This document shows positions 1 through 48,889 of a stretch of DNA of 48,889 bases, in pieces; position 1 is the first letter of the stretch; every line of letters begins with the position of its first letter. Under the pieces are notes generated by a model. It saw only the letters and a list, made by a program, of their open reading frames with translations, searched no databases and was not told the DNA's origin. The position numbers were made by a program, and so were the translations under genes. Origin of the DNA: Psychroflexus maritimus (GTDB taxonomy: Bacteria > Bacteroidota > Bacteroidia > Flavobacteriales > Flavobacteriaceae); assembly GCF_011089875.1 (NCBI RefSeq), contig NZ_JAANAS010000041.1:1-48889 (forward strand), read 5' to 3'.

Positions 1-1
1 G

Positions 2-73
2 CCCATACACATGCTGGTGTATCTTGGTTTAGCCATTGGCGGATATTTAGGAATAAATAAACTAAGAAAATAG
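2..73 (+). CDS. C-terminal end of an unknown, probably membrane, protein (partial)
   Basis: An open frame enters from the left edge and stops at TAG 71-73. The 23 visible residues contain a hydrophobic, glycine-rich stretch (MLVYLGLAIGGYLG) followed by a short basic tail (NKLRK), as expected for a last membrane helix with a positive cytoplasmic end. It is followed directly by a good terminator, which supports a real gene end. The rest of the gene lies outside the window and no family can be named. Confidence 0.55.
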   Translation, partial: PIHMLVYLGLAIGGYLGINKLRK

Positions 74-96
74 CAAAATCATTTTGCAGTTGATTC

Positions 97-130
97 AAAA
101 ACCACCTTTAATTAAAGGTGGTTTTTTTGT
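97..130 (+). terminator. Rho-independent terminator
   Basis: The inverted repeat AAAACCACCTTTA / TAAAGGTGGTTTT is followed by a T-run. It ends the partial gene at the left edge. Confidence 0.8.
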
Positions 131-279
131 TAGATTAAAAAAGATTTTGGCTAAAACCCTTTGAATGTATAGTATCTAGTAAGTGAAATAATCCCATTTC
201 TGGTATAGGTTATTTTGGATAAGGGAAAATCAAAGTTATTTATTATCATATAAAAAAAGCAAAACTTAGTCAAATAATG

Positions 280-287
280 TAAATTTG
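280..287 (+). promoter_or_regulatory. Bacteroidota -7 box for the response regulator gene
   Basis: TAAATTTG matches TANNTTTG. It lies 18 bp before ATG 306 and overlaps the alternative TTG start at 285, which makes 306 the more credible start. No TTTG is seen at the -33 position. Confidence 0.5.
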
Positions 288-305
288 TTTAATGAAACGA
301 ATATT

Positions 306-1649
306 ATGACTTATAAAATTTTTGTTATAGATGACGATGTATGGATGCAAAAAAAATTAAAGCATTTGTTGTCTATAAACTCAGAACATTGCGTAGAGCT
401 ATTAAAAGAACCCGAGGATTTGTTGGCTAAGCTGAAAGAGCAACCAGATTTAATATGTGTTGATCTCATGTTACCAACAATGAATGGTAAAGACTTGATA
501 ACAAAAATCTTAGCGACTAATCCTGAACAGGATATATTAGTGGTGAGTAGTCAAGAAAATATTTCGGTGGCCGTAGAATTGATGAAGAAAGGAGTTAAAG
601 ATTATATTCCAAAAGACCAAAATTTGAAGGAATACTTATGGAAAGCGGTTGAAAGTATAAAAGAAAAAAAACAATTAAAAGAGAAAATAAACACACTAGA
701 GTCTAAAATCAAAAATTTAGACATTCCTGAGTTGTCGGGTAATAGCAAAGAAATAAAGCATATTAAAAGTCTAATTCACAAGGCAACAACAGCCAATATC
801 ACAGTGCTTATCTCGGGAGAAACAGGAACAGGTAAAGAGTTAGTAGCTAAAGCTATTCATAATTATCAAAATAAATATGAGGGCGACTTTATAGCGGTGA
901 ATATGTCTGCAATACCTGAGAATTTAATTGAAAGTGAACTTTTTGGATATGAAAAAGGAGCCTTTACAGGAGCTGATAAACAAAAAAAAGGGCTTTTTGA
1001 AGAAGCTGAAAACGGCACCTTGTTTTTAGATGAAATAGCTGAATTAAACATAAGGTTTCAGGCCAAACTACTAAGGGCTCTTCAGGAGAGAGAAATCAGA
1101 AGGATTGGAGGAACTAAAACAATTCCTATACAAACTAGACTTATTTGCGCCACGCATAGAGATTTAAAGGATGAGATTGAGAAAGGGAATTTTAGAGAAG
1201 ACTTATATTACAGGATTTATGGCTTTCCAATACATTTACCACCTCTTAGAGAACGCGGTAGTGACATATTTCTTTTGGCACAAGAATTTGGAAAATCTTT
1301 CACCAGAGAAAATAAACTACCCCAGCTTACATTTAGTAGAGAAGCTAAAGAAAAATTGATAGAATACAATTACCCAGGAAACATAAGGGAGCTTAAATCG
1401 GTTGTAGAGTTAGCATGTGTATTAGCCGAAGGTTCGGAAATAAAAGAAGAAGACATTAGCTTTCCAAAGAAAAAAACAAAATTTGATTTAACACAGAATA
1501 AATCGCTGAAAGAATATACGAATATAATTATTCAAGACTGTTTAGAAAAAAACAGTTACAATATTAAAAAAGTAGCTGAATTATTAGACATAGGTATATC
1601 TACAATTTATAATTTAGCTAAGAAAAACCAAATTAGGATCAAGCCATGA
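306..1649 (+). CDS. Sigma-54-dependent response regulator (NtrC family)
   Basis: A cytoplasmic transcription factor that, when phosphorylated, should activate promoters read by sigma-54 (RpoN) polymerase. The receiver domain occupies residues 1-120 with acidic pocket VIDDD, phospho-acceptor D53 and K103. The AAA+ domain (about 143-370) has Walker A GETGTGKE at 171-178, the sigma-54 contact loop GAFTGA at 218-223 and Walker B LFLDE at 239-243. A Fis-type helix-turn-helix closes the 447-residue protein (KKVAELLDIGISTIYNLAKK). I chose ATG 306 over TTG 285 because the -7 box covers the latter. The stop overlaps the next small ORF (ATGA), and a hybrid kinase with an HPt domain follows, the likely phosphate donor. 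The target genes are unknown. Confidence 0.93.
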   Translation: MTYKIFVIDDDVWMQKKLKHLLSINSEHCVELLKEPEDLLAKLKEQPDLICVDLMLPTMNGKDLITKILATNPEQDILVVSSQENISVAVELMKKGVKDYIPKDQNLKEYLWKAVESIKEKKQLKEKINTLESKIKNLDIPELSGNSKEIKHIKSLIHKATTANITVLISGETGTGKELVAKAIHNYQNKYEGDFIAVNMSAIPENLIESELFGYEKGAFTGADKQKKGLFEEAENGTLFLDEIAELNIRFQAKLLRALQEREIRRIGGTKTIPIQTRLICATHRDLKDEIEKGNFREDLYYRIYGFPIHLPPLRERGSDIFLLAQEFGKSFTRENKLPQLTFSREAKEKLIEYNYPGNIRELKSVVELACVLAEGSEIKEEDISFPKKKTKFDLTQNKSLKEYTNIIIQDCLEKNSYNIKKVAELLDIGISTIYNLAKKNQIRIKP

Positions 1650-1795
1650 ATACAAAATACATCACTAATCCTAAAGCTCTTATTTCTAGCTTTGACAACT
1701 TTAAACAACTAGTTCAACGCTGTAAAGCAATGAACACCGAATTTCTGGAGCCTTTTCAATCGGTGAAATTAGCAACAAAGGATGGGGTGTGTTAG
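1646..1795 (+). CDS. Small translationally coupled ORF, 49 aa, unknown
   Basis: ATG overlaps the stop of the response regulator (ATGA), so translation could be coupled. The product begins MNTKYITNPKALISSFDNFK, is mixed-charge, has two cysteines (one penultimate) and no membrane segment. It ends 37 bp before the hybrid kinase. It may be a small partner protein of the phosphorelay or the remnant of a longer gene. No family recognised, and coding is not proven. Confidence 0.35.
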   Translation: MNTKYITNPKALISSFDNFKQLVQRCKAMNTEFLEPFQSVKLATKDGVC

Positions 1796-1832
1796 AGATG
1801 TAGAAAAAGATTGTTGTTACAACTAAATTTTA

Positions 1833-4800
1833 ATGATGACGAATAATTCAACGCTTCTTTTAGAATTAACTTTCTCAGTTAGAAGTAATCTAAGTGAACA
1901 ATACCTCCTACATGAAACATTAATTTTTTATGTGAAGAAGTTAAACTGCCAATGTGCTTTTATACTTCCTACTAAAGAAATTGAATTAAGCCAATCAACA
2001 TATATCTATCCAAAGGCATTTCGAGAAAATAGATGCTTCGAAGAAATAAAGCAAAAATTAGCTAAAGACAAGGAAGTTAGAAGCAAACAAAAAATGAGCC
2101 CTTCATTTTTTAAAATTGACTCCTTCTTTATTTATATTTATACTCTTTCTAACTACGGAAATATTGTATTAGTTAAAACCTCTGCTTTTCCTGAGAATTT
2201 TGAAAATGAGCTAATTCCAGTGTTTCAATTTTATGGAGACACACTGCTCAACACCCATAAAAGAGAATATAGAACCCGAATAGAACAGCAACTTCTAGAA
2301 GAAAGACTATTAGTGAAAACCATTCTTGACCATATACCTATTCGTATAAATTTAAAAAACAATAAAGGAAAAATTAAGCTGGCCAATAAAGAAGAATTAG
2401 CTTTTCACAAGCTCAACACTGAGACTGAATTAATTGGAAAAAATGAAGATCAATTTTATAGTGAAGAAACTCAAGAACGAATCAAGCTTAAAGACCAATA
2501 TATCCTTCATAAGAAACAAGCCATTCTTAATAAAGAAATAATAGACCGTAACAATAGGCATTCTTTAATTTCAAAGTTACCTTTTATCATTAATGATAAT
2601 GAAGTTGAAGGCATTATTTCGCTAGTCCTTGATATTTCAAATAATAAGAAAAAGGAAAAAGATTTAAATTTTTTCCAATCCATTATAAATCAATCCTCAG
2701 ATGCTATATTTCTTACTTACGAAAATGGTTCCATTTACTACTGCAACACTTTTGCTTATCAAATTACAGGAATCAAAAAAGACGAAATCAATCAATATTA
2801 CTACCAAGATATCGATGAAGACTTTAAAAATAAATCTGCTAAGAAGTGGCAAGAGCAACTTCAAAATTTATTGAAACAGGATACCTATAACTATAAGACT
2901 AACTTTATAAACCTAAAAACTAAGGAAAGAACCCCGTTAGAAATAAAAAGTAAACTGATTGAAAAAGCTGGTGTTAAACTCATTGTTTCTATTGGTAGAG
3001 ATATATCTGAAAAAATAAAAAATGAAAAAATTATTGAAGAAGAATTAAAGTTTCAAAACTTACTTTTAAAAATTTCTTCAACTTATATTAATACCGAACT
3101 CCATTCTGTGGAAGAAATTATTCAGCAATCATTGAAAGAAATCGGTGAATTTGTAAAAGCTGATAGAAGTTATATTTTTGAGTATGACCTCCAATTAAAA
3201 ACCTCATCCAACACCTATGAATGGTGTGCTGAAGGGGTTAGTCCAGAGATTGAAAACCTTCAAAACGTAGGGACAGAAAATCTGCAAGATTGGCTAAATA
3301 AACACGAAAGAGGTAAGCCTTTTTTTGTAGATAAAATAGAAGATTTACCCGATGAAGGTGAGATGAGCGTTAAAGAAATCTTGTCTGCACAGGGCATAAA
3401 AAGCCTCATTACTATTCCTATGATTGACAACAAAAAGCTAATCGGCTTTGTTGGTTTTGACTCGGTGAATCATTACAAACATTATTCAAATCGTGAAAAA
3501 AAATTACTGGAACTTTATGCCGACTTATTGGTAAATATAGAGAAAAGAAAAAAATATGCTTTCAGAATTAAAGAACAAGAAGAAAGGTTTCAATCTTTAA
3601 TTAAGAGCGTTGACTTAAATTTAATCGAACTAGATCGAGATTTTAAAATTGTTTATGTGAACGAAAACTTTGTGAATTTATACGCATATACAAATTCTGA
3701 ACTCATAGGCAAAAACGCCTTAACACTCTTTTTAAATGATCAAGATAAAGCTGTACTTTATGAACAGCTTACCCAAATGAATTTAAATCAAACCTTAAAT
3801 ATTGAATTAACTACTTATACCAAACATAAAAAACAGAAAATCATTTACATAAGTATTGGCTTAAAGCTTGATGAAAGAAATAATATCATTGGTTATATAG
3901 GAGCATTTTTAGATATTACACAAAAAAAACAATTGGAAGCCGATTTAAAAGTGGCTAAGGAGAAGGCAGAAGCTGCTTCAAAAGAAAAAGACCGTTTTTT
4001 AGCGAACATGAGCCATGAAATACGAACACCTCTAAATATTATTAATGGTGCTATAGCTGAGATTTCAAAAACAAAAGTTGAAAAAGAAAAGGACTTTCTG
4101 CTAGAACAAACTAAAAATGCCAGCGAACACCTGCTAAGCCTAGTAAATAATGTTTTAGATATGGCAAAAATAAACGCCAATGAAATGACCCTAAAAGAAG
4201 AAGCATTTGATTTGGAAAAAATATGTCACAATTCCTTCTCTATTTTAGCAAATTTAGCTAAGGAAAAAGGTCTAAATTACCAAATTAACTTCGCTTTACA
4301 CCTAGAACAACACCTTGTTGGTGACGCAACTAAACTCTCACAAGTTATCATTAACCTACTAAACAATGCTGTAAAATACACAGAAAAAGGGGACGTAGTT
4401 TTTAAGATTACTAAAATAAAAGAAAATAAAAGTCAAGTTGTAATTGAGTTTGAGATAGCTGATACCGGGATTGGCATGAGCGCTGAATTTTTAAACTTGC
4501 TATTTAATGAATACACAACAGAACAACATGAACATCAGAGTACAGGACTAGGAATGACGATTTCTAAGCGAATTATCAACCTTATGAACAGTGAAATTAA
4601 TATTGATTCTATAAAAAACAAAGGAACAAAAGTTTCATTTCAACTAGCTTTTCATAAATCGTCATTCCTCCAAAATACAAGTATAAAAAAACCAGAGACC
4701 AGCAGTAAATTTAAAACTACTCCTAAAGTTTTAATTGTTGAAGACAATAAAATGAACACCCTTATTGTTAAAAAAATACTTGAAAGAAATAATTTTGAAA

Positions 4801-5441
4801 CGCTTGAAGCTTCTAATGGGGAAGAAGCTTTATCTATTGTACAATCTAATGAAATAGATTTAATACTTATGGACATTCAAATGCCAGTAATGGATGGTAT
4901 TGAATGTACAAAAATTATTAGAGATAAGTTAAAACTAAACACCCCAATCATTGCCCTTACAGCAAATGTATTTAAAGGAGATTTAGAAATCTTTCTTAAA
5001 CACGGCATGAATGACTTTCTTACTAAACCCTTTAAAGAAAAGGTACTTATAGAAAAATGCACTAGCTATTTACAAAGAAGGCCTAATAAGAAAGAAGAAG
5101 AAATAAATACTGAATTTAATCTAGACCAAATAAAAGAATTAACAGAAGGAAATAAGCATTTTGAAGAAGAATTAATAACCACTTTCCTAGACATCATTTC
5201 ACAAACTGACAATGAATTTGAAAGCTTGCTTTCCGAAGAGAATTATGAAAAAGCAAAACGTTTATGTCATAAGATTAAACCTAGCTTAATTGATTTTAGC
5301 TTAATTGAAATGGTTGAGTTAAGTAATGAAATAATGAACACTAATCAGCTTGAAAAACTCAGTTTGCTTTGCAAAAGCATGAAACTTTCGCTTGAAAGAT
5401 TAAAAAAAAGACTCCACTCGTTTATTTATTCTGAATTATAG
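1833..5441 (+). CDS. Hybrid sensor histidine kinase with PAS/GAF domains, receiver and HPt
   Basis: A 1202-residue phosphorelay kinase. Order seen: an N-terminal region of unclear fold; PAS-like segments (about 150-280 and 285-395); a GAF-like domain (about 400-560); another PAS (about 600-715); HisKA with NMSHEIRTPLN and phospho-acceptor H728; an ATPase domain with N-box NLLNNAVKYT, DTGIGM and GLGMTI; a receiver with D1014 (LILMDIQMPVMDG); and a C-terminal HPt with CHKIKPSL, H1146. No clear membrane helix is visible, so it probably senses a cytoplasmic signal. The full His-Asp-His chain fits phosphotransfer to the sigma-54 response regulator just upstream. The ligand is unknown. Confidence 0.93.
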   Translation: MMTNNSTLLLELTFSVRSNLSEQYLLHETLIFYVKKLNCQCAFILPTKEIELSQSTYIYPKAFRENRCFEEIKQKLAKDKEVRSKQKMSPSFFKIDSFFIYIYTLSNYGNIVLVKTSAFPENFENELIPVFQFYGDTLLNTHKREYRTRIEQQLLEERLLVKTILDHIPIRINLKNNKGKIKLANKEELAFHKLNTETELIGKNEDQFYSEETQERIKLKDQYILHKKQAILNKEIIDRNNRHSLISKLPFIINDNEVEGIISLVLDISNNKKKEKDLNFFQSIINQSSDAIFLTYENGSIYYCNTFAYQITGIKKDEINQYYYQDIDEDFKNKSAKKWQEQLQNLLKQDTYNYKTNFINLKTKERTPLEIKSKLIEKAGVKLIVSIGRDISEKIKNEKIIEEELKFQNLLLKISSTYINTELHSVEEIIQQSLKEIGEFVKADRSYIFEYDLQLKTSSNTYEWCAEGVSPEIENLQNVGTENLQDWLNKHERGKPFFVDKIEDLPDEGEMSVKEILSAQGIKSLITIPMIDNKKLIGFVGFDSVNHYKHYSNREKKLLELYADLLVNIEKRKKYAFRIKEQEERFQSLIKSVDLNLIELDRDFKIVYVNENFVNLYAYTNSELIGKNALTLFLNDQDKAVLYEQLTQMNLNQTLNIELTTYTKHKKQKIIYISIGLKLDERNNIIGYIGAFLDITQKKQLEADLKVAKEKAEAASKEKDRFLANMSHEIRTPLNIINGAIAEISKTKVEKEKDFLLEQTKNASEHLLSLVNNVLDMAKINANEMTLKEEAFDLEKICHNSFSILANLAKEKGLNYQINFALHLEQHLVGDATKLSQVIINLLNNAVKYTEKGDVVFKITKIKENKSQVVIEFEIADTGIGMSAEFLNLLFNEYTTEQHEHQSTGLGMTISKRIINLMNSEINIDSIKNKGTKVSFQLAFHKSSFLQNTSIKKPETSSKFKTTPKVLIVEDNKMNTLIVKKILERNNFETLEASNGEEALSIVQSNEIDLILMDIQMPVMDGIECTKIIRDKLKLNTPIIALTANVFKGDLEIFLKHGMNDFLTKPFKEKVLIEKCTSYLQRRPNKKEEEINTEFNLDQIKELTEGNKHFEEELITTFLDIISQTDNEFESLLSEENYEKAKRLCHKIKPSLIDFSLIEMVELSNEIMNTNQLEKLSLLCKSMKLSLERLKKRLHSFIYSEL

Positions 5442-5519
5442 AATAAATTCCAAAAAAAACAATTTTTCTTATTTTTAATTTGCTGTTTATCAAAACTATA
5501 AGCTATGGCATAAAGCTTG

Positions 5520-5540
5520 CCTTGTATTTTTGAAACAAGG
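5520..5540 (+). promoter_or_regulatory. -7 box flanked by an inverted repeat
   Basis: TATTTTTG at 5525-5532 matches the -7 consensus. It is bracketed by the inverted repeat CCTTGT (5520-5525) / ACAAGG (5535-5540), a possible repressor site over the transcription start. It also covers the alternative TTG start at 5530, which supports ATG 5545 for the next gene. Confidence 0.45.
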
Positions 5541-5544
5541 TAAA

Positions 5545-5997
5545 ATGAAATCTGTTATAGTAATTGGTCGTCATTATCAAACGTTTGACGATTTAAATAA
5601 TCAAGTCTTGAAATTTACTCAGGAGGTTTCAGCTTGCACAGATGTAATTTTGTTTCTTCACCCAAGTACACCAGTTAATTTCATTCAAAACATAAAAAGA
5701 AATCAGATTAAATCAATTCAGATTAAAAGATATAATTATTTCTGTTTTTTAAATGCTCTAATTAAATCAAAATTTATTTTTTCTATTAATCACAATCCTT
5801 CAAGCAAAGATAAGTTCGCATTGAATATTGCTGGAAACTATTACTTTAAAGTAGTTATAGATGATTTATTAGAAGAAGTTGAAAATTCAAATCAATCAGA
5901 TTTAGAAATTCATGTAAAAGATTTATCAAAAAATCCAAACTTACTCAAACAACTTTTAAGTGCTTTAAACACAAAACCAAGAAAAATACTTACTTAA
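5545..5997 (+). CDS. Hypothetical protein, 150 aa
   Basis: Family not recognised. The first residues (MKSVIVIGRH) form a hydrophobic beta strand, followed by alternating strands and helices (TDVILFLHP, KSKFIFSINHN, YYFKVVIDDLLEE), which suggests a small alpha/beta, perhaps Rossmann-like, soluble protein. The C-terminal third is rich in Asn, Leu and Lys. Start is ATG 5545 because the upstream TTG lies inside the promoter. It has its own promoter after the hybrid kinase and is followed at once by a 41-residue membrane ORF and a terminator, so the two probably form an operon. Confidence 0.7.
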   Translation: MKSVIVIGRHYQTFDDLNNQVLKFTQEVSACTDVILFLHPSTPVNFIQNIKRNQIKSIQIKRYNYFCFLNALIKSKFIFSINHNPSSKDKFALNIAGNYYFKVVIDDLLEEVENSNQSDLEIHVKDLSKNPNLLKQLLSALNTKPRKILT

Positions 5998-5998
5998 T

Positions 5999-6124
5999 AT
6001 GAATATCCCAAAACCTTTAAATATGATAAAATTAAACAGATATAAGCTAATAATGTTTAGCTTATTTACAGCTAAACTAATTGTGCTATACATCATTGTC
6101 AAAACACTTATAGAATGGGGGTAA
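5999..6124 (+). CDS. Small membrane protein, 41 aa, unknown
   Basis: ATG lies 1 bp after the stop of the preceding gene. The product has a basic N-terminus (KLNRYK) and one hydrophobic stretch (LFTAKLIVLYIIVKTLI), consistent with a single-pass inner-membrane peptide. A terminator follows. Tight spacing favours a real cotranscribed gene. Function unknown. Confidence 0.5.
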   Translation: MNIPKPLNMIKLNRYKLIMFSLFTAKLIVLYIIVKTLIEWG

Positions 6125-6179
6125 TTACAACAAATTAATCAAAAAAAAACAAAGACAAGCCCATAAGCCATAAACTGAC

Positions 6180-6216
6180 TACTAAAACCGAAGAAAAACA
6201 ACTTCGGTTTTAGTAG
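6180..6216. terminator. Bidirectional terminator
   Basis: The 13-bp inverted repeat ACTAAAACCGAAG / CTTCGGTTTTAGT lies between convergent genes: the unknown plus-strand pair and ohr on the minus strand. Confidence 0.75.
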
Positions 6217-6225
6217 AGTTTTTTC

Positions 6226-6657
6226 TTATTCGTCTAACAACAAATTTAAAGTCACATCAATATTATCTCGCGTTGCCCTTGAAAATGGACACATTATATG
6301 GGCTTCATTAATAATTTTCTCCCCCACTTCAATTGAAGTAACTTTAGGTAAGTAGGTGTCTAATTCGGCGGCCAACTGAAAATCGCCTTCTTCTGTTTTA
6401 CCTAGGCTAATATGCGCAGTAACCGAAAAATCCTCTCCAATATCAACGTTATGCTGGTCGGCTACGGCTTTTACCGCTCCTCCAAAACAAGCCGAATAAG
6501 CCGCGCCAAAAAATTGCTCTGGGTTAGTGCCATTACCACCATCACCTCCCATATCTTCAGGAACGCTTAAAGGCAAATCAATTATACCATCATCTGATTT
6601 TGCATGTCCAGCTCTTCCCCTTTCGGAAGTTACTTTTGCTGTGTATAAGGTCTTCAT
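6226..6657 (-). CDS. ohr: Organic hydroperoxide resistance protein (Ohr subgroup of Ohr/OsmC)
   Basis: A cytoplasmic thiol peroxidase that reduces organic hydroperoxides, in the known family using lipoyl-protein electrons. At 143 residues it has the usual length. The reactive cysteine pair is present as C57 in SACFGG and C123 in MCPFSRATR; R15 and E47 (NPEQFF) fit the conserved Arg/Glu that position the peroxide. The motif MCPFSRATR and the short form favour Ohr over OsmC. Monocistronic, divergent from meaB, with a terminator at the 3' side. I see no clear OhrR-type operator. Confidence 0.92.
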   Translation of the reverse strand: MKTLYTAKVTSERGRAGHAKSDDGIIDLPLSVPEDMGGDGGNGTNPEQFFGAAYSACFGGAVKAVADQHNVDIGEDFSVTAHISLGKTEEGDFQLAAELDTYLPKVTSIEVGEKIINEAHIMCPFSRATRDNIDVTLNLLLDE

Positions 6658-6743
6658 AATTTTACATTTAAATTTTTTACAATTTACTTATTTGTTTTTC
6701 CTATTCTTTAAATGTTATATTAAAATTAGATGAAGTAATCAAC

Positions 6744-6755
6744 TTATACCAATTT
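6744..6755. repeat. Possible solo end of a short dispersed element
   Basis: TTATACCAATTT matches, nearly base for base in reverse complement, the right end of the MITE-like element at 33112-33280. It lies in the ohr/meaB intergenic region and may be a degraded copy, though a match this short can arise by chance. Confidence 0.25.
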
Positions 6756-6809
6756 ACCTATCACGTCAAATTGACCTCGGCCTTCATTTTCCAAAAGAAA
6801 ACTTTATCC

Positions 6810-6817
6810 TATATTTG
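6810..6817 (+). promoter_or_regulatory. Promoter of meaB
   Basis: TATATTTG is a -7 box. TTTT at 6787-6790 stands 19 bp upstream, 3 of 4 matches to TTTG. The transcript would start near 6822-6825, about 40 nt before the TTG start. Confidence 0.55.
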
Positions 6818-6834
6818 TTAATTCCCATTAATGC

Positions 6835-6849
6835 ACGTTTACTAAACGT
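6835..6849. promoter_or_regulatory. 15-bp palindrome in the meaB leader
   Basis: ACGTTTA-C-TAAACGT is a perfect 7+1+7 palindrome between the predicted start of transcription and the TTG codon. It could be an operator or an RNA hairpin that limits translation. Confidence 0.4.
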
Positions 6850-6863
6850 ATAAACTATTTATT

Positions 6864-7964
6864 TTGGTAAATAAAAAAGAAGAAAGCTTTAAATCTGCTT
6901 TAGGTCATACGCCTGCTAAGGAAAAATCAGGTCATATTGGCAAAGCATCGGTAGCGCGTATTCAGCGTATAAGAAAGCAAAAAATAGATGAGCAAAAGTT
7001 AATCGAGGGCATTATAAATGGAAATAAAACAGACTTAAGTAAAGCCATTACCTACATTGAAAGTAATGCTTCAAAACACGATCAATTGGTTCAAAAAATT
7101 ATTGAAGCCTGCCTTCCTAAAGCCAACAAATCTATTAGAATTGGAATTACCGGAGTGCCTGGTGTTGGCAAATCTACCTTTATAGAAGCCTTTGGCATGT
7201 ACTTAACACAATTAGGTAAAAAAGTTGCCGTACTTGCCGTAGATCCCACAAGCTCAATTTCTAAGGGAAGTATTTTGGGCGACAAAACCCGAATGGAAGA
7301 ATTGGTGAAAAACCCAAATGCCTTTATTCGTCCAACAGCATCTGGGAGTTCTTTAGGAGGAGTAGCCAGAAAAACAAGAGAAAGTGTTATCTTATGTGAA
7401 GCGGCTGGTTATGATGTCATTTTAATTGAAACCGTAGGAGTAGGACAAAGCGAAACCATTGTTCATTCTATGACCGACTTTTTCTTACTTTTAAAATTAG
7501 CTGGAGCAGGTGACGAACTTCAGGGAATTAAACGAGGAATTATTGAAATGGCCGATGCTATAATCATCAATAAAGCAGACGGTAATAATAAAAAAGCAGC
7601 TCAGAAAGCTAAAGTTGAATTCAACAGAGCTTTACATCTTTATCCTGAGAAAAAAAGTCAGTGGAAACCTAAAGTAAAGCTTTGTAGTGCTTTGCATAAT
7701 GAAGGAATTGAAGAAGTTTGGAAAATGCTGTCAACCTACTTTGCCGCCACAAAAGAAAACGAATTTTTCTACCTTAACAGAAAAGAACAAAACAAGTTTT
7801 GGTTACTTCAGAGCATTGATGATCAACTTAAAAGAAACTTTTATAAATCGGAAGTAATAAAAAAAGCCTTAGAAGAACAGTTAGAAAAAATAGACAACAA
7901 CTCCACTACTCCATTTGAAGCTGCTAATTATTTATTGGGTTTAAAAGCAAATTTGGATAAGTAA
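6864..7964 (+). CDS. meaB: MeaB/ArgK-type GTPase, methylmalonyl-CoA mutase chaperone
   Basis: A G3E GTPase that in known systems protects and reloads adenosylcobalamin-dependent methylmalonyl-CoA mutase. In 366 residues it shows Walker A GVPGVGKST at 97-105, VDPTSS, the ETVGVGQSE switch region and the NKADG base-specificity loop. The N-terminal about 90 residues are the helical part usual for the family. No ATG lies near the conserved N-terminus, so TTG 6864 is taken as start. The mutase is not in the window, but methylmalonyl-CoA epimerase is encoded at 39.1 kb. The 3' end overlaps the convergent pap2 gene by 37 bp. Confidence 0.92.
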   Translation: MVNKKEESFKSALGHTPAKEKSGHIGKASVARIQRIRKQKIDEQKLIEGIINGNKTDLSKAITYIESNASKHDQLVQKIIEACLPKANKSIRIGITGVPGVGKSTFIEAFGMYLTQLGKKVAVLAVDPTSSISKGSILGDKTRMEELVKNPNAFIRPTASGSSLGGVARKTRESVILCEAAGYDVILIETVGVGQSETIVHSMTDFFLLLKLAGAGDELQGIKRGIIEMADAIIINKADGNNKKAAQKAKVEFNRALHLYPEKKSQWKPKVKLCSALHNEGIEEVWKMLSTYFAATKENEFFYLNRKEQNKFWLLQSIDDQLKRNFYKSEVIKKALEEQLEKIDNNSTTPFEAANYLLGLKANLDK

Positions 7965-8545
7965 TTTTTTATGACAAGTTGATAAATTTCGAAGGCAATA
8001 AAGCCAAAAACCATTCCTACAACACCACCTACAAAAATATCAGAAGGATAATGAAATCCTAAATAAATACGACTAACACTAACTAAAAATGCCCAAAGTA
8101 ACATCCAAAGTAAAGCCGCTTTTCTTAGCTTCTGAAGCAAGCGCCCTAGAAACACAGCTAAAGCAAATGAAACAGCTGCATGCGAAGAAAAGAAACTAAA
8201 TTTTTCACATTTTTCAGCATTTGATTTAGTTAAGCTACTAAAAAGCCCATCTCTTACAACTCTTACCTGATCGGTTAAATTGGAATGGACACTACAAGGT
8301 CTTGGCCGCTCTACCCAATTTTTAATAAGCGTTGCAAATAAGTCGGTAAATCCAACTAAAGCTAGTAGAAAAACTCCAACAACAAAAGCTGTTTTAAAAT
8401 TTGATTTATACCATATAAGTAGGATTAAGATTCCAAAAAAAGGAATGGCTATAAATTTATCGGTAAGAAAAACCCAAAAAAAGTCGATACTTTCAGAACC
8501 CCAATTATTCAACCAAAGAAGTAGTTCTTTATCTAAGTTTTTCAT
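7928..8545 (-). CDS. PAP2-family membrane phosphatase
   Basis: An integral membrane phosphatase, probably acting on lipid phosphates such as undecaprenyl or phosphatidylglycerol phosphate. It has 205 residues with about five or six membrane helices. The three catalytic motifs are visible: KNWVERPRP at 75-83, SSHAAVS at 120-126 (H122 proton donor) and SRIYLGFHYPSD at 158-169 (H165 nucleophile). It lies 9 bp after the 77-residue gene upstream and probably shares its transcript. The substrate cannot be told from sequence. Confidence 0.88.
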   Translation of the reverse strand: MKNLDKELLLWLNNWGSESIDFFWVFLTDKFIAIPFFGILILLIWYKSNFKTAFVVGVFLLALVGFTDLFATLIKNWVERPRPCSVHSNLTDQVRVVRDGLFSSLTKSNAEKCEKFSFFSSHAAVSFALAVFLGRLLQKLRKAALLWMLLWAFLVSVSRIYLGFHYPSDIFVGGVVGMVFGFIAFEIYQLVIKNYLSKFAFKPNK

Positions 8546-8554
8546 TATTCAATT

Positions 8555-8788
8555 TTAATCTTCTTGGGTATAGCGTTCAACTTCTTGGTCATAAAAAGCT
8601 GAAGCTTCTTTAATCAAGTTTTCGGTTTCTTCTTTTAGATCGTCTTCTTCACTTTGATGAATAGCTTCCCAAAACTGGAGATCATCTGTACTTAAATCAA
8701 TTATAAATCTTGGGTATTCCGTATGAATCACAAAAATAGATTCTGGAAAATCGGTATTATCACCTAATAAAAATCGCGGTAATTTCAT
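8555..8788 (-). CDS. Conserved hypothetical protein, 77 aa
   Basis: A small acidic cytoplasmic protein (FLLGDNTDFPESIFVIHTEY, then a very Glu/Asp-rich helical C-terminal half). Its architecture, with an N-terminal strand region about a LGDNTDFP loop and an acidic tail, resembles short uncharacterised proteins I associate with Flavobacteriia, but I cannot assign a domain. Nine bp separate it from the PAP2 gene, so the two are likely cotranscribed. No signal peptide or membrane segment. Confidence 0.65.
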   Translation of the reverse strand: MKLPRFLLGDNTDFPESIFVIHTEYPRFIIDLSTDDLQFWEAIHQSEEDDLKEETENLIKEASAFYDQEVERYTQED

Positions 8789-8998
8789 TGTATATCTTTT
8801 TATCCTTGAGCTTTTTTGCTAACTATTATTATTTAATCATGTCCTAAAAAATAAAGAACAACGACTCACTTCTAAATATTTTTTTCAGTGGTTATTACAT
8901 TTACTTAAAAATTTTAATAATCTATTATCTCAAACTAGGTGTTTCTATTTAAAATAATGAAATGTTTAACTACTTATTAATTTTCAAAATTAAAGCTT

Positions 8999-10339
8999 TT
9001 AAACAACTTGTGTAATATTTTTCTTAGATAAATATTCAAATCTAAAAAACAAGAGGATTGCAGAAGTGGTTAAACCAGCAAGTAAGCCAAACCAAATTCC
9101 CATACTTGAAAAATGCTCTTCTTTCCCTAAAAAGTAAGAAATAGGGAAGCCAATTAACCAATAAGCAACGAAACAAATCAAGGTAGGTATTTTTACATCT
9201 TGCATACCTCTAAGCGCTCCTAAAATAGCAACTTGTAAGCCATCGCTTAATTGAAATATAGCGGCTATGATAAGCAACTGACTAGCGATTTGAACAACTT
9301 CTACATCATCAATATATAAAGTTGGTAAAAAAGATTTAAGCATAATATACCCCACAGCAAAAACTGACATAATCAGGAAGACTTGAACAAATATAGATTG
9401 TGCAAGCCTTCTCAAATTAACAAAATCTCTTTTTCCTTTTTGATTTCCAACGCGAATAGTTGCCGTTACACCTAATCCAACAGCAATCATAAAAGTCATA
9501 GAAACCAAATTTAATCCTATTTGATTAGCCGCTTGTGCATTGGTTCCTAGGGTTCCTGCTAGTAATACCGTGGCAGTAAATATTCCTCCTTCAAATAGCA
9601 TTTGTAAAGCGGTAGGAAAACCTAAACCAAATAGACGTTTAAAGATATTTTTCTGTAAGGACTTTTTCATTAAGACGAAGAATGGCTTGAGTTTAGGTCT
9701 TCGTTTTAAGATATAAAATAGGAAAATCAACATAAAAACTCTGGAAATTAAAGTTCCAATAGCCGCCCCTTCAAGCTCAAGTCTTGGAAAAATCCATATT
9801 CCATAAATGAGTAGATAATTAAATAAAACGTTGATTAAATTGGCTATAATAGTAGCATACATTGCGTATTTAGTAAGCGAAAGTCCATCAGCAAATTGTT
9901 TAAATCCTTGAAAAAACATCATAGGAATCATAGAAAGCGCTATAATATTAAGGTAAGGAATTGCTAAATTAACTACTTCCGTAGGTTGATCTATATGGTA
10001 TAAAATAGGCTTAACAGCAAGTAATAATCCAAAAAGAAGTATGCCTAACAGACCACACATCAACAAGCCGTGTTGAAAAACTTGGCGACCTTTTACATAA
10101 TCCTCTTCCCCATCTGCTTCAGCTACTAAAGGAGTAATGGCAAAAGAAAAGCCAATGCCTAAAAACAAAGCAAAGAACACAACAGAATTTCCCAAGGAAA
10201 CGGCTGCTAAAGGCGCCGGACCGAGCTTTCCAATCATTACATTATCTACAAAACCTACTAAAACATGTCCTAACTGCCCCAGCATTACAGGAAAAGCTAT
10301 AGATAAATTTTTCGGAAATTCTTTAAAATACGCCTGCAT
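8999..10339 (-). CDS. MATE-family multidrug/sodium antiporter (NorM-like)
   Basis: An inner-membrane exporter of cationic compounds driven by Na+ or H+. In 446 residues I see about 12 hydrophobic helices in two similar halves, with family features such as PVMLGQLGHVLVGFVDNVMIGKLG near the N-terminus and ALRGMQDVKIPT in the second half. Length and start (ATG 10339, preceded by a -7 box) fit the NorM/DinF group. Monocistronic. The substrate cannot be predicted. Confidence 0.9.
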   Translation of the reverse strand: MQAYFKEFPKNLSIAFPVMLGQLGHVLVGFVDNVMIGKLGPAPLAAVSLGNSVVFFALFLGIGFSFAITPLVAEADGEEDYVKGRQVFQHGLLMCGLLGILLFGLLLAVKPILYHIDQPTEVVNLAIPYLNIIALSMIPMMFFQGFKQFADGLSLTKYAMYATIIANLINVLFNYLLIYGIWIFPRLELEGAAIGTLISRVFMLIFLFYILKRRPKLKPFFVLMKKSLQKNIFKRLFGLGFPTALQMLFEGGIFTATVLLAGTLGTNAQAANQIGLNLVSMTFMIAVGLGVTATIRVGNQKGKRDFVNLRRLAQSIFVQVFLIMSVFAVGYIMLKSFLPTLYIDDVEVVQIASQLLIIAAIFQLSDGLQVAILGALRGMQDVKIPTLICFVAYWLIGFPISYFLGKEEHFSSMGIWFGLLAGLTTSAILLFFRFEYLSKKNITQVV

Positions 10340-10359
10340 AAATCAAAAAAATGAAGTTG

Positions 10360-10367
10360 CAAATGTA
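10360..10367 (-). promoter_or_regulatory. -7 box for the MATE exporter gene
   Basis: Minus-strand TACATTTG lies about 20 bp before the ATG. No clear -33 TTTG. Confidence 0.45.
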
Positions 10368-10525
10368 GCGAGATTTTCTTGTATTTTAGAAATTATATGA
10401 ATAACAAAAAAAATTTTTTTTTCAATCAATTAATGAATTTGTAAAGTAAGTTTGATGAGCCTACAAACTTGCTAACTAAAACGTTTATAAATAAGGTCTA
10501 TTAGATAAAACTTAAAATATATATG

Positions 10526-10533
10526 TACTTTTG
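10526..10533 (+). promoter_or_regulatory. -7 box for the exonuclease/GIY-YIG gene
   Basis: TACTTTTG matches TANNTTTG 20 bp before the TTG start. It gives a short leader and supports the TTG codon. No -33 TTTG. Confidence 0.4.
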
Positions 10534-10553
10534 TAATTATAAAAGATAACTTA

Positions 10554-11924
10554 TTGTTTGCAGTTTTAGACATAGAATCTACGGGAGGTAAATTTAACGA
10601 AGAAGGAATTACAGAAATTGCTATCTATAAGTTTGATGGCAGTGACATTGTAGATCAGTTTAGTAGTTTGATTAATCCTGAGCGAAAAATTCAATCTTTT
10701 GTCGTTGGCTTAACAGGAATCAACCAAGAGATGCTTAGGACAGCCCCTAAATTTTATCAAGTAGCTAAACGCATTATAGAAATTACGGAAGATTGCATAT
10801 TAATTGCCCATAATGCCAAATTTGACTACCGAATTTTGCGTACTGAATTCAAACGTTTAGGCTATGACTACAAGCGAAAATCAATCTGTACAGTTGAATT
10901 AGCTAAGAAGCTCCTTCCTGATGAAAACTCATATTCATTGGGTAAGCTCAGCAAAAGTTTAGGAATTCCCGTAAGCAAAAGACACCGAGCTTCTGGAGAT
11001 GCTAAAGCTACCGTAGAATTGTTTAAACTTTTACTTCAAAAAGATTCTCGTAAAAATATAGTTGCTGAAAGCCAACGTTTACATCCTGTAAAATCAAAAG
11101 ACAAAAAATTAATTCGACTAATTGAAGAAATTCCCGCTAAAACAGGAGTGTATTACTTTTTTGATGAAACAGGAAAAGTTATTTATGTTGGCAAAAGTAA
11201 AAACATGAAAAAAAGAGCTAATCAACATTTTACAAGCGACCGACCAAAAGCTAAAGAAATTCAAAGAGAAGTAGCCTCCGTAAGCTATGACATTACCGGC
11301 AATGAAGTTTTAGCTTTACTTAAAGAAAATCAAGAAATAAAAGATATACAACCAAAGTACAACCGCGCTTTAAAAGCAAAAAATTATACGCATGTGCTTT
11401 TTGAAAATGTTACTAATGAGGCTTATATTGAATTTAAAATAGGTTCTGCCAAACAAAAAGGAGTACCCCTAACTACTTTTACCAATTTACAACAAGCAAA
11501 AAGCTTGATGAATAAATATGTTGAAGACTTTGAGTTGTGCCAAAAATTGTGTGGCTTACATAAAACAAAAGGCGCTTGTTTTAATTATACCATAAAAGCT
11601 TGTAAAGGCGCTTGTGTTCAAGATGAAAGTCCAGAAGAATACAACCAAAGAGCGCGACTTTTAATTGATCGCTTGAGCTTTCAAAATAAGAGTTTTTTGG
11701 TGGTTGACCAAGGAAGAAAGCTTGGAGAAAAATCAATCATACTTATTGAAAATGGAAAATTTAAAGGCTTTGGTTATGTAGCCCTCAACCACCAATTAAA
11801 AGAACTAAAGCGCATTAAGTCTTTAATTACTCCTATGGAGGATAATCCAAATGCAAGACATATTGTATCTTCGTATTTAAGAAAGAAAAATAATCACTAC
11901 AAAATTCAAGAATTACCTAAGTAA
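10554..11924 (+). CDS. DEDDh exonuclease fused to a UvrC-type GIY-YIG nuclease
   Basis: A two-nuclease DNA-processing protein, 456 residues. The N-terminal about 165 residues are a DnaQ-like 3'-5' exonuclease: D6 and E8 in LDIESTGG, HNAKFDYRIL, and the HRASGDAKAT motif with catalytic His and Asp. From about residue 195 a GIY-YIG domain follows (TGVYYFF, VIYVGKSKNMKKRANQHF), then a Cys-containing segment (CQKLCGLHKTKGACF, CKGACV) resembling UvrC and Cho. The UvrB-binding and helix-hairpin-helix parts of full UvrC are absent. Such fusions are often annotated as DNA polymerase III epsilon-like or Cho-like repair nucleases. Start is TTG; trkH follows 40 bp downstream. Confidence 0.85.
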   Translation: MFAVLDIESTGGKFNEEGITEIAIYKFDGSDIVDQFSSLINPERKIQSFVVGLTGINQEMLRTAPKFYQVAKRIIEITEDCILIAHNAKFDYRILRTEFKRLGYDYKRKSICTVELAKKLLPDENSYSLGKLSKSLGIPVSKRHRASGDAKATVELFKLLLQKDSRKNIVAESQRLHPVKSKDKKLIRLIEEIPAKTGVYYFFDETGKVIYVGKSKNMKKRANQHFTSDRPKAKEIQREVASVSYDITGNEVLALLKENQEIKDIQPKYNRALKAKNYTHVLFENVTNEAYIEFKIGSAKQKGVPLTTFTNLQQAKSLMNKYVEDFELCQKLCGLHKTKGACFNYTIKACKGACVQDESPEEYNQRARLLIDRLSFQNKSFLVVDQGRKLGEKSIILIENGKFKGFGYVALNHQLKELKRIKSLITPMEDNPNARHIVSSYLRKKNNHYKIQELPK

Positions 11925-11964
11925 ATGAATCCTAATAATGGTATTTTAAATTTATAAATAAAGA

Positions 11965-13722
11965 ATGAAATCTAAAGAAGAATTTATTCAATTTTTAGAG
12001 CGATTTGCTTTTTTAATGAGTCTTTTCGGCTTGTTAGGCATTATTTCAGATTTTGGTTTTGAACAATCACCACGAATTATTTCGCTTTTAGCATTGTTCT
12101 ATGTAAGTGTTCTTATTGTCAATGTCTTTGCTACTATTGGCAGGTATTTTATCCCAGAAAAACGCCAGCGAAAAAAAGCCATAGTTTTTGATACCTTAGC
12201 TCTTATTTTTTCAATTTGGGTAATCTACCATCATTTTGACCAAGTTGAAAAGTATAATTTTTTTGCTGTTTTTTATGATGATATTTGGTTAAGAGTAGCC
12301 GTTGTTTTAAGTTTTATAAGAGATTTTTCTGAATTGCGTTTCAACTACAAAACTTCTTTTTTAAATCCTGCACAACTATTTATATCTAGTTTTATATTAA
12401 TTATACTTGTAGGTTCGGTCTTACTTATGTTACCTACTGCTACCCATGAGGGCATCAGTTTTATTGATGCACTTTTTACCGCTACTTCGGCGGTTTGTGT
12501 AACAGGCTTAATTGTGGTTGATACAGCTACTTATTTCACGGAAATAGGGCAATCAATAATCATGGTTTTAATTCAACTTGGTGGTTTAGGTATTTTAACT
12601 TTTGCCAGTTATTTTAGTTACTTCTTTAAAGGAAATGACACTTACCAAAATCAAATGGTACTTACCGATGTTACCTCTTCAAACAAGATTGGTGAAGTGT
12701 TTTCTACCTTAAAAAATATTTTGCTCATTACCTTTATTATTGAAGGAATTTCTGCAATCCTTATTTTTTTTAGTATTAATCCTTCAGATTTTAACTCAAT
12801 TTCAGAACAACTTTTCTTTTCTATTTTTCATGCTATATCAGCCTTTTGTAACGCAGGATTTTCAACCTTATCAAATAGCCTATATGAGGTAGAGTTTAGG
12901 TATAATTATGGGTTTCAACTCATTGTGGCCTTTACCTTTATTATTGGTGGATTAGGTTTTCCAATTGTTGCTAATATTTATGCGTATTCAAAATACATGG
13001 GAATAAGGGTATTTTCAAAATTTAAATCGAAAGAATACTATAAACCTTGGGTGCTAAACCTAAACAGTAGAATTACACTCATTACTACCTTTGCTATATC
13101 TAGCCTTGGTTTTGTCTTATTTTATTTAATGGAAGCTAATAATACGCTTGCGGAACACAATGAATTTGGAAAAATTGTAGTTTCATTTTTTAATGCTACA
13201 ACCCCTAGAACAGCGGGATTTAATTCGGTTGACTTTAGTAGTCTTAATTTTTCGAGCATCATGCTCATTTTTTTACTCATGTGGATTGGTGCCTCACCAG
13301 CTTCCACCGGAGGAGGAATTAAAACCAGTACATTTGCTATTGCTACTTTGAATATTTTCAGTATAGCTAGAGGGAAAAATAAAATCGAAATCTTCAGAAG
13401 AGAAATTGCAGATATTTCGGTGAGAAGAGCTTTTGCAATAATATCTTTATCGCTTATTGCAATAGGATTTAGCGTAATTTTGCTTTCCATAACAGACAGC
13501 GAAAAAGATTTATTGAGTATTGCTTTTGAATGTTTTTCAGCCTACAGTACCGTTGGCTTAAGCCTTGGTATTACAGGTGAATTGAGTGAATTAGGTAAAT
13601 TAATTGTTACTGTTCTTATGTTTGTTGGAAGGGTTACTTTACTTACCGTAATTATTGCTTTTTTCAAGAAAGTAAAAGAAATAAACTACCGCTACCCTAC
13701 CGAAGAAATTACAATGAATTAG
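11965..13722 (+). CDS. TrkH/KtrB-family potassium transporter subunit
   Basis: The membrane pore of a Trk/Ktr K+ uptake system. In 585 residues it has an additional N-terminal block of about four hydrophobic helices before the four pore repeats. Selectivity regions are visible as TSAVCVTGL, ISAFCNAGFSTL, TTPRTAGFNSV and FSAYSTVGLSLG, each with the expected glycine. The N-terminal extension resembles that of several Bacteroidota TrkH proteins. The regulatory TrkA subunit follows after a 233-bp gap. The gene lies 40 bp after the exonuclease gene, so shared transcription is possible. Confidence 0.9.
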   Translation: MKSKEEFIQFLERFAFLMSLFGLLGIISDFGFEQSPRIISLLALFYVSVLIVNVFATIGRYFIPEKRQRKKAIVFDTLALIFSIWVIYHHFDQVEKYNFFAVFYDDIWLRVAVVLSFIRDFSELRFNYKTSFLNPAQLFISSFILIILVGSVLLMLPTATHEGISFIDALFTATSAVCVTGLIVVDTATYFTEIGQSIIMVLIQLGGLGILTFASYFSYFFKGNDTYQNQMVLTDVTSSNKIGEVFSTLKNILLITFIIEGISAILIFFSINPSDFNSISEQLFFSIFHAISAFCNAGFSTLSNSLYEVEFRYNYGFQLIVAFTFIIGGLGFPIVANIYAYSKYMGIRVFSKFKSKEYYKPWVLNLNSRITLITTFAISSLGFVLFYLMEANNTLAEHNEFGKIVVSFFNATTPRTAGFNSVDFSSLNFSSIMLIFLLMWIGASPASTGGGIKTSTFAIATLNIFSIARGKNKIEIFRREIADISVRRAFAIISLSLIAIGFSVILLSITDSEKDLLSIAFECFSAYSTVGLSLGITGELSELGKLIVTVLMFVGRVTLLTVIIAFFKKVKEINYRYPTEEITMN

Positions 13723-13955
13723 TCAATAGAGTATAGTGATGTACGAATACCTAAATATAAATTTTGAATGATGAATTGAACTAGATTTTTCATACTTGAC
13801 GCATTAGCGATTTCAGTTGAAAATTTTCGAATAAAGGCTTACTGTAAAATATGATATAAATAAACAAATGAAACACAAATGCACAAATTTTCTTCACACA
13901 GGAGAGTATTTAAACGGATTGCATTTGACCACTGAAAAACAATAAATATAAGCAG

Positions 13956-14639
13956 ATGAAAGTAATTATTATAGGATTAGGAAATTTTGGTTCTTCTTTG
14001 GGTGAGAAGCTTACTCAGAAAGGAAATGAAGTGATTGGTATTGACAACAGCATGAATAAAGTAGAGCTGTTCAAAGAAAAAATATCGCATACGATTTGTA
14101 TGGATTCTACCGATGAAGTGGCGGTTTCAGGACTTCCATTAAAGGAAACCGATATGGTTATTGTAGCTATTGGTGAAGATCAAGGTTCTAATGTAATGAC
14201 TACAGCGCTTTTTAAAAACTTAAAAGTAGAACGTTTAATTAGCCGAGCCATTAACCCGCTACACGAAAAAGTATTGAAAGCCATTGGCGTTGATGAAATA
14301 GTTCATCCAGAAGAAGAAACCGCTGAACGTTGGGCTAAAAAATTATGCATCAAAAATGTAATTGATTCTTTTGAACTTGACGATGAACACAGTATTATTG
14401 AAGTAAAAACTCCAGAGAAATACATCGGTAAAACCGTAAGAGAAATCGATTTAAAAAGAAAACACAACATTTTAATTTTAACTACCATCAAAAAAACAGA
14501 ATCAAAAAGTCTTTTAGGAAATTCTAAGTTAGAAAACATTGTACAAGGCGTAGCTAGTGCCGATACCGTTATAGCCCAAGATGATGTGTTAGTCTTGTAT
14601 TCCAGTAATAAAGATTTAGAAAGTTTTCTAGAAAAGTAA
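13956..14639 (+). CDS. TrkA/KtrA-family potassium uptake regulatory protein
   Basis: The cytosolic gating ring subunit partnered with the TrkH-like channel upstream. The 227 residues contain an RCK-N Rossmann domain (IIGLGNFGSSL, VIGIDN acidic strand end for NAD(H)/ATP binding) and an RCK-C domain from about residue 140 (IIEVKTPEKYIGKTVREIDL). A single RCK pair makes it KtrA-like rather than the duplicated E. coli TrkA. Its stop overlaps the start of miaA by one base (TAATG), so the two are translationally linked. Confidence 0.9.
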   Translation: MKVIIIGLGNFGSSLGEKLTQKGNEVIGIDNSMNKVELFKEKISHTICMDSTDEVAVSGLPLKETDMVIVAIGEDQGSNVMTTALFKNLKVERLISRAINPLHEKVLKAIGVDEIVHPEEETAERWAKKLCIKNVIDSFELDDEHSIIEVKTPEKYIGKTVREIDLKRKHNILILTTIKKTESKSLLGNSKLENIVQGVASADTVIAQDDVLVLYSSNKDLESFLEK

Positions 14640-15556
14640 TGCGTCAAAAAAAACTAATTTGTGTTTTAGGGCCTACGGCTATTGGAAAAACTAGCCTAGG
14701 TATTGCTTTAGCAAAACATTTCGATACTGAAATTATTTCTGCTGATTCAAGGCAGTTTTTTAAGGAAATGAAAATAGGTACTGCTGTTCCTTCTGCGGAA
14801 GAGCTTCAAGAAGTGCCGCATCATTTTATTCAACAGATGAGCATTAAAACTCCTTACAGTGTTGGCAAATTTGAAAAAGATGCATTAAATAAATTGGAAG
14901 AACTATTCCAAAAACATGATGTTGTTATTGCGGTTGGTGGTAGTGGCTTGTATGTAAAAGCTTTAGTTGATGGTTTAGACCAATTTCCAGAAGTACCTGA
15001 AGAAATAAGGCTAGCACTCAATGAAGTTTATAAACAAAAAGGGATAAGTCCATTGCAAGAGGAATTAAAAAAAGTAGATGCAACCTACGCGCAAAAAATA
15101 AACTTAGAAAATCCACATCGAATTATTAGAGCACTAGAAGTTTATCGAGCTTCAGGTAAAAAATTTTCAAGCTTTTTGGGTCAAGCCCAATCAAAACGTA
15201 AATTTAAAAGCCTTAAAGTAGGACTAACTGCACCTAGAGAAGTGATTTATCAACGTATTGAACAACGTGTGGATTTGATGATTGAAGAGGGGCTTATAGA
15301 AGAAGCAAGAGCCTTAATTAACCAACAAAACCTCAACGCACTAAATACGGTAGGCTACAAAGAGTTGTTTAAGTATTTTTCTGGTGAATGGACAAAGGAA
15401 TTTGCGATTTCAGAAATCAAAAAAAATACACGCAGATTTGCTAAACGGCAATTAACTTGGTTTAGAAACCAAGAAGCCATTGAATGGTTTGCATACAACT
15501 TACCCAAAGAGCAAATTATAAAAGAAATAGAACAATTGATGAAAAGCTCTAAGTAA
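14639..15556 (+). CDS. miaA: tRNA dimethylallyltransferase
   Basis: Transfers the dimethylallyl group of DMAPP to N6 of A37 in tRNAs reading codons that start with U. 305 residues with P-loop GPTAIGKTS at 11-19, SADSRQFFKEMKIGTA (the DSRQ catalytic motif) and C-terminal NTVGYKEL and TRRFAKRQLTWFR motifs. The start ATG overlaps the trkA stop. Followed by a long hairpin that separates it from the convergent two-component genes. Confidence 0.95.
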   Translation: MRQKKLICVLGPTAIGKTSLGIALAKHFDTEIISADSRQFFKEMKIGTAVPSAEELQEVPHHFIQQMSIKTPYSVGKFEKDALNKLEELFQKHDVVIAVGGSGLYVKALVDGLDQFPEVPEEIRLALNEVYKQKGISPLQEELKKVDATYAQKINLENPHRIIRALEVYRASGKKFSSFLGQAQSKRKFKSLKVGLTAPREVIYQRIEQRVDLMIEEGLIEEARALINQQNLNALNTVGYKELFKYFSGEWTKEFAISEIKKNTRRFAKRQLTWFRNQEAIEWFAYNLPKEQIIKEIEQLMKSSK

Positions 15557-15590
15557 TATCACAAGCCAAGCTTAAACTTAGCTTGTGATA
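15557..15590. terminator. Hairpin between convergent genes
   Basis: The perfect 10-bp inverted repeat TATCACAAGC / GCTTGTGATA lies just after miaA. It lacks a T-run on either side, so it may act as a 3'-end stabiliser or weak bidirectional terminator. Confidence 0.5.
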
Positions 15591-15621
15591 AATCACTTAG
15601 GAACTGAAAAAATGGCTTAAA

Positions 15622-16344
15622 TTAAGCATTATTTTTCTCTGAATCTTTGACTACTAAACGGAAGCCTTCTCCGTGAATGTTTAAGATTTCTACAGAATCA
15701 TCTACTTTTAAGTATTTTCTCAGTTTAGCGATATAAACATCCATACTTCTAGAAGTAAAGTAATTGTCATCTCTCCATATTTTTGTCAACGCCAACTCTC
15801 TAGGCATTAAATCATTTTCATGCAAAGCCAAAAGACGTAAAAGCTCGTTTTCTTTTGGTGATAGTTTGATAGGCTCATCCTCTTTAAAAGTTAAAAATCT
15901 CAATTTAGAATTTAAGTGGAAATTTCCTATGTTAAATTCAAATTGTTTGCTATCGGCTAAACCATCAGACGATTTTCTTTGCATGATTGCCTTAATTTTC
16001 ATCAGTAAGACTTCGCTGTCAAAAGGTTTATTGAGGTAATCGTCTGCACCTACTTTATAGCCTTTTAAAACATCTTCTTTCATAGCTTTAGCGGTTAGAA
16101 AAATGATAGGAACATCCTCATTCTTTTCTCTAATTTCTTTAGCTAAGGTAAAGCCATCTTTATAAGGCATCATCACATCCAAAATACAAAGGTCGTAGTC
16201 GCCTTTTTTGAATTTTTCATAGCCTTCCATTCCGTTTTTAGCATGAGTAACATCATAGTTATTCATGCTTAAATAATCTTTTAAGACAACGCCAAAGTTA
16301 GGGTCATCTTCAACTAACAAAATCTTTTTTTCTTCAGTTTCCAT
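15622..16344 (-). CDS. OmpR-family response regulator (RprY-like)
   Basis: A DNA-binding response regulator, 240 residues: receiver with LLVEDD, phospho-acceptor D56 (LCILDVMMP) and K106 (LNKPF), then a winged-helix OmpR/PhoB effector (LSPKENELLRLLA, TSRSMDVYIAKLRKYL, GEGFRLV). Gene order and kinase type resemble RprX/RprY of Bacteroidota. It lies 5 bp after the kinase gene, so the pair is one transcript. Targets unknown. Confidence 0.92.
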   Translation of the reverse strand: METEEKKILLVEDDPNFGVVLKDYLSMNNYDVTHAKNGMEGYEKFKKGDYDLCILDVMMPYKDGFTLAKEIREKNEDVPIIFLTAKAMKEDVLKGYKVGADDYLNKPFDSEVLLMKIKAIMQRKSSDGLADSKQFEFNIGNFHLNSKLRFLTFKEDEPIKLSPKENELLRLLALHENDLMPRELALTKIWRDDNYFTSRSMDVYIAKLRKYLKVDDSVEILNIHGEGFRLVVKDSEKNNA

Positions 16345-16349
16345 AGTTT

Positions 16350-17912
16350 TTATGATATTAAAGGTAATTTAATTATAAAAGAGCTTCCTACTCCTTTTTC
16401 GCTTTCCACAGAAATTTCTCCGTGGTGATTTTCTACAATTTTTTTAACGTAAGCTAGGCCAAGTCCGTGCCCCTTTACATTATGCACATCGCCTGTATGT
16501 TCACGGTAAAATTTTTCAAAGATGCGTTTTTGAACCTGTTTATTCATCCCTGCGCCTTGGTCTCTAATGGTGCATACAATATAATTTCTAACATTTTCTG
16601 TGTAAACATCTATCTTAGGTTGGTCTGGAGAGTACTTTATAGCATTGTCTAGTATATTTACTAAAACGTTTGTAAAATGTGATGTGTTGGCTAATATGGA
16701 ACATTTTTTAGCCTCAAAATGAGTATTCACATAACCATTTCTATTTTTGGTAATCAAATCAACATGCGAGATAGCTTGGTTTACAAGATCATGAAGCTTT
16801 ACACGTTCTTTATCTATATCTAATTCATTCCGTTCTAATTTAGAAATACGAAGTACGTTTTCAACTTGTGCGTGCATTCGTTTATTTTCGCTCCTTATCA
16901 TTCCCAAATAACGATTCAAACGATCTTCATCGGGTTTATCAAATTTTGTAAGCGAATCTAAAGCCAAGTTTATAGTAGCAATTGGAGTTTTAAATTCATG
17001 CGTCATATTATTGATGAAATCTGATTTAATTTCTGCAATTTGACGTTGTTTAAAAATCTGACTTACTGCCGATGAAAAGGCAAGAATTATTATAAATGTA
17101 AATATAACAGACAAAAAGCCAAGTTTGGAAATATCTGCAATAATGTGTTTGTTTTTATCGGTAAAGTTGATAAAAAGCTGATATTCTGAATGATTAGAAG
17201 GATTCCTAAAAAGAGGCACCCCATAGGTAGTTGGCGAGTTCAATTCAAAATTTCTGGTTTGCACTTTAGTGGCTAAGTTATTGCTATAAACAGCAAATTC
17301 AAAGTTAGAGCTCAAATTACGCTGTTCCATTTCTTCTTTGATAAAATTTGCTAATTCTGCTTGGTCAATGCGTTGATGAATAGGAATTGAACTTGCTTTT
17401 TCTCGAATCACATCCATCATTAAAAAACGCTCATCCTCTGCTAGGTTTTGAATTTTCTCGAAACGTTGTGTAGCCGACAAATTGTTGCCATCTTTTCCAT
17501 CACTGCGAACAATGCGTGTTACTTTTTTATTGACTAATTTTTTGAATTCCAAACTATCTGCACCATCTAAAATAAATGGTGAAGCCAATTTATAATCTTC
17601 TTGCAATAAAGTATTGGTATAAATGAAGTAATCACTATTTTCTTCCTCTTTCTTAAATTGAAAAAGCTCAGAAAGTTGGGTTGATAAAGGTTGTGTTTCG
17701 TCTGCAATAGCAGCAAATTCAAAATAATAGTGTTCTAATTCTGTCTTTTCTAATTGTTGAGTAACATTGATTAAGACCTGTTTTGCAGACATAGAAAATT
17801 GTTCTTCGGAGCTATCTACCGCATCTTTTATCCACAAACCTTGAACGGTAATAATACCAATCAAGGAAATACTCATTAAAACAACTAAGATTTTAAACAG
17901 TCTTGAATTCAT
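16350..17912 (-). CDS. Membrane sensor histidine kinase (RprX-like)
   Basis: 520 residues. An N-terminal membrane helix (about 7-27), a periplasmic sensor region of about 235 residues with no recognised fold, a second helix (about 263-285), then HisKA directly without a clear HAMP domain: INNMTHEFKTP with phospho-acceptor H305. The ATPase domain has NILDNAIKYS, DQGAGM and GHGLGLAYV. It phosphorylates the adjacent OmpR-type regulator. A -7 box sits only 4 bp before the ATG, so the mRNA may be leaderless or nearly so. Confidence 0.92.
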   Translation of the reverse strand: MNSRLFKILVVLMSISLIGIITVQGLWIKDAVDSSEEQFSMSAKQVLINVTQQLEKTELEHYYFEFAAIADETQPLSTQLSELFQFKKEEENSDYFIYTNTLLQEDYKLASPFILDGADSLEFKKLVNKKVTRIVRSDGKDGNNLSATQRFEKIQNLAEDERFLMMDVIREKASSIPIHQRIDQAELANFIKEEMEQRNLSSNFEFAVYSNNLATKVQTRNFELNSPTTYGVPLFRNPSNHSEYQLFINFTDKNKHIIADISKLGFLSVIFTFIIILAFSSAVSQIFKQRQIAEIKSDFINNMTHEFKTPIATINLALDSLTKFDKPDEDRLNRYLGMIRSENKRMHAQVENVLRISKLERNELDIDKERVKLHDLVNQAISHVDLITKNRNGYVNTHFEAKKCSILANTSHFTNVLVNILDNAIKYSPDQPKIDVYTENVRNYIVCTIRDQGAGMNKQVQKRIFEKFYREHTGDVHNVKGHGLGLAYVKKIVENHHGEISVESEKGVGSSFIIKLPLIS

Positions 17913-17913
17913 G

Positions 17914-17933
17914 GCTCAAATATATGTTTGAGC
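17914..17933. promoter_or_regulatory. -7 box inside a palindrome at the kinase start
   Basis: Minus-strand TATATTTG (17917-17924) is followed by AGCC and then the ATG. It is embedded in a near-perfect 10+10 inverted repeat, GCTCAAATAT / ATGTTTGAGC, with one mismatched pair. It may be an autoregulatory operator. Confidence 0.4.
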
Positions 17934-17987
17934 ATTTTAACATTTGCGTGTTTAAGAAAAGATTAACTTGCTTTTTTTATAAAAAAA

Positions 17988-18578
17988 TTAATTTATTTCT
18001 AATAATTTATGAATTTTAAAAACTTTTTCTTTAGTTTTATCTAAAATATCGTTTTTTATTACAAAATCTGCAAATTTTCTCTTCTTATCATCATTCCATT
18101 GATTGTTCATTCGTTCTTTTATGTGTGCCTCAGAAGCTCCGTCTCTTGTTTTTATTCGTCTAATTCTTTCTCTTTCTGAAGCAATCACTAATATAATTTT
18201 ATCAAAATAGCTAGCTCTGCCTTTTTCTAACAAAATGGCCGCTTCGTATAAAACGTAGGAAGCATTTTGATTTTTATGCCATAATTCGAAGGCATCTTGT
18301 ACAGCAGGATGAACTACTTCATTGAGCTTATTCAGCAATTCTTCATCTTTAAAAACCTGTTTTCCAATATACTTTCGGTTCAATTGCTGATTTTGATAAG
18401 CTTGTTCTCCAAAAATTGAAATTATTTTTTGTTTTAATTCAGCACATTCATTCATTAATCGTTTGGCTTCAATATCAGCAATAAAAATAGGCACCCCTAA
18501 TTTTTTAAACATTTTGGCTACGGTTGTTTTTCCACTACCAATACCACCTGTTAATCCAATAATTTTTGGTTTATTCAT
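17988..18578 (-). CDS. coaE: Dephospho-CoA kinase
   Basis: Last step of coenzyme A synthesis: ATP-dependent phosphorylation of dephospho-CoA. 196 residues, P-loop GGIGSGKT at 11-18, the DIEAKRLMNE acceptor-binding region, and LLEKGRASYFDKIILV with the lid RIRRIKTRDG. The start overlaps the end of the YbbR-like gene by 8 bp, so it is cotranscribed with it and the glycosyltransferase. Confidence 0.94.
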   Translation of the reverse strand: MNKPKIIGLTGGIGSGKTTVAKMFKKLGVPIFIADIEAKRLMNECAELKQKIISIFGEQAYQNQQLNRKYIGKQVFKDEELLNKLNEVVHPAVQDAFELWHKNQNASYVLYEAAILLEKGRASYFDKIILVIASERERIRRIKTRDGASEAHIKERMNNQWNDDKKRKFADFVIKNDILDKTKEKVFKIHKLLEIN

Positions 18579-19524
18579 CTTTCTTGGCTTTTAGTAGATA
18601 ATCAATTGTAACAGGAAAAACTTTAGGATTCAGTACATTTTTAGGACAACGAGTTAATTTAGGAAAAAGCACACTTTGACCTTCCAGTCTAGCATTAAAG
18701 TCAATCTTAATCTTAAAATCTTCCGGTTGAATCTCTTCGTAAGCCGAAATAGGAACCTCAAATTTAATTTTGATTAGCTCGGGGAAAGTCTTTATGCTAA
18801 AGTTTGTTGGTAAATTTTCAACTTCTACAGGAATTTGAAATTCTTTTTCAGTTGTTGCCTCTACTTGTAACTGATAATTTAAATTAGTTTGAGACAATTC
18901 AATAAATTTAGGTGCTGGATTAATTAATTCAATTTTTCCTTCTTGATTGTTTGATAAATTTGGTAAAATAAGAGATTCAGCTTCAATAGTTGATAAGGTG
19001 TCTAAGATAAAATCTGGTGCAACTACTTCTACTTGTTTAGAAGAATAATTTATTCCACTTAAACTATTATAGCCTTTTTCAAAACTAATTTTTTCTTTAA
19101 AACGTATTGAAATAAGCTTTTTTTCCTTTTCTATAAAGGCAATTTCTTTTGGGCGAAAATCTATTTTAGAAGTGTCTCTAACATCAAATTTATTTTTAAT
19201 TACTGCTTTTACTTGCCTAGAATTTAAGCGTATTTTATTTTTCTTCAGTTGAAGTTCATCATCAGCCGAAAGAATTAATTGAGGCGTCCTCATCATTTTT
19301 TTTATCCGCTGAAAACCAGACATTTCTACTGCTACTTCTAAGTTTTTGTGTTCAAGTTCTATTTCAACAGGCAGATTTTCAATAATTAATTGTACCTCAA
19401 AAGTATGCGTAGTAGTTTTACTTAATTGCAATAAAAGCCAAATAAAAAAAGTGAATGACACAAAATAGGAAATAATTTTCCAATCGGTTTTTCTATAATG
19501 TTTAGTAAAGTCTTTCTTTATCAT
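18571..19524 (-). CDS. YbbR-like domain protein
   Basis: A membrane-anchored protein, 317 residues, with one N-terminal helix (IISYFVSFTFFIWLLLQL, about 17-34) and a long beta-rich extracytoplasmic part with repeated 70-80 residue units of the YbbR type (FEVQLIIENLPVEIEL, KEFQIPVEVENLPTNFSI). YbbR (CdaR) proteins are linked in Firmicutes to the cyclic-di-AMP cyclase; no cyclase gene is here, so that role is not implied. It starts right after the glycosyltransferase stop and overlaps coaE, an arrangement I associate with Bacteroidota genomes. Confidence 0.82.
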   Translation of the reverse strand: MIKKDFTKHYRKTDWKIISYFVSFTFFIWLLLQLSKTTTHTFEVQLIIENLPVEIELEHKNLEVAVEMSGFQRIKKMMRTPQLILSADDELQLKKNKIRLNSRQVKAVIKNKFDVRDTSKIDFRPKEIAFIEKEKKLISIRFKEKISFEKGYNSLSGINYSSKQVEVVAPDFILDTLSTIEAESLILPNLSNNQEGKIELINPAPKFIELSQTNLNYQLQVEATTEKEFQIPVEVENLPTNFSIKTFPELIKIKFEVPISAYEEIQPEDFKIKIDFNARLEGQSVLFPKLTRCPKNVLNPKVFPVTIDYLLKAKKDE

Positions 19525-20532
19525 TTAATCAAAAAATAAATCAGGATATTGTTTTGTTTCATCTTTTTGTAAGGTATGAATAAAATAATAACTCTCCAAA
19601 AAAGCGGTACCATAAACATATAATTGAATAAACGAAGTAACCACTGCAAGTAAGGAAATTTTAAAAGACTTGTGAATCAACAAAGAGTGAAGCATCAGTA
19701 ACATAAAGTAAATAACAAAGCTATAGAACAAAAGCTTAAGTTGTAGAATAAATAAAACAAGGCTAGTTAAAAGGCTAATTACAAAAAGACTTGGCAAAAA
19801 GAACGTTGCTTTTTTTGATCTTGGATGCCATTTCATTAAAATTGGTCTTACTAAGCCAAATTTTCTTATTTGCTGCTGAAATTTCTTTAAATTAATTCGC
19901 CTTTTATGAAACACATAAGCCTTAGCTATAAAAGCCGATTTAAAGCCTAAGTCTTTAAGTCTTAAAGAAAGATCGGGATCTTCGCCAGGGTGAATTTTAC
20001 CAAAACCACCAGAAGCCTCAAAGGCCTGTTTTGAAATTCCCATATTAAAGCTTCTAGGCTCAAAAGATGTAATCTTATTTTTACTCCCTCTTATCCCACC
20101 AGTAGTAAGGAAGGAAGTCATACTAAAATCAATAGCTTTTTGAATAGCAGAGAAATCTTTTTTACTTCGGTCTGCGCCACCCCAAAAATCAATTTTTGGG
20201 TGAGCTTGCAAAAAATCATCAACAGTTTTCAAGTAATGTGGAGGTAAACTTACGTCAGAATCTAAAATAATAAAGTAATTACCTTTTGCTTTATGCATGC
20301 CAAAATTACGGGAATCGCCAGGTCCTGTATTCGATTTCATATAATAACTCACAGGAATTTTAGCTTGCCATTTTGAACAAATATGATTCGCCTGAAGAGT
20401 AGAGCCATCTTCAATAATTAAAACTTCAAAAAAGAGATCTTTTATGTATAATTTGGAAATACTTTCAAGCAAAGCATCAACTTCATCCGGCCGGTTAAAA
20501 ACTGGAATAACAAAAGAATAAAAATTAGCCAT
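19525..20532 (-). CDS. Family 2 glycosyltransferase
   Basis: A GT-A fold sugar transferase, 335 residues: SFVIPVFNRPDEVDALLES at the N-terminus, LDSDVSLP as the DXD metal/nucleotide-sugar motif, and GGFGKIHPGEDPDLSLRL as the acceptor-side ED motif. The C-terminal about 90 residues form two or three membrane helices, so it works at the inner membrane, probably on a lipid-linked or envelope glycan. First gene of the operon with ybbR and coaE. The sugar is unknown. Confidence 0.88.
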   Translation of the reverse strand: MANFYSFVIPVFNRPDEVDALLESISKLYIKDLFFEVLIIEDGSTLQANHICSKWQAKIPVSYYMKSNTGPGDSRNFGMHKAKGNYFIILDSDVSLPPHYLKTVDDFLQAHPKIDFWGGADRSKKDFSAIQKAIDFSMTSFLTTGGIRGSKNKITSFEPRSFNMGISKQAFEASGGFGKIHPGEDPDLSLRLKDLGFKSAFIAKAYVFHKRRINLKKFQQQIRKFGLVRPILMKWHPRSKKATFFLPSLFVISLLTSLVLFILQLKLLFYSFVIYFMLLMLHSLLIHKSFKISLLAVVTSFIQLYVYGTAFLESYYFIHTLQKDETKQYPDLFFD

Positions 20533-20632
20533 TCTTTGTAAATAAAAAGATTAATGAAAATTAAATTTACTTTAAATTCAAATAAATAAAAGGCAAACCT
20601 AATTATTTGTTTTACAATACAAACATAAAACT

Positions 20633-20640
20633 TATATTTG
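20633..20640 (+). promoter_or_regulatory. Promoter of the nucleotide-sugar dehydrogenase gene
   Basis: TATATTTG -7 box with TTTT at 20610-20613, 19 bp upstream (3 of 4 to TTTG). It implies a leader of about 95-100 nt before ATG 20745. Confidence 0.5.
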
Positions 20641-20744
20641 TAAATAATTAGTAACAAAAACAACCAATTTAAAAAAACTAATCAAGAAAACTTTTGAAAA
20701 TTTAATTAAAATCATCAAATTCTATAAAATATAAATTTTTACAA

Positions 20745-22034
20745 ATGAACAAAGAACAAAAAATCGCTATCATAGGATTAGGTTATGTAGGTTTACCATT
20801 GGCAGTAGCTTTTGCAGAAAAATACAAAGTAATTGGATTTGATATTAACTCAGAACGAGTAAAAGAACTTCAAAATGGACATGACCATACTTTAGAGGTA
20901 GATGATTACGAGCTTCAAAAAGTGCTAAAAATAAACGAAAATGGATATGGATTACACCTAACAGACCAAGTTGATGACTTAGATGATTATAATTTCTTTG
21001 TGGTTACTGTTCCTACTCCAACCGACAAAAACAGACAACCTGTTTTAACCCCGCTAATCAAAGCTAGTGAAACCATTGGTAAAGTCTTAAAAAAAGAGGA
21101 TATCGTGGTTTACGAATCTACGGTATATCCTGGCGTTACCGAAGATGAATGTGTACCCGTCTTAGAACATAAGTCAGGCCTCCAAATGAACAGCGATTTT
21201 TATGTAGGATACTCTCCAGAACGTATTAATCCAGGCGATAAAAAGCATACCGTTACTAAAATTTTAAAGGTTACCTCGGGTAGTACACCAGAAGCAGCTA
21301 AGCTTATTGATGAAGTCTATGCCTCTGTAATTACTGCTGGCACACACCTTGCGCCAAGCATTAAGGTAGCCGAAGCCGCTAAAGTTATTGAAAACTCACA
21401 ACGTGATATCAATATTGCTTTTGTAAACGAACTTGCTAAAATTTTTAGACTCCTTGATATTGATACTGATGCAGTGCTAGAAGCTGCCGCAACTAAATGG
21501 AACTTCATTAAATATACACCTGGACTAGTAGGTGGACATTGTATTGGTGTTGACCCTTATTACTTGGCACAAAAAGCACTTGAAGTAGGCTATAATCCAG
21601 AAATTATTCTTTCTGGAAGAAGAATGAATGATGGGATGGGGAAATATGTAGCTAATGAAGTAATCAAACTTATGCTTAATAAAGAAGCTAAAGTTAAAAA
21701 TGGAAATGCCTTAGTTTTAGGTATCACTTTTAAAGAAAATTGTCCTGACACAAGAAACACCAAAGCTATTGATGTAATCAATGAACTAAAATCTTACAAC
21801 ATGAATGTTGATGTACTTGACCCATGGGCTAACCCCGAAGAAGTAAAACAATTATTCGGAATTCAGCTTATTGAAAAATGCAATCAACTAAATAAAAAAT
21901 ACGATGCCATTATTTTAGCTGTTTCACATAATGAATTTCTTGAAATTAAATTTGATGAAATTAAAACAGAGAAAGCTGTCGTTTTTGACGTAAAATCATT
22001 CCTACCCAAAAAACTTGTGGAAGGAAGATTGTAA
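20745..22034 (+). CDS. UDP-N-acetylhexosamine (UDP-GlcNAc/GalNAc) 6-dehydrogenase, WbpO/TviB-like
   Basis: A cytoplasmic enzyme oxidising a UDP-sugar twice at C6 to a uronic acid for capsule, O-antigen or exopolysaccharide. 429 residues: NAD-binding GLGYVGLPLAVAFA at 11-24, the YESTVYPGVTE region, and the catalytic cysteine C266 in GLVGGHCIGVDPYYL. VTGSTP-like and RDINIAFVNELA motifs place it nearer WbpO/TviB than UDP-glucose dehydrogenase, but substrate is inferred. It stands alone here with its own promoter and terminator; no glycan cluster follows. Confidence 0.88.
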   Translation: MNKEQKIAIIGLGYVGLPLAVAFAEKYKVIGFDINSERVKELQNGHDHTLEVDDYELQKVLKINENGYGLHLTDQVDDLDDYNFFVVTVPTPTDKNRQPVLTPLIKASETIGKVLKKEDIVVYESTVYPGVTEDECVPVLEHKSGLQMNSDFYVGYSPERINPGDKKHTVTKILKVTSGSTPEAAKLIDEVYASVITAGTHLAPSIKVAEAAKVIENSQRDINIAFVNELAKIFRLLDIDTDAVLEAAATKWNFIKYTPGLVGGHCIGVDPYYLAQKALEVGYNPEIILSGRRMNDGMGKYVANEVIKLMLNKEAKVKNGNALVLGITFKENCPDTRNTKAIDVINELKSYNMNVDVLDPWANPEEVKQLFGIQLIEKCNQLNKKYDAIILAVSHNEFLEIKFDEIKTEKAVVFDVKSFLPKKLVEGRL

Positions 22035-22057
22035 CTACCTTAACTAATGCAGAATTG

Positions 22058-22092
22058 AAAGTCGTTTGATAATCAAACGACTTTTGTGTTTT
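22058..22092 (+). terminator. Terminator after the nucleotide-sugar dehydrogenase
   Basis: The 13-bp inverted repeat AAAGTCGTTTGAT / ATCAAACGACTTT is followed by a T-rich stretch. Confidence 0.75.
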
Positions 22093-22105
22093 ATTTAACT
22101 TTTAG

Positions 22106-22121
22106 TGTAACAAATGTAACA
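22106..22121. promoter_or_regulatory. Crp/Fnr-type site 1, upstream of the peroxiredoxin gene
   Basis: TGTAAC-AAAT-GTAACA fits TGTAAC-N4-GTTACA with one mismatch in the right arm. It ends 21 bp before the -7 box at 22143. The spacing is identical to sites 2 and 3, as for an activator binding next to polymerase (class II position). Confidence 0.65.
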
Positions 22122-22142
22122 CTTACAACTATAAGTTTTATT

Positions 22143-22150
22143 TATTTTTG
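22143..22150 (+). promoter_or_regulatory. -7 box of the peroxiredoxin gene
   Basis: TATTTTTG. The -33 position (22120-22123) is CACT rather than TTTG, consistent with dependence on an activator at the adjacent palindrome. Confidence 0.6.
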
Positions 22151-22175
22151 CAGTGTAACTTAAAAGTTTTTAACT

Positions 22176-22850
22176 ATGGAAAAAAATGAAATAATGAACG
22201 AAGAAAAAGAAATTTTCACCATGCCAAAAATCGGTGATGATGCACCTAATTTCAAGGCAGTAACAACAAAAGGAAACATTGAATTAGATGGTTTTGCTAA
22301 AGACAAGTGGATTGTCATGTTTTCTCATCCAGCAGATTTTACACCTGTTTGTACTACTGAAATGAGTGGATTTGCAGAAAGAAAAGATGAATTCACTGCA
22401 TTAAATACAGAGCTTCTAGGACTAAGTATTGATTCTATTCACTCACATATTGGTTGGGTAGATAGCGTTAAGCAAAACACAGGAGTTTATTTAGATTTTC
22501 CAATCATTGCAGACATCGATATGAAAGTTTCTAAGCTTTATGGAATGTTGCAACCTAATGAAAGTGAAACCGCTGCTGTTAGAGCAGTATTTTTTATTGA
22601 CCCCAAAAAGAAAATTAGGTTAATTATGTACTACCCTTTAAATATTGGTAGAAACATGGACGAAATTTTAAGAGCGCTTGAAGCATTGCAATTTTCTGAT
22701 GAAAATGGTGTAGCTTGTCCCCTCGATTGGAAAAAAGGAGATAAAGCTATCGTACCACCGCCTAAAAACCTGAAAGAGTACGAAGAACGTATGGCTGATG
22801 ACAGTCTTGATAAAACCACTTGGTACTTAGCTAAGAAAGATGTAAAATAA
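22176..22850 (+). CDS. Peroxiredoxin, Prx6/1-Cys-like subfamily
   Basis: A thiol peroxidase reducing H2O2, organic peroxides or peroxynitrite. 224 residues. The peroxidatic cysteine is C59 in HPADFTPVCTTEM, and the long C-terminal domain (ACPLDWKKGDKAIVPPPKNL, with one more Cys) is that of the Prx6/archaeal AhpC group. Conserved homology seems to begin at MPKIGDDAPNF, so ATG 22221 is possible; 22176 is kept because it follows the promoter at a normal distance. Single-gene unit between two terminators, preceded by Crp/Fnr-type site 1, which ties it to the cytochrome and SQR genes downstream. Confidence 0.92.
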   Translation: MEKNEIMNEEKEIFTMPKIGDDAPNFKAVTTKGNIELDGFAKDKWIVMFSHPADFTPVCTTEMSGFAERKDEFTALNTELLGLSIDSIHSHIGWVDSVKQNTGVYLDFPIIADIDMKVSKLYGMLQPNESETAAVRAVFFIDPKKKIRLIMYYPLNIGRNMDEILRALEALQFSDENGVACPLDWKKGDKAIVPPPKNLKEYEERMADDSLDKTTWYLAKKDVK

Positions 22851-22883
22851 AAATTTCGTTATTGAAATTGACTTTTAAAAGAA

Positions 22884-22912
22884 ATCGCTCAAATAATGAG
22901 CGGTTTTTTTTT
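22884..22912 (+). terminator. Terminator after the peroxiredoxin gene
   Basis: CGCTCA-AATAA-TGAGCG followed by a run of nine T. Crp/Fnr-type site 2 begins 4 bp later. Confidence 0.88.
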
Positions 22913-22915
22913 ACT

Positions 22916-22931
22916 TGTAACTTATGTTACA
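22916..22931. promoter_or_regulatory. Crp/Fnr-type site 2, upstream of the cytochrome/carbonic anhydrase operon
   Basis: TGTAAC-TTAT-GTTACA is a perfect 6+4+6 palindrome ending 21 bp before the -7 box at 22953. Confidence 0.75.
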
Positions 22932-22952
22932 TGTTAATAATTTCATTAACTT

Positions 22953-22960
22953 TATTTTTG
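22953..22960 (+). promoter_or_regulatory. -7 box of the cytochrome/carbonic anhydrase operon
   Basis: TATTTTTG, with no TTTG at -33 (CATG instead). ATG 22989 lies 28 bp downstream. Confidence 0.6.
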
Positions 22961-22988
22961 GTGGCTCAACCTAACAATAAAAGAAGTG

Positions 22989-23984
22989 ATGAAAAAAGCA
23001 ATCGTATTAATAAGTGGCATTTTGTTATTTTTTACAGCTTGTAAAAAAAATAAAGAAACTACTTACGAAAAAAATTCAGAAGAGCACGGATTGGCTTCAG
23101 ATGAATTAGCAAAAAAAGGCAAAAAAGCAATGGAAAATAAATGCTATTTATGCCACAACCCTACTTCTTCAGAAAAAAACAGAATTGGTCCACCAATGCC
23201 AGCAATTAAAGCTAGATACTTAAAAGATGCTTCTACCAAAGAAGAGTTCATGCAAAGTATAGGGCATTTTGTTGAAAAGCCTTCAAAAGAAAAAGCTAAA
23301 CTAAAGGGAGCTATAAAACGTTTTGGAATAATGCCTTATCAAAAGTATAGCCAAGAAGAAATTGAGGCCATTGCTCATTTTATGTACGAATATAAAATAG
23401 AAGAGCCTGATTGGTTCAAAAAACACTGGCAAGAGAATCATGGCGACAATTATGAGCAAACAGGTAAAAAATGGAATGAAGGTGAACAAGAAAAAGATTT
23501 AGCTAGTATAGGTCTTAATTACGCTAAATCTACTAAAGCTCAACTAGGAAAAAACCTTATGGGAGCTATTCAAAAAGAAGGGGTAATTCACGCTTTAGAA
23601 TTTTGTAATGTGAGAGCTATGCCATTAACCGATTCCATGGCAACTGTTCATAACGCAACTATTAAACGAGTTTCAGATAAAAATAGAAATCCAGCCAATA
23701 AGGCTTCAGAAAAAGAAATAGAGTACATACAAAAGTTTAGTCAACAGATTCAAGCTGGTAAAGCCCCCCAACCTATTGTGGAAGAAAATGGGAATAAAGC
23801 AAACTTCTATTACCCAATTGTTACCAATGATATGTGCCTAAAATGCCATGGTGATATTGGTAAGCAAATTCAAGAAGAAACTTATGATAAAATTTTAAAA
23901 TTTTATCCTGAAGATAAAGCTATTGGCTACGATGTAAATCAAGTAAGAGGAATTTGGTCTATTGAATTTAACAATAAAAATTAA
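22989..23984 (+). CDS. Lipoprotein c-type cytochrome with DUF3365 (Tll0287-like) domain
   Basis: An envelope haem protein, 331 residues. A lipoprotein signal ends at C18 (LLFFTAC). The first part (about 35-125) is a monohaem cytochrome c: CYLCH at 52-56 and a likely axial Met in RFGIMPYQ. The second part (about 165-325) matches DUF3365, with a second haem motif CLKCH at 283-287 and the ALEFCNVRAMPLTDS helix. It probably carries electrons or senses a redox or gas signal in the periplasm. I prefer ATG 22989 to GTG 22986. First gene of a unit with carbonic anhydrase, under Crp/Fnr-type site 2. Confidence 0.85.
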   Translation: MKKAIVLISGILLFFTACKKNKETTYEKNSEEHGLASDELAKKGKKAMENKCYLCHNPTSSEKNRIGPPMPAIKARYLKDASTKEEFMQSIGHFVEKPSKEKAKLKGAIKRFGIMPYQKYSQEEIEAIAHFMYEYKIEEPDWFKKHWQENHGDNYEQTGKKWNEGEQEKDLASIGLNYAKSTKAQLGKNLMGAIQKEGVIHALEFCNVRAMPLTDSMATVHNATIKRVSDKNRNPANKASEKEIEYIQKFSQQIQAGKAPQPIVEENGNKANFYYPIVTNDMCLKCHGDIGKQIQEETYDKILKFYPEDKAIGYDVNQVRGIWSIEFNNKN

Positions 23985-23985
23985 A

Positions 23986-24765
23986 ATGAAAATCACTTAT
24001 TTATACTTAACTATCTTTTTGCTTGTATTAGGCTGTAAAGAAGATGAAAACAAATCAATAGAAAAAGACAAACTAAGCAATCATCAAGAATGGAGTTACG
24101 AAGGCGAGGCAGGTCCTGAACATTGGAAAGAATTAACAAATAATTCGGAGTGTGGCGGAAATTTTCAATCGCCTATCAATCTTGTTAAGTACACAAAAAA
24201 TAAGAACTTAAAGCCTATTGATTTTAGATACGATGAAAAAACAGTCTTACACAGCGTAGAAAATAATGGGCATACTATAAAGTATAATTTTGAACCTGGC
24301 GATTATATAAGTTGGGAGGGAAAAAACTATAACTTAACTCAATTTCATTTTCACGAACCAGCAGAACATTTAATAGATGGAGTTCGTTATCCTTTGGCAA
24401 TTCACTTAGTCCATCAAGCAAAAAATGGTGAACTTTTAGTTATTGAAATACTAGCTAAAGAAGGCCATAACAGCGAACCTTTCGATTTTTTAGAAAGTTT
24501 TCTGCCTATTCAAAAAGGAGAAGAAAAATTAATTAATCGTTCTTTTGATATGAATTTAAATTTACCTTCCAACAAAAATTACTTTACTTATGTTGGCTCA
24601 CTTACCACCCCACCCTGCCGTGAAGGAGTAAGATGGATTATTTTCGAAAAACCTATCTTAGTATCTCTAGAACAAGTAGAAATGCTCAAATATTTAATGC
24701 CCATCAAAAATTACAGAGAAGAGCAACCTGTTCATGGAAGAAAAATTGAACAGTCAAGTTTTTAA
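23986..24765 (+). CDS. Alpha-class carbonic anhydrase, lipoprotein
   Basis: Interconverts CO2 and bicarbonate in the envelope. 259 residues. Lipoprotein signal with C17 (LLVLGC). Zinc ligands are H121 and H123 (TQFHFHEPAEH) and H140 (AIHLVHQ); substrate-pocket GSLTTPPCREGVRW and the C56/CREG cysteine pair for a disulfide are present. The start is the ATG one base after the cytochrome stop; the TTG at 23962 would give a longer, non-signal N-terminus and is rejected. Cotranscribed with the cytochrome. Confidence 0.92.
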   Translation: MKITYLYLTIFLLVLGCKEDENKSIEKDKLSNHQEWSYEGEAGPEHWKELTNNSECGGNFQSPINLVKYTKNKNLKPIDFRYDEKTVLHSVENNGHTIKYNFEPGDYISWEGKNYNLTQFHFHEPAEHLIDGVRYPLAIHLVHQAKNGELLVIEILAKEGHNSEPFDFLESFLPIQKGEEKLINRSFDMNLNLPSNKNYFTYVGSLTTPPCREGVRWIIFEKPILVSLEQVEMLKYLMPIKNYREEQPVHGRKIEQSSF

Positions 24766-24844
24766 AAGAGTTAAGCCTAATGTAAAAATAATTTCAATTC
24801 TTCTTATGAAGTATAAGTTAGCTATTAATTTTAAAATCAAATAA

Positions 24845-25522
24845 ATGAAAACTTTAGGAATTATTGGAGGTACCTCATACCACTCGACCGTAGAATATTA
24901 TAAAGAAATCAACCGACTTGTTAGTGAACAAATAGGAAGTGATCAAAACCCTGAGCTTATTATCTACAGCATCAATATTGATGTTATGAGAAGACAGAAC
25001 ATAGATGAGATAAACGCCAAATACTTAGAGGTGGCTAAAAAGTTAGAACAAGCTGGGGCAAAAGCTATAATCATAGCCGCTAACACCCCACACATGGCGG
25101 TTAATTATGTCCAACCAAAAATCACTATTCCGTTTTTGCATATTGGAGATGCCGTTGCTAAAGAAGCTCAGAAATTAAAACTTAAAAAGCTATTACTCCT
25201 AGGCAATAAACCAACAATGACGAAGGCTTTTTTAAAAGAATACTTAAGAGAAAAATATGCTATTGAAGTAATTATTCCAGACCAAACAAATATTGAACAA
25301 TCACATCATTATGTTTCTAAAGAGCTAACGCAAGGAGTCTTTACTCAAGCAGCAAAAACATATTATAAGCAACTTATTGAAAACTACCACAAACAAGCTG
25401 ATGGAGTAATTCTGGGATGCACGGAACTGCCTCTCTTACTAAATAATGAAAAACTATCTTTACAAGCAATTGCTACAACAAATTTACACATCAATTTAGC
25501 TGTGAGTTTTATTATAACCTGA
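24845..25522 (+). CDS. Aspartate/glutamate racemase-family protein with one catalytic Cys replaced
   Basis: 225 residues, related to amino-acid racemases of the Asp/Glu/hydantoin superfamily: MKTLGIIGGTSYHSTVEYYKE at the N-terminus and the second catalytic cysteine C192 in LGCTELP. The first catalytic position, normally Cys (or Thr in YgeA-type enzymes) before NT, is A79 (AANTPH), so two-base racemisation is doubtful; it may be one-sided, a lyase or non-catalytic. The stop TGA lies within the inverted repeat of a MITE-like element, so the extreme C-terminus may have been rewritten. It lies 79 bp after carbonic anhydrase, probably on the same transcript. Confidence 0.8.
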   Translation: MKTLGIIGGTSYHSTVEYYKEINRLVSEQIGSDQNPELIIYSINIDVMRRQNIDEINAKYLEVAKKLEQAGAKAIIIAANTPHMAVNYVQPKITIPFLHIGDAVAKEAQKLKLKKLLLLGNKPTMTKAFLKEYLREKYAIEVIIPDQTNIEQSHHYVSKELTQGVFTQAAKTYYKQLIENYHKQADGVILGCTELPLLLNNEKLSLQAIATTNLHINLAVSFIIT

Positions 25523-25666
25523 GTTGGATTACTCGATTTCATTCAAATAAGAACACCTATTTATTGCGTTAATTTTAATCACGATAGCTAAGGCTATCCT
25601 TCAAAAAATTACCTTATAACTGTATATACTTATTGATTTTGACTTTATAATTATAATTCAACTCAG
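25519..25666. repeat. MITE-like element, 148 bp
   Basis: Ends are CTGAGTTGGATTA and, in reverse complement, CTGAGTTGAATTA (12 of 13 identical). Inside is a second palindrome, GATAGC-TAAG-GCTATC (25584-25599). No coding potential. It lies between the racemase-like gene, whose stop it contains, and the SQR promoter. Copy number in the genome cannot be seen here. Confidence 0.5.
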
Positions 25667-25705
25667 ATTAATAGACAATTGAAAACTAAGGATTTAACAT
25701 TTTAA

Positions 25706-25721
25706 TGTAACATAAGTTACA
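25706..25721. promoter_or_regulatory. Crp/Fnr-type site 3, upstream of the SQR gene
   Basis: TGTAAC-ATAA-GTTACA, perfect arms, extended on both sides (TTAA before, TTAA after). It ends 21 bp before the -7 box at 25743, as at sites 1 and 2. Confidence 0.75.
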
Positions 25722-25742
25722 TTAAATTCAAATTTCACCACT

Positions 25743-25750
25743 TATATTTG
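25743..25750 (+). promoter_or_regulatory. -7 box of the SQR gene
   Basis: TATATTTG; the -33 position is CATT. It implies a leader of about 110 nt containing a possible 12-codon ORF. Confidence 0.6.
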
Positions 25751-25804
25751 ATAAAAAGTTAGTTTAGCAAAACATCTACACCTATTAATTCTATAATAGA
25801 CTTA

Positions 25805-25843
25805 ATGAAAGTAGCGCTATGCACCAAGAGGCATTGCATTTAA
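25805..25843 (+). other. Possible leader peptide ORF before SQR
   Basis: ATG to TAA encodes MKVALCTKRHCI, with two cysteines in 12 residues, inside the predicted leader. Its last codons overlap a weak hairpin. A Cys-sensing leader peptide is conceivable, but the ORF is so short that chance is a full explanation. Confidence 0.2.
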
Positions 25844-25864
25844 CTAACAATTAAATAATAAAAG

Positions 25865-27121
25865 ATGAAATCAAAATTTGAAGTTTTAATCATTGGAGGA
25901 GGAACAGCAGGAATCATGACCGCCGCTCAATTACAGAAGAAAAACAAGCAATTAAGCATAGCTATAATTGATCCTGCCAACAAACATTATTACCAACCTG
26001 CATGGACACTTGTTGGAGCTGGGACTTACGATTATGAAGACACTGCCAAGCCAATGAAAGAGTTAATTCCAGAAGGAGTGACTTGGATTAAAGATTACGC
26101 AACCGAGTTTCAGCCAGAAAATAATGCTGTAGCCACGAAAGAAAATGGATTAATTACTTACAATTATTTAGTAGTTGCTCCAGGATTAGTCATGGAACCA
26201 AGTATGTTAGATGGATTAGAAGATGCCTTAGATAAAGGCGTTGTATGTAGTAATTACACAGACCCTAAGCATACGTGGGAAGTGCTTAAAAATTTTAAAG
26301 GAGGAAATGCCATATTTACTCAACCTACAACCCCAATAAAATGTGGTGGTGCACCGCAGAAAATAGCTTATTTGGCAGCCGACTATTTCAAGCAAAACAA
26401 TATTGATGCAAGAGTAGTTTATGCTACACCAGGCTCTGTTTTATTTGGTGTAAAGCAAATTAGAGATACACTTACCCGAGTAGTAGAACGTTACGGAATG
26501 GTCTTCAAACCATTTTACGCGCCAAAACTGATTGATACGAAGAAAAAAATTATTACTTTTCAATATGTAGGCGATGATGAAAATCAGTGTGTCACTAACG
26601 AATCTAAAGAAATTGGTGAAAAAATTTCAGGAGTTACCAATATTGAAGTTCCTTTTGATATGCTTCACTTAGCTCCACCACAAGCAGCACCTAAATTTGT
26701 GAGAGAATCAAGTTTAGTAAATGATGCAGGCTGGTTAGATGTGAACATCAATTCATTACAACATAATACCCATAAAAATATTTTTGGATTAGGTGATGTT
26801 GCTGGGTTACCAACGGCTAAAACAGGCGCCGCAATTAGAAAGCAAGTGCCCGTTGTAGTTGATAACCTCGTGCAATTAATGAACAATCAACAAGCACAAA
26901 ACGAGTCTTACAAAGGTTATTCTTCTTGTCCGCTTGTTACTGGTTTTGGCAAAATGGCATTGGCAGAATTTGATTATGAAGGTAATTTTACTCCAGACCC
27001 TAATTTGAAAAAAATGTTGGTTTTCAATTCTGCAAAAGAACATTGGAGACTATGGATGCTTAAAAAATACGGACTTCCCTACCTCTATTGGAACAAAATG
27101 ATGAAAGGGCAAGACGTATAA
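25865..27121 (+). CDS. sqr: Sulfide:quinone oxidoreductase (SQOR-like, type II)
   Basis: A membrane-associated FAD enzyme that oxidises sulfide and passes electrons to quinone, leaving a persulfide or sulfane product. 418 residues: FAD-binding IIGGGTAGIMTA near residues 9-20, the second dinucleotide region around IFTQPTTPIKCGGAPQK, and GLGDVAGLPTAKTGAAIRKQ. The redox cysteines fit C160 (PIKCGG) and C355 (YSSCPLVTGFGKMALAEFDY), the pair typical of mitochondrial-type SQOR; C128 is extra. Own promoter with Crp/Fnr-type site 3 and own terminator. Confidence 0.9.
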   Translation: MKSKFEVLIIGGGTAGIMTAAQLQKKNKQLSIAIIDPANKHYYQPAWTLVGAGTYDYEDTAKPMKELIPEGVTWIKDYATEFQPENNAVATKENGLITYNYLVVAPGLVMEPSMLDGLEDALDKGVVCSNYTDPKHTWEVLKNFKGGNAIFTQPTTPIKCGGAPQKIAYLAADYFKQNNIDARVVYATPGSVLFGVKQIRDTLTRVVERYGMVFKPFYAPKLIDTKKKIITFQYVGDDENQCVTNESKEIGEKISGVTNIEVPFDMLHLAPPQAAPKFVRESSLVNDAGWLDVNINSLQHNTHKNIFGLGDVAGLPTAKTGAAIRKQVPVVVDNLVQLMNNQQAQNESYKGYSSCPLVTGFGKMALAEFDYEGNFTPDPNLKKMLVFNSAKEHWRLWMLKKYGLPYLYWNKMMKGQDV

Positions 27122-27142
27122 AAATAAATTTAATAAGGTTAG

Positions 27143-27181
27143 AAAAGGTAATCGTATTCTAAATAAGATTGCCTTTTTTTA
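27143..27181 (+). terminator. Terminator after SQR
   Basis: GGTAATC / GATTGCC pair with one G-U wobble and are followed by seven T. Confidence 0.75.
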
Positions 27182-27352
27182 TGGCGTATTACGCGCTTTC
27201 ACTTCAAGTCCGCAATGTTTTGCCTCTATTTTTAAATGTTTTGCAAGAGCTTCCTGCCGGTCGCTTTTCAAAACAAAAAAATATAAGGCAATCCATTTTA
27301 CGGGCTTTTCGTTCAATCCCTAACGCAAATCGTCAACTTAAGGATAGTTGAG
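27182..27352. repeat. Degenerate dispersed repeat-like region
   Basis: A 170-bp stretch more GC-rich than its surroundings, with strings such as GCGCTTTCACTTCAAGTCCG and CGTTCAATCCCTAACGC that I recall as components of dispersed intergenic repeats in Flavobacteriia. It ends with TCAACT / AGTTGA. It can be read as a 60-codon ORF, but this begins inside the SQR terminator and has no promoter. Confidence 0.4.
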
Positions 27353-27362
27353 TAAAAAAAAT

Positions 27363-27377
27363 GCACTATAATAGTGC
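27363..27377. promoter_or_regulatory. Upstream 15-bp palindrome of the ATPase promoter
   Basis: GCACTAT-A-ATAGTGC, perfect. It belongs to a 26-bp unit repeated at 27393-27418 with only the central base changed; centres are 32 bp apart, about three helical turns. Confidence 0.6.
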
Positions 27378-27394
27378 GTTTTTTGTGGTTTTAT

Positions 27395-27409
27395 GCACTA
27401 TTATAGTGC
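27395..27409. promoter_or_regulatory. Downstream 15-bp palindrome of the ATPase promoter
   Basis: GCACTAT-T-ATAGTGC, perfect. It covers the position of the -33 box and ends 8 bp before the -7 box, so a bound protein would probably block or remodel polymerase binding. Confidence 0.6.
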
Positions 27410-27417
27410 GTTTTTTG

Positions 27418-27425
27418 TATTTTTG
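27418..27425 (+). promoter_or_regulatory. -7 box of the AAA ATPase gene
   Basis: TATTTTTG, 16 bp before ATG 27442. Because the promoter lies inside the longer frame beginning at 27361, the downstream ATG is the start. Confidence 0.55.
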
Positions 27426-27441
27426 CGCCAAACTATTAGAA

Positions 27442-28611
27442 ATGAATCAATTAATTGAATATTCGACTAATCTACTTAAACAAGTTGATACTAAATTTGT
27501 AAGATATTTACACAACGAAATCAATTGGAACAATAGGTTAATTGGAATTATAGGGGCTAGAGGTGTTGGCAAAACAACCTTGGTGCTTCAATATATCAAG
27601 CAATCACTCGATGAGAAAAAGGCACTTTATGTAACAGCTGAGGACTTGTTTTTTAGTACACATACACTGATTGAGCTAGCCACTGAATTTGTCAACTATG
27701 GAGGAAAACACCTTGTTATAGATGAAATTCACAAATACGAAAAATGGTCAAAAGAATTAAAGTTAATCTACGATTTACATCCAAATTTACAAGTCATATT
27801 TACAGGCTCATCTGTTTTAGACATTAAAAAAGGGAATGCAGATTTAAGCAGAAGAGCCATTATTTACTTTATGAGGGGGTTATCATTTAGGGAATACCTA
27901 GGTTTGTTTCATCAAATTAATTTACCCGCATACAGCCTGACGGAAATACTTCAATTAAAAGCAGATTTTTCTTCTCTTGAAGCGCCTCTCCCTTATTTTA
28001 CCACCTATTTGAATTCAGGATATTATCCATTTTCCTTAGAAGATGATTTTGAAATTCGTCTTCGCCAAATAATTAATCAAACCATGGAAGTTGATATTCC
28101 TTTCTTTGCTGGGATGAATATTTCGACCGCAAGAAAAATTAAGCATCTTCTAAGCATAATTGCCACAAGCGTTCCCTTTAAACCGAACTTTAGTAAAATT
28201 GCTGAAATAGTAGGAGTAAGTAGAAATAATATTGCTGATTACTTAAACTACTTAGAAGAGGCAGGACTTATCATACAAATTTCACTTCCTAAAATAGGTA
28301 TAAGAAGTATTGGTAAAACCGAAAAAATCTATCTGGAAAACACCAACTTAGCTATGGCTTTAAGTGAAGATAAAACGAATATTGGAACACTTAGAGAAAC
28401 ATTTTTTCTCAATCAAGTTAGTGTCAAACATACGATTAGTCTGTCTGCAAAAGTTGATTTTCAAGTGGAAGACTTCCAATTTGAAATTGGAGGTAAAAAC
28501 AAAAAGAAAAAACAAATTGAAAACATACCTAATTCATATATCGTGAAAGATGATATAATTAATGGTTTTGGAAATGTAATTCCGTTGTGGCATTTTGGGT
28601 TTTTATATTAG
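27442..28611 (+). CDS. AAA_14/DUF4143 ATPase with winged-helix-like C-terminal domain
   Basis: 389 residues. P-loop GARGVGKT at 38-45, Walker B HLVIDEIHKYEKW and the sensor region VIFTGSSVLDI, then a DUF4143-type C-terminal half with a predicted HTH (PNFSKIAEIVGVSRNNIADYLNYLEEAGLI) and a lone Asn/Lys-rich tail. Members are abundant in Bacteroidota and archaea and often look mobile; their function is poorly known. Start is ATG 27442, since the frame's upstream part encodes only the promoter and palindromes. Twin palindromes suggest tight control, perhaps by its own product. Single gene, next to a degenerate repeat. Confidence 0.82.
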   Translation: MNQLIEYSTNLLKQVDTKFVRYLHNEINWNNRLIGIIGARGVGKTTLVLQYIKQSLDEKKALYVTAEDLFFSTHTLIELATEFVNYGGKHLVIDEIHKYEKWSKELKLIYDLHPNLQVIFTGSSVLDIKKGNADLSRRAIIYFMRGLSFREYLGLFHQINLPAYSLTEILQLKADFSSLEAPLPYFTTYLNSGYYPFSLEDDFEIRLRQIINQTMEVDIPFFAGMNISTARKIKHLLSIIATSVPFKPNFSKIAEIVGVSRNNIADYLNYLEEAGLIIQISLPKIGIRSIGKTEKIYLENTNLAMALSEDKTNIGTLRETFFLNQVSVKHTISLSAKVDFQVEDFQFEIGGKNKKKKQIENIPNSYIVKDDIINGFGNVIPLWHFGFLY

Positions 28612-28720
28612 AAACCAACATCAAAAACTTTCAAATTTCCCAATTATCGCATATTCAATAAACTCAATTTGAGCTTACGTCATAAGACTTTTTCAACAGT
28701 AAGTTGCATTGCGGTTCGTA

Positions 28721-29131
28721 CTAATCAACCTCCCACTCTTTAGAAGTACGATAAACAACACCTTTAAACAAAGCCACAAGCTCTTCGCCTCGTTTGATTT
28801 CAACCACCTGAAAACCGAGTTTGTTCTTAGATAACTCTAGTTTAGTTTCGGCGGTAATATAATCTTCTTCCTGAAGTGCTTCAATATGATTAATCGAAGT
28901 TTCTATTGATACTGCAAATTTACCGTGGGTATTTGCAGCAAACCCAAAAGCAGTATCGGCCAATGAATAGGTAATTCCTCCATGCGCTTTTTGCATGGAA
29001 TTCAGCATTTCTTTTCTTATGCGAAGACCTAATTTACAATAACCAATTTTTACTTCAATAATTTCTATTCCCAACCACGAACTAAATGGGTCAAGAGAAA
29101 GCATTTTGTGCGGTATTTTTGTTGAGCTCAT
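28721..29131 (-). CDS. paaI: PaaI-like hotdog thioesterase
   Basis: Hydrolyses aromatic or other acyl-CoA thioesters, rescuing CoA from dead-end intermediates. 136 residues in a hotdog fold: the HGGITYSLADTAFGFAAN helix carries the catalytic Asp, and IETSINHIEAL and DYITAETKLEL are typical strands. It lies 107 bp after the PaaH-like gene, a pairing expected from phenylacetate catabolism. No other paa genes are in the window, so a general acyl-CoA role remains possible and the symbol is tentative. Confidence 0.82.
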   Translation of the reverse strand: MSSTKIPHKMLSLDPFSSWLGIEIIEVKIGYCKLGLRIRKEMLNSMQKAHGGITYSLADTAFGFAANTHGKFAVSIETSINHIEALQEEDYITAETKLELSKNKLGFQVVEIKRGEELVALFKGVVYRTSKEWEVD

Positions 29132-29238
29132 CTAGTTTTAATCTATTTATCTCTCTTAATTTGTGAATTCTTAAATTCAAAAAGTAAATGTAATTTTCAG
29201 ATTAGTTATTTTAAAAACAAACAATCAAAGCTGTAAAT

Positions 29239-30417
29239 TTAAATCTCAAAAACCTCTCTTTTCTCGCTCATCTTCCTCAACAACGGACTACATCGGTACC
29301 TATCTTCTCGGTATGTATCGTATAATTTATCCATTTCTTCCACACACCAATCAATGCCTTTTTCGTTAGCCCACTTCAGCAGACCTTTAGGGTAATTCAC
29401 TCCTTTGGTCATGGCTAAATCAATATCTTTAGCGGTGGCAATTTTTAAAAATAAAGCATCGGCTGCTTCGTTAATAAGCATCACCAAAATCCGATTAAAA
29501 ATTTTATTTCCTAAAGCTTCATCTTGAATGGGGTTTGCTTTTTCGGCTCCTTCTGCATAATTGTAGTAACCCCTACCCGATTTCCTTCCTAAATATCCTG
29601 CTTCAGCATATCGTTTTTGTGTAAATGAGGGTTTGTATCGTGGGTCAAAATAAAAAGCAGTAAACACTGTTTCAGTTACGGTATAATTCACATCATTTCC
29701 AATAAAATCCATTAATTCAAAAGGCCCCATTCTAAATTTGCCGATGCTTTTCATGGCCCAATCAATGGTGGCGAATCCTTTTTCGCCTTCGGGTAAACCC
29801 TCAAAGCCTTCTTCATAAATTCGCAATGCTTCTCCATAAAACGGACGCGCTACACGGTTTACAATAAAGCCAGGTGTATCTTTTGCTTTTACCGCCACTT
29901 TATCCCAAGACTGAATAATAGAAAAAACTTGATTAAAAACTTTTACAGAAGTTTGAACAGCTGGAATAATTTCTACCAATGGCATTAAGGGCGCAGGATT
30001 GAAAAAGTGAATTCCAATACAACGTTCAGGATTTTTTAAACAAGAGGCTATTGAAGCAATAGACAAGGAGGAAGTATTACTTGCCATAATCGCATCTTTC
30101 TTTTGAATGCCTTCCAGCTCCTGAAAAACATTTTGTTTCACCTGAAGGTTTTCTACAATAGCCTCTATGGTTAAGTCGGCGTCGTGTAAATCTTGTAAAC
30201 TTTCTACATAAGAAATATTGCCTTGAATTCTTTTTTTCTCGACTTCATCAATTCGACCTTTTTCAATTAAGCGGTTTAAAATTTTATCTAATGAATTGCT
30301 TGCTTTTTCTAAAGCTTCTTTTTTAGTATCATAAAGCTTCACTTTGCAATTGGCTGTTGCTGCAACTTGAGCAATTCCGCTACCCATTGTTCCACTTCCT
30401 ATAATAGCTATGTGCAT
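29239..30417 (-). CDS. 3-hydroxyacyl-CoA dehydrogenase (PaaH/Hbd-like)
   Basis: NAD-dependent oxidation of a 3-hydroxyacyl-CoA. 392 residues: N-terminal Rossmann motif IGSGTMGSG, MASNTSSLSI, and the catalytic dyad region IGIHFFNPAPLMPLVEI with His and, further on, the Glu of the EI motif; C-terminal helical dimerisation domains follow (FELMDFIGNDVNYTV, YLGRKSGRGYYNY). The tail has a second 3HCDH C-terminal repeat, as in PaaH. Upstream of the PaaI-like thioesterase on the same strand. Confidence 0.9.
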   Translation of the reverse strand: MHIAIIGSGTMGSGIAQVAATANCKVKLYDTKKEALEKASNSLDKILNRLIEKGRIDEVEKKRIQGNISYVESLQDLHDADLTIEAIVENLQVKQNVFQELEGIQKKDAIMASNTSSLSIASIASCLKNPERCIGIHFFNPAPLMPLVEIIPAVQTSVKVFNQVFSIIQSWDKVAVKAKDTPGFIVNRVARPFYGEALRIYEEGFEGLPEGEKGFATIDWAMKSIGKFRMGPFELMDFIGNDVNYTVTETVFTAFYFDPRYKPSFTQKRYAEAGYLGRKSGRGYYNYAEGAEKANPIQDEALGNKIFNRILVMLINEAADALFLKIATAKDIDLAMTKGVNYPKGLLKWANEKGIDWCVEEMDKLYDTYREDRYRCSPLLRKMSEKREVFEI

Positions 30418-30523
30418 AATTCTTTTTGTTTTATAGTAAACTACAACTTGTTATTGCTTAAAGCTCTTTATAAATAATAACCTCAAGCGTGATTTAGGAT
30501 AATAATTATAATAATCTGAGTAA

Positions 30524-30531
30524 CAAAGGTA
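30524..30531 (-). promoter_or_regulatory. -7 box upstream of the PaaH-like gene
   Basis: Minus-strand TACCTTTG, about 105 bp before the ATG. The rest of the 319-bp gap (30418-30736) holds the rho terminator and otherwise AT-rich sequence with nothing recognisable. Confidence 0.4.
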
Positions 30532-30664
30532 AATATTTTTTGAATGCTGAGTGAACTGATTTTAATTTATAATTACTGGAAAAAACAGAACTTTTTAAAT
30601 TTCATTCAATAATTAAAAATCTAAAAATAGATGGTTAAGCAACAGTTATATTGAAAACCATAAA

Positions 30665-30698
30665 ACAAAAAACCCTTACAGAAAAGCAAGGGTTTTGA
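30665..30698 (-). terminator. Terminator of rho
   Basis: AAAACCCTT / AAGGGTTTT hairpin with a T-rich tail on the minus strand, 40 bp after the rho stop. Confidence 0.8.
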
Positions 30699-30736
30699 TC
30701 GAAAAATCAATAAGTTATATTCTTCTAGACACAAGA

Positions 30737-32485
30737 TTAACCATTCATAGAAATCAAAAATTCTTCGTTTGATTTTGATTGTTTAATTCTATCATTAATG
30801 AATTCCATTGCTTCAATAGGGTTCATATCGGCTAAGTAACGTCTCATAATCCACATTTTTTGTACTACATTTTCAGGCAGTAATAAATCATCACGTCTTG
30901 TACTTGATGAGTTTAGATCGATTGCAGGGAATATTCTTCGATTAGCTATTCTTCGATCTAATTGAAGTTCCATATTTCCTGTTCCTTTAAACTCTTCAAA
31001 AATGACTTCGTCCATTTTAGAACCTGTATCGGTTAATGCTGTAGCAATAATGGATAAAGAACCACCGTTTTCAATATTTCTAGCTGCTCCAAAAAAGCGT
31101 TTTGGTTTGTGCAGTGCGTTAGCATCTACCCCTCCACTCAACACCTTTCCAGAAGCCGGTTGTACGGTGTTATAAGCTCTAGCCAAGCGGGTAATAGAAT
31201 CAAGTAAAATGACTACATCATGACCGCTTTCTACCAAACGCTTTGCTTTTTCAATGACAATATTAGCTACTTTTACGTGTTCATGAGCCTCTTTATCAAA
31301 AGTAGAAGCAATTACTTCACCATCTACATTTCGCTGCATATCGGTAACCTCTTCGGGACGCTCATCAATAAGCAATACAATTTGATAAACCTCAGGATGG
31401 TTGGCAGCAATTGCATTAGCTATATCTTTTAATAGCATTGTTTTACCTGTTTTAGGTTGAGAAACAATCATTCCTCGCTGCCCCTTACCAATTGGCGAAA
31501 ACAAGTCCATGATACGAGTAGAAACACTTGCTCTTCGTTCAGCTAACTTAAATTTTTCTTGAGGAAAAAGAGGGGTTAAGTGTTCAAATGAAACACGATC
31601 CCTTACCACTTGAGGGTCTAATCCATTAATTTTATTTATGCGTATTAAAGGAAAATATTTTTCACCTTCTTTTGGGGGTCTAACTTGACCTAATACTGTA
31701 TCACCTGTTTTTAACCCAAATAATTTTATTTGTGACTGAGATAAGTAAATGTCATCTGGAGAAGATAAGTAGTTATAATCGGAAGACCTTAAAAAACCAT
31801 ATCCGTCAGGCATTAATTCTAAAACGCCTTCACTTTCTATGATTGCGTCAAACTCGTAATCGGGTTTGGTATATTTATTTTTATTAATTGAAGTTGAATC
31901 TTGTTTTCTAGATTCGGGTTTAGTAGGTTTAGATTGGTCTTTACTAGATTTGTTCGTGTGTTGTTTTTTAGGTTTTACTTCTGGTTTTGAAGAAGTATTT
32001 TTCTGTTCAGGCTTTTTATCGAACCTTTTTTCTGGTTTAGTTTGTGATTTAGCCTCGTTTTTTTCTTGAGGTTTTTCAGAAGTAACTTCTTTTTTGGGGT
32101 GACTAACTTTAGGAGAATGCTTAGGACTAGGAGACTTCTGGGGTTGATCTTTAGGCTTCTGTTTTTTTGCAACAGGATCGTTTTTCTTAATGCGTTTTCG
32201 TCTTTGCTGCTTTTCCAAATTTTCTTTAGCCAAGTCATTAGAATTTTTAGGAGTTTCTTTAAATGCACCAGCAGAAGAAACAGCTTGAACTGCCTCTGAT
32301 TTGGTCTCATTTTTATCTTTATTGAGAACCTCTTTAACTTTATGAGGGTTAGCTGCCTGAAAATCAAGAATTTGATAAACGAGATCTAATTTTTTTAAGC
32401 TTCTAAATTTTGGGATTCTGAGTTCTTTAGCCATTGCCTGTAACTCAGTCAATTTCATTGATTTTAATTCGATTATTTCTAACAT
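30737..32485 (-). CDS. rho: Transcription termination factor Rho
   Basis: Hexameric RNA helicase that ends transcription. 582 residues, longer than E. coli Rho (419) because of a Lys/Pro/Ser/Gln-rich, low-complexity insertion at about residues 60-205, between the N-terminal Rho_N helices ([22 protein letters not shown]) and the RNA-binding cold-shock-like domain ([21 protein letters not shown]). The ATPase part has Walker [21 protein letters not shown] and [13 protein letters not shown]. Such insertions are known in Bacteroidota Rho and affect RNA binding and, in some, phase separation. Confidence 0.96.
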
Positions 32486-32610
32486 GAATACATTAAATAT
32501 TTTGTATAATAAGTATTTGATTGTTGGTTACTTAAACCCTTATGCGAAGAATTATACTGCAATTATACAACATTATTTTAATTTTACACAGCTTAATTTA
32601 AAAAATCAAT

Positions 32611-32618
32611 TATTTTTG
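32611..32618 (+). promoter_or_regulatory. -7 box of the DUF4293 gene
   Basis: TATTTTTG, 19 bp before ATG 32638. Confidence 0.5.
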
Positions 32619-32637
32619 TACGAAATTTAGATGTAAT

Positions 32638-33048
32638 ATGATACAAAGAAAACAAAGCCTTTATTTATTGGTGGTAGTTATACTTTCTTCTTTATTACTT
32701 AGCACTTTTCCGCTATGGAAAAACGAAAGTCTAGAGGTTCAGTTTGCCTTTAATTTCGCTCCTAGTTTAATTGGTGTAAGTGCTTCAGCAGTTTTGGCAT
32801 TAATAAGTATATTTCTTTTTAAAAACAGAAAGCTGCAGTTTGTTTTAGGAAGAATAAATATACTTATCAACTTTTTTATAATAGGATTTTTTGTTTACTG
32901 GTCACTAAACTTATCTGGAGAAACGCAAGTTTCAGAGAAAGGTATTGGGATGTTTGTGCCCCTTGTTTCTATCGTGTTTTTAGTATTGGCTAATAAAGCC
33001 ATTAAAAAGGACGAAGATCTCGTAAAATCTGTTGACCGTTTCAGATAA
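32638..33048 (+). CDS. DUF4293 membrane protein
   Basis: 136 residues with four hydrophobic helices (LYLLVVVILSSLLLSTF; LIGVSASAVLALISIFLF; INILINFFIIGFFVYWSL; FVPLVSIVFLVLANKAI) and a basic start, MIQRKQSLYL, which is characteristic of DUF4293. Family members commonly sit divergent from rho in Bacteroidota, as here. Function unknown; an inner-membrane protein. Confidence 0.85.
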   Translation: MIQRKQSLYLLVVVILSSLLLSTFPLWKNESLEVQFAFNFAPSLIGVSASAVLALISIFLFKNRKLQFVLGRINILINFFIIGFFVYWSLNLSGETQVSEKGIGMFVPLVSIVFLVLANKAIKKDEDLVKSVDRFR

Positions 33049-33075
33049 AACCTATAATCTTAGTGTGTTAGTGAG

Positions 33076-33108
33076 AAAGCCTGAATTAATTTTCAGGCTT
33101 TTTTTTTG
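33076..33108 (+). terminator. Terminator of the DUF4293 gene
   Basis: AAAGCCTGAA / TTCAGGCTTT hairpin followed by seven more T. Confidence 0.9.
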
Positions 33109-33111
33109 GCT

Positions 33112-33280
33112 GGAGTTTAATACCAACTTAACCATCAAATGTAACTATTTAGCTCATTCATTTCCTGCTAAATTTCCCTGTTCATTATTACCATTCTGTT
33201 CGTACAAGATGTAAACTAATCATTGTCTTATCTAGGAAAAAATAATGGTGTTTAATAATCAAATTGGTATAAAAATTAAA
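33112..33280. repeat. MITE-like element, about 165 bp
   Basis: The left end (TTTAATACCAACTTAACCAT) and the reverse complement of the right end (TTTTATACCAATTTGATTAT) match at about 15 of 20 positions, mostly differing by C/T changes. It has no coding capacity and sits between the facing terminators of DUF4293 and infB, a neutral landing place. A 12-bp end-like fragment recurs at 6744. Confidence 0.4.
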
Positions 33281-33310
33281 AAAGCCGACTTATTCCTAAG
33301 CCGACTTTTA
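33274..33310 (-). terminator. Terminator of the rimP-nusA-infB operon
   Basis: AAGTCGGCTT occurs twice on the minus strand, 6 bases apart, and pairs with itself over 10 bp using two G-U wobbles, followed by a T-run. On the plus strand the same positions give A-C mismatches, so it works in one direction. Confidence 0.7.
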
Positions 33311-33334
33311 ATATAAATTCAGTTAAAATATTGA

Positions 33335-36085
33335 CTATTTAAGCTTCTTTTTAACCTCTACTTCTTGATAAGCTTCAATGATATCTCCAATTTTGATATC
33401 GTTGTAATTCTTTATTTGCATACCACAATCATAGCCTTTAGAAACTTCTTTTACATCATCTTTAAAACGTTTAAGCGCAGTAAGAGTTCCGGTGTGTACT
33501 ACAATTCCATCACGGATAATGCGAATATTCGAATTTCTATAAATCTTACCTGAAGTTACCATACAACCAGCAATGGTTCCAACTTTAGAAATTTTGAAAG
33601 TTTCTCTAATTTCTGCATTTCCTGTAATCTCTTCTTTCAATTCAGGAGAAAGCATACCTTCCATGGCATCTTTGATGTCGTTTATAGCATCATAGATAAT
33701 TGAGTAAGCTCTAATATCAATCTCTTCTTTATCGGCTAATTGTCTAGCTGCACCAGCAGGTCTTACATTAAATCCAATAATTACCGCATCTGAAGCCGAA
33801 GCTAATAACACGTCAGATTCAGTAATTGCACCTACCCCTCGATGGATAATATTTACCTGTATTTCTTCGGTTGAAAGTTTTTGAAGACTGTCTGTTAAGG
33901 CTTCTACAGAACCATCAACATCAGCTTTAAGAATTACATTTAATTCTTTGAAATCACCTATAGCAATTCTTCTTCCAATTTCATCAAGGGTAATATGTTT
34001 CTTTGTTCTAACGCTTTGCTCACGTTGAAGTTGGGTTCGTTTAGAAGCAATATCTTTAGCTTCTCTTTCGTCTTCCATTACTTGGAAAGTATCTCCTGCC
34101 TGTGGGGCGCCATCTAAACCAAGAATTGAAACGGGAGTAGAAGGCCCAGCCTCTTTGATTTTCTTTCCACGCTCATCGTGCATGGCTTTTATTTTACCAC
34201 TTGTAGTACCAGCTAAAATATAATCACCAATTTTCAAAGTTCCAGATTGAACTAAAATGGTAGAAACATAACCTCTACCTTTATCTAAGAAAGCTTCAAC
34301 TACTGTACCTTTGGCTAGTCGGTTAGGATTTGCTTTTAGGTCTAGCAATTCAGCTTCTAGTAATACTTTTTCTAAGAGGTCTTCAACGCCATCTCCTTTT
34401 TTAGCAGAAATATCATGTGATTGAACTTTACCTCCCCAATCCTCTACAAGTAAATTCATGGCAGCCAGTTTTTCTTTAATTTTCTCTGGATTAGCTGTTG
34501 GTAAATCTACTTTGTTGATAGCAAATACAATAGGAACACCTGCAGCTTGAGCATGTGAAATGGCTTCTTTAGTTTGCGGCATTACATCGTCATCTGCAGC
34601 AATTACAATGATAGCAATATCTGTTACTTTTGCTCCTCTAGCACGCATAGCTGTAAAGGCTTCGTGACCAGGTGTATCTAAGAAAGCTATTTTCTGACCT
34701 CCTTTTAACTTCACTCCATAAGCACCAATATGCTGAGTAATTCCTCCGCTTTCGCCAGCAATCACGTTTTCTTCTCTAATAAAATCAAGTAAAGAAGTTT
34801 TACCGTGGTCAACGTGGCCCATAACAGTAACAATTGGTGCACGCGGCTCTAAGTCGTCTGGATTTTCTTCTTCAACTTCAATGTCTTCTTCAGCGTCTTC
34901 GCTTATAAATTCAACATCGTAACCAAACTCTTCTGCAACTACACTCAGTGTGTCTGCATCAAGACGTTGGTTCATTGTTACCATCATACCAAGCGACATA
35001 CAAGCGGAAATGATTTTAGTTACAGAAACATCCATCATAATAGCCACTTCATTAACTGTAACGAACTCGGTTACTTTTAATGTTTTGCTTTCTTTTTCTT
35101 GTTGGTCAAGTTCTTGTTGTGTTTTTTCTTTGTGTTGCTGTCTTTTATCTTTTCTATATCGAGCAGCTTTATTTTTTCCTCCTTTACCTTGAAGTTTTTC
35201 AAGCGTTTCTCTAACTTGTTTTTGTACTTCTTCTGCAGAAGGCTCTTCTTTTACAACACGCGGTGCAGGCTTATTATTTCTTCTTCCTTTACCCGTAGGT
35301 TTGTTTTTGTCGAAAGGTCGTTTACCTGTGTTTGAAGTTCCAGGCTTATCTTTAACAATACGTTTGCGCTTACGTTTTTTGTTAGCGTTATTGTCTTTTG
35401 GTTTTTCTTTTTTCTTTTTATCGTTAAACTTACCTAAATCAATTTTATCACCAGTAAAATTTGGTCCTTTCAGTCTTTTATACTTAGTTTCTACATGACC
35501 GTTATCGGTTTCACCAGGTTCGGCTTCATTTCGTTGAGCCGGTTGATTAGGAACTTTAGTTTTTTCGATCTGAGTTATTTTTTCAGCTTCCTTTTTTTGA
35601 GGTTTATTTTCAGTCCTTTTAGCATCCGATTTAGCATCTTCTTTTTTAGGCTGAGGTTTTTGTTTTTTATTGGATTCACCAGAAGGCTTTTGAGCAAACT
35701 TATTGTTCTTTTCAAGATCAATTTTACCCACTGTTTTAGGTTTAGCCAACTCTTTCTTAGCACGGAGAATTTCTTCTTGTTTCTCACGTTCTTTTCTAGC
35801 GGCTTCCTCTTTCTCTTTTATTAGCTGAAGTTCTTTTTCACGTTGCTTTTTAAGCTCCTCCTTTTCTTTCTTTTTTTCTTCAGAAACCTCTTTAGAAGCC
35901 ACCTTCTTACTTTTATCTGTTTCAAATTTATCAGATAAAAGTTGGTAAACTTCGTTAGAAATTTTTGTAGTAGGTCTAGCTTCAATTTCATGACCTTCAG
36001 CAGTTAAATATTCTACTGCTCGGTCTAATGAAATATTAAACTCTCTTAAAACCTTATTTAATCTTATTTTTTTCTCTTCAGCCAT
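33335..36085 (-). CDS. infB: Translation initiation factor IF-2
   Basis: GTPase that brings initiator tRNA to the 30S subunit. 916 residues from ATG 36085 ([19 protein letters not shown], the conserved IF2_N start); the frame extends 12 codons further upstream, but without family similarity. Residues about 70-340 are Lys/Glu/Gln-rich low complexity. The G domain has [10 protein letters not shown] near 420, DTPGHEAF and NKVD; domains II-IV follow to [19 protein letters not shown]. Last gene of the rimP-nusA-infB operon. Confidence 0.96.
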
Positions 36086-36139
36086 AAATTGCCAATATAA
36101 TTTCGTGTCAAAAATACACAAAGAATAGTTTATGTAATA

Positions 36140-37372
36140 CTATTCTTCAAATTCTTCTTTTAAAATTCGTACTACTTCGTAAATAGTTTCTTCTTCTAGG
36201 TCTGTTCTTCTTACTAAATCATCTACCTCTTGTTCCAAAATACTTTTAGCTGTATCTAAACCAATCTTAGTAAACTCTTTGATAATCCAGTCATCAATTT
36301 CATCTTTAAATTCAGATAATTCTACGTCATCTTCAACGCCTTCTCTAAAGACTTCAATTTCAAACCCGGTAAGTTTTCCTGCAAGTCTGATGTTATGCCC
36401 TCCTCTTCCAATAGCTTTAGAAACCTCATCGGGCTTGAGCGAAACTTCAGCGGTATTGTTTTCTTCATTAATTTTTAAGGAAGAAACTTTAGCAGGGCTT
36501 AAAGCTCTGGTTATATAAAGATGATTATTGGTTGTATAATTAATTACATCAATGTTTTCATTGCCTAATTCCCTTACAATTCCGTGAATTCTAGACCCTT
36601 TCATCCCCACACAGGCTCCAACTGGATCAATACGATCATCATAAGTATCAACAGCCACTTTGGCTTTTTCACCAGGAATTCGAACAGCATTTTGAACGGT
36701 AATTAAACCATCAAAAACCTCCGGGATTTCTTGCTCAAACAATTTAATTAAAAATTGAGGCGAAGTCCTAGAAAGTATAATATTAGGTTTATTACCTCTG
36801 AGCTCTACACTGTGAATAACCCCTCTAACGCTATCTCCTTTTCGATAAAAATCGCTAGGTATTTGGTGTTCTTTTGGGAGAACTAATTCGTTTCCATCGT
36901 CATCCACTAAAATAACCACTTTATGCCTAACATGATGAATTTCAGCAGTATAAATCTCACCTTCTAAATCTTTAAAGTACTTAAATATGTTGGTATTATC
37001 ATGCTCGTGAATTTTAGAGATTAAGTTTTGACGAAGTGACAAAATAGCTCTTCTACCTAAATCAGACAATTTCACTTCTTCAGAAACATCCTCACCAACC
37101 TCAAAATCGGGTTCAATTTTTCTAGCAGCAGATAACGAAATTTCTTGGTTATCATCTTCAACTTCACCGTCATTTACTACAATTCTATTACGCCAAATTT
37201 CTAAATCACCTTTATCGGGATTTATGATTATATCAAAATTATCATCTTGTCCAAATTTTCTTTTTAAAGCACCTCTAAAAACCTCTTCTAAAATAGCCAT
37301 TAAGGTTACTCTATCAATTAGCTTGTTATCTTTAAAATCTGAAAACGAATTGATTAAATCAATATTTTCCAT
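36140..37372 (-). CDS. nusA: Transcription elongation/termination factor NusA
   Basis: RNA polymerase-binding factor controlling pausing, termination and antitermination. 410 residues: N-terminal polymerase-binding domain, S1 domain (about 130-200), and two KH domains (VGACVGMKGSRIHGIVRELGNENIDV; VSKAIGRGGHNIRLAGKLTGFEIEV). It ends shortly after KH2 with an acidic tail and lacks the two extra C-terminal repeats of E. coli NusA. One base separates it from rimP. Confidence 0.96.
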   Translation of the reverse strand: MENIDLINSFSDFKDNKLIDRVTLMAILEEVFRGALKRKFGQDDNFDIIINPDKGDLEIWRNRIVVNDGEVEDDNQEISLSAARKIEPDFEVGEDVSEEVKLSDLGRRAILSLRQNLISKIHEHDNTNIFKYFKDLEGEIYTAEIHHVRHKVVILVDDDGNELVLPKEHQIPSDFYRKGDSVRGVIHSVELRGNKPNIILSRTSPQFLIKLFEQEIPEVFDGLITVQNAVRIPGEKAKVAVDTYDDRIDPVGACVGMKGSRIHGIVRELGNENIDVINYTTNNHLYITRALSPAKVSSLKINEENNTAEVSLKPDEVSKAIGRGGHNIRLAGKLTGFEIEVFREGVEDDVELSEFKDEIDDWIIKEFTKIGLDTAKSILEQEVDDLVRRTDLEEETIYEVVRILKEEFEE

Positions 37373-37373
37373 A

Positions 37374-37853
37374 CTATTTTTTATTAAATATTACCATCAC
37401 TTTAGCTATTTCAATTTCATCGTAAGGAAGGTCTTTTGTTATATTTACGGTATGCTTTCCTTTACCAATAGGTTTTGGCTCTCTAGCTTTCCATTCTAAA
37501 GAAATAAAGTCATCATTTACCCCTACCAAATCGGCTTTAATTTGCACGCCATCTTTAAGCTTAACCTCAAGTTTTCTGCCAAGATTTTTCTTAAATTGAC
37601 GCGGCAAGACCAAAGGTTCTGAAACTCCAGGTGAAGCCACCTCTACAGAAAAATCAACCTCATCACGGTCTAATTGATGTTCTATTTTTCTACTTACCGC
37701 TATACAATCCTGAATAGACACATTGTCGTCACTATCTATAATCACACGTATCTGGTGATCTGAAGTGACCTCATGTTTAATCAGAAACAGCGAAGAATTC
37801 TCCTCGAGCGCTTCGTTTAAAAATACAGTTGACTTTTCCTTTAAATTTGACAT
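37374..37853 (-). CDS. rimP: Ribosome maturation factor RimP
   Basis: Needed for assembly of the 30S subunit. 159 residues from ATG 37853: N-terminal alpha/beta domain (IRVIIDSDDNVSIQDCIAVSRKIEHQLD, VEVASPGVSEPL) and C-terminal SH3-like domain (RKLEVKLKDGVQIKADLVGVNDDFISLEWK). The frame continues upstream to a TTG (37862), which lies at the edge of the leader hairpin and is rejected. First gene of the operon. Confidence 0.94.
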   Translation of the reverse strand: MSNLKEKSTVFLNEALEENSSLFLIKHEVTSDHQIRVIIDSDDNVSIQDCIAVSRKIEHQLDRDEVDFSVEVASPGVSEPLVLPRQFKKNLGRKLEVKLKDGVQIKADLVGVNDDFISLEWKAREPKPIGKGKHTVNITKDLPYDEIEIAKVMVIFNKK

Positions 37854-37860
37854 AAGTACC

Positions 37861-37886
37861 AAAAAAAGGGAACATAATTAGTCCCC
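37861..37886 (-). promoter_or_regulatory. Terminator-like hairpin (possible attenuator) in the rimP-nusA-infB leader
   Basis: On the minus strand GGGGAC-TAATTAT-GTTCCC (one G-U pair) is followed by seven T, ending 7 bp before the rimP ATG. It lies between the operon promoter and its first gene, so early termination, or masking of the ribosome site, would control the whole operon. Confidence 0.6.
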
Positions 37887-37909
37887 TCCATCCTCGTTTT
37901 AATTCGGTG

Positions 37910-37917
37910 CAAATATA
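37910..37917 (-). promoter_or_regulatory. Promoter of rimP-nusA-infB
   Basis: Minus-strand TATATTTG with TTTT (37937-37940) 19 bp upstream, 3 of 4 to the -33 consensus. Predicted start near 37903-37906, about 50 nt before rimP. The remaining gap to the universal stress gene (37918-38198) holds that gene's promoter and no gene. Confidence 0.6.
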
Positions 37918-38108
37918 GGTATTTTATGCTAATTAAAAAACTTTATGAGATTTATATTCATAAGATTAAAAATTAAAGACAAATCATTAAACTAACTAAG
38001 ATACAAAAGTTTAAACCAAATAGTTTTTCTAGAATTAAAATTATACACGTGTAAACACAAGTATCTTAATTAAGTTAATCAATCAATTCAATCAAATTTT
38101 ATCGCTGA

Positions 38109-38124
38109 AATGACAAAAATCGTT
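38109..38124. promoter_or_regulatory. Possible Fnr-type site upstream of the universal stress gene
   Basis: AATGAC-AAAA-ATCGTT is an imperfect palindrome (4 of 6 pairs, more when extended). It ends 21 bp before the -7 box, the same geometry as the three TGTAAC sites but with a different half-site. Confidence 0.35.
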
Positions 38125-38145
38125 TTTTACAAAAAACATTCTACT

Positions 38146-38153
38146 TATTTTTG
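38146..38153 (+). promoter_or_regulatory. -7 box of the universal stress gene
   Basis: TATTTTTG with TTTT at 38123-38126, 19 bp upstream. The ATG is 45 bp downstream. Confidence 0.5.
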
Positions 38154-38198
38154 CTAAATACTTAACAAAATTGTACATTTATAACAAATAATAACAAA

Positions 38199-39026
38199 AT
38201 GAAAAGAATACTAGTTCCTACCGATTTTTCACCTTTAGCCGAATCGGCTCTTAAGATTGCGGCGCAGATAGCAAAGAAACATGATGGAGAAATTTTTCTT
38301 CTACACCTATTAGACCTGCCCTTAGATTTAGTAGATAAAGGAAGTTCTAGCCAAAATCTCCCTGAATCTATATTTTTTATGAAGTTAGCTCACCAACGCT
38401 TTACAGAAGCTATGGAAAAACCTTATTTAAAAGACCTAAAGATTCATGAAACAGTTGAATTTAGTGCTGCATTTGAAGGAATTATGGAGGTAAGTCAAAA
38501 CAATAACTGCGACTTGATTATTATGGGGTCTCACGGAGCCGAAGGAGCGAAGGAAGTCTTTATTGGTTCTAACACAGAAAAAGTGGTTAGGTATTCTGAA
38601 ATTCCTGTTTTAGTGGTCAAACACAATCAAGAAGAATTTGATGCAAAAAAGTTTGTTTATGCCACCAATCTCTCTATTGAAACAGCGAAATCATTTCAAC
38701 AGGCCTTGAGTTTTGCGGAAAAGTTAAACGTTGAAATTGATGTGGTTTTCATCAATACACCTGCTAAATTTAAAACTTCAAAAGACATTGATGATCGCAT
38801 TAAATCGTTTAAAAGTGCTGTAGGCGAAGGAAACTATCACGTAACTGTTCAAAGCGACAAAAACACAGAAGACGGCATTTTGAATTATGCAAGGAAAGTA
38901 AAAGCCGATGTTATAGGTATTGGTACCCATGGTAGAAAAGGATTGAGCCGCCTAATTAATGGTAGCCTTAGTGAAGATCTTGTTAATCATGCTAAACGAC
39001 CTGTGGTAACATTTAAAATTAAGTAA
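38199..39026 (+). CDS. Tandem universal stress protein (UspA family)
   Basis: Cytoplasmic, 275 residues made of two Usp domains. The first opens with MKRILVPTDFSPLAESALKIA and carries the ATP-binding pattern G-2X-G-9X-GS as GSHGAEGAKEVFIGSNTE; the second has GTHGRKGLSRLINGSLSE near the C-terminus. Both nucleotide sites look intact. Tandem Usp proteins are commonly induced by low oxygen or starvation; the Fnr-like element upstream fits that. Monocistronic, followed by a terminator. Confidence 0.92.
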   Translation: MKRILVPTDFSPLAESALKIAAQIAKKHDGEIFLLHLLDLPLDLVDKGSSSQNLPESIFFMKLAHQRFTEAMEKPYLKDLKIHETVEFSAAFEGIMEVSQNNNCDLIIMGSHGAEGAKEVFIGSNTEKVVRYSEIPVLVVKHNQEEFDAKKFVYATNLSIETAKSFQQALSFAEKLNVEIDVVFINTPAKFKTSKDIDDRIKSFKSAVGEGNYHVTVQSDKNTEDGILNYARKVKADVIGIGTHGRKGLSRLINGSLSEDLVNHAKRPVVTFKIK

Positions 39027-39046
39027 ACTTAAGCATCAAAAAATTC

Positions 39047-39079
39047 CTGAGCCGAAATATAAAAAATTTCGGCTTTTAA
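39047..39079 (+). terminator. Terminator after the universal stress gene
   Basis: AGCCGAAAT / ATTTCGGCT hairpin followed by TTT and AT-rich sequence. It separates the gene from mce, whose ATG lies 16 bp further. Confidence 0.7.
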
Positions 39080-39094
39080 TTTTAAAAAATAATA

Positions 39095-39493
39095 ATGAGA
39101 AAAATTGAACATATTGGTATTGCCGTAAACAATATTGAAGAAGCTACTAAAACTTACGAACTTCTTTTCAATAAAAAGGCATACAAAGAAGAAGAGGTTG
39201 CTTCTGAGGGGGTTAAAACCGTTTTTTTTGAAACTGGAGAAAGTAAAATTGAACTTCTAGGAGCTACCTCTTCTTCTAGTCCAATTGCCAAGTACCTTGA
39301 AAAAAAAGGCGAAGGCATCCATCACATTGCGTTTGCTGTTGATAATATTAATAAAGAGATTAAACGTCTAGAAACGGAGGGGTTTCAATTAATCAATAAA
39401 GAAGCTAAACCGGGAGCCGACCAAAAAATAATAGCCTTTTTACACCCAAAATCTAATCATGGTGTTTTGATAGAGTTGTGTCAAGATGCGTAA
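39095..39493 (+). CDS. mce: Methylmalonyl-CoA epimerase
   Basis: Converts (S)- to (R)-methylmalonyl-CoA in propionate metabolism. 132 residues of the VOC/glyoxalase fold: IEHIGIAVNNIEEA (first metal His), KIELLGATSSSSPIAKYLEKKGEGIHHIAFAVDNI (second His) and HPKSNHGVLIELCQ (Glu ligand). It fits the pathway of the MeaB GTPase at 6.9 kb; the mutase itself is not in the window. Confidence 0.9.
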   Translation: MRKIEHIGIAVNNIEEATKTYELLFNKKAYKEEEVASEGVKTVFFETGESKIELLGATSSSSPIAKYLEKKGEGIHHIAFAVDNINKEIKRLETEGFQLINKEAKPGADQKIIAFLHPKSNHGVLIELCQDA

Positions 39494-39525
39494 CTATTAT
39501 TCATTTAAATTCAAAATTGAGATGA

Positions 39526-39954
39526 CTAACTATTTTTAAACTCATCCAAAAAATACAAAATCCTGTTCTTTGCATTATGTTGAGAACCAAAAATGTGTTT
39601 GATGAGTTTTCCTTGCTGGTCAAAAAACAACCAAGTTGGCGTTCCCTCGGCCTCATAAAAATCGTACATCAGATGTTCGTTGTCTATATAAATGGGTAGC
39701 GGACTTTTTTGATGAACAAAAACCGACAATAATTCTTGCTTTGTGAATTTTTGTCCGCCTAAATTAGAATGAATTAAATTGACATTTATCCATTGATGTT
39801 TTTGGGCTATTTCCCAAGCCATAGGTATTGCCCTTCCCGTACATCCTAAACAAAATTGGTGGTAAACCAAAAAAAGGCTAAGCTGATTAGAATCAACTAT
39901 TTTTGAAAGCTGTACCGGCTCATTTTCTATATTGGTTAACCTAAAATGTTCCAT
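39526..39954 (-). CDS. Thioredoxin-like (AhpC/TSA or TlpA-type) protein
   Basis: 142 residues with a thioredoxin fold and no signal peptide, so cytoplasmic. The redox motif is in FCLGCTGRAIPMAWEIAQ (CLGC, a CxxC pair); GTPTWLFFDQQGKLIKHIFGS gives the cis-proline loop (GTPTWLF). It could be a thiol-disulfide reductase or peroxidase-like protein. The gene lies about 150 bp downstream of a strong minus-strand promoter and a structured RNA, which may be its leader. Confidence 0.78.
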   Translation of the reverse strand: MEHFRLTNIENEPVQLSKIVDSNQLSLFLVYHQFCLGCTGRAIPMAWEIAQKHQWINVNLIHSNLGGQKFTKQELLSVFVHQKSPLPIYIDNEHLMYDFYEAEGTPTWLFFDQQGKLIKHIFGSQHNAKNRILYFLDEFKNS

Positions 39955-40029
39955 CTTAACTATATGCTATTTCTAAATTTATTCAACAAACCTCAATTAA
40001 ATAACCTACAAGCAGGTTGATTTTCATTA

Positions 40030-40100
40030 ACAACAAAGCCCCGCTCAGGCGAGCAAGGCTTTGAATTAACTAACCAATCTATTATGAAAAAACTTCATCC
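40030..40100 (-). ncRNA. Candidate small RNA or structured leader
   Basis: A transcript from the promoter at 40105-40135 would begin near 40098-40100 and include a short AUGAA/UUCAU hairpin and then a 13-bp hairpin (40034-40063, loop GCCU). In minus-strand RNA every position pairs, two by G-U; in plus-strand RNA those two positions would be C-A mismatches. The hairpin is followed by UUGUUGUU. It may be a free small RNA of about 70 nt or the leader of the thioredoxin-like gene. Confidence 0.5.
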
Positions 40101-40104
40101 ACTG

Positions 40105-40135
40105 CAAATATATGTACTAAGTAAGAAGTGACAAA
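40105..40135 (-). promoter_or_regulatory. Perfect Bacteroidota promoter
   Basis: On the minus strand TTTG (40132-40135) is followed by exactly 19 bp and TATATTTG (40105-40112): a full match to TTTG-N19-TANNTTTG and the best promoter found in the window. Confidence 0.75.
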
Positions 40136-40197
40136 ATAAAAAGCAGAAAAAAACCTACAAAAAACACAAATTAACTTTTTTTAAACATTAATTTAAA

Positions 40198-41193
40198 CTA
40201 CATCATCATCAAATTACAACCTCTAATATCACTATGATCAAACCTACCTAGGACTTCATAAGTGTTAGATGAAATTTGTTTACCTAAATCTTGGGTAGCT
40301 ACAAAAGATAAGCTACTTACGTTGGCTAAATCAATAAAATTAATCCCTCCTACTTTAGTTTCTTTTACATAACTCAAAGGATCTTCTGTATCTCTTAACA
40401 TAAACTGTAAGCTAGGTGGGCATTCAAAAACGCCATTCTTTATTGCGTAAGATTGAGAAAGCATTTCAGTCATTCCATATTCACTTGCTATGCCTGATTT
40501 CCCAAAACCAAACTTTAATTGTTGGTGAAGTTCTTCTCGTATAATTTCTTTTCGTTTACCTTTCATGCCTCCTGTTTCCATAAGTATAAGATTAGACAAG
40601 TCTAGTTGATGTAATTCTTGACTATAATTTTCAGCAAATTCTAAAAGAGCAAACGAAACTCCAATTAGTAGGCATTTTTTTCCTTGCTTTGAAACAGCCA
40701 TTAATGTGGCTAAAAGTTCATCGTAATTATTTAGAAAAAAACCACTCTCATTAAACTGACTTTGATTAATCATATGATTGACCATATAGATCAAAGACGA
40801 CCCAGAGCGCTCTAAGTAAGAAGGCAATAAACCCAAAATAACATAATCTTGCATTGGTCCATAAAAGTGTTCAAAATTCATTTTAAAATTGGCCTCGTAT
40901 TCTTCAATTTTAGGAATAAAATGCTGACTTGGTCTTGAGCTTGTGGTACCACTACTTGTAAAAACTTTAGAAAAGCTTGAAAATTTAGTGTTTTTAATTT
41001 CGTATTGCTTAAAAAGAGAAATTGGCAAAAAAGGGAGTTCGGTTAATTGACTTACATTTTCAGGAGACTTATTCAATAAGTTACAAAACTCTTGATATAC
41101 AGGCACCTGATTATATTGAAACTTAAACACTTCGAGTGCAGTAAGCTCAAATCCTTTTTTATGAATTGAATCAATACAAGTAAAATAATCCAA
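40198..41193 (-). CDS. LuxE/PaaK-family acyl-protein synthetase-like enzyme
   Basis: 331 residues of the adenylate-forming class related to LuxE: KVFTSSGTTSSRPSQHF is the Ser/Thr/Gly-rich ATP loop, SYLERSGSSLIYMVNHMI and LMETGGMKGKRKEI are typical of LuxE-like proteins, and ASEYGMTEMLSQSYA is the YGxTE motif. It likely activates an acyl group with ATP and hands it to a protein or CoA. No luciferase or fatty acid reductase genes are nearby, so a bioluminescence role is not implied. No membrane segment. It lies 87 bp after the T9SS protein gene, with a terminator between. Confidence 0.82.
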   Translation of the reverse strand: MDYFTCIDSIHKKGFELTALEVFKFQYNQVPVYQEFCNLLNKSPENVSQLTELPFLPISLFKQYEIKNTKFSSFSKVFTSSGTTSSRPSQHFIPKIEEYEANFKMNFEHFYGPMQDYVILGLLPSYLERSGSSLIYMVNHMINQSQFNESGFFLNNYDELLATLMAVSKQGKKCLLIGVSFALLEFAENYSQELHQLDLSNLILMETGGMKGKRKEIIREELHQQLKFGFGKSGIASEYGMTEMLSQSYAIKNGVFECPPSLQFMLRDTEDPLSYVKETKVGGINFIDLANVSSLSFVATQDLGKQISSNTYEVLGRFDHSDIRGCNLMMM

Positions 41194-41226
41194 AGTCTTG
41201 GAATGTTTAAATGAAATACAAAAATA

Positions 41227-41262
41227 AACAACCGCCTCTAAGTTGAAGCGGTTGTTAGATTA
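41227..41262 (-). terminator. Terminator of the T9SS-secreted protein gene
   Basis: AACAACCGC / GCGGTTGTT hairpin followed on the minus strand by TATTTTTG. Confidence 0.7.
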
Positions 41263-41280
41263 ATTATAAAAAGAATATGA

Positions 41281-43005
41281 TTATTTAATAATCAATTTTC
41301 TAGTTGTATTTTGATTTCCTTGTTTAAAGTTTACCATATAAACTCCCGCGTTTAAAGAGTTCACATCAAGTTTTGTTGTGCGGTTAATTTTTGTAGCAAA
41401 GACCTTTTTACCAGTAACATTGTAAATACTCACTTCAAAAGATTCTCCTGAGGGTACTTCAAGATGAACAAAGTTTGAAGCTGGATTAGGATACAAACTA
41501 AATTGTGTTTTCTCAAATCCATTGATGCTTAAAACAACGTTGATGTCTTCAGAATCTCTAGGAAAAATCTGTGCTGTTCCATTAAACTGAGAACCAACAC
41601 CTCTTAATCCGTCTAATGTTCCTGTTGGAATAATTGTGCCTATGTAGTCTGCAGAAAAGAATTCAGTTCTAATTACAGAAGTATCTTGACCATCGGTAAA
41701 ATCATAATTTTGACCTGTTCCAAATTCTATAGTTCCATCGGCATCAACAAAGGAAACATTTTCAAAACCTACTAAAGTAGATTCGTAAGTTTCAAAATCA
41801 GCAAGATATTGAGACAAAGTGATAATTTGAGTGGCTGGCATTTGATTACCAACTACTACTCCATTATCTGATGAAGGCACTAACTGTAAAACTCCATTAA
41901 AAACAGCAGTTTCGCCTACTAAGTTAGTAACTTGGTCACCCGCTTCATAAGCATCCTCAGCAATTACTTCAGATTGGTCATAAATCATAATTCCAGAAAA
42001 ACTATCGTCTTGAAACCATTTTCTATTATTGAAACCATCTGCGTGAGACATTGTAGAAACCCCAGTAATTTCGTAAAATCTTCCTTCACCATTGGCTTCA
42101 AAATCAGCTCTTAATTCAGTAATGTTTTGAACTTGAATAATGTCAGCTACACTAAATTCGATAGTTGCAGAAGCAACTACACTTTGTCCTTCTAGTAATT
42201 CAACTTCAACAGCATAAGTTTCTCCGTTTTGAGTAGTTAAATTAAAAGGAGAAGTTACTCCTGTAGTAGTTGAACCATTTACAGTAATATCAAATTGAGC
42301 TCCATCAGGTTCGTTTTGAGTACTAAAAGAAATATCTACACTCGTGGTTCCTGGATTTAAAACTGCATTGTTAGCAGGTGAATCAATAAACACACTAGGG
42401 TCGTTATTTCCGCTACCTGGAGTATAAGTTCCTATACCTATAATAGATTCAAAAGTTGAACCACCTTGACAAGTTCCTTCACCATCCAAAGCACCATTAG
42501 AAAAAGACCAATTGCCCGCAAAAAAACCTGCATCTGGACCTGTGCTATTGTTACGCTTTGCATAACCGTCTTTATATTCCCAAACTTCACCTGTTCCATC
42601 AGTAGCTTCTTCACCATATTGATCAATTACTGTAGTTGAAGCATCCTCAATAATACGAATACGATCGTCTCCATTAAAATTTACAGCACTTGAAGTTGTT
42701 GAAAGCACATTGGAAGCCGATGGATATTCTGTAGCAAAAGAATCATCTTCTTTATGAATATAAACAAAATCATCTGTAATTACACCTAAATCAGCTAAAT
42801 TTAAAGCGTTTCCCCAAGTATCATTAGCATTGGTTTGTATCTCTAACGAATAATCAGCAAAATCAACAGTTCCCTGAGCATAAATCTCAACCACTTTAGG
42901 GTTTCCTCCTGAACAATCTCCATCAGAAATCATCGTTAAAACAGGAGTTTGGCCTAATGCAAATGCACTAATAAGTAAAGTTAGCAATAAAGTAATTTTT
43001 TTCAT
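41281..43005 (-). CDS. Secreted protein with T9SS type A sorting domain (lamin-tail-like and DUF5689-like regions)
   Basis: 574 residues. Signal peptide MKKITLLLTLLISAFALGQ. A lamin-tail-like domain follows (VLTMISDGDCSGGNPKVVEIYAQGTVDFADYSLEI in the first half), then an Ig-like segment (VFIDSPANNAVLNPGTTSVDISF) and an OB/DUF5689-like region (ITELRADFEANGEGRFYEITGVSTM). The last about 80 residues are a type A sorting tail (FSLYPNPASNFVHLEV to MVNFKQGNQNTTRKLIIK), which directs export through the type IX system to the cell surface or medium. Role likely adhesion or an extracellular scaffold; no catalytic site seen. Long runs are rich in Asp, Asn, Ser and Thr. Confidence 0.88.
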   Translation of the reverse strand: MKKITLLLTLLISAFALGQTPVLTMISDGDCSGGNPKVVEIYAQGTVDFADYSLEIQTNANDTWGNALNLADLGVITDDFVYIHKEDDSFATEYPSASNVLSTTSSAVNFNGDDRIRIIEDASTTVIDQYGEEATDGTGEVWEYKDGYAKRNNSTGPDAGFFAGNWSFSNGALDGEGTCQGGSTFESIIGIGTYTPGSGNNDPSVFIDSPANNAVLNPGTTSVDISFSTQNEPDGAQFDITVNGSTTTGVTSPFNLTTQNGETYAVEVELLEGQSVVASATIEFSVADIIQVQNITELRADFEANGEGRFYEITGVSTMSHADGFNNRKWFQDDSFSGIMIYDQSEVIAEDAYEAGDQVTNLVGETAVFNGVLQLVPSSDNGVVVGNQMPATQIITLSQYLADFETYESTLVGFENVSFVDADGTIEFGTGQNYDFTDGQDTSVIRTEFFSADYIGTIIPTGTLDGLRGVGSQFNGTAQIFPRDSEDINVVLSINGFEKTQFSLYPNPASNFVHLEVPSGESFEVSIYNVTGKKVFATKINRTTKLDVNSLNAGVYMVNFKQGNQNTTRKLIIK

Positions 43006-43182
43006 TGTATTTGTTATTTATAATTTTGAACAAAAATACAAAAATAAAAAGGAACGTATTCGAACTGAATTTGAATTAACGATTTAATAACCCATCGCCC
43101 TATTTTTTAAAGTTTACATTAAATTTACATGTCATGCTGGTTTTAGTAATTATTTCTTAACTTTAAGCTTTAAATTAGCTTG

Positions 43183-43190
43183 TACATTTG
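43183..43190 (+). promoter_or_regulatory. -7 box of the phoB-like gene
   Basis: TACATTTG. The predicted start near 43195 leaves GTG 43193 outside the transcript, so ATG 43211 is the start. Confidence 0.5.
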
Positions 43191-43210
43191 CAGTGAATAA
43201 TAATAGACTA

Positions 43211-43894
43211 ATGAAGAAAAAAAACACGCTTATATTAGTGGTTGACGACGAACCAGATATCTTAGAAATTTTAAGTTATAACCTGAAAAATGAAGGCTAC
43301 CAAGTAGCTTTGGCCGAAGATGGCCTTGAAGCTATTGAAAAAGCAAAAGAATTAAAACCTAATCTCATTATTTTAGATGTTATGATGCCCGAAATGGATG
43401 GCATTGAAGCATGTAGTAAAATTAGAGAAATAGATAGCTTAAAAAATACCATCATCACTTTCTTGACAGCAAGAAGCGAAGATTATTCTCAAATTGCTGG
43501 TTTTGAAGCTGGAGCAGACGACTACATCAACAAACCCATTAAACCAAAGCTACTTATAAGTAAGGTAAAATCACTGCTTAGAAGATTTAAAGAAGAACAA
43601 ACTAAAAGTGAAATTTATTCGGTAGGCAACATAACTATAAACAGGTTAGAGTACAAAGTAGTTTTATCAGGTGAAGAAATGACACTTCCAAGAAAAGAAT
43701 TTGAACTTTTAGCACTTTTAACTTCAGCTCCAAATAAAGTCTTTAAACGCGATGAAATTTTAGATACCGTTTGGGGAAATGATGTAGTAGTTGGAGGAAG
43801 AACAATAGATGTTCACATTAGAAAATTAAGAGAAAAAATAGGACCAGAAAAAGTACAAACCGTTAAAGGGGTTGGCTATAAGTTTAAAAACTAA
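43211..43894 (+). CDS. PhoB-family response regulator
   Basis: 227 residues: receiver with VVDDEPD, D56 (LIILDVMMPEMDG) and K108 (INKPIKP), then an OmpR/PhoB winged helix (LPRKEFELLALLTSAPNKVFKRDEIL, GGRTIDVHIRKLREKIG, VKGVGYKF). The stop overlaps the start of the kinase gene by one base. The pair resembles PhoB/PhoR of Bacteroidota, but no phosphate transport genes are adjacent, so the signal is not proven. Confidence 0.9.
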   Translation: MKKKNTLILVVDDEPDILEILSYNLKNEGYQVALAEDGLEAIEKAKELKPNLIILDVMMPEMDGIEACSKIREIDSLKNTIITFLTARSEDYSQIAGFEAGADDYINKPIKPKLLISKVKSLLRRFKEEQTKSEIYSVGNITINRLEYKVVLSGEEMTLPRKEFELLALLTSAPNKVFKRDEILDTVWGNDVVVGGRTIDVHIRKLREKIGPEKVQTVKGVGYKFKN

Positions 43895-44979
43895 TGGGTA
43901 CTAAACTAAAAAAAACCTACAAATTTGCTTTTTATACATCATCGCTTCTTACCTTAGTGTTAAGCGGGTTAATCGTAATTTATGAACTGGTTTTTCACAC
44001 TGTTATATGGAGTTCAGTTTTAATTTATGCACTTGTTTGTTTTATAGCATCTTTCTTTATCATTCAATATAGGGTTGAACATTTTATCTACCGAAGAGTG
44101 AAATCTATTTACAATAGTGTCTCCCTTCTTGATGCAGCTTCTTTAAGGAAAGATAGTATTACTACAGATATGGCGTCGCTAAAAGCTGAAGTTGAAAAGT
44201 TTGCTCAAGACAAAAAACTAGAAATTGAAAGCCTTAAAGTTAGAGAAAACTTTAGAAAAGAATTTATGGGAAATATTTCGCATGAATTAAAAACCCCACT
44301 ATTTACCGTTCAAGGCTACATTATGACGCTCCTAGACGGAGCCATTAAAGACAAAAAAGTAAGAAAAAAATACCTTAAACGGGCAAGTAAAGGCGTAGAT
44401 CGATTACTTTATATTGTAAAAGACTTGGATATGATTACCAAGTTGGAAACGGGAGATATGACTTTATTTAGAGAGGATTTTAACCTTAATGAAGTAATTG
44501 AAAATGTAGTTGAACTTATTGAAATGAAGGCAACTAAAAAAAATATAGAGGTAGAAGTAATCTCTCCAGAAGACGCCGTAATGGTTTCGGCAGACCAAGA
44601 AAGAATCCAACAAGTCTTAACCAATTTAATTGTTAACTCTATTAAGTACGGAAACAGAGATGGATATATTAAAGTTTCTGTTGAAGAATTTAATGAAGAT
44701 AAGTATTCGATCAAAGTACAAGACAATGGTATTGGCATTGAAGAAGAAAATTTACCTCGACTTTTTGAACGATTTTTTAGAGTTGACAAGTCAGGCTCAA
44801 GAAAAGAAGGAGGATCAGGTCTTGGATTGGCCATTGTAAAACACATTTTGGAAGCCCATGAAGAACAAATTACTGCAACTTCAAGCTTTGGGGAAGGCAG
44901 TACGTTTATCTTTACTTTACAAAAAACAAAACCAACAACAACTAAAGAAACAACAAGTAAATTAGGCCTATTCTTTTAA
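43894..44979 (+). CDS. PhoR-like sensor histidine kinase
   Basis: 361 residues: two membrane helices close together (about 11-30 and 36-58) with almost no periplasmic loop, a helical linker, HisKA with FMGNISHELKTPLF (phospho-acceptor H130), and an ATPase domain with NLIVNSIKYG, QDNGIGI, LFERFFRV and GGSGLGLAIV. The tiny loop suggests sensing in the membrane or through a partner protein, as for PhoR. Translationally coupled to the response regulator. Confidence 0.9.
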   Translation: MGTKLKKTYKFAFYTSSLLTLVLSGLIVIYELVFHTVIWSSVLIYALVCFIASFFIIQYRVEHFIYRRVKSIYNSVSLLDAASLRKDSITTDMASLKAEVEKFAQDKKLEIESLKVRENFRKEFMGNISHELKTPLFTVQGYIMTLLDGAIKDKKVRKKYLKRASKGVDRLLYIVKDLDMITKLETGDMTLFREDFNLNEVIENVVELIEMKATKKNIEVEVISPEDAVMVSADQERIQQVLTNLIVNSIKYGNRDGYIKVSVEEFNEDKYSIKVQDNGIGIEEENLPRLFERFFRVDKSGSRKEGGSGLGLAIVKHILEAHEEQITATSSFGEGSTFIFTLQKTKPTTTKETTSKLGLFF

Positions 44980-45148
44980 AGTTAACTTCACCATAAAAAA
45001 CAATAAAAACTTCATTTACAAACAATGTTTATGTCTAATACACCCTAATTCAAAATAAGTCTTTATTGAAAATTTACATTAATTAATTAAACATCAATCT
45101 ACACAAAAATAGGTTTTTTCAAAGCTGCTTTATCTAATTTGAAATATG

Positions 45149-45156
45149 TAATTTTG
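45149..45156 (+). promoter_or_regulatory. -7 box of the trmB operon
   Basis: TAATTTTG, 23 bp before GTG 45180. Confidence 0.45.
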
Positions 45157-45179
45157 CCAAAAGATATAAATACATTCAA

Positions 45180-45857
45180 GTGGGTAGCAAAAATAAACTG
45201 AAACGTTTTAAGGAAAACGAAACTTTTGAAAACGTAGTTCAACCTAGTAGAGAGGAGATTGTCAATCAAACTTATCCATTAAAAGGAAAATGGACAAGTG
45301 AGTTTTTTAAAAATGGAAAACCTTTAATCCTAGAACTAGGTTGTGGCAAAGGCGAATATACTGTTGGTCTAGCTAAACGTTATCCTGAGTATAATTTTTT
45401 AGGGATAGACATTAAAGGAGCAAGATTTTGGCGCGGTGCAAAAACAGCACTTGAAGAAGGAATTAATAACGCTAAGTTTTTACGTACGCAAATTGAATTG
45501 GTTGATCAAATCTTTGCCCCTGGTGAAGTTCATGAAATTTGGATTACATTTCCAGACCCACAGATTAAATACCAACGCTCCAAACACCGAATGACAAATC
45601 CAGATTTTTTAAAAAAATACCATCAAATTCTAAAACCTGAAGGTGTTGTTCACCTAAAAACAGATAGCGAATACATGCATGGTTATACTTTAGGTTTACT
45701 TCAAGGCAGCGGACATGAAATTCTATACGCTCATCATGACATTTATAAAAATACTGAAGCTCCTGAAGAAATTGTAAGTATTCAAACTTTCTACGAAGCC
45801 CAATACCTTGAACAAGGAAAACCCATTACTTATACTAAATTTAGGCTAAATTATTAA
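45180..45857 (+). CDS. trmB: tRNA (guanine-N7-)-methyltransferase
   Basis: Makes m7G46 in tRNA variable loops using SAM. 225 residues: SAM-binding LELGCGKGEYTVGLAKRYP, LGIDIKGARFWRGAKTA, and catalytic/tRNA-binding ITFPDPQIKYQRSKHRMTNPDFL. Starts with GTG (MGSKNKLKRF), the position conserved in flavobacterial relatives. First gene of a compact operon with a LysE-like exporter 3 bp downstream. Confidence 0.94.
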   Translation: MGSKNKLKRFKENETFENVVQPSREEIVNQTYPLKGKWTSEFFKNGKPLILELGCGKGEYTVGLAKRYPEYNFLGIDIKGARFWRGAKTALEEGINNAKFLRTQIELVDQIFAPGEVHEIWITFPDPQIKYQRSKHRMTNPDFLKKYHQILKPEGVVHLKTDSEYMHGYTLGLLQGSGHEILYAHHDIYKNTEAPEEIVSIQTFYEAQYLEQGKPITYTKFRLNY

Positions 45858-45860
45858 GCG

Positions 45861-46481
45861 TTGGAAACACTGCTCCTTTTTATCACCACTTTTGCAGCCG
45901 CTTTTGCGGGGGTTTTTCCGCCGGGCTTAGTCAATATGAGTGTGGTAAAAATGAGTTTGGAACGTACACAAAAAGATGGGTTACTTATGGCGGTTGGTGC
46001 TTCAGTAACCGTCTTTTTTCAAGCTTTACTTGGAGTTGTCTTAGCTAGGTATATTTTTAAACACCCTGATGCAGAAGGAATGCTTCTACGAACAGGATTG
46101 GTTATTTTAGCCATTTTATTCGTCTTTTTTTTATTTCAAGGAAACAAGAACAAAAATGTAAAACAAATTAAAAGCGTCTCGGGATGGAGTTTTTTTAAGG
46201 GGTTGGGCGTTTCAGCTATCAACCTTTTCCCAATTCCATTTTTTATGGTATTGAGTACACTTCAGAAAAAATTACCGGGAACCTCATACACTCCAATCGC
46301 TATTTTTGTGTTTAGTTTTGCAGCTTGCTTAGGAACATTACTCATGCTTTATTTATACATTGTTTCCTTTGCTAAGTTAGACGAAAAACTTCCAAAGCTT
46401 AAAAAGTATTCTAATTTTGTGATGGCAATTTTGATGCTGATTTTAATTCTAGTTACAAGTGTAAGAATTTACTATGGGTAA
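45861..46481 (+). CDS. LysE/RhtB-family amino-acid exporter
   Basis: 206 residues, six hydrophobic helices, with the N-terminal signature FAAAFAGVFPPGLVNMSVVKMSLERTQKDGL of LysE-type exporters. Starts at TTG, 3 bp after the trmB stop, and no ATG is available near the conserved N-terminus. It overlaps the next gene by 8 bp. Exported compound unknown. Confidence 0.83.
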   Translation: METLLLFITTFAAAFAGVFPPGLVNMSVVKMSLERTQKDGLLMAVGASVTVFFQALLGVVLARYIFKHPDAEGMLLRTGLVILAILFVFFLFQGNKNKNVKQIKSVSGWSFFKGLGVSAINLFPIPFFMVLSTLQKKLPGTSYTPIAIFVFSFAACLGTLLMLYLYIVSFAKLDEKLPKLKKYSNFVMAILMLILILVTSVRIYYG

Positions 46482-46824
46482 GGACAAGCAAGATTTTTTT
46501 GAAAAAGTGTATGATTTGGTAAGACAAATACCTAAGGGAAAAGCAACTAGCTACGGTGCAATTGCCAAGGCATTAGGCGCTCCCAAAAGCAGTCGCGTAG
46601 TTGGCTATGCTATGAATCATTCACACACCTACGATGATGTTCCCGCGCACCGAGTAGTAAATAGAAATGGTGTACTCACTGGAAAACATCATTTTTCTGC
46701 CTCAGACGCTATGCAAAGATTACTTGAAGATGAAGGAATTAAAGTTGAAAATGACCAAATTATTAATTTTGAAAAGCATTTTTGGATTCCTCCACTAAGT
46801 ACTGGAAATGATTCAGAAAATTAA
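46474..46824 (+). CDS. Alkyltransferase-like (ATL) protein of the MGMT family
   Basis: 116 residues matching the DNA-binding domain of O6-alkylguanine-DNA alkyltransferase: TSYGAIAKALG (Y27 of the base-flipping helix), SSRVVGYAM (arginine finger R41) and the active-site loop VPAHRVVNRNG. The alkyl-accepting Cys of PCHR is A58, so it cannot take up alkyl groups. ATL proteins bind alkylated guanine and pass the lesion to nucleotide excision repair. Last gene of the trmB operon. Confidence 0.9.
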   Translation: MGKDKQDFFEKVYDLVRQIPKGKATSYGAIAKALGAPKSSRVVGYAMNHSHTYDDVPAHRVVNRNGVLTGKHHFSASDAMQRLLEDEGIKVENDQIINFEKHFWIPPLSTGNDSEN

Positions 46825-46913
46825 AATCATTCAATAGAAACAGAATTTATACCGTTTGCAAAATATGGGGGGATGTAGGCTTTAGCCAAACTTTTTAATT
46901 ATCAATAGCACAA

Positions 46914-46946
46914 ACAAAAAACCCTGAATAAATTCAGGGTTTTTAG
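46914..46946. terminator. Bidirectional terminator between atl and pruA
   Basis: AAAACCCTGAAT / ATTCAGGGTTTT with A-run and T-run on the two sides, serving the convergent genes. Confidence 0.85.
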
Positions 46947-46969
46947 ATCATTTAAAAAGATATAATGAA

Positions 46970-48598
46970 TTACTCTCCCATAAATGGATATCTGTAATCT
47001 TTTGCAGGAACAAAGGTTTCTTTGATTAATCGAGGGGAAACCCATCTAAGTAAGTTTAATTTAGAACCTGCTTTATCGTTGGTTCCACTAGCTCTTGCTC
47101 CTCCAAATGGTTGTCTTCCAACAACAGCTCCAGTACATTTGTCATTAATGTAAAAGTTTCCTGCTGCGTTTTCTAGAATTTTAGTCGCTAAAGTAGCCGC
47201 GTATCTATCGGTCGAAATAATTGAACCTGTAAGCGCATAGATACTAGTTTCATTTACTAAATGAAGCGTCTCTTCATACTTTTCATCTTCATATACATAA
47301 ATGGTTAAAACAGGGCCAAAAAGTTCGGTTTCCATTGTTTCGTACTTTGGATTAGTAGTAACTATTACCGTAGGCTCAACAAACCAACCTTTTGATTTAT
47401 CATAATTTCCACCGGCAATAATTTCTGCATCAGAAGCGGCTTTTGCTTGGTCAATATATTTAGCTAATTTATTAAAAGAATTTTCATGAATTACTGCTGT
47501 AATAAAATTACGCATATCTTCTGGAGAACCCATTTTGAAGGATTCAATGTCTTTTACCATAAAATCTTTTACTTGATTCCAAAGACTTTTTGGAACGTAA
47601 GCTCTTGAAGCGGCCGAACATTTTTGTCCTTGAAATTCAAAAGCACCTCTAACTAAAGCTGTTGAAACTACTTTTGCATCTGCTGAAGGATGAGCAACAA
47701 TGAAGTCTTTACCTCCTGTTTCTCCTACAATTCTAGGATAAGATTTATAGGTATTAATATTTTGTCCAATTTTAGCCCAAAGTCCTTTAAAGACATCCGT
47801 ACTTCCAGTGTAGTGTACACCTGCAAAATCAGGATGTGCTAAAATGGTATCGGTTATCATAACAGGATCTCCAACAATCATGTTGATTACTCCTGCTGGG
47901 ACTCCTGCTTCTCTAAAAACGTCCATGACAACTTTTGCTGAATACATTTGGTGGTCACTTGGTTTCCAAACACAAACATTCCCCATTAAAGCTGCACTTG
48001 AAGGTAAATTACCTGCAATAGCGGTAAAATTGAAAGGCGTTATTGCATAAACAAATCCTTCTAATGGTCGGTGTTCAACGCGGTTCCAAGCTTGCGCATC
48101 AGATTCGGGTTGTTCGTCAAAAATCTGACTCATGTATTCTACGTTAAAACGTAAAAAATCTGCAAGTTCACAAGCCGAATCAATTTCTGCTTGAAAGATA
48201 TTTTTAGACTGACCTATCATGGTGGCCGCATTTAACTTTTGGCGATATGGGCCAGCAACTAAATCAGCTGCCTTTAAAAATACTGCAGCACGTTGCTCCC
48301 ATGGTAAATCTGCCCAAGCTTGTCTTGCTTCTAAAGCCGTTTGAATGGCTTCATCAACATGTTTTTTTTCTGCGGTGTGATACGTACCTACTTCATGTTG
48401 ATGGTCATGAGGTGGACGAATACTTTTAATATTTCCAGATTTAACTTCTTTACCATTAATAAATAGTGGAACTTCTACTTTTGAATTCCACATTTCTTTA
48501 TATGTATTAAGCACTTCCTCTCTTTCTGGAGTTCCTGGTGCGTATGACTTTATTGGTTCATTAACTGCCGGTGGCACGTGAAAAAATCCTTTTCCCAT
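46970..48598 (-). CDS. pruA: L-glutamate gamma-semialdehyde (1-pyrroline-5-carboxylate) dehydrogenase
   Basis: Second step of proline breakdown: glutamate semialdehyde to glutamate with NAD+. 542 residues of the aldehyde dehydrogenase fold in the RocA/mammalian ALDH4 form: ITPFNFTAIAGNLPSSAALMGN, GGKDFIVAH with the active Glu in RIVGETGGKDF, and the catalytic Cys near residue 326 in FEFQGQKCSAASR. No proline dehydrogenase domain is fused and no putA is adjacent within the window. Confidence 0.94.
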   Translation of the reverse strand: MGKGFFHVPPAVNEPIKSYAPGTPEREEVLNTYKEMWNSKVEVPLFINGKEVKSGNIKSIRPPHDHQHEVGTYHTAEKKHVDEAIQTALEARQAWADLPWEQRAAVFLKAADLVAGPYRQKLNAATMIGQSKNIFQAEIDSACELADFLRFNVEYMSQIFDEQPESDAQAWNRVEHRPLEGFVYAITPFNFTAIAGNLPSSAALMGNVCVWKPSDHQMYSAKVVMDVFREAGVPAGVINMIVGDPVMITDTILAHPDFAGVHYTGSTDVFKGLWAKIGQNINTYKSYPRIVGETGGKDFIVAHPSADAKVVSTALVRGAFEFQGQKCSAASRAYVPKSLWNQVKDFMVKDIESFKMGSPEDMRNFITAVIHENSFNKLAKYIDQAKAASDAEIIAGGNYDKSKGWFVEPTVIVTTNPKYETMETELFGPVLTIYVYEDEKYEETLHLVNETSIYALTGSIISTDRYAATLATKILENAAGNFYINDKCTGAVVGRQPFGGARASGTNDKAGSKLNLLRWVSPRLIKETFVPAKDYRYPFMGE

Positions 48599-48623
48599 AA
48601 TTATAATTATTTTAAATTCGCTT

Positions 48624-48631
48624 CAAAGATA
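48624..48631 (-). promoter_or_regulatory. -7 box of pruA
   Basis: Minus-strand TATCTTTG, about 25 bp before the ATG; TTTT stands at the -33 position. Confidence 0.5.
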
Positions 48632-48742
48632 GCTTTTTTAAATCGACTTAAAAAAGCAATTATTTTAAGATTTTCACAAGAAATGATGAGGTAGATTTAG
48701 TCTTCGTTACAGGGAGATACCGCACTTCCCCTTCCTTTTGTC

Positions 48743-48773
48743 ATTCCGCACGAGCGATAACGAGATGCGGAAT
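48743..48773. repeat. Palindromic intergenic repeat-like sequence
   Basis: ATTCCGCA / TGCGGAAT arms with a GC-rich loop, preceded by GTC. Strings of the form GTCATTCCGCA with a matching TGCGGAATC are, to my memory, frequent intergenic repeats in Bacteroidota. It lies immediately behind the stop of the partial gene at the right edge and could end its transcript. Confidence 0.45.
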
Positions 48774-48774
48774 C

Positions 48775-48889
48775 TTATGGATTGGAATTCTGATCATGTC
48801 TTTGGTTATACCATTTATCAATTGAAATTACCGCAATAAAACGCCCTTTTTCCCTTTCTGTTTCATTATAAAAAGAAACCATAGCTACG
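48775..48889 (-). CDS. C-terminal end of an unknown protein (partial)
   Basis: An open minus-strand frame comes in from the right edge and stops at TAA (48775-48777). The visible 37 residues contain FYNETEREKGRFIAVISIDK, a strand-like, charged segment, and end in a hydrophilic tail. No family can be named from this piece. Position upstream of pruA on the same strand does not prove a link, since a repeat and a promoter intervene. Confidence 0.5.
   Translation of the reverse strand, partial: VAMVSFYNETEREKGRFIAVISIDKWYNQRHDQNSNP

Follow-up and report, generated by a model that had tools for sequence, protein, structure and literature searches.

A Crp/Fnr-type site at a fixed promoter distance marks a predicted sulfide/persulfide detoxification regulon in Psychroflexus maritimus and other Flavobacteriaceae

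Three promoters in a 48,889-nucleotide stretch of Psychroflexus maritimus DNA (contig NZ_JAANAS010000041.1, hereafter the window) carry the same Crp/Fnr-type palindrome, which raises the questions of whether they are controlled together, by which protein and in response to what. From our genome comparisons we conclude, with a probability of about 0.78, that all three are part of a genome-wide sulfide/persulfide detoxification regulon under a class II Crp/Fnr activator, the protein encoded on contig C30 and here called C30 Crp.

The positions, arms and single mismatch that an earlier sequence-only reading had given for three TGTAAC-N4-GTTACA sites were all exact on rechecking. All window features described below lie on the forward strand. 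The first site (22106-22121, one mismatch) lies 21 bp before the -7 box TATTTTTG (22143-22150) of a gene for a 1-Cys peroxiredoxin of the Prx6 type (22176-22850; PF00578 and PF10417, NCBIfam PRK13189 above cut-off), and an equivalent site precedes Prx6 in the congeners L265, L282 and L285. The second, a perfect palindrome (22916-22931), is separated by the same distance from another TATTTTTG box (22953-22960) and precedes a gene pair encoding a lipoprotein-like cytochrome with a Tll0287 domain and two CXXCH motifs, CYLCH and CLKCH (22989-23984; PF11845), and an alpha-type carbonic anhydrase (23987-24765; PF00194; ATG start at 23987 read off the sequence). Before the cytochrome orthologue this site is kept in just 9 of 30 loci, counting that of P. 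maritimus itself. The third palindrome, also perfect (25706-25721), is followed at 21 bp by the box TATATTTG (25743-25750) and by the gene for a human-mitochondrial-like sulfide:quinone oxidoreductase, SQR (25865-27121; PDB sequence match 1.5e-89, with a hit to the NCBIfam type III selenoprotein SQR model below cut-off). At all three promoters the palindrome is centred 36.5 bp from the final base of the box.

The signal resides in the combination of palindrome, spacer and box, not in the palindrome alone. With up to two mismatches, the 16-mer alone occurred four times in the window against 2.03 expected, a number reached by 16 of 100 shuffles, and was not enriched in the genome (156 matches versus 172 for the reversed pattern), so that it was dropped as a genome search. 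The full combination occurred three times in the window against 0.12 expected, and none of 100 shuffles reached three, which bears out the claim that three identical spacings are unlikely to arise by chance. The missing -33 TTTG, which had been read as a sign of class II activation, is indeed absent from all three promoters, but it is not diagnostic: TTTG was found 21-25 bp upstream of only 1 of 62 ordinary TANNTTTG boxes in DNA of the same genome. Because of this control the missing element was given no weight and dropped as evidence.

The combination extends well beyond the window. In the 2.59-Mb genome, palindrome, 21-bp spacer and -7 box with up to three mismatches were found 20 times (15 + 5), against once (1 + 0) for the reversed pattern. 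Thirteen of the 14 sites with two mismatches or fewer precede a correctly oriented gene, mostly sulfur or thiol genes. The idea thereby passed the check that the pattern might precede unrelated genes no less often than chance allows. Among the genes that follow a site are those for SQR, MBL-rhodanese proteins, rhodanese, TauE, YeeE/YedE, thioredoxin, Prx6, the Tll0287 cytochrome, SCO1 and TolC. SQR, persulfide dioxygenase-type and sulfurtransferase/transport genes have the site in common, as is expected of a sulfide/persulfide regulon, and the site-linked genes form a sulfide/persulfide set that is predicted to be induced by sulfide or persulfide. Targets without sulfur-related names (SCO1, TolC/HlyD, DUF983, MarC and a fatty-acid-hydroxylase type) count against this. 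The name sulfide/peroxide regulon, as originally proposed, holds for sulfide; its peroxide part is weaker, resting on Prx6 here and on thioredoxin elsewhere, both of which also fit persulfide stress. Among the weak sites, the one at C30:4226(+) is located where a MarC gene ends and runs antisense to it, and its reverse-strand partner, with three mismatches, faces an OprD-like porin gene, relatives of which have better sites in congeners. Three further sites with three mismatches are located on C11, on C65 and at C60:16613(+).

Comparison with relatives showed the same arrangement. In 149 genomes of the family, own genome included, 627 sites with two mismatches or fewer were counted, against 69 for the control. 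A site lies within 250 bp upstream of 24 of 27 intact SQR genes, own gene included and L170, where the gene is cut by a contig end, left out; this compares with 3 of 5600 shuffles, which preserve base composition only. Of the 28 best sites fetched from congeners, 25 precede target families of P. maritimus, two precede cydA and one a YgaP-like gene. A common regulon of Crp/Fnr type, centred on sulfide metabolism, is well supported and is larger than the window could show, and the sites are conserved in relatives.

Which protein recognizes these sites? The regulator had been placed outside the window, and a strong candidate is encoded in the same genome. The number of sites per genome tracks C30 Crp, one of the two Crp/Fnr proteins of P. 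maritimus, being 5.8 with a close orthologue and 0.6 without; by strength of match the means are 5.82 (E<1e-70, n=83), 3.21 (n=34), 0.89 (weak match, n=9) and 0.59 (no match, n=22). A close orthologue was present in 28 of 28 SQR genomes. The 28 loci retrieved by means of the Crp protein only, on which we rely in preference to a pooled set partly chosen for sites or SQR, contained 18 of 24 target families of P. maritimus versus 10 of 140 control proteins (p 2.7e-12), the 24 including doubtful families (aspartate racemase, a cytochrome c peroxidase-like neighbour and two MarC). Any site at all was found in 13 of 28 named crp loci; at the crp gene of P. maritimus there is neither a site nor a neighbouring target family, and the same holds for L115 and L116, its nearest named relatives. 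Residues R182/V183 of C30 Crp fit a published link between R180 with a substituted E181 and the motif GTAACnnnnGTTAC (PMC1274295). This specificity rule is not strict, because in a clade whose R-V recognition residues are identical, MBL is preceded by TGTGAC arms in 5 of 20 loci; the 20 were picked among 45-53%-identical Crp hits, several of them with sites known beforehand.

The same comparison bears on whether the sites are instead bound by REC-Crp, a response-regulator fusion encoded on C60 and the sole other PF13545 protein in the genome. Of 66 genomes with REC-Crp, 63 also have the C30 type, and sites are somewhat more numerous where both occur than where only the C30 type was found (5.79 versus 4.38, p 0.014). 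However, the genomes with the C30 type and no REC-Crp found still have 4.38 sites (n=55), and those with REC-Crp alone have 1.33 (n=3). In this comparison a lack of REC-Crp is uncertain, as scoring covered just 14 first-look candidates per genome, and the REC-only match of G002 was removed. Moreover, REC-Crp has S-E in its recognition helix, at the place for which the rule predicts R without a following E. We consider it very improbable that REC-Crp is the regulator.

The geometry of the promoters suggests how C30 Crp would act. Across 57 loci surrounding crp orthologues, a palindrome is followed at a distance of 0-44 bp by an exact TANNTTTG box in 50 cases; the spacer measures 21 bp in 41 of these, 20 bp in two and 22 bp in two. 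The site thus keeps a constant place directly upstream of the core promoter, which is the class II feature; the nearly invariant spacing fits class II geometry, and activation is predicted from it. C30 Crp would bind TGTAAC-N4-GTTACA with the centre 36.5 bp ahead of the final base of the -7 box; given a transcription start roughly 5 nt past the box, this corresponds to about -41.5. In the manner of class II Crp/Fnr proteins, it would activate by contact with RNA polymerase. Crp/Fnr proteins at such a position usually activate. A site centred near -41.5 also spans the -33 region, and C30 Crp might be a repressor that blocks this region and is released on persulfidation, a mode for which BigR, described as a persulfide-released repressor, is a precedent (PMC7315123). 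A repressor does not need an exact distance, yet 41 of the 50 boxes are found at 21 bp, and we regard repression as improbable.

C30 Crp (C30:39914-40549, 211 amino acids) belongs to the Crp/Fnr superfamily, with PF00027 and PF13545 above cut-offs and fold matches to CRP, NtcA and FNR. It shares with Escherichia coli CRP at class II promoters the fold, a palindrome with TGT arms and a position near -41.5, but differs in that the Bacteroidota -7 box is used here and in that the phosphate-cassette residues of CRP, E72 and R82, align with M79 and K89. The protein thus lacks the cAMP-type cassette at these residues, and it scored 57 bits with the NCBIfam CRP model against a cut-off of 266. FNR senses oxygen with four cysteines that hold an Fe-S cluster, three of them N-terminal; C30 Crp has three in the whole protein (C77, C83 and C84) and none before residue 77. 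These are conserved in 59/59 (C77), 58/59 (C83) and 58/59 (C84) sequences. C83/C84 are absent in L139 and L229, and C84 is absent in L219. Since the only three cysteines fall at the segment where CRP binds the cAMP phosphate, persulfide sensing is suggested, and the likely signal would be reaction of their thiols with persulfide or polysulfide. The predicted structure is unable to place the cysteines, since residues 71-90 are modelled with low confidence (block means 64 and 58).

A different signal would follow if the sites were of the HcpR2 type and the regulator answered to NO or nitrosative stress, for instance via haem. The HcpR2 motif GTAACnnnnGTTAC, as published (PMC1274295), is the core of the palindrome and is present in the window and genome sites, and C30 Crp shares with the HcpR2 branch the R at 180 and the lack of Glu at 181. 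In the class, three of the four hcp loci found (L205, L206 and L207) have a similar site with the same 21-bp spacing to TANNTTTG. Yet no hcp was found in the own genome (no PF03063), and only 4 of 198 class genomes have one above cut-off. The Crp/Fnr proteins adjoining hcp (L208 and L207) match C30 Crp only in the DNA-binding HTH part, at 21-22%, and have R-P where C30 Crp has R-V, V183 replacing the Pro at 181 of HcpR2; the predicted targets of C30 Crp are sulfide and other sulfur genes, not hcp. As for haem, PgRsp of Porphyromonas gingivalis is a haem-binding Crp/Fnr protein with Cys76 and Met78, modelled on PDB 3dv8, and the word sulfide does not occur in the text of the paper that describes it (PMC6955866). 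C30 Crp resembles it in a Cys-x-Met at the same place, by residue number alone, and has 3dv8 as its best PDB sequence match. We therefore disfavour the HcpR2 reading, which appears quite unlikely, and retain C30 Crp as a candidate sensor of persulfide.

CstR, one of the known sulfide-responsive regulators, is a repressor of another family. The regulon predicted here follows the target logic of FisR, BigR and CstR, whose regulons contain SQR, persulfide dioxygenase, TauE and YeeE/YedE, with cydAB being sulfide-induced; according to the same source (PMC7315123), FisR acts as a sigma-54 activator and BigR is a repressor from the ArsR family, whereas the candidate here is a Crp/Fnr protein. Among the open-access literature matches listed, as far as titles and opening lines of abstracts go, no Crp/Fnr protein is described as controlling a regulon of this kind in Bacteroidetes/Bacteroidota, nor is the regulation of sulfide detoxification in flavobacteria. 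Our analysis gives a named candidate regulator, a site, a promoter geometry and a target list, and palindrome, 21 bp and TANNTTTG provide a search rule for Crp/Fnr targets in Bacteroidota. Probably, one three-cysteine regulator common to many flavobacteria switches the set on; if true, this adds a Crp/Fnr member to the sulfide-responsive regulators FisR, BigR and CstR. We also lean slightly towards the broader view that C30 Crp represents a new type of persulfide sensor, in which the cyclic-nucleotide cassette of a Crp/Fnr protein has turned into a switch of three cysteines (C77, C83 and C84). Across the Flavobacteriaceae, such an activator would chiefly control how sulfide is oxidized, persulfide handled and sulfur exported, as well as sulfide-resistant respiration in some species, and a more distant clade would keep a compact crp-YeeE-YedE-TauE-MBL operon under it.

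The three palindromes before the Prx6-type peroxiredoxin gene (22106), the cytochrome/carbonic anhydrase pair (22916) and sqr (25706), together with their spacers and -7 boxes, read in the window exactly as the sequence-only reading had given them. The palindrome alone is common: with up to two mismatches the window has four matches where 2.03 are expected, and the genome (2.59 Mb, 126 contigs, 99.97% complete) has 156 where the reversed pattern, used as control, has 172. The rarity lies in the combination of palindrome, 21 bp and TANNTTTG, found three times in the window against 0.12 expected, a number reached in 0 of 100 shuffles; identical spacing three times is indeed unlikely by chance. 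Genome-wide, the palindrome stands 21 bp before TANNTTTG 15+5 times, against 1+0 for the reversed pattern (up to three mismatches). The missing -33 element, earlier taken as a sign of class II activation, is not informative, since TTTG lies 21–25 bp before just 1 of 62 ordinary boxes and before at most two of them at every offset from 14 to 29 bp. In loci around crp orthologues the spacer hardly varies, measuring 21 bp for 41 of 50 boxes, and this near-fixed distance argues for polymerase contact and hence for activation.

A gene in the right direction follows 13 of the 14 genomic sites with up to two mismatches, mostly with about 30 nt or less between box and start (114 nt for sqr). Besides the peroxiredoxin, the Tll0287-type cytochrome with carbonic anhydrase and the sulfide:quinone oxidoreductase (SQR) of the window, such sites precede genes for a rhodanese, an HMA protein and an MBL-rhodanese on contig C30, TauE with MBL-rhodanese and DUF983 on C60, thioredoxin on C49, SCO1 on C71, a YeeE/YedE-type sulfur transporter pair on C36, TolC and HlyD on C37, a TPMT-like methyltransferase on C38, a further MBL-rhodanese on C41 and a fatty-acid-hydroxylase family protein on C126. 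Sites with three mismatches precede genes for a YgaP-like TM protein (C36) and MarC (C115). The window SQR matches human mitochondrial SQR (1.5e-89), and the MBL-rhodanese protein is matched across almost its full length by PDB chains 3tp9 and 3r2u, the latter presumably S. aureus CstB. Directly upstream of sqr lies an aspartate/glutamate racemase-like gene (24845-25522), as in the congeneric loci L262, L263, L281 and L283; no site of its own was seen there. By eye, a short palindrome around GCACTATNATAGTGC occurs in two copies at 27365-27420, before the AAA/DUF4143 gene (27361-28611).

The genome encodes two Crp/Fnr proteins by PF13545, to which PF00027 adds one match, a 647-aa frame. The candidate regulator, C30 Crp (211 aa, C30:39914-40549), has its nearest named relatives, by Crp protein, in the Flavobacteriaceae MAGs T3Sed10_96 (91%) and PBR18_bin10A (90%). 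Across 149 family genomes, 627 sites were found against 69 in the control (up to two mismatches). When genomes were binned by their best match to C30 Crp, those with E<1e-70 had 5.82 sites per genome against 0.43 in the control (n=83, own genome excluded) and those at 1e-70 to 1e-50 had 3.21 against 0.65 (n=34); weak matches gave 0.89 against 1.00 (n=9), and genomes without a match 0.59 against 0.09 (n=22). The site directly adjoins crp in many relatives; none lies directly beside the crp gene of P. maritimus.

Gene neighbourhood provides an independent link between regulator and target families. In 28 named loci retrieved with the C30 Crp protein as sole query, 18 of 24 own target families were present; of 140 other own proteins 10 were, four of them from the own crp neighbourhood (Fisher p 2.7e-12). 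Thirteen of the 28 carry the site (up to two mismatches). In Kordia, Flaviramulus and [Muricauda] lutisoli, crp is followed by TauE, MBL-rhodanese, rhodanese or YeeE/YedE with sites in between, and in M. lutisoli also by cytochrome and SQR; at the crp locus of the two nearest relatives neither sites nor target families were found. Where the Crp is about 50% identical (20 loci), YeeE and YedE lie beside crp in all 20, TauE and MBL-rhodanese in 18, and a relaxed-pattern site occurs in 18, the loci having been partly picked for known sites.

The sequence-only reading had made its proposal depend on conservation in relatives, and the SQR-promoter site is kept in 24 of 27 intact genes (own included; up to three mismatches within 250 bp upstream; the truncated SQR of L170 left out); after shuffling of the upstream regions, 3 of 5600 have it. 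It lies at 62-85 bp in 23 and at 159 bp in our strain; L147, L154 and L168 have none within those limits. SQR itself occurs in 28 of the 149 genomes (E<=1e-60), each of which also encodes a close Crp orthologue. For the cytochrome, 9 of 30 upstream regions have the site, against 1 of 6000 shuffled. The -7 box in the SQR loci of relatives (L144-L169) often ends in TTTA rather than TTTG, perhaps a weaker core promoter dependent on the activator.

Within the genus, 21 genomes gave 327 sites against 130 in the control (up to three mismatches). Retrieval of the best sites of the 20 relatives, plus the second best of 8, gave 28 loci. In 25 of these the site precedes a gene of the own set, three of which are an OprD-like porin with a weak site in the own genome. 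The others encode TauE, TolC, MBL-rhodanese, rhodanese, the fatty-acid-hydroxylase type, SQR, Prx6, DUF983, SCO1 and the cytochrome. L282 unites TauE, MBL-rhodanese, Prx6 and cytochrome-carbonic anhydrase in a single cluster, each preceded by a site. The remaining loci have cytochrome bd subunit I (two) and a YgaP-like TM protein (one).

C30 Crp is not HcpR2, because the genome lacks hcp, the proteins encoded next to hcp elsewhere show no close kinship to it, and Val occupies position 181. In three of four hcp loci of class members a similar palindrome of the TGTAAC type precedes TANNTTTG by exactly 21 bp (L205:3216, L206:3195, L207:3234); the geometry is therefore likely general for Crp/Fnr promoters of the phylum, and class II geometry seems common to different regulators there. 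Judged by the key residues of cAMP-CRP and FNR, C30 Crp is neither, as its alignment with CRP and its own sequence show, and no NCBIfam model scored above its cut-off. In the recognition helix of C30 Crp, R182 and V183 correspond to CRP positions 180 and 181, where the second Crp/Fnr protein, a response-regulator fusion on C60, has S-E. A correlation published in PMC1274295 links GTAACnnnnGTTAC to R180 together with the absence of Glu-181, which is replaced by Pro in HcpR2. The rule is not strict, because the clade of about 50% identity has the same R-V residues, yet in 5 of 20 loci its sites before MBL have TGTGAC arms. In this clade (L211-L230), TGTGAC-N4-GTCACA often precedes MBL and AGTAACATTTATCACA or similar precedes YeeE: a single regulator with two site types within one operon.

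At the predicted promoters, C30 Crp would contact polymerase from its fixed distance and activate transcription. In the genus, cydA (L287-L297) has an upstream site in 7 of 11 loci examined (up to three mismatches; four with up to two), against 1 of 2200 shuffles; cydA is absent from the own genome. PMC7315123 describes the A. baumannii cydAB as sulfide-resistant and induced by sulfide, which makes this unexpected target consistent with a sulfide response. The same paper names sulfide regulators from other families (FisR, BigR and CstR), and none of the open-access literature matches listed places a regulon of this kind in Bacteroidota under a Crp/Fnr protein. The superfamily and the target logic are known; their pairing and the likely sensor we did not find described. 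C30 Crp has just three cysteines, at 77, 83 and 84, in a segment that aligns with the cAMP cassette of CRP. C77 is kept in 59 of 59 sequences, C83 and C84 in 58 of 59 each. Loci L139 and L229 are exceptions without C83/C84, and L219 is one without C84. Given the target set and these cysteines, the likeliest signal would be persulfide or polysulfide.
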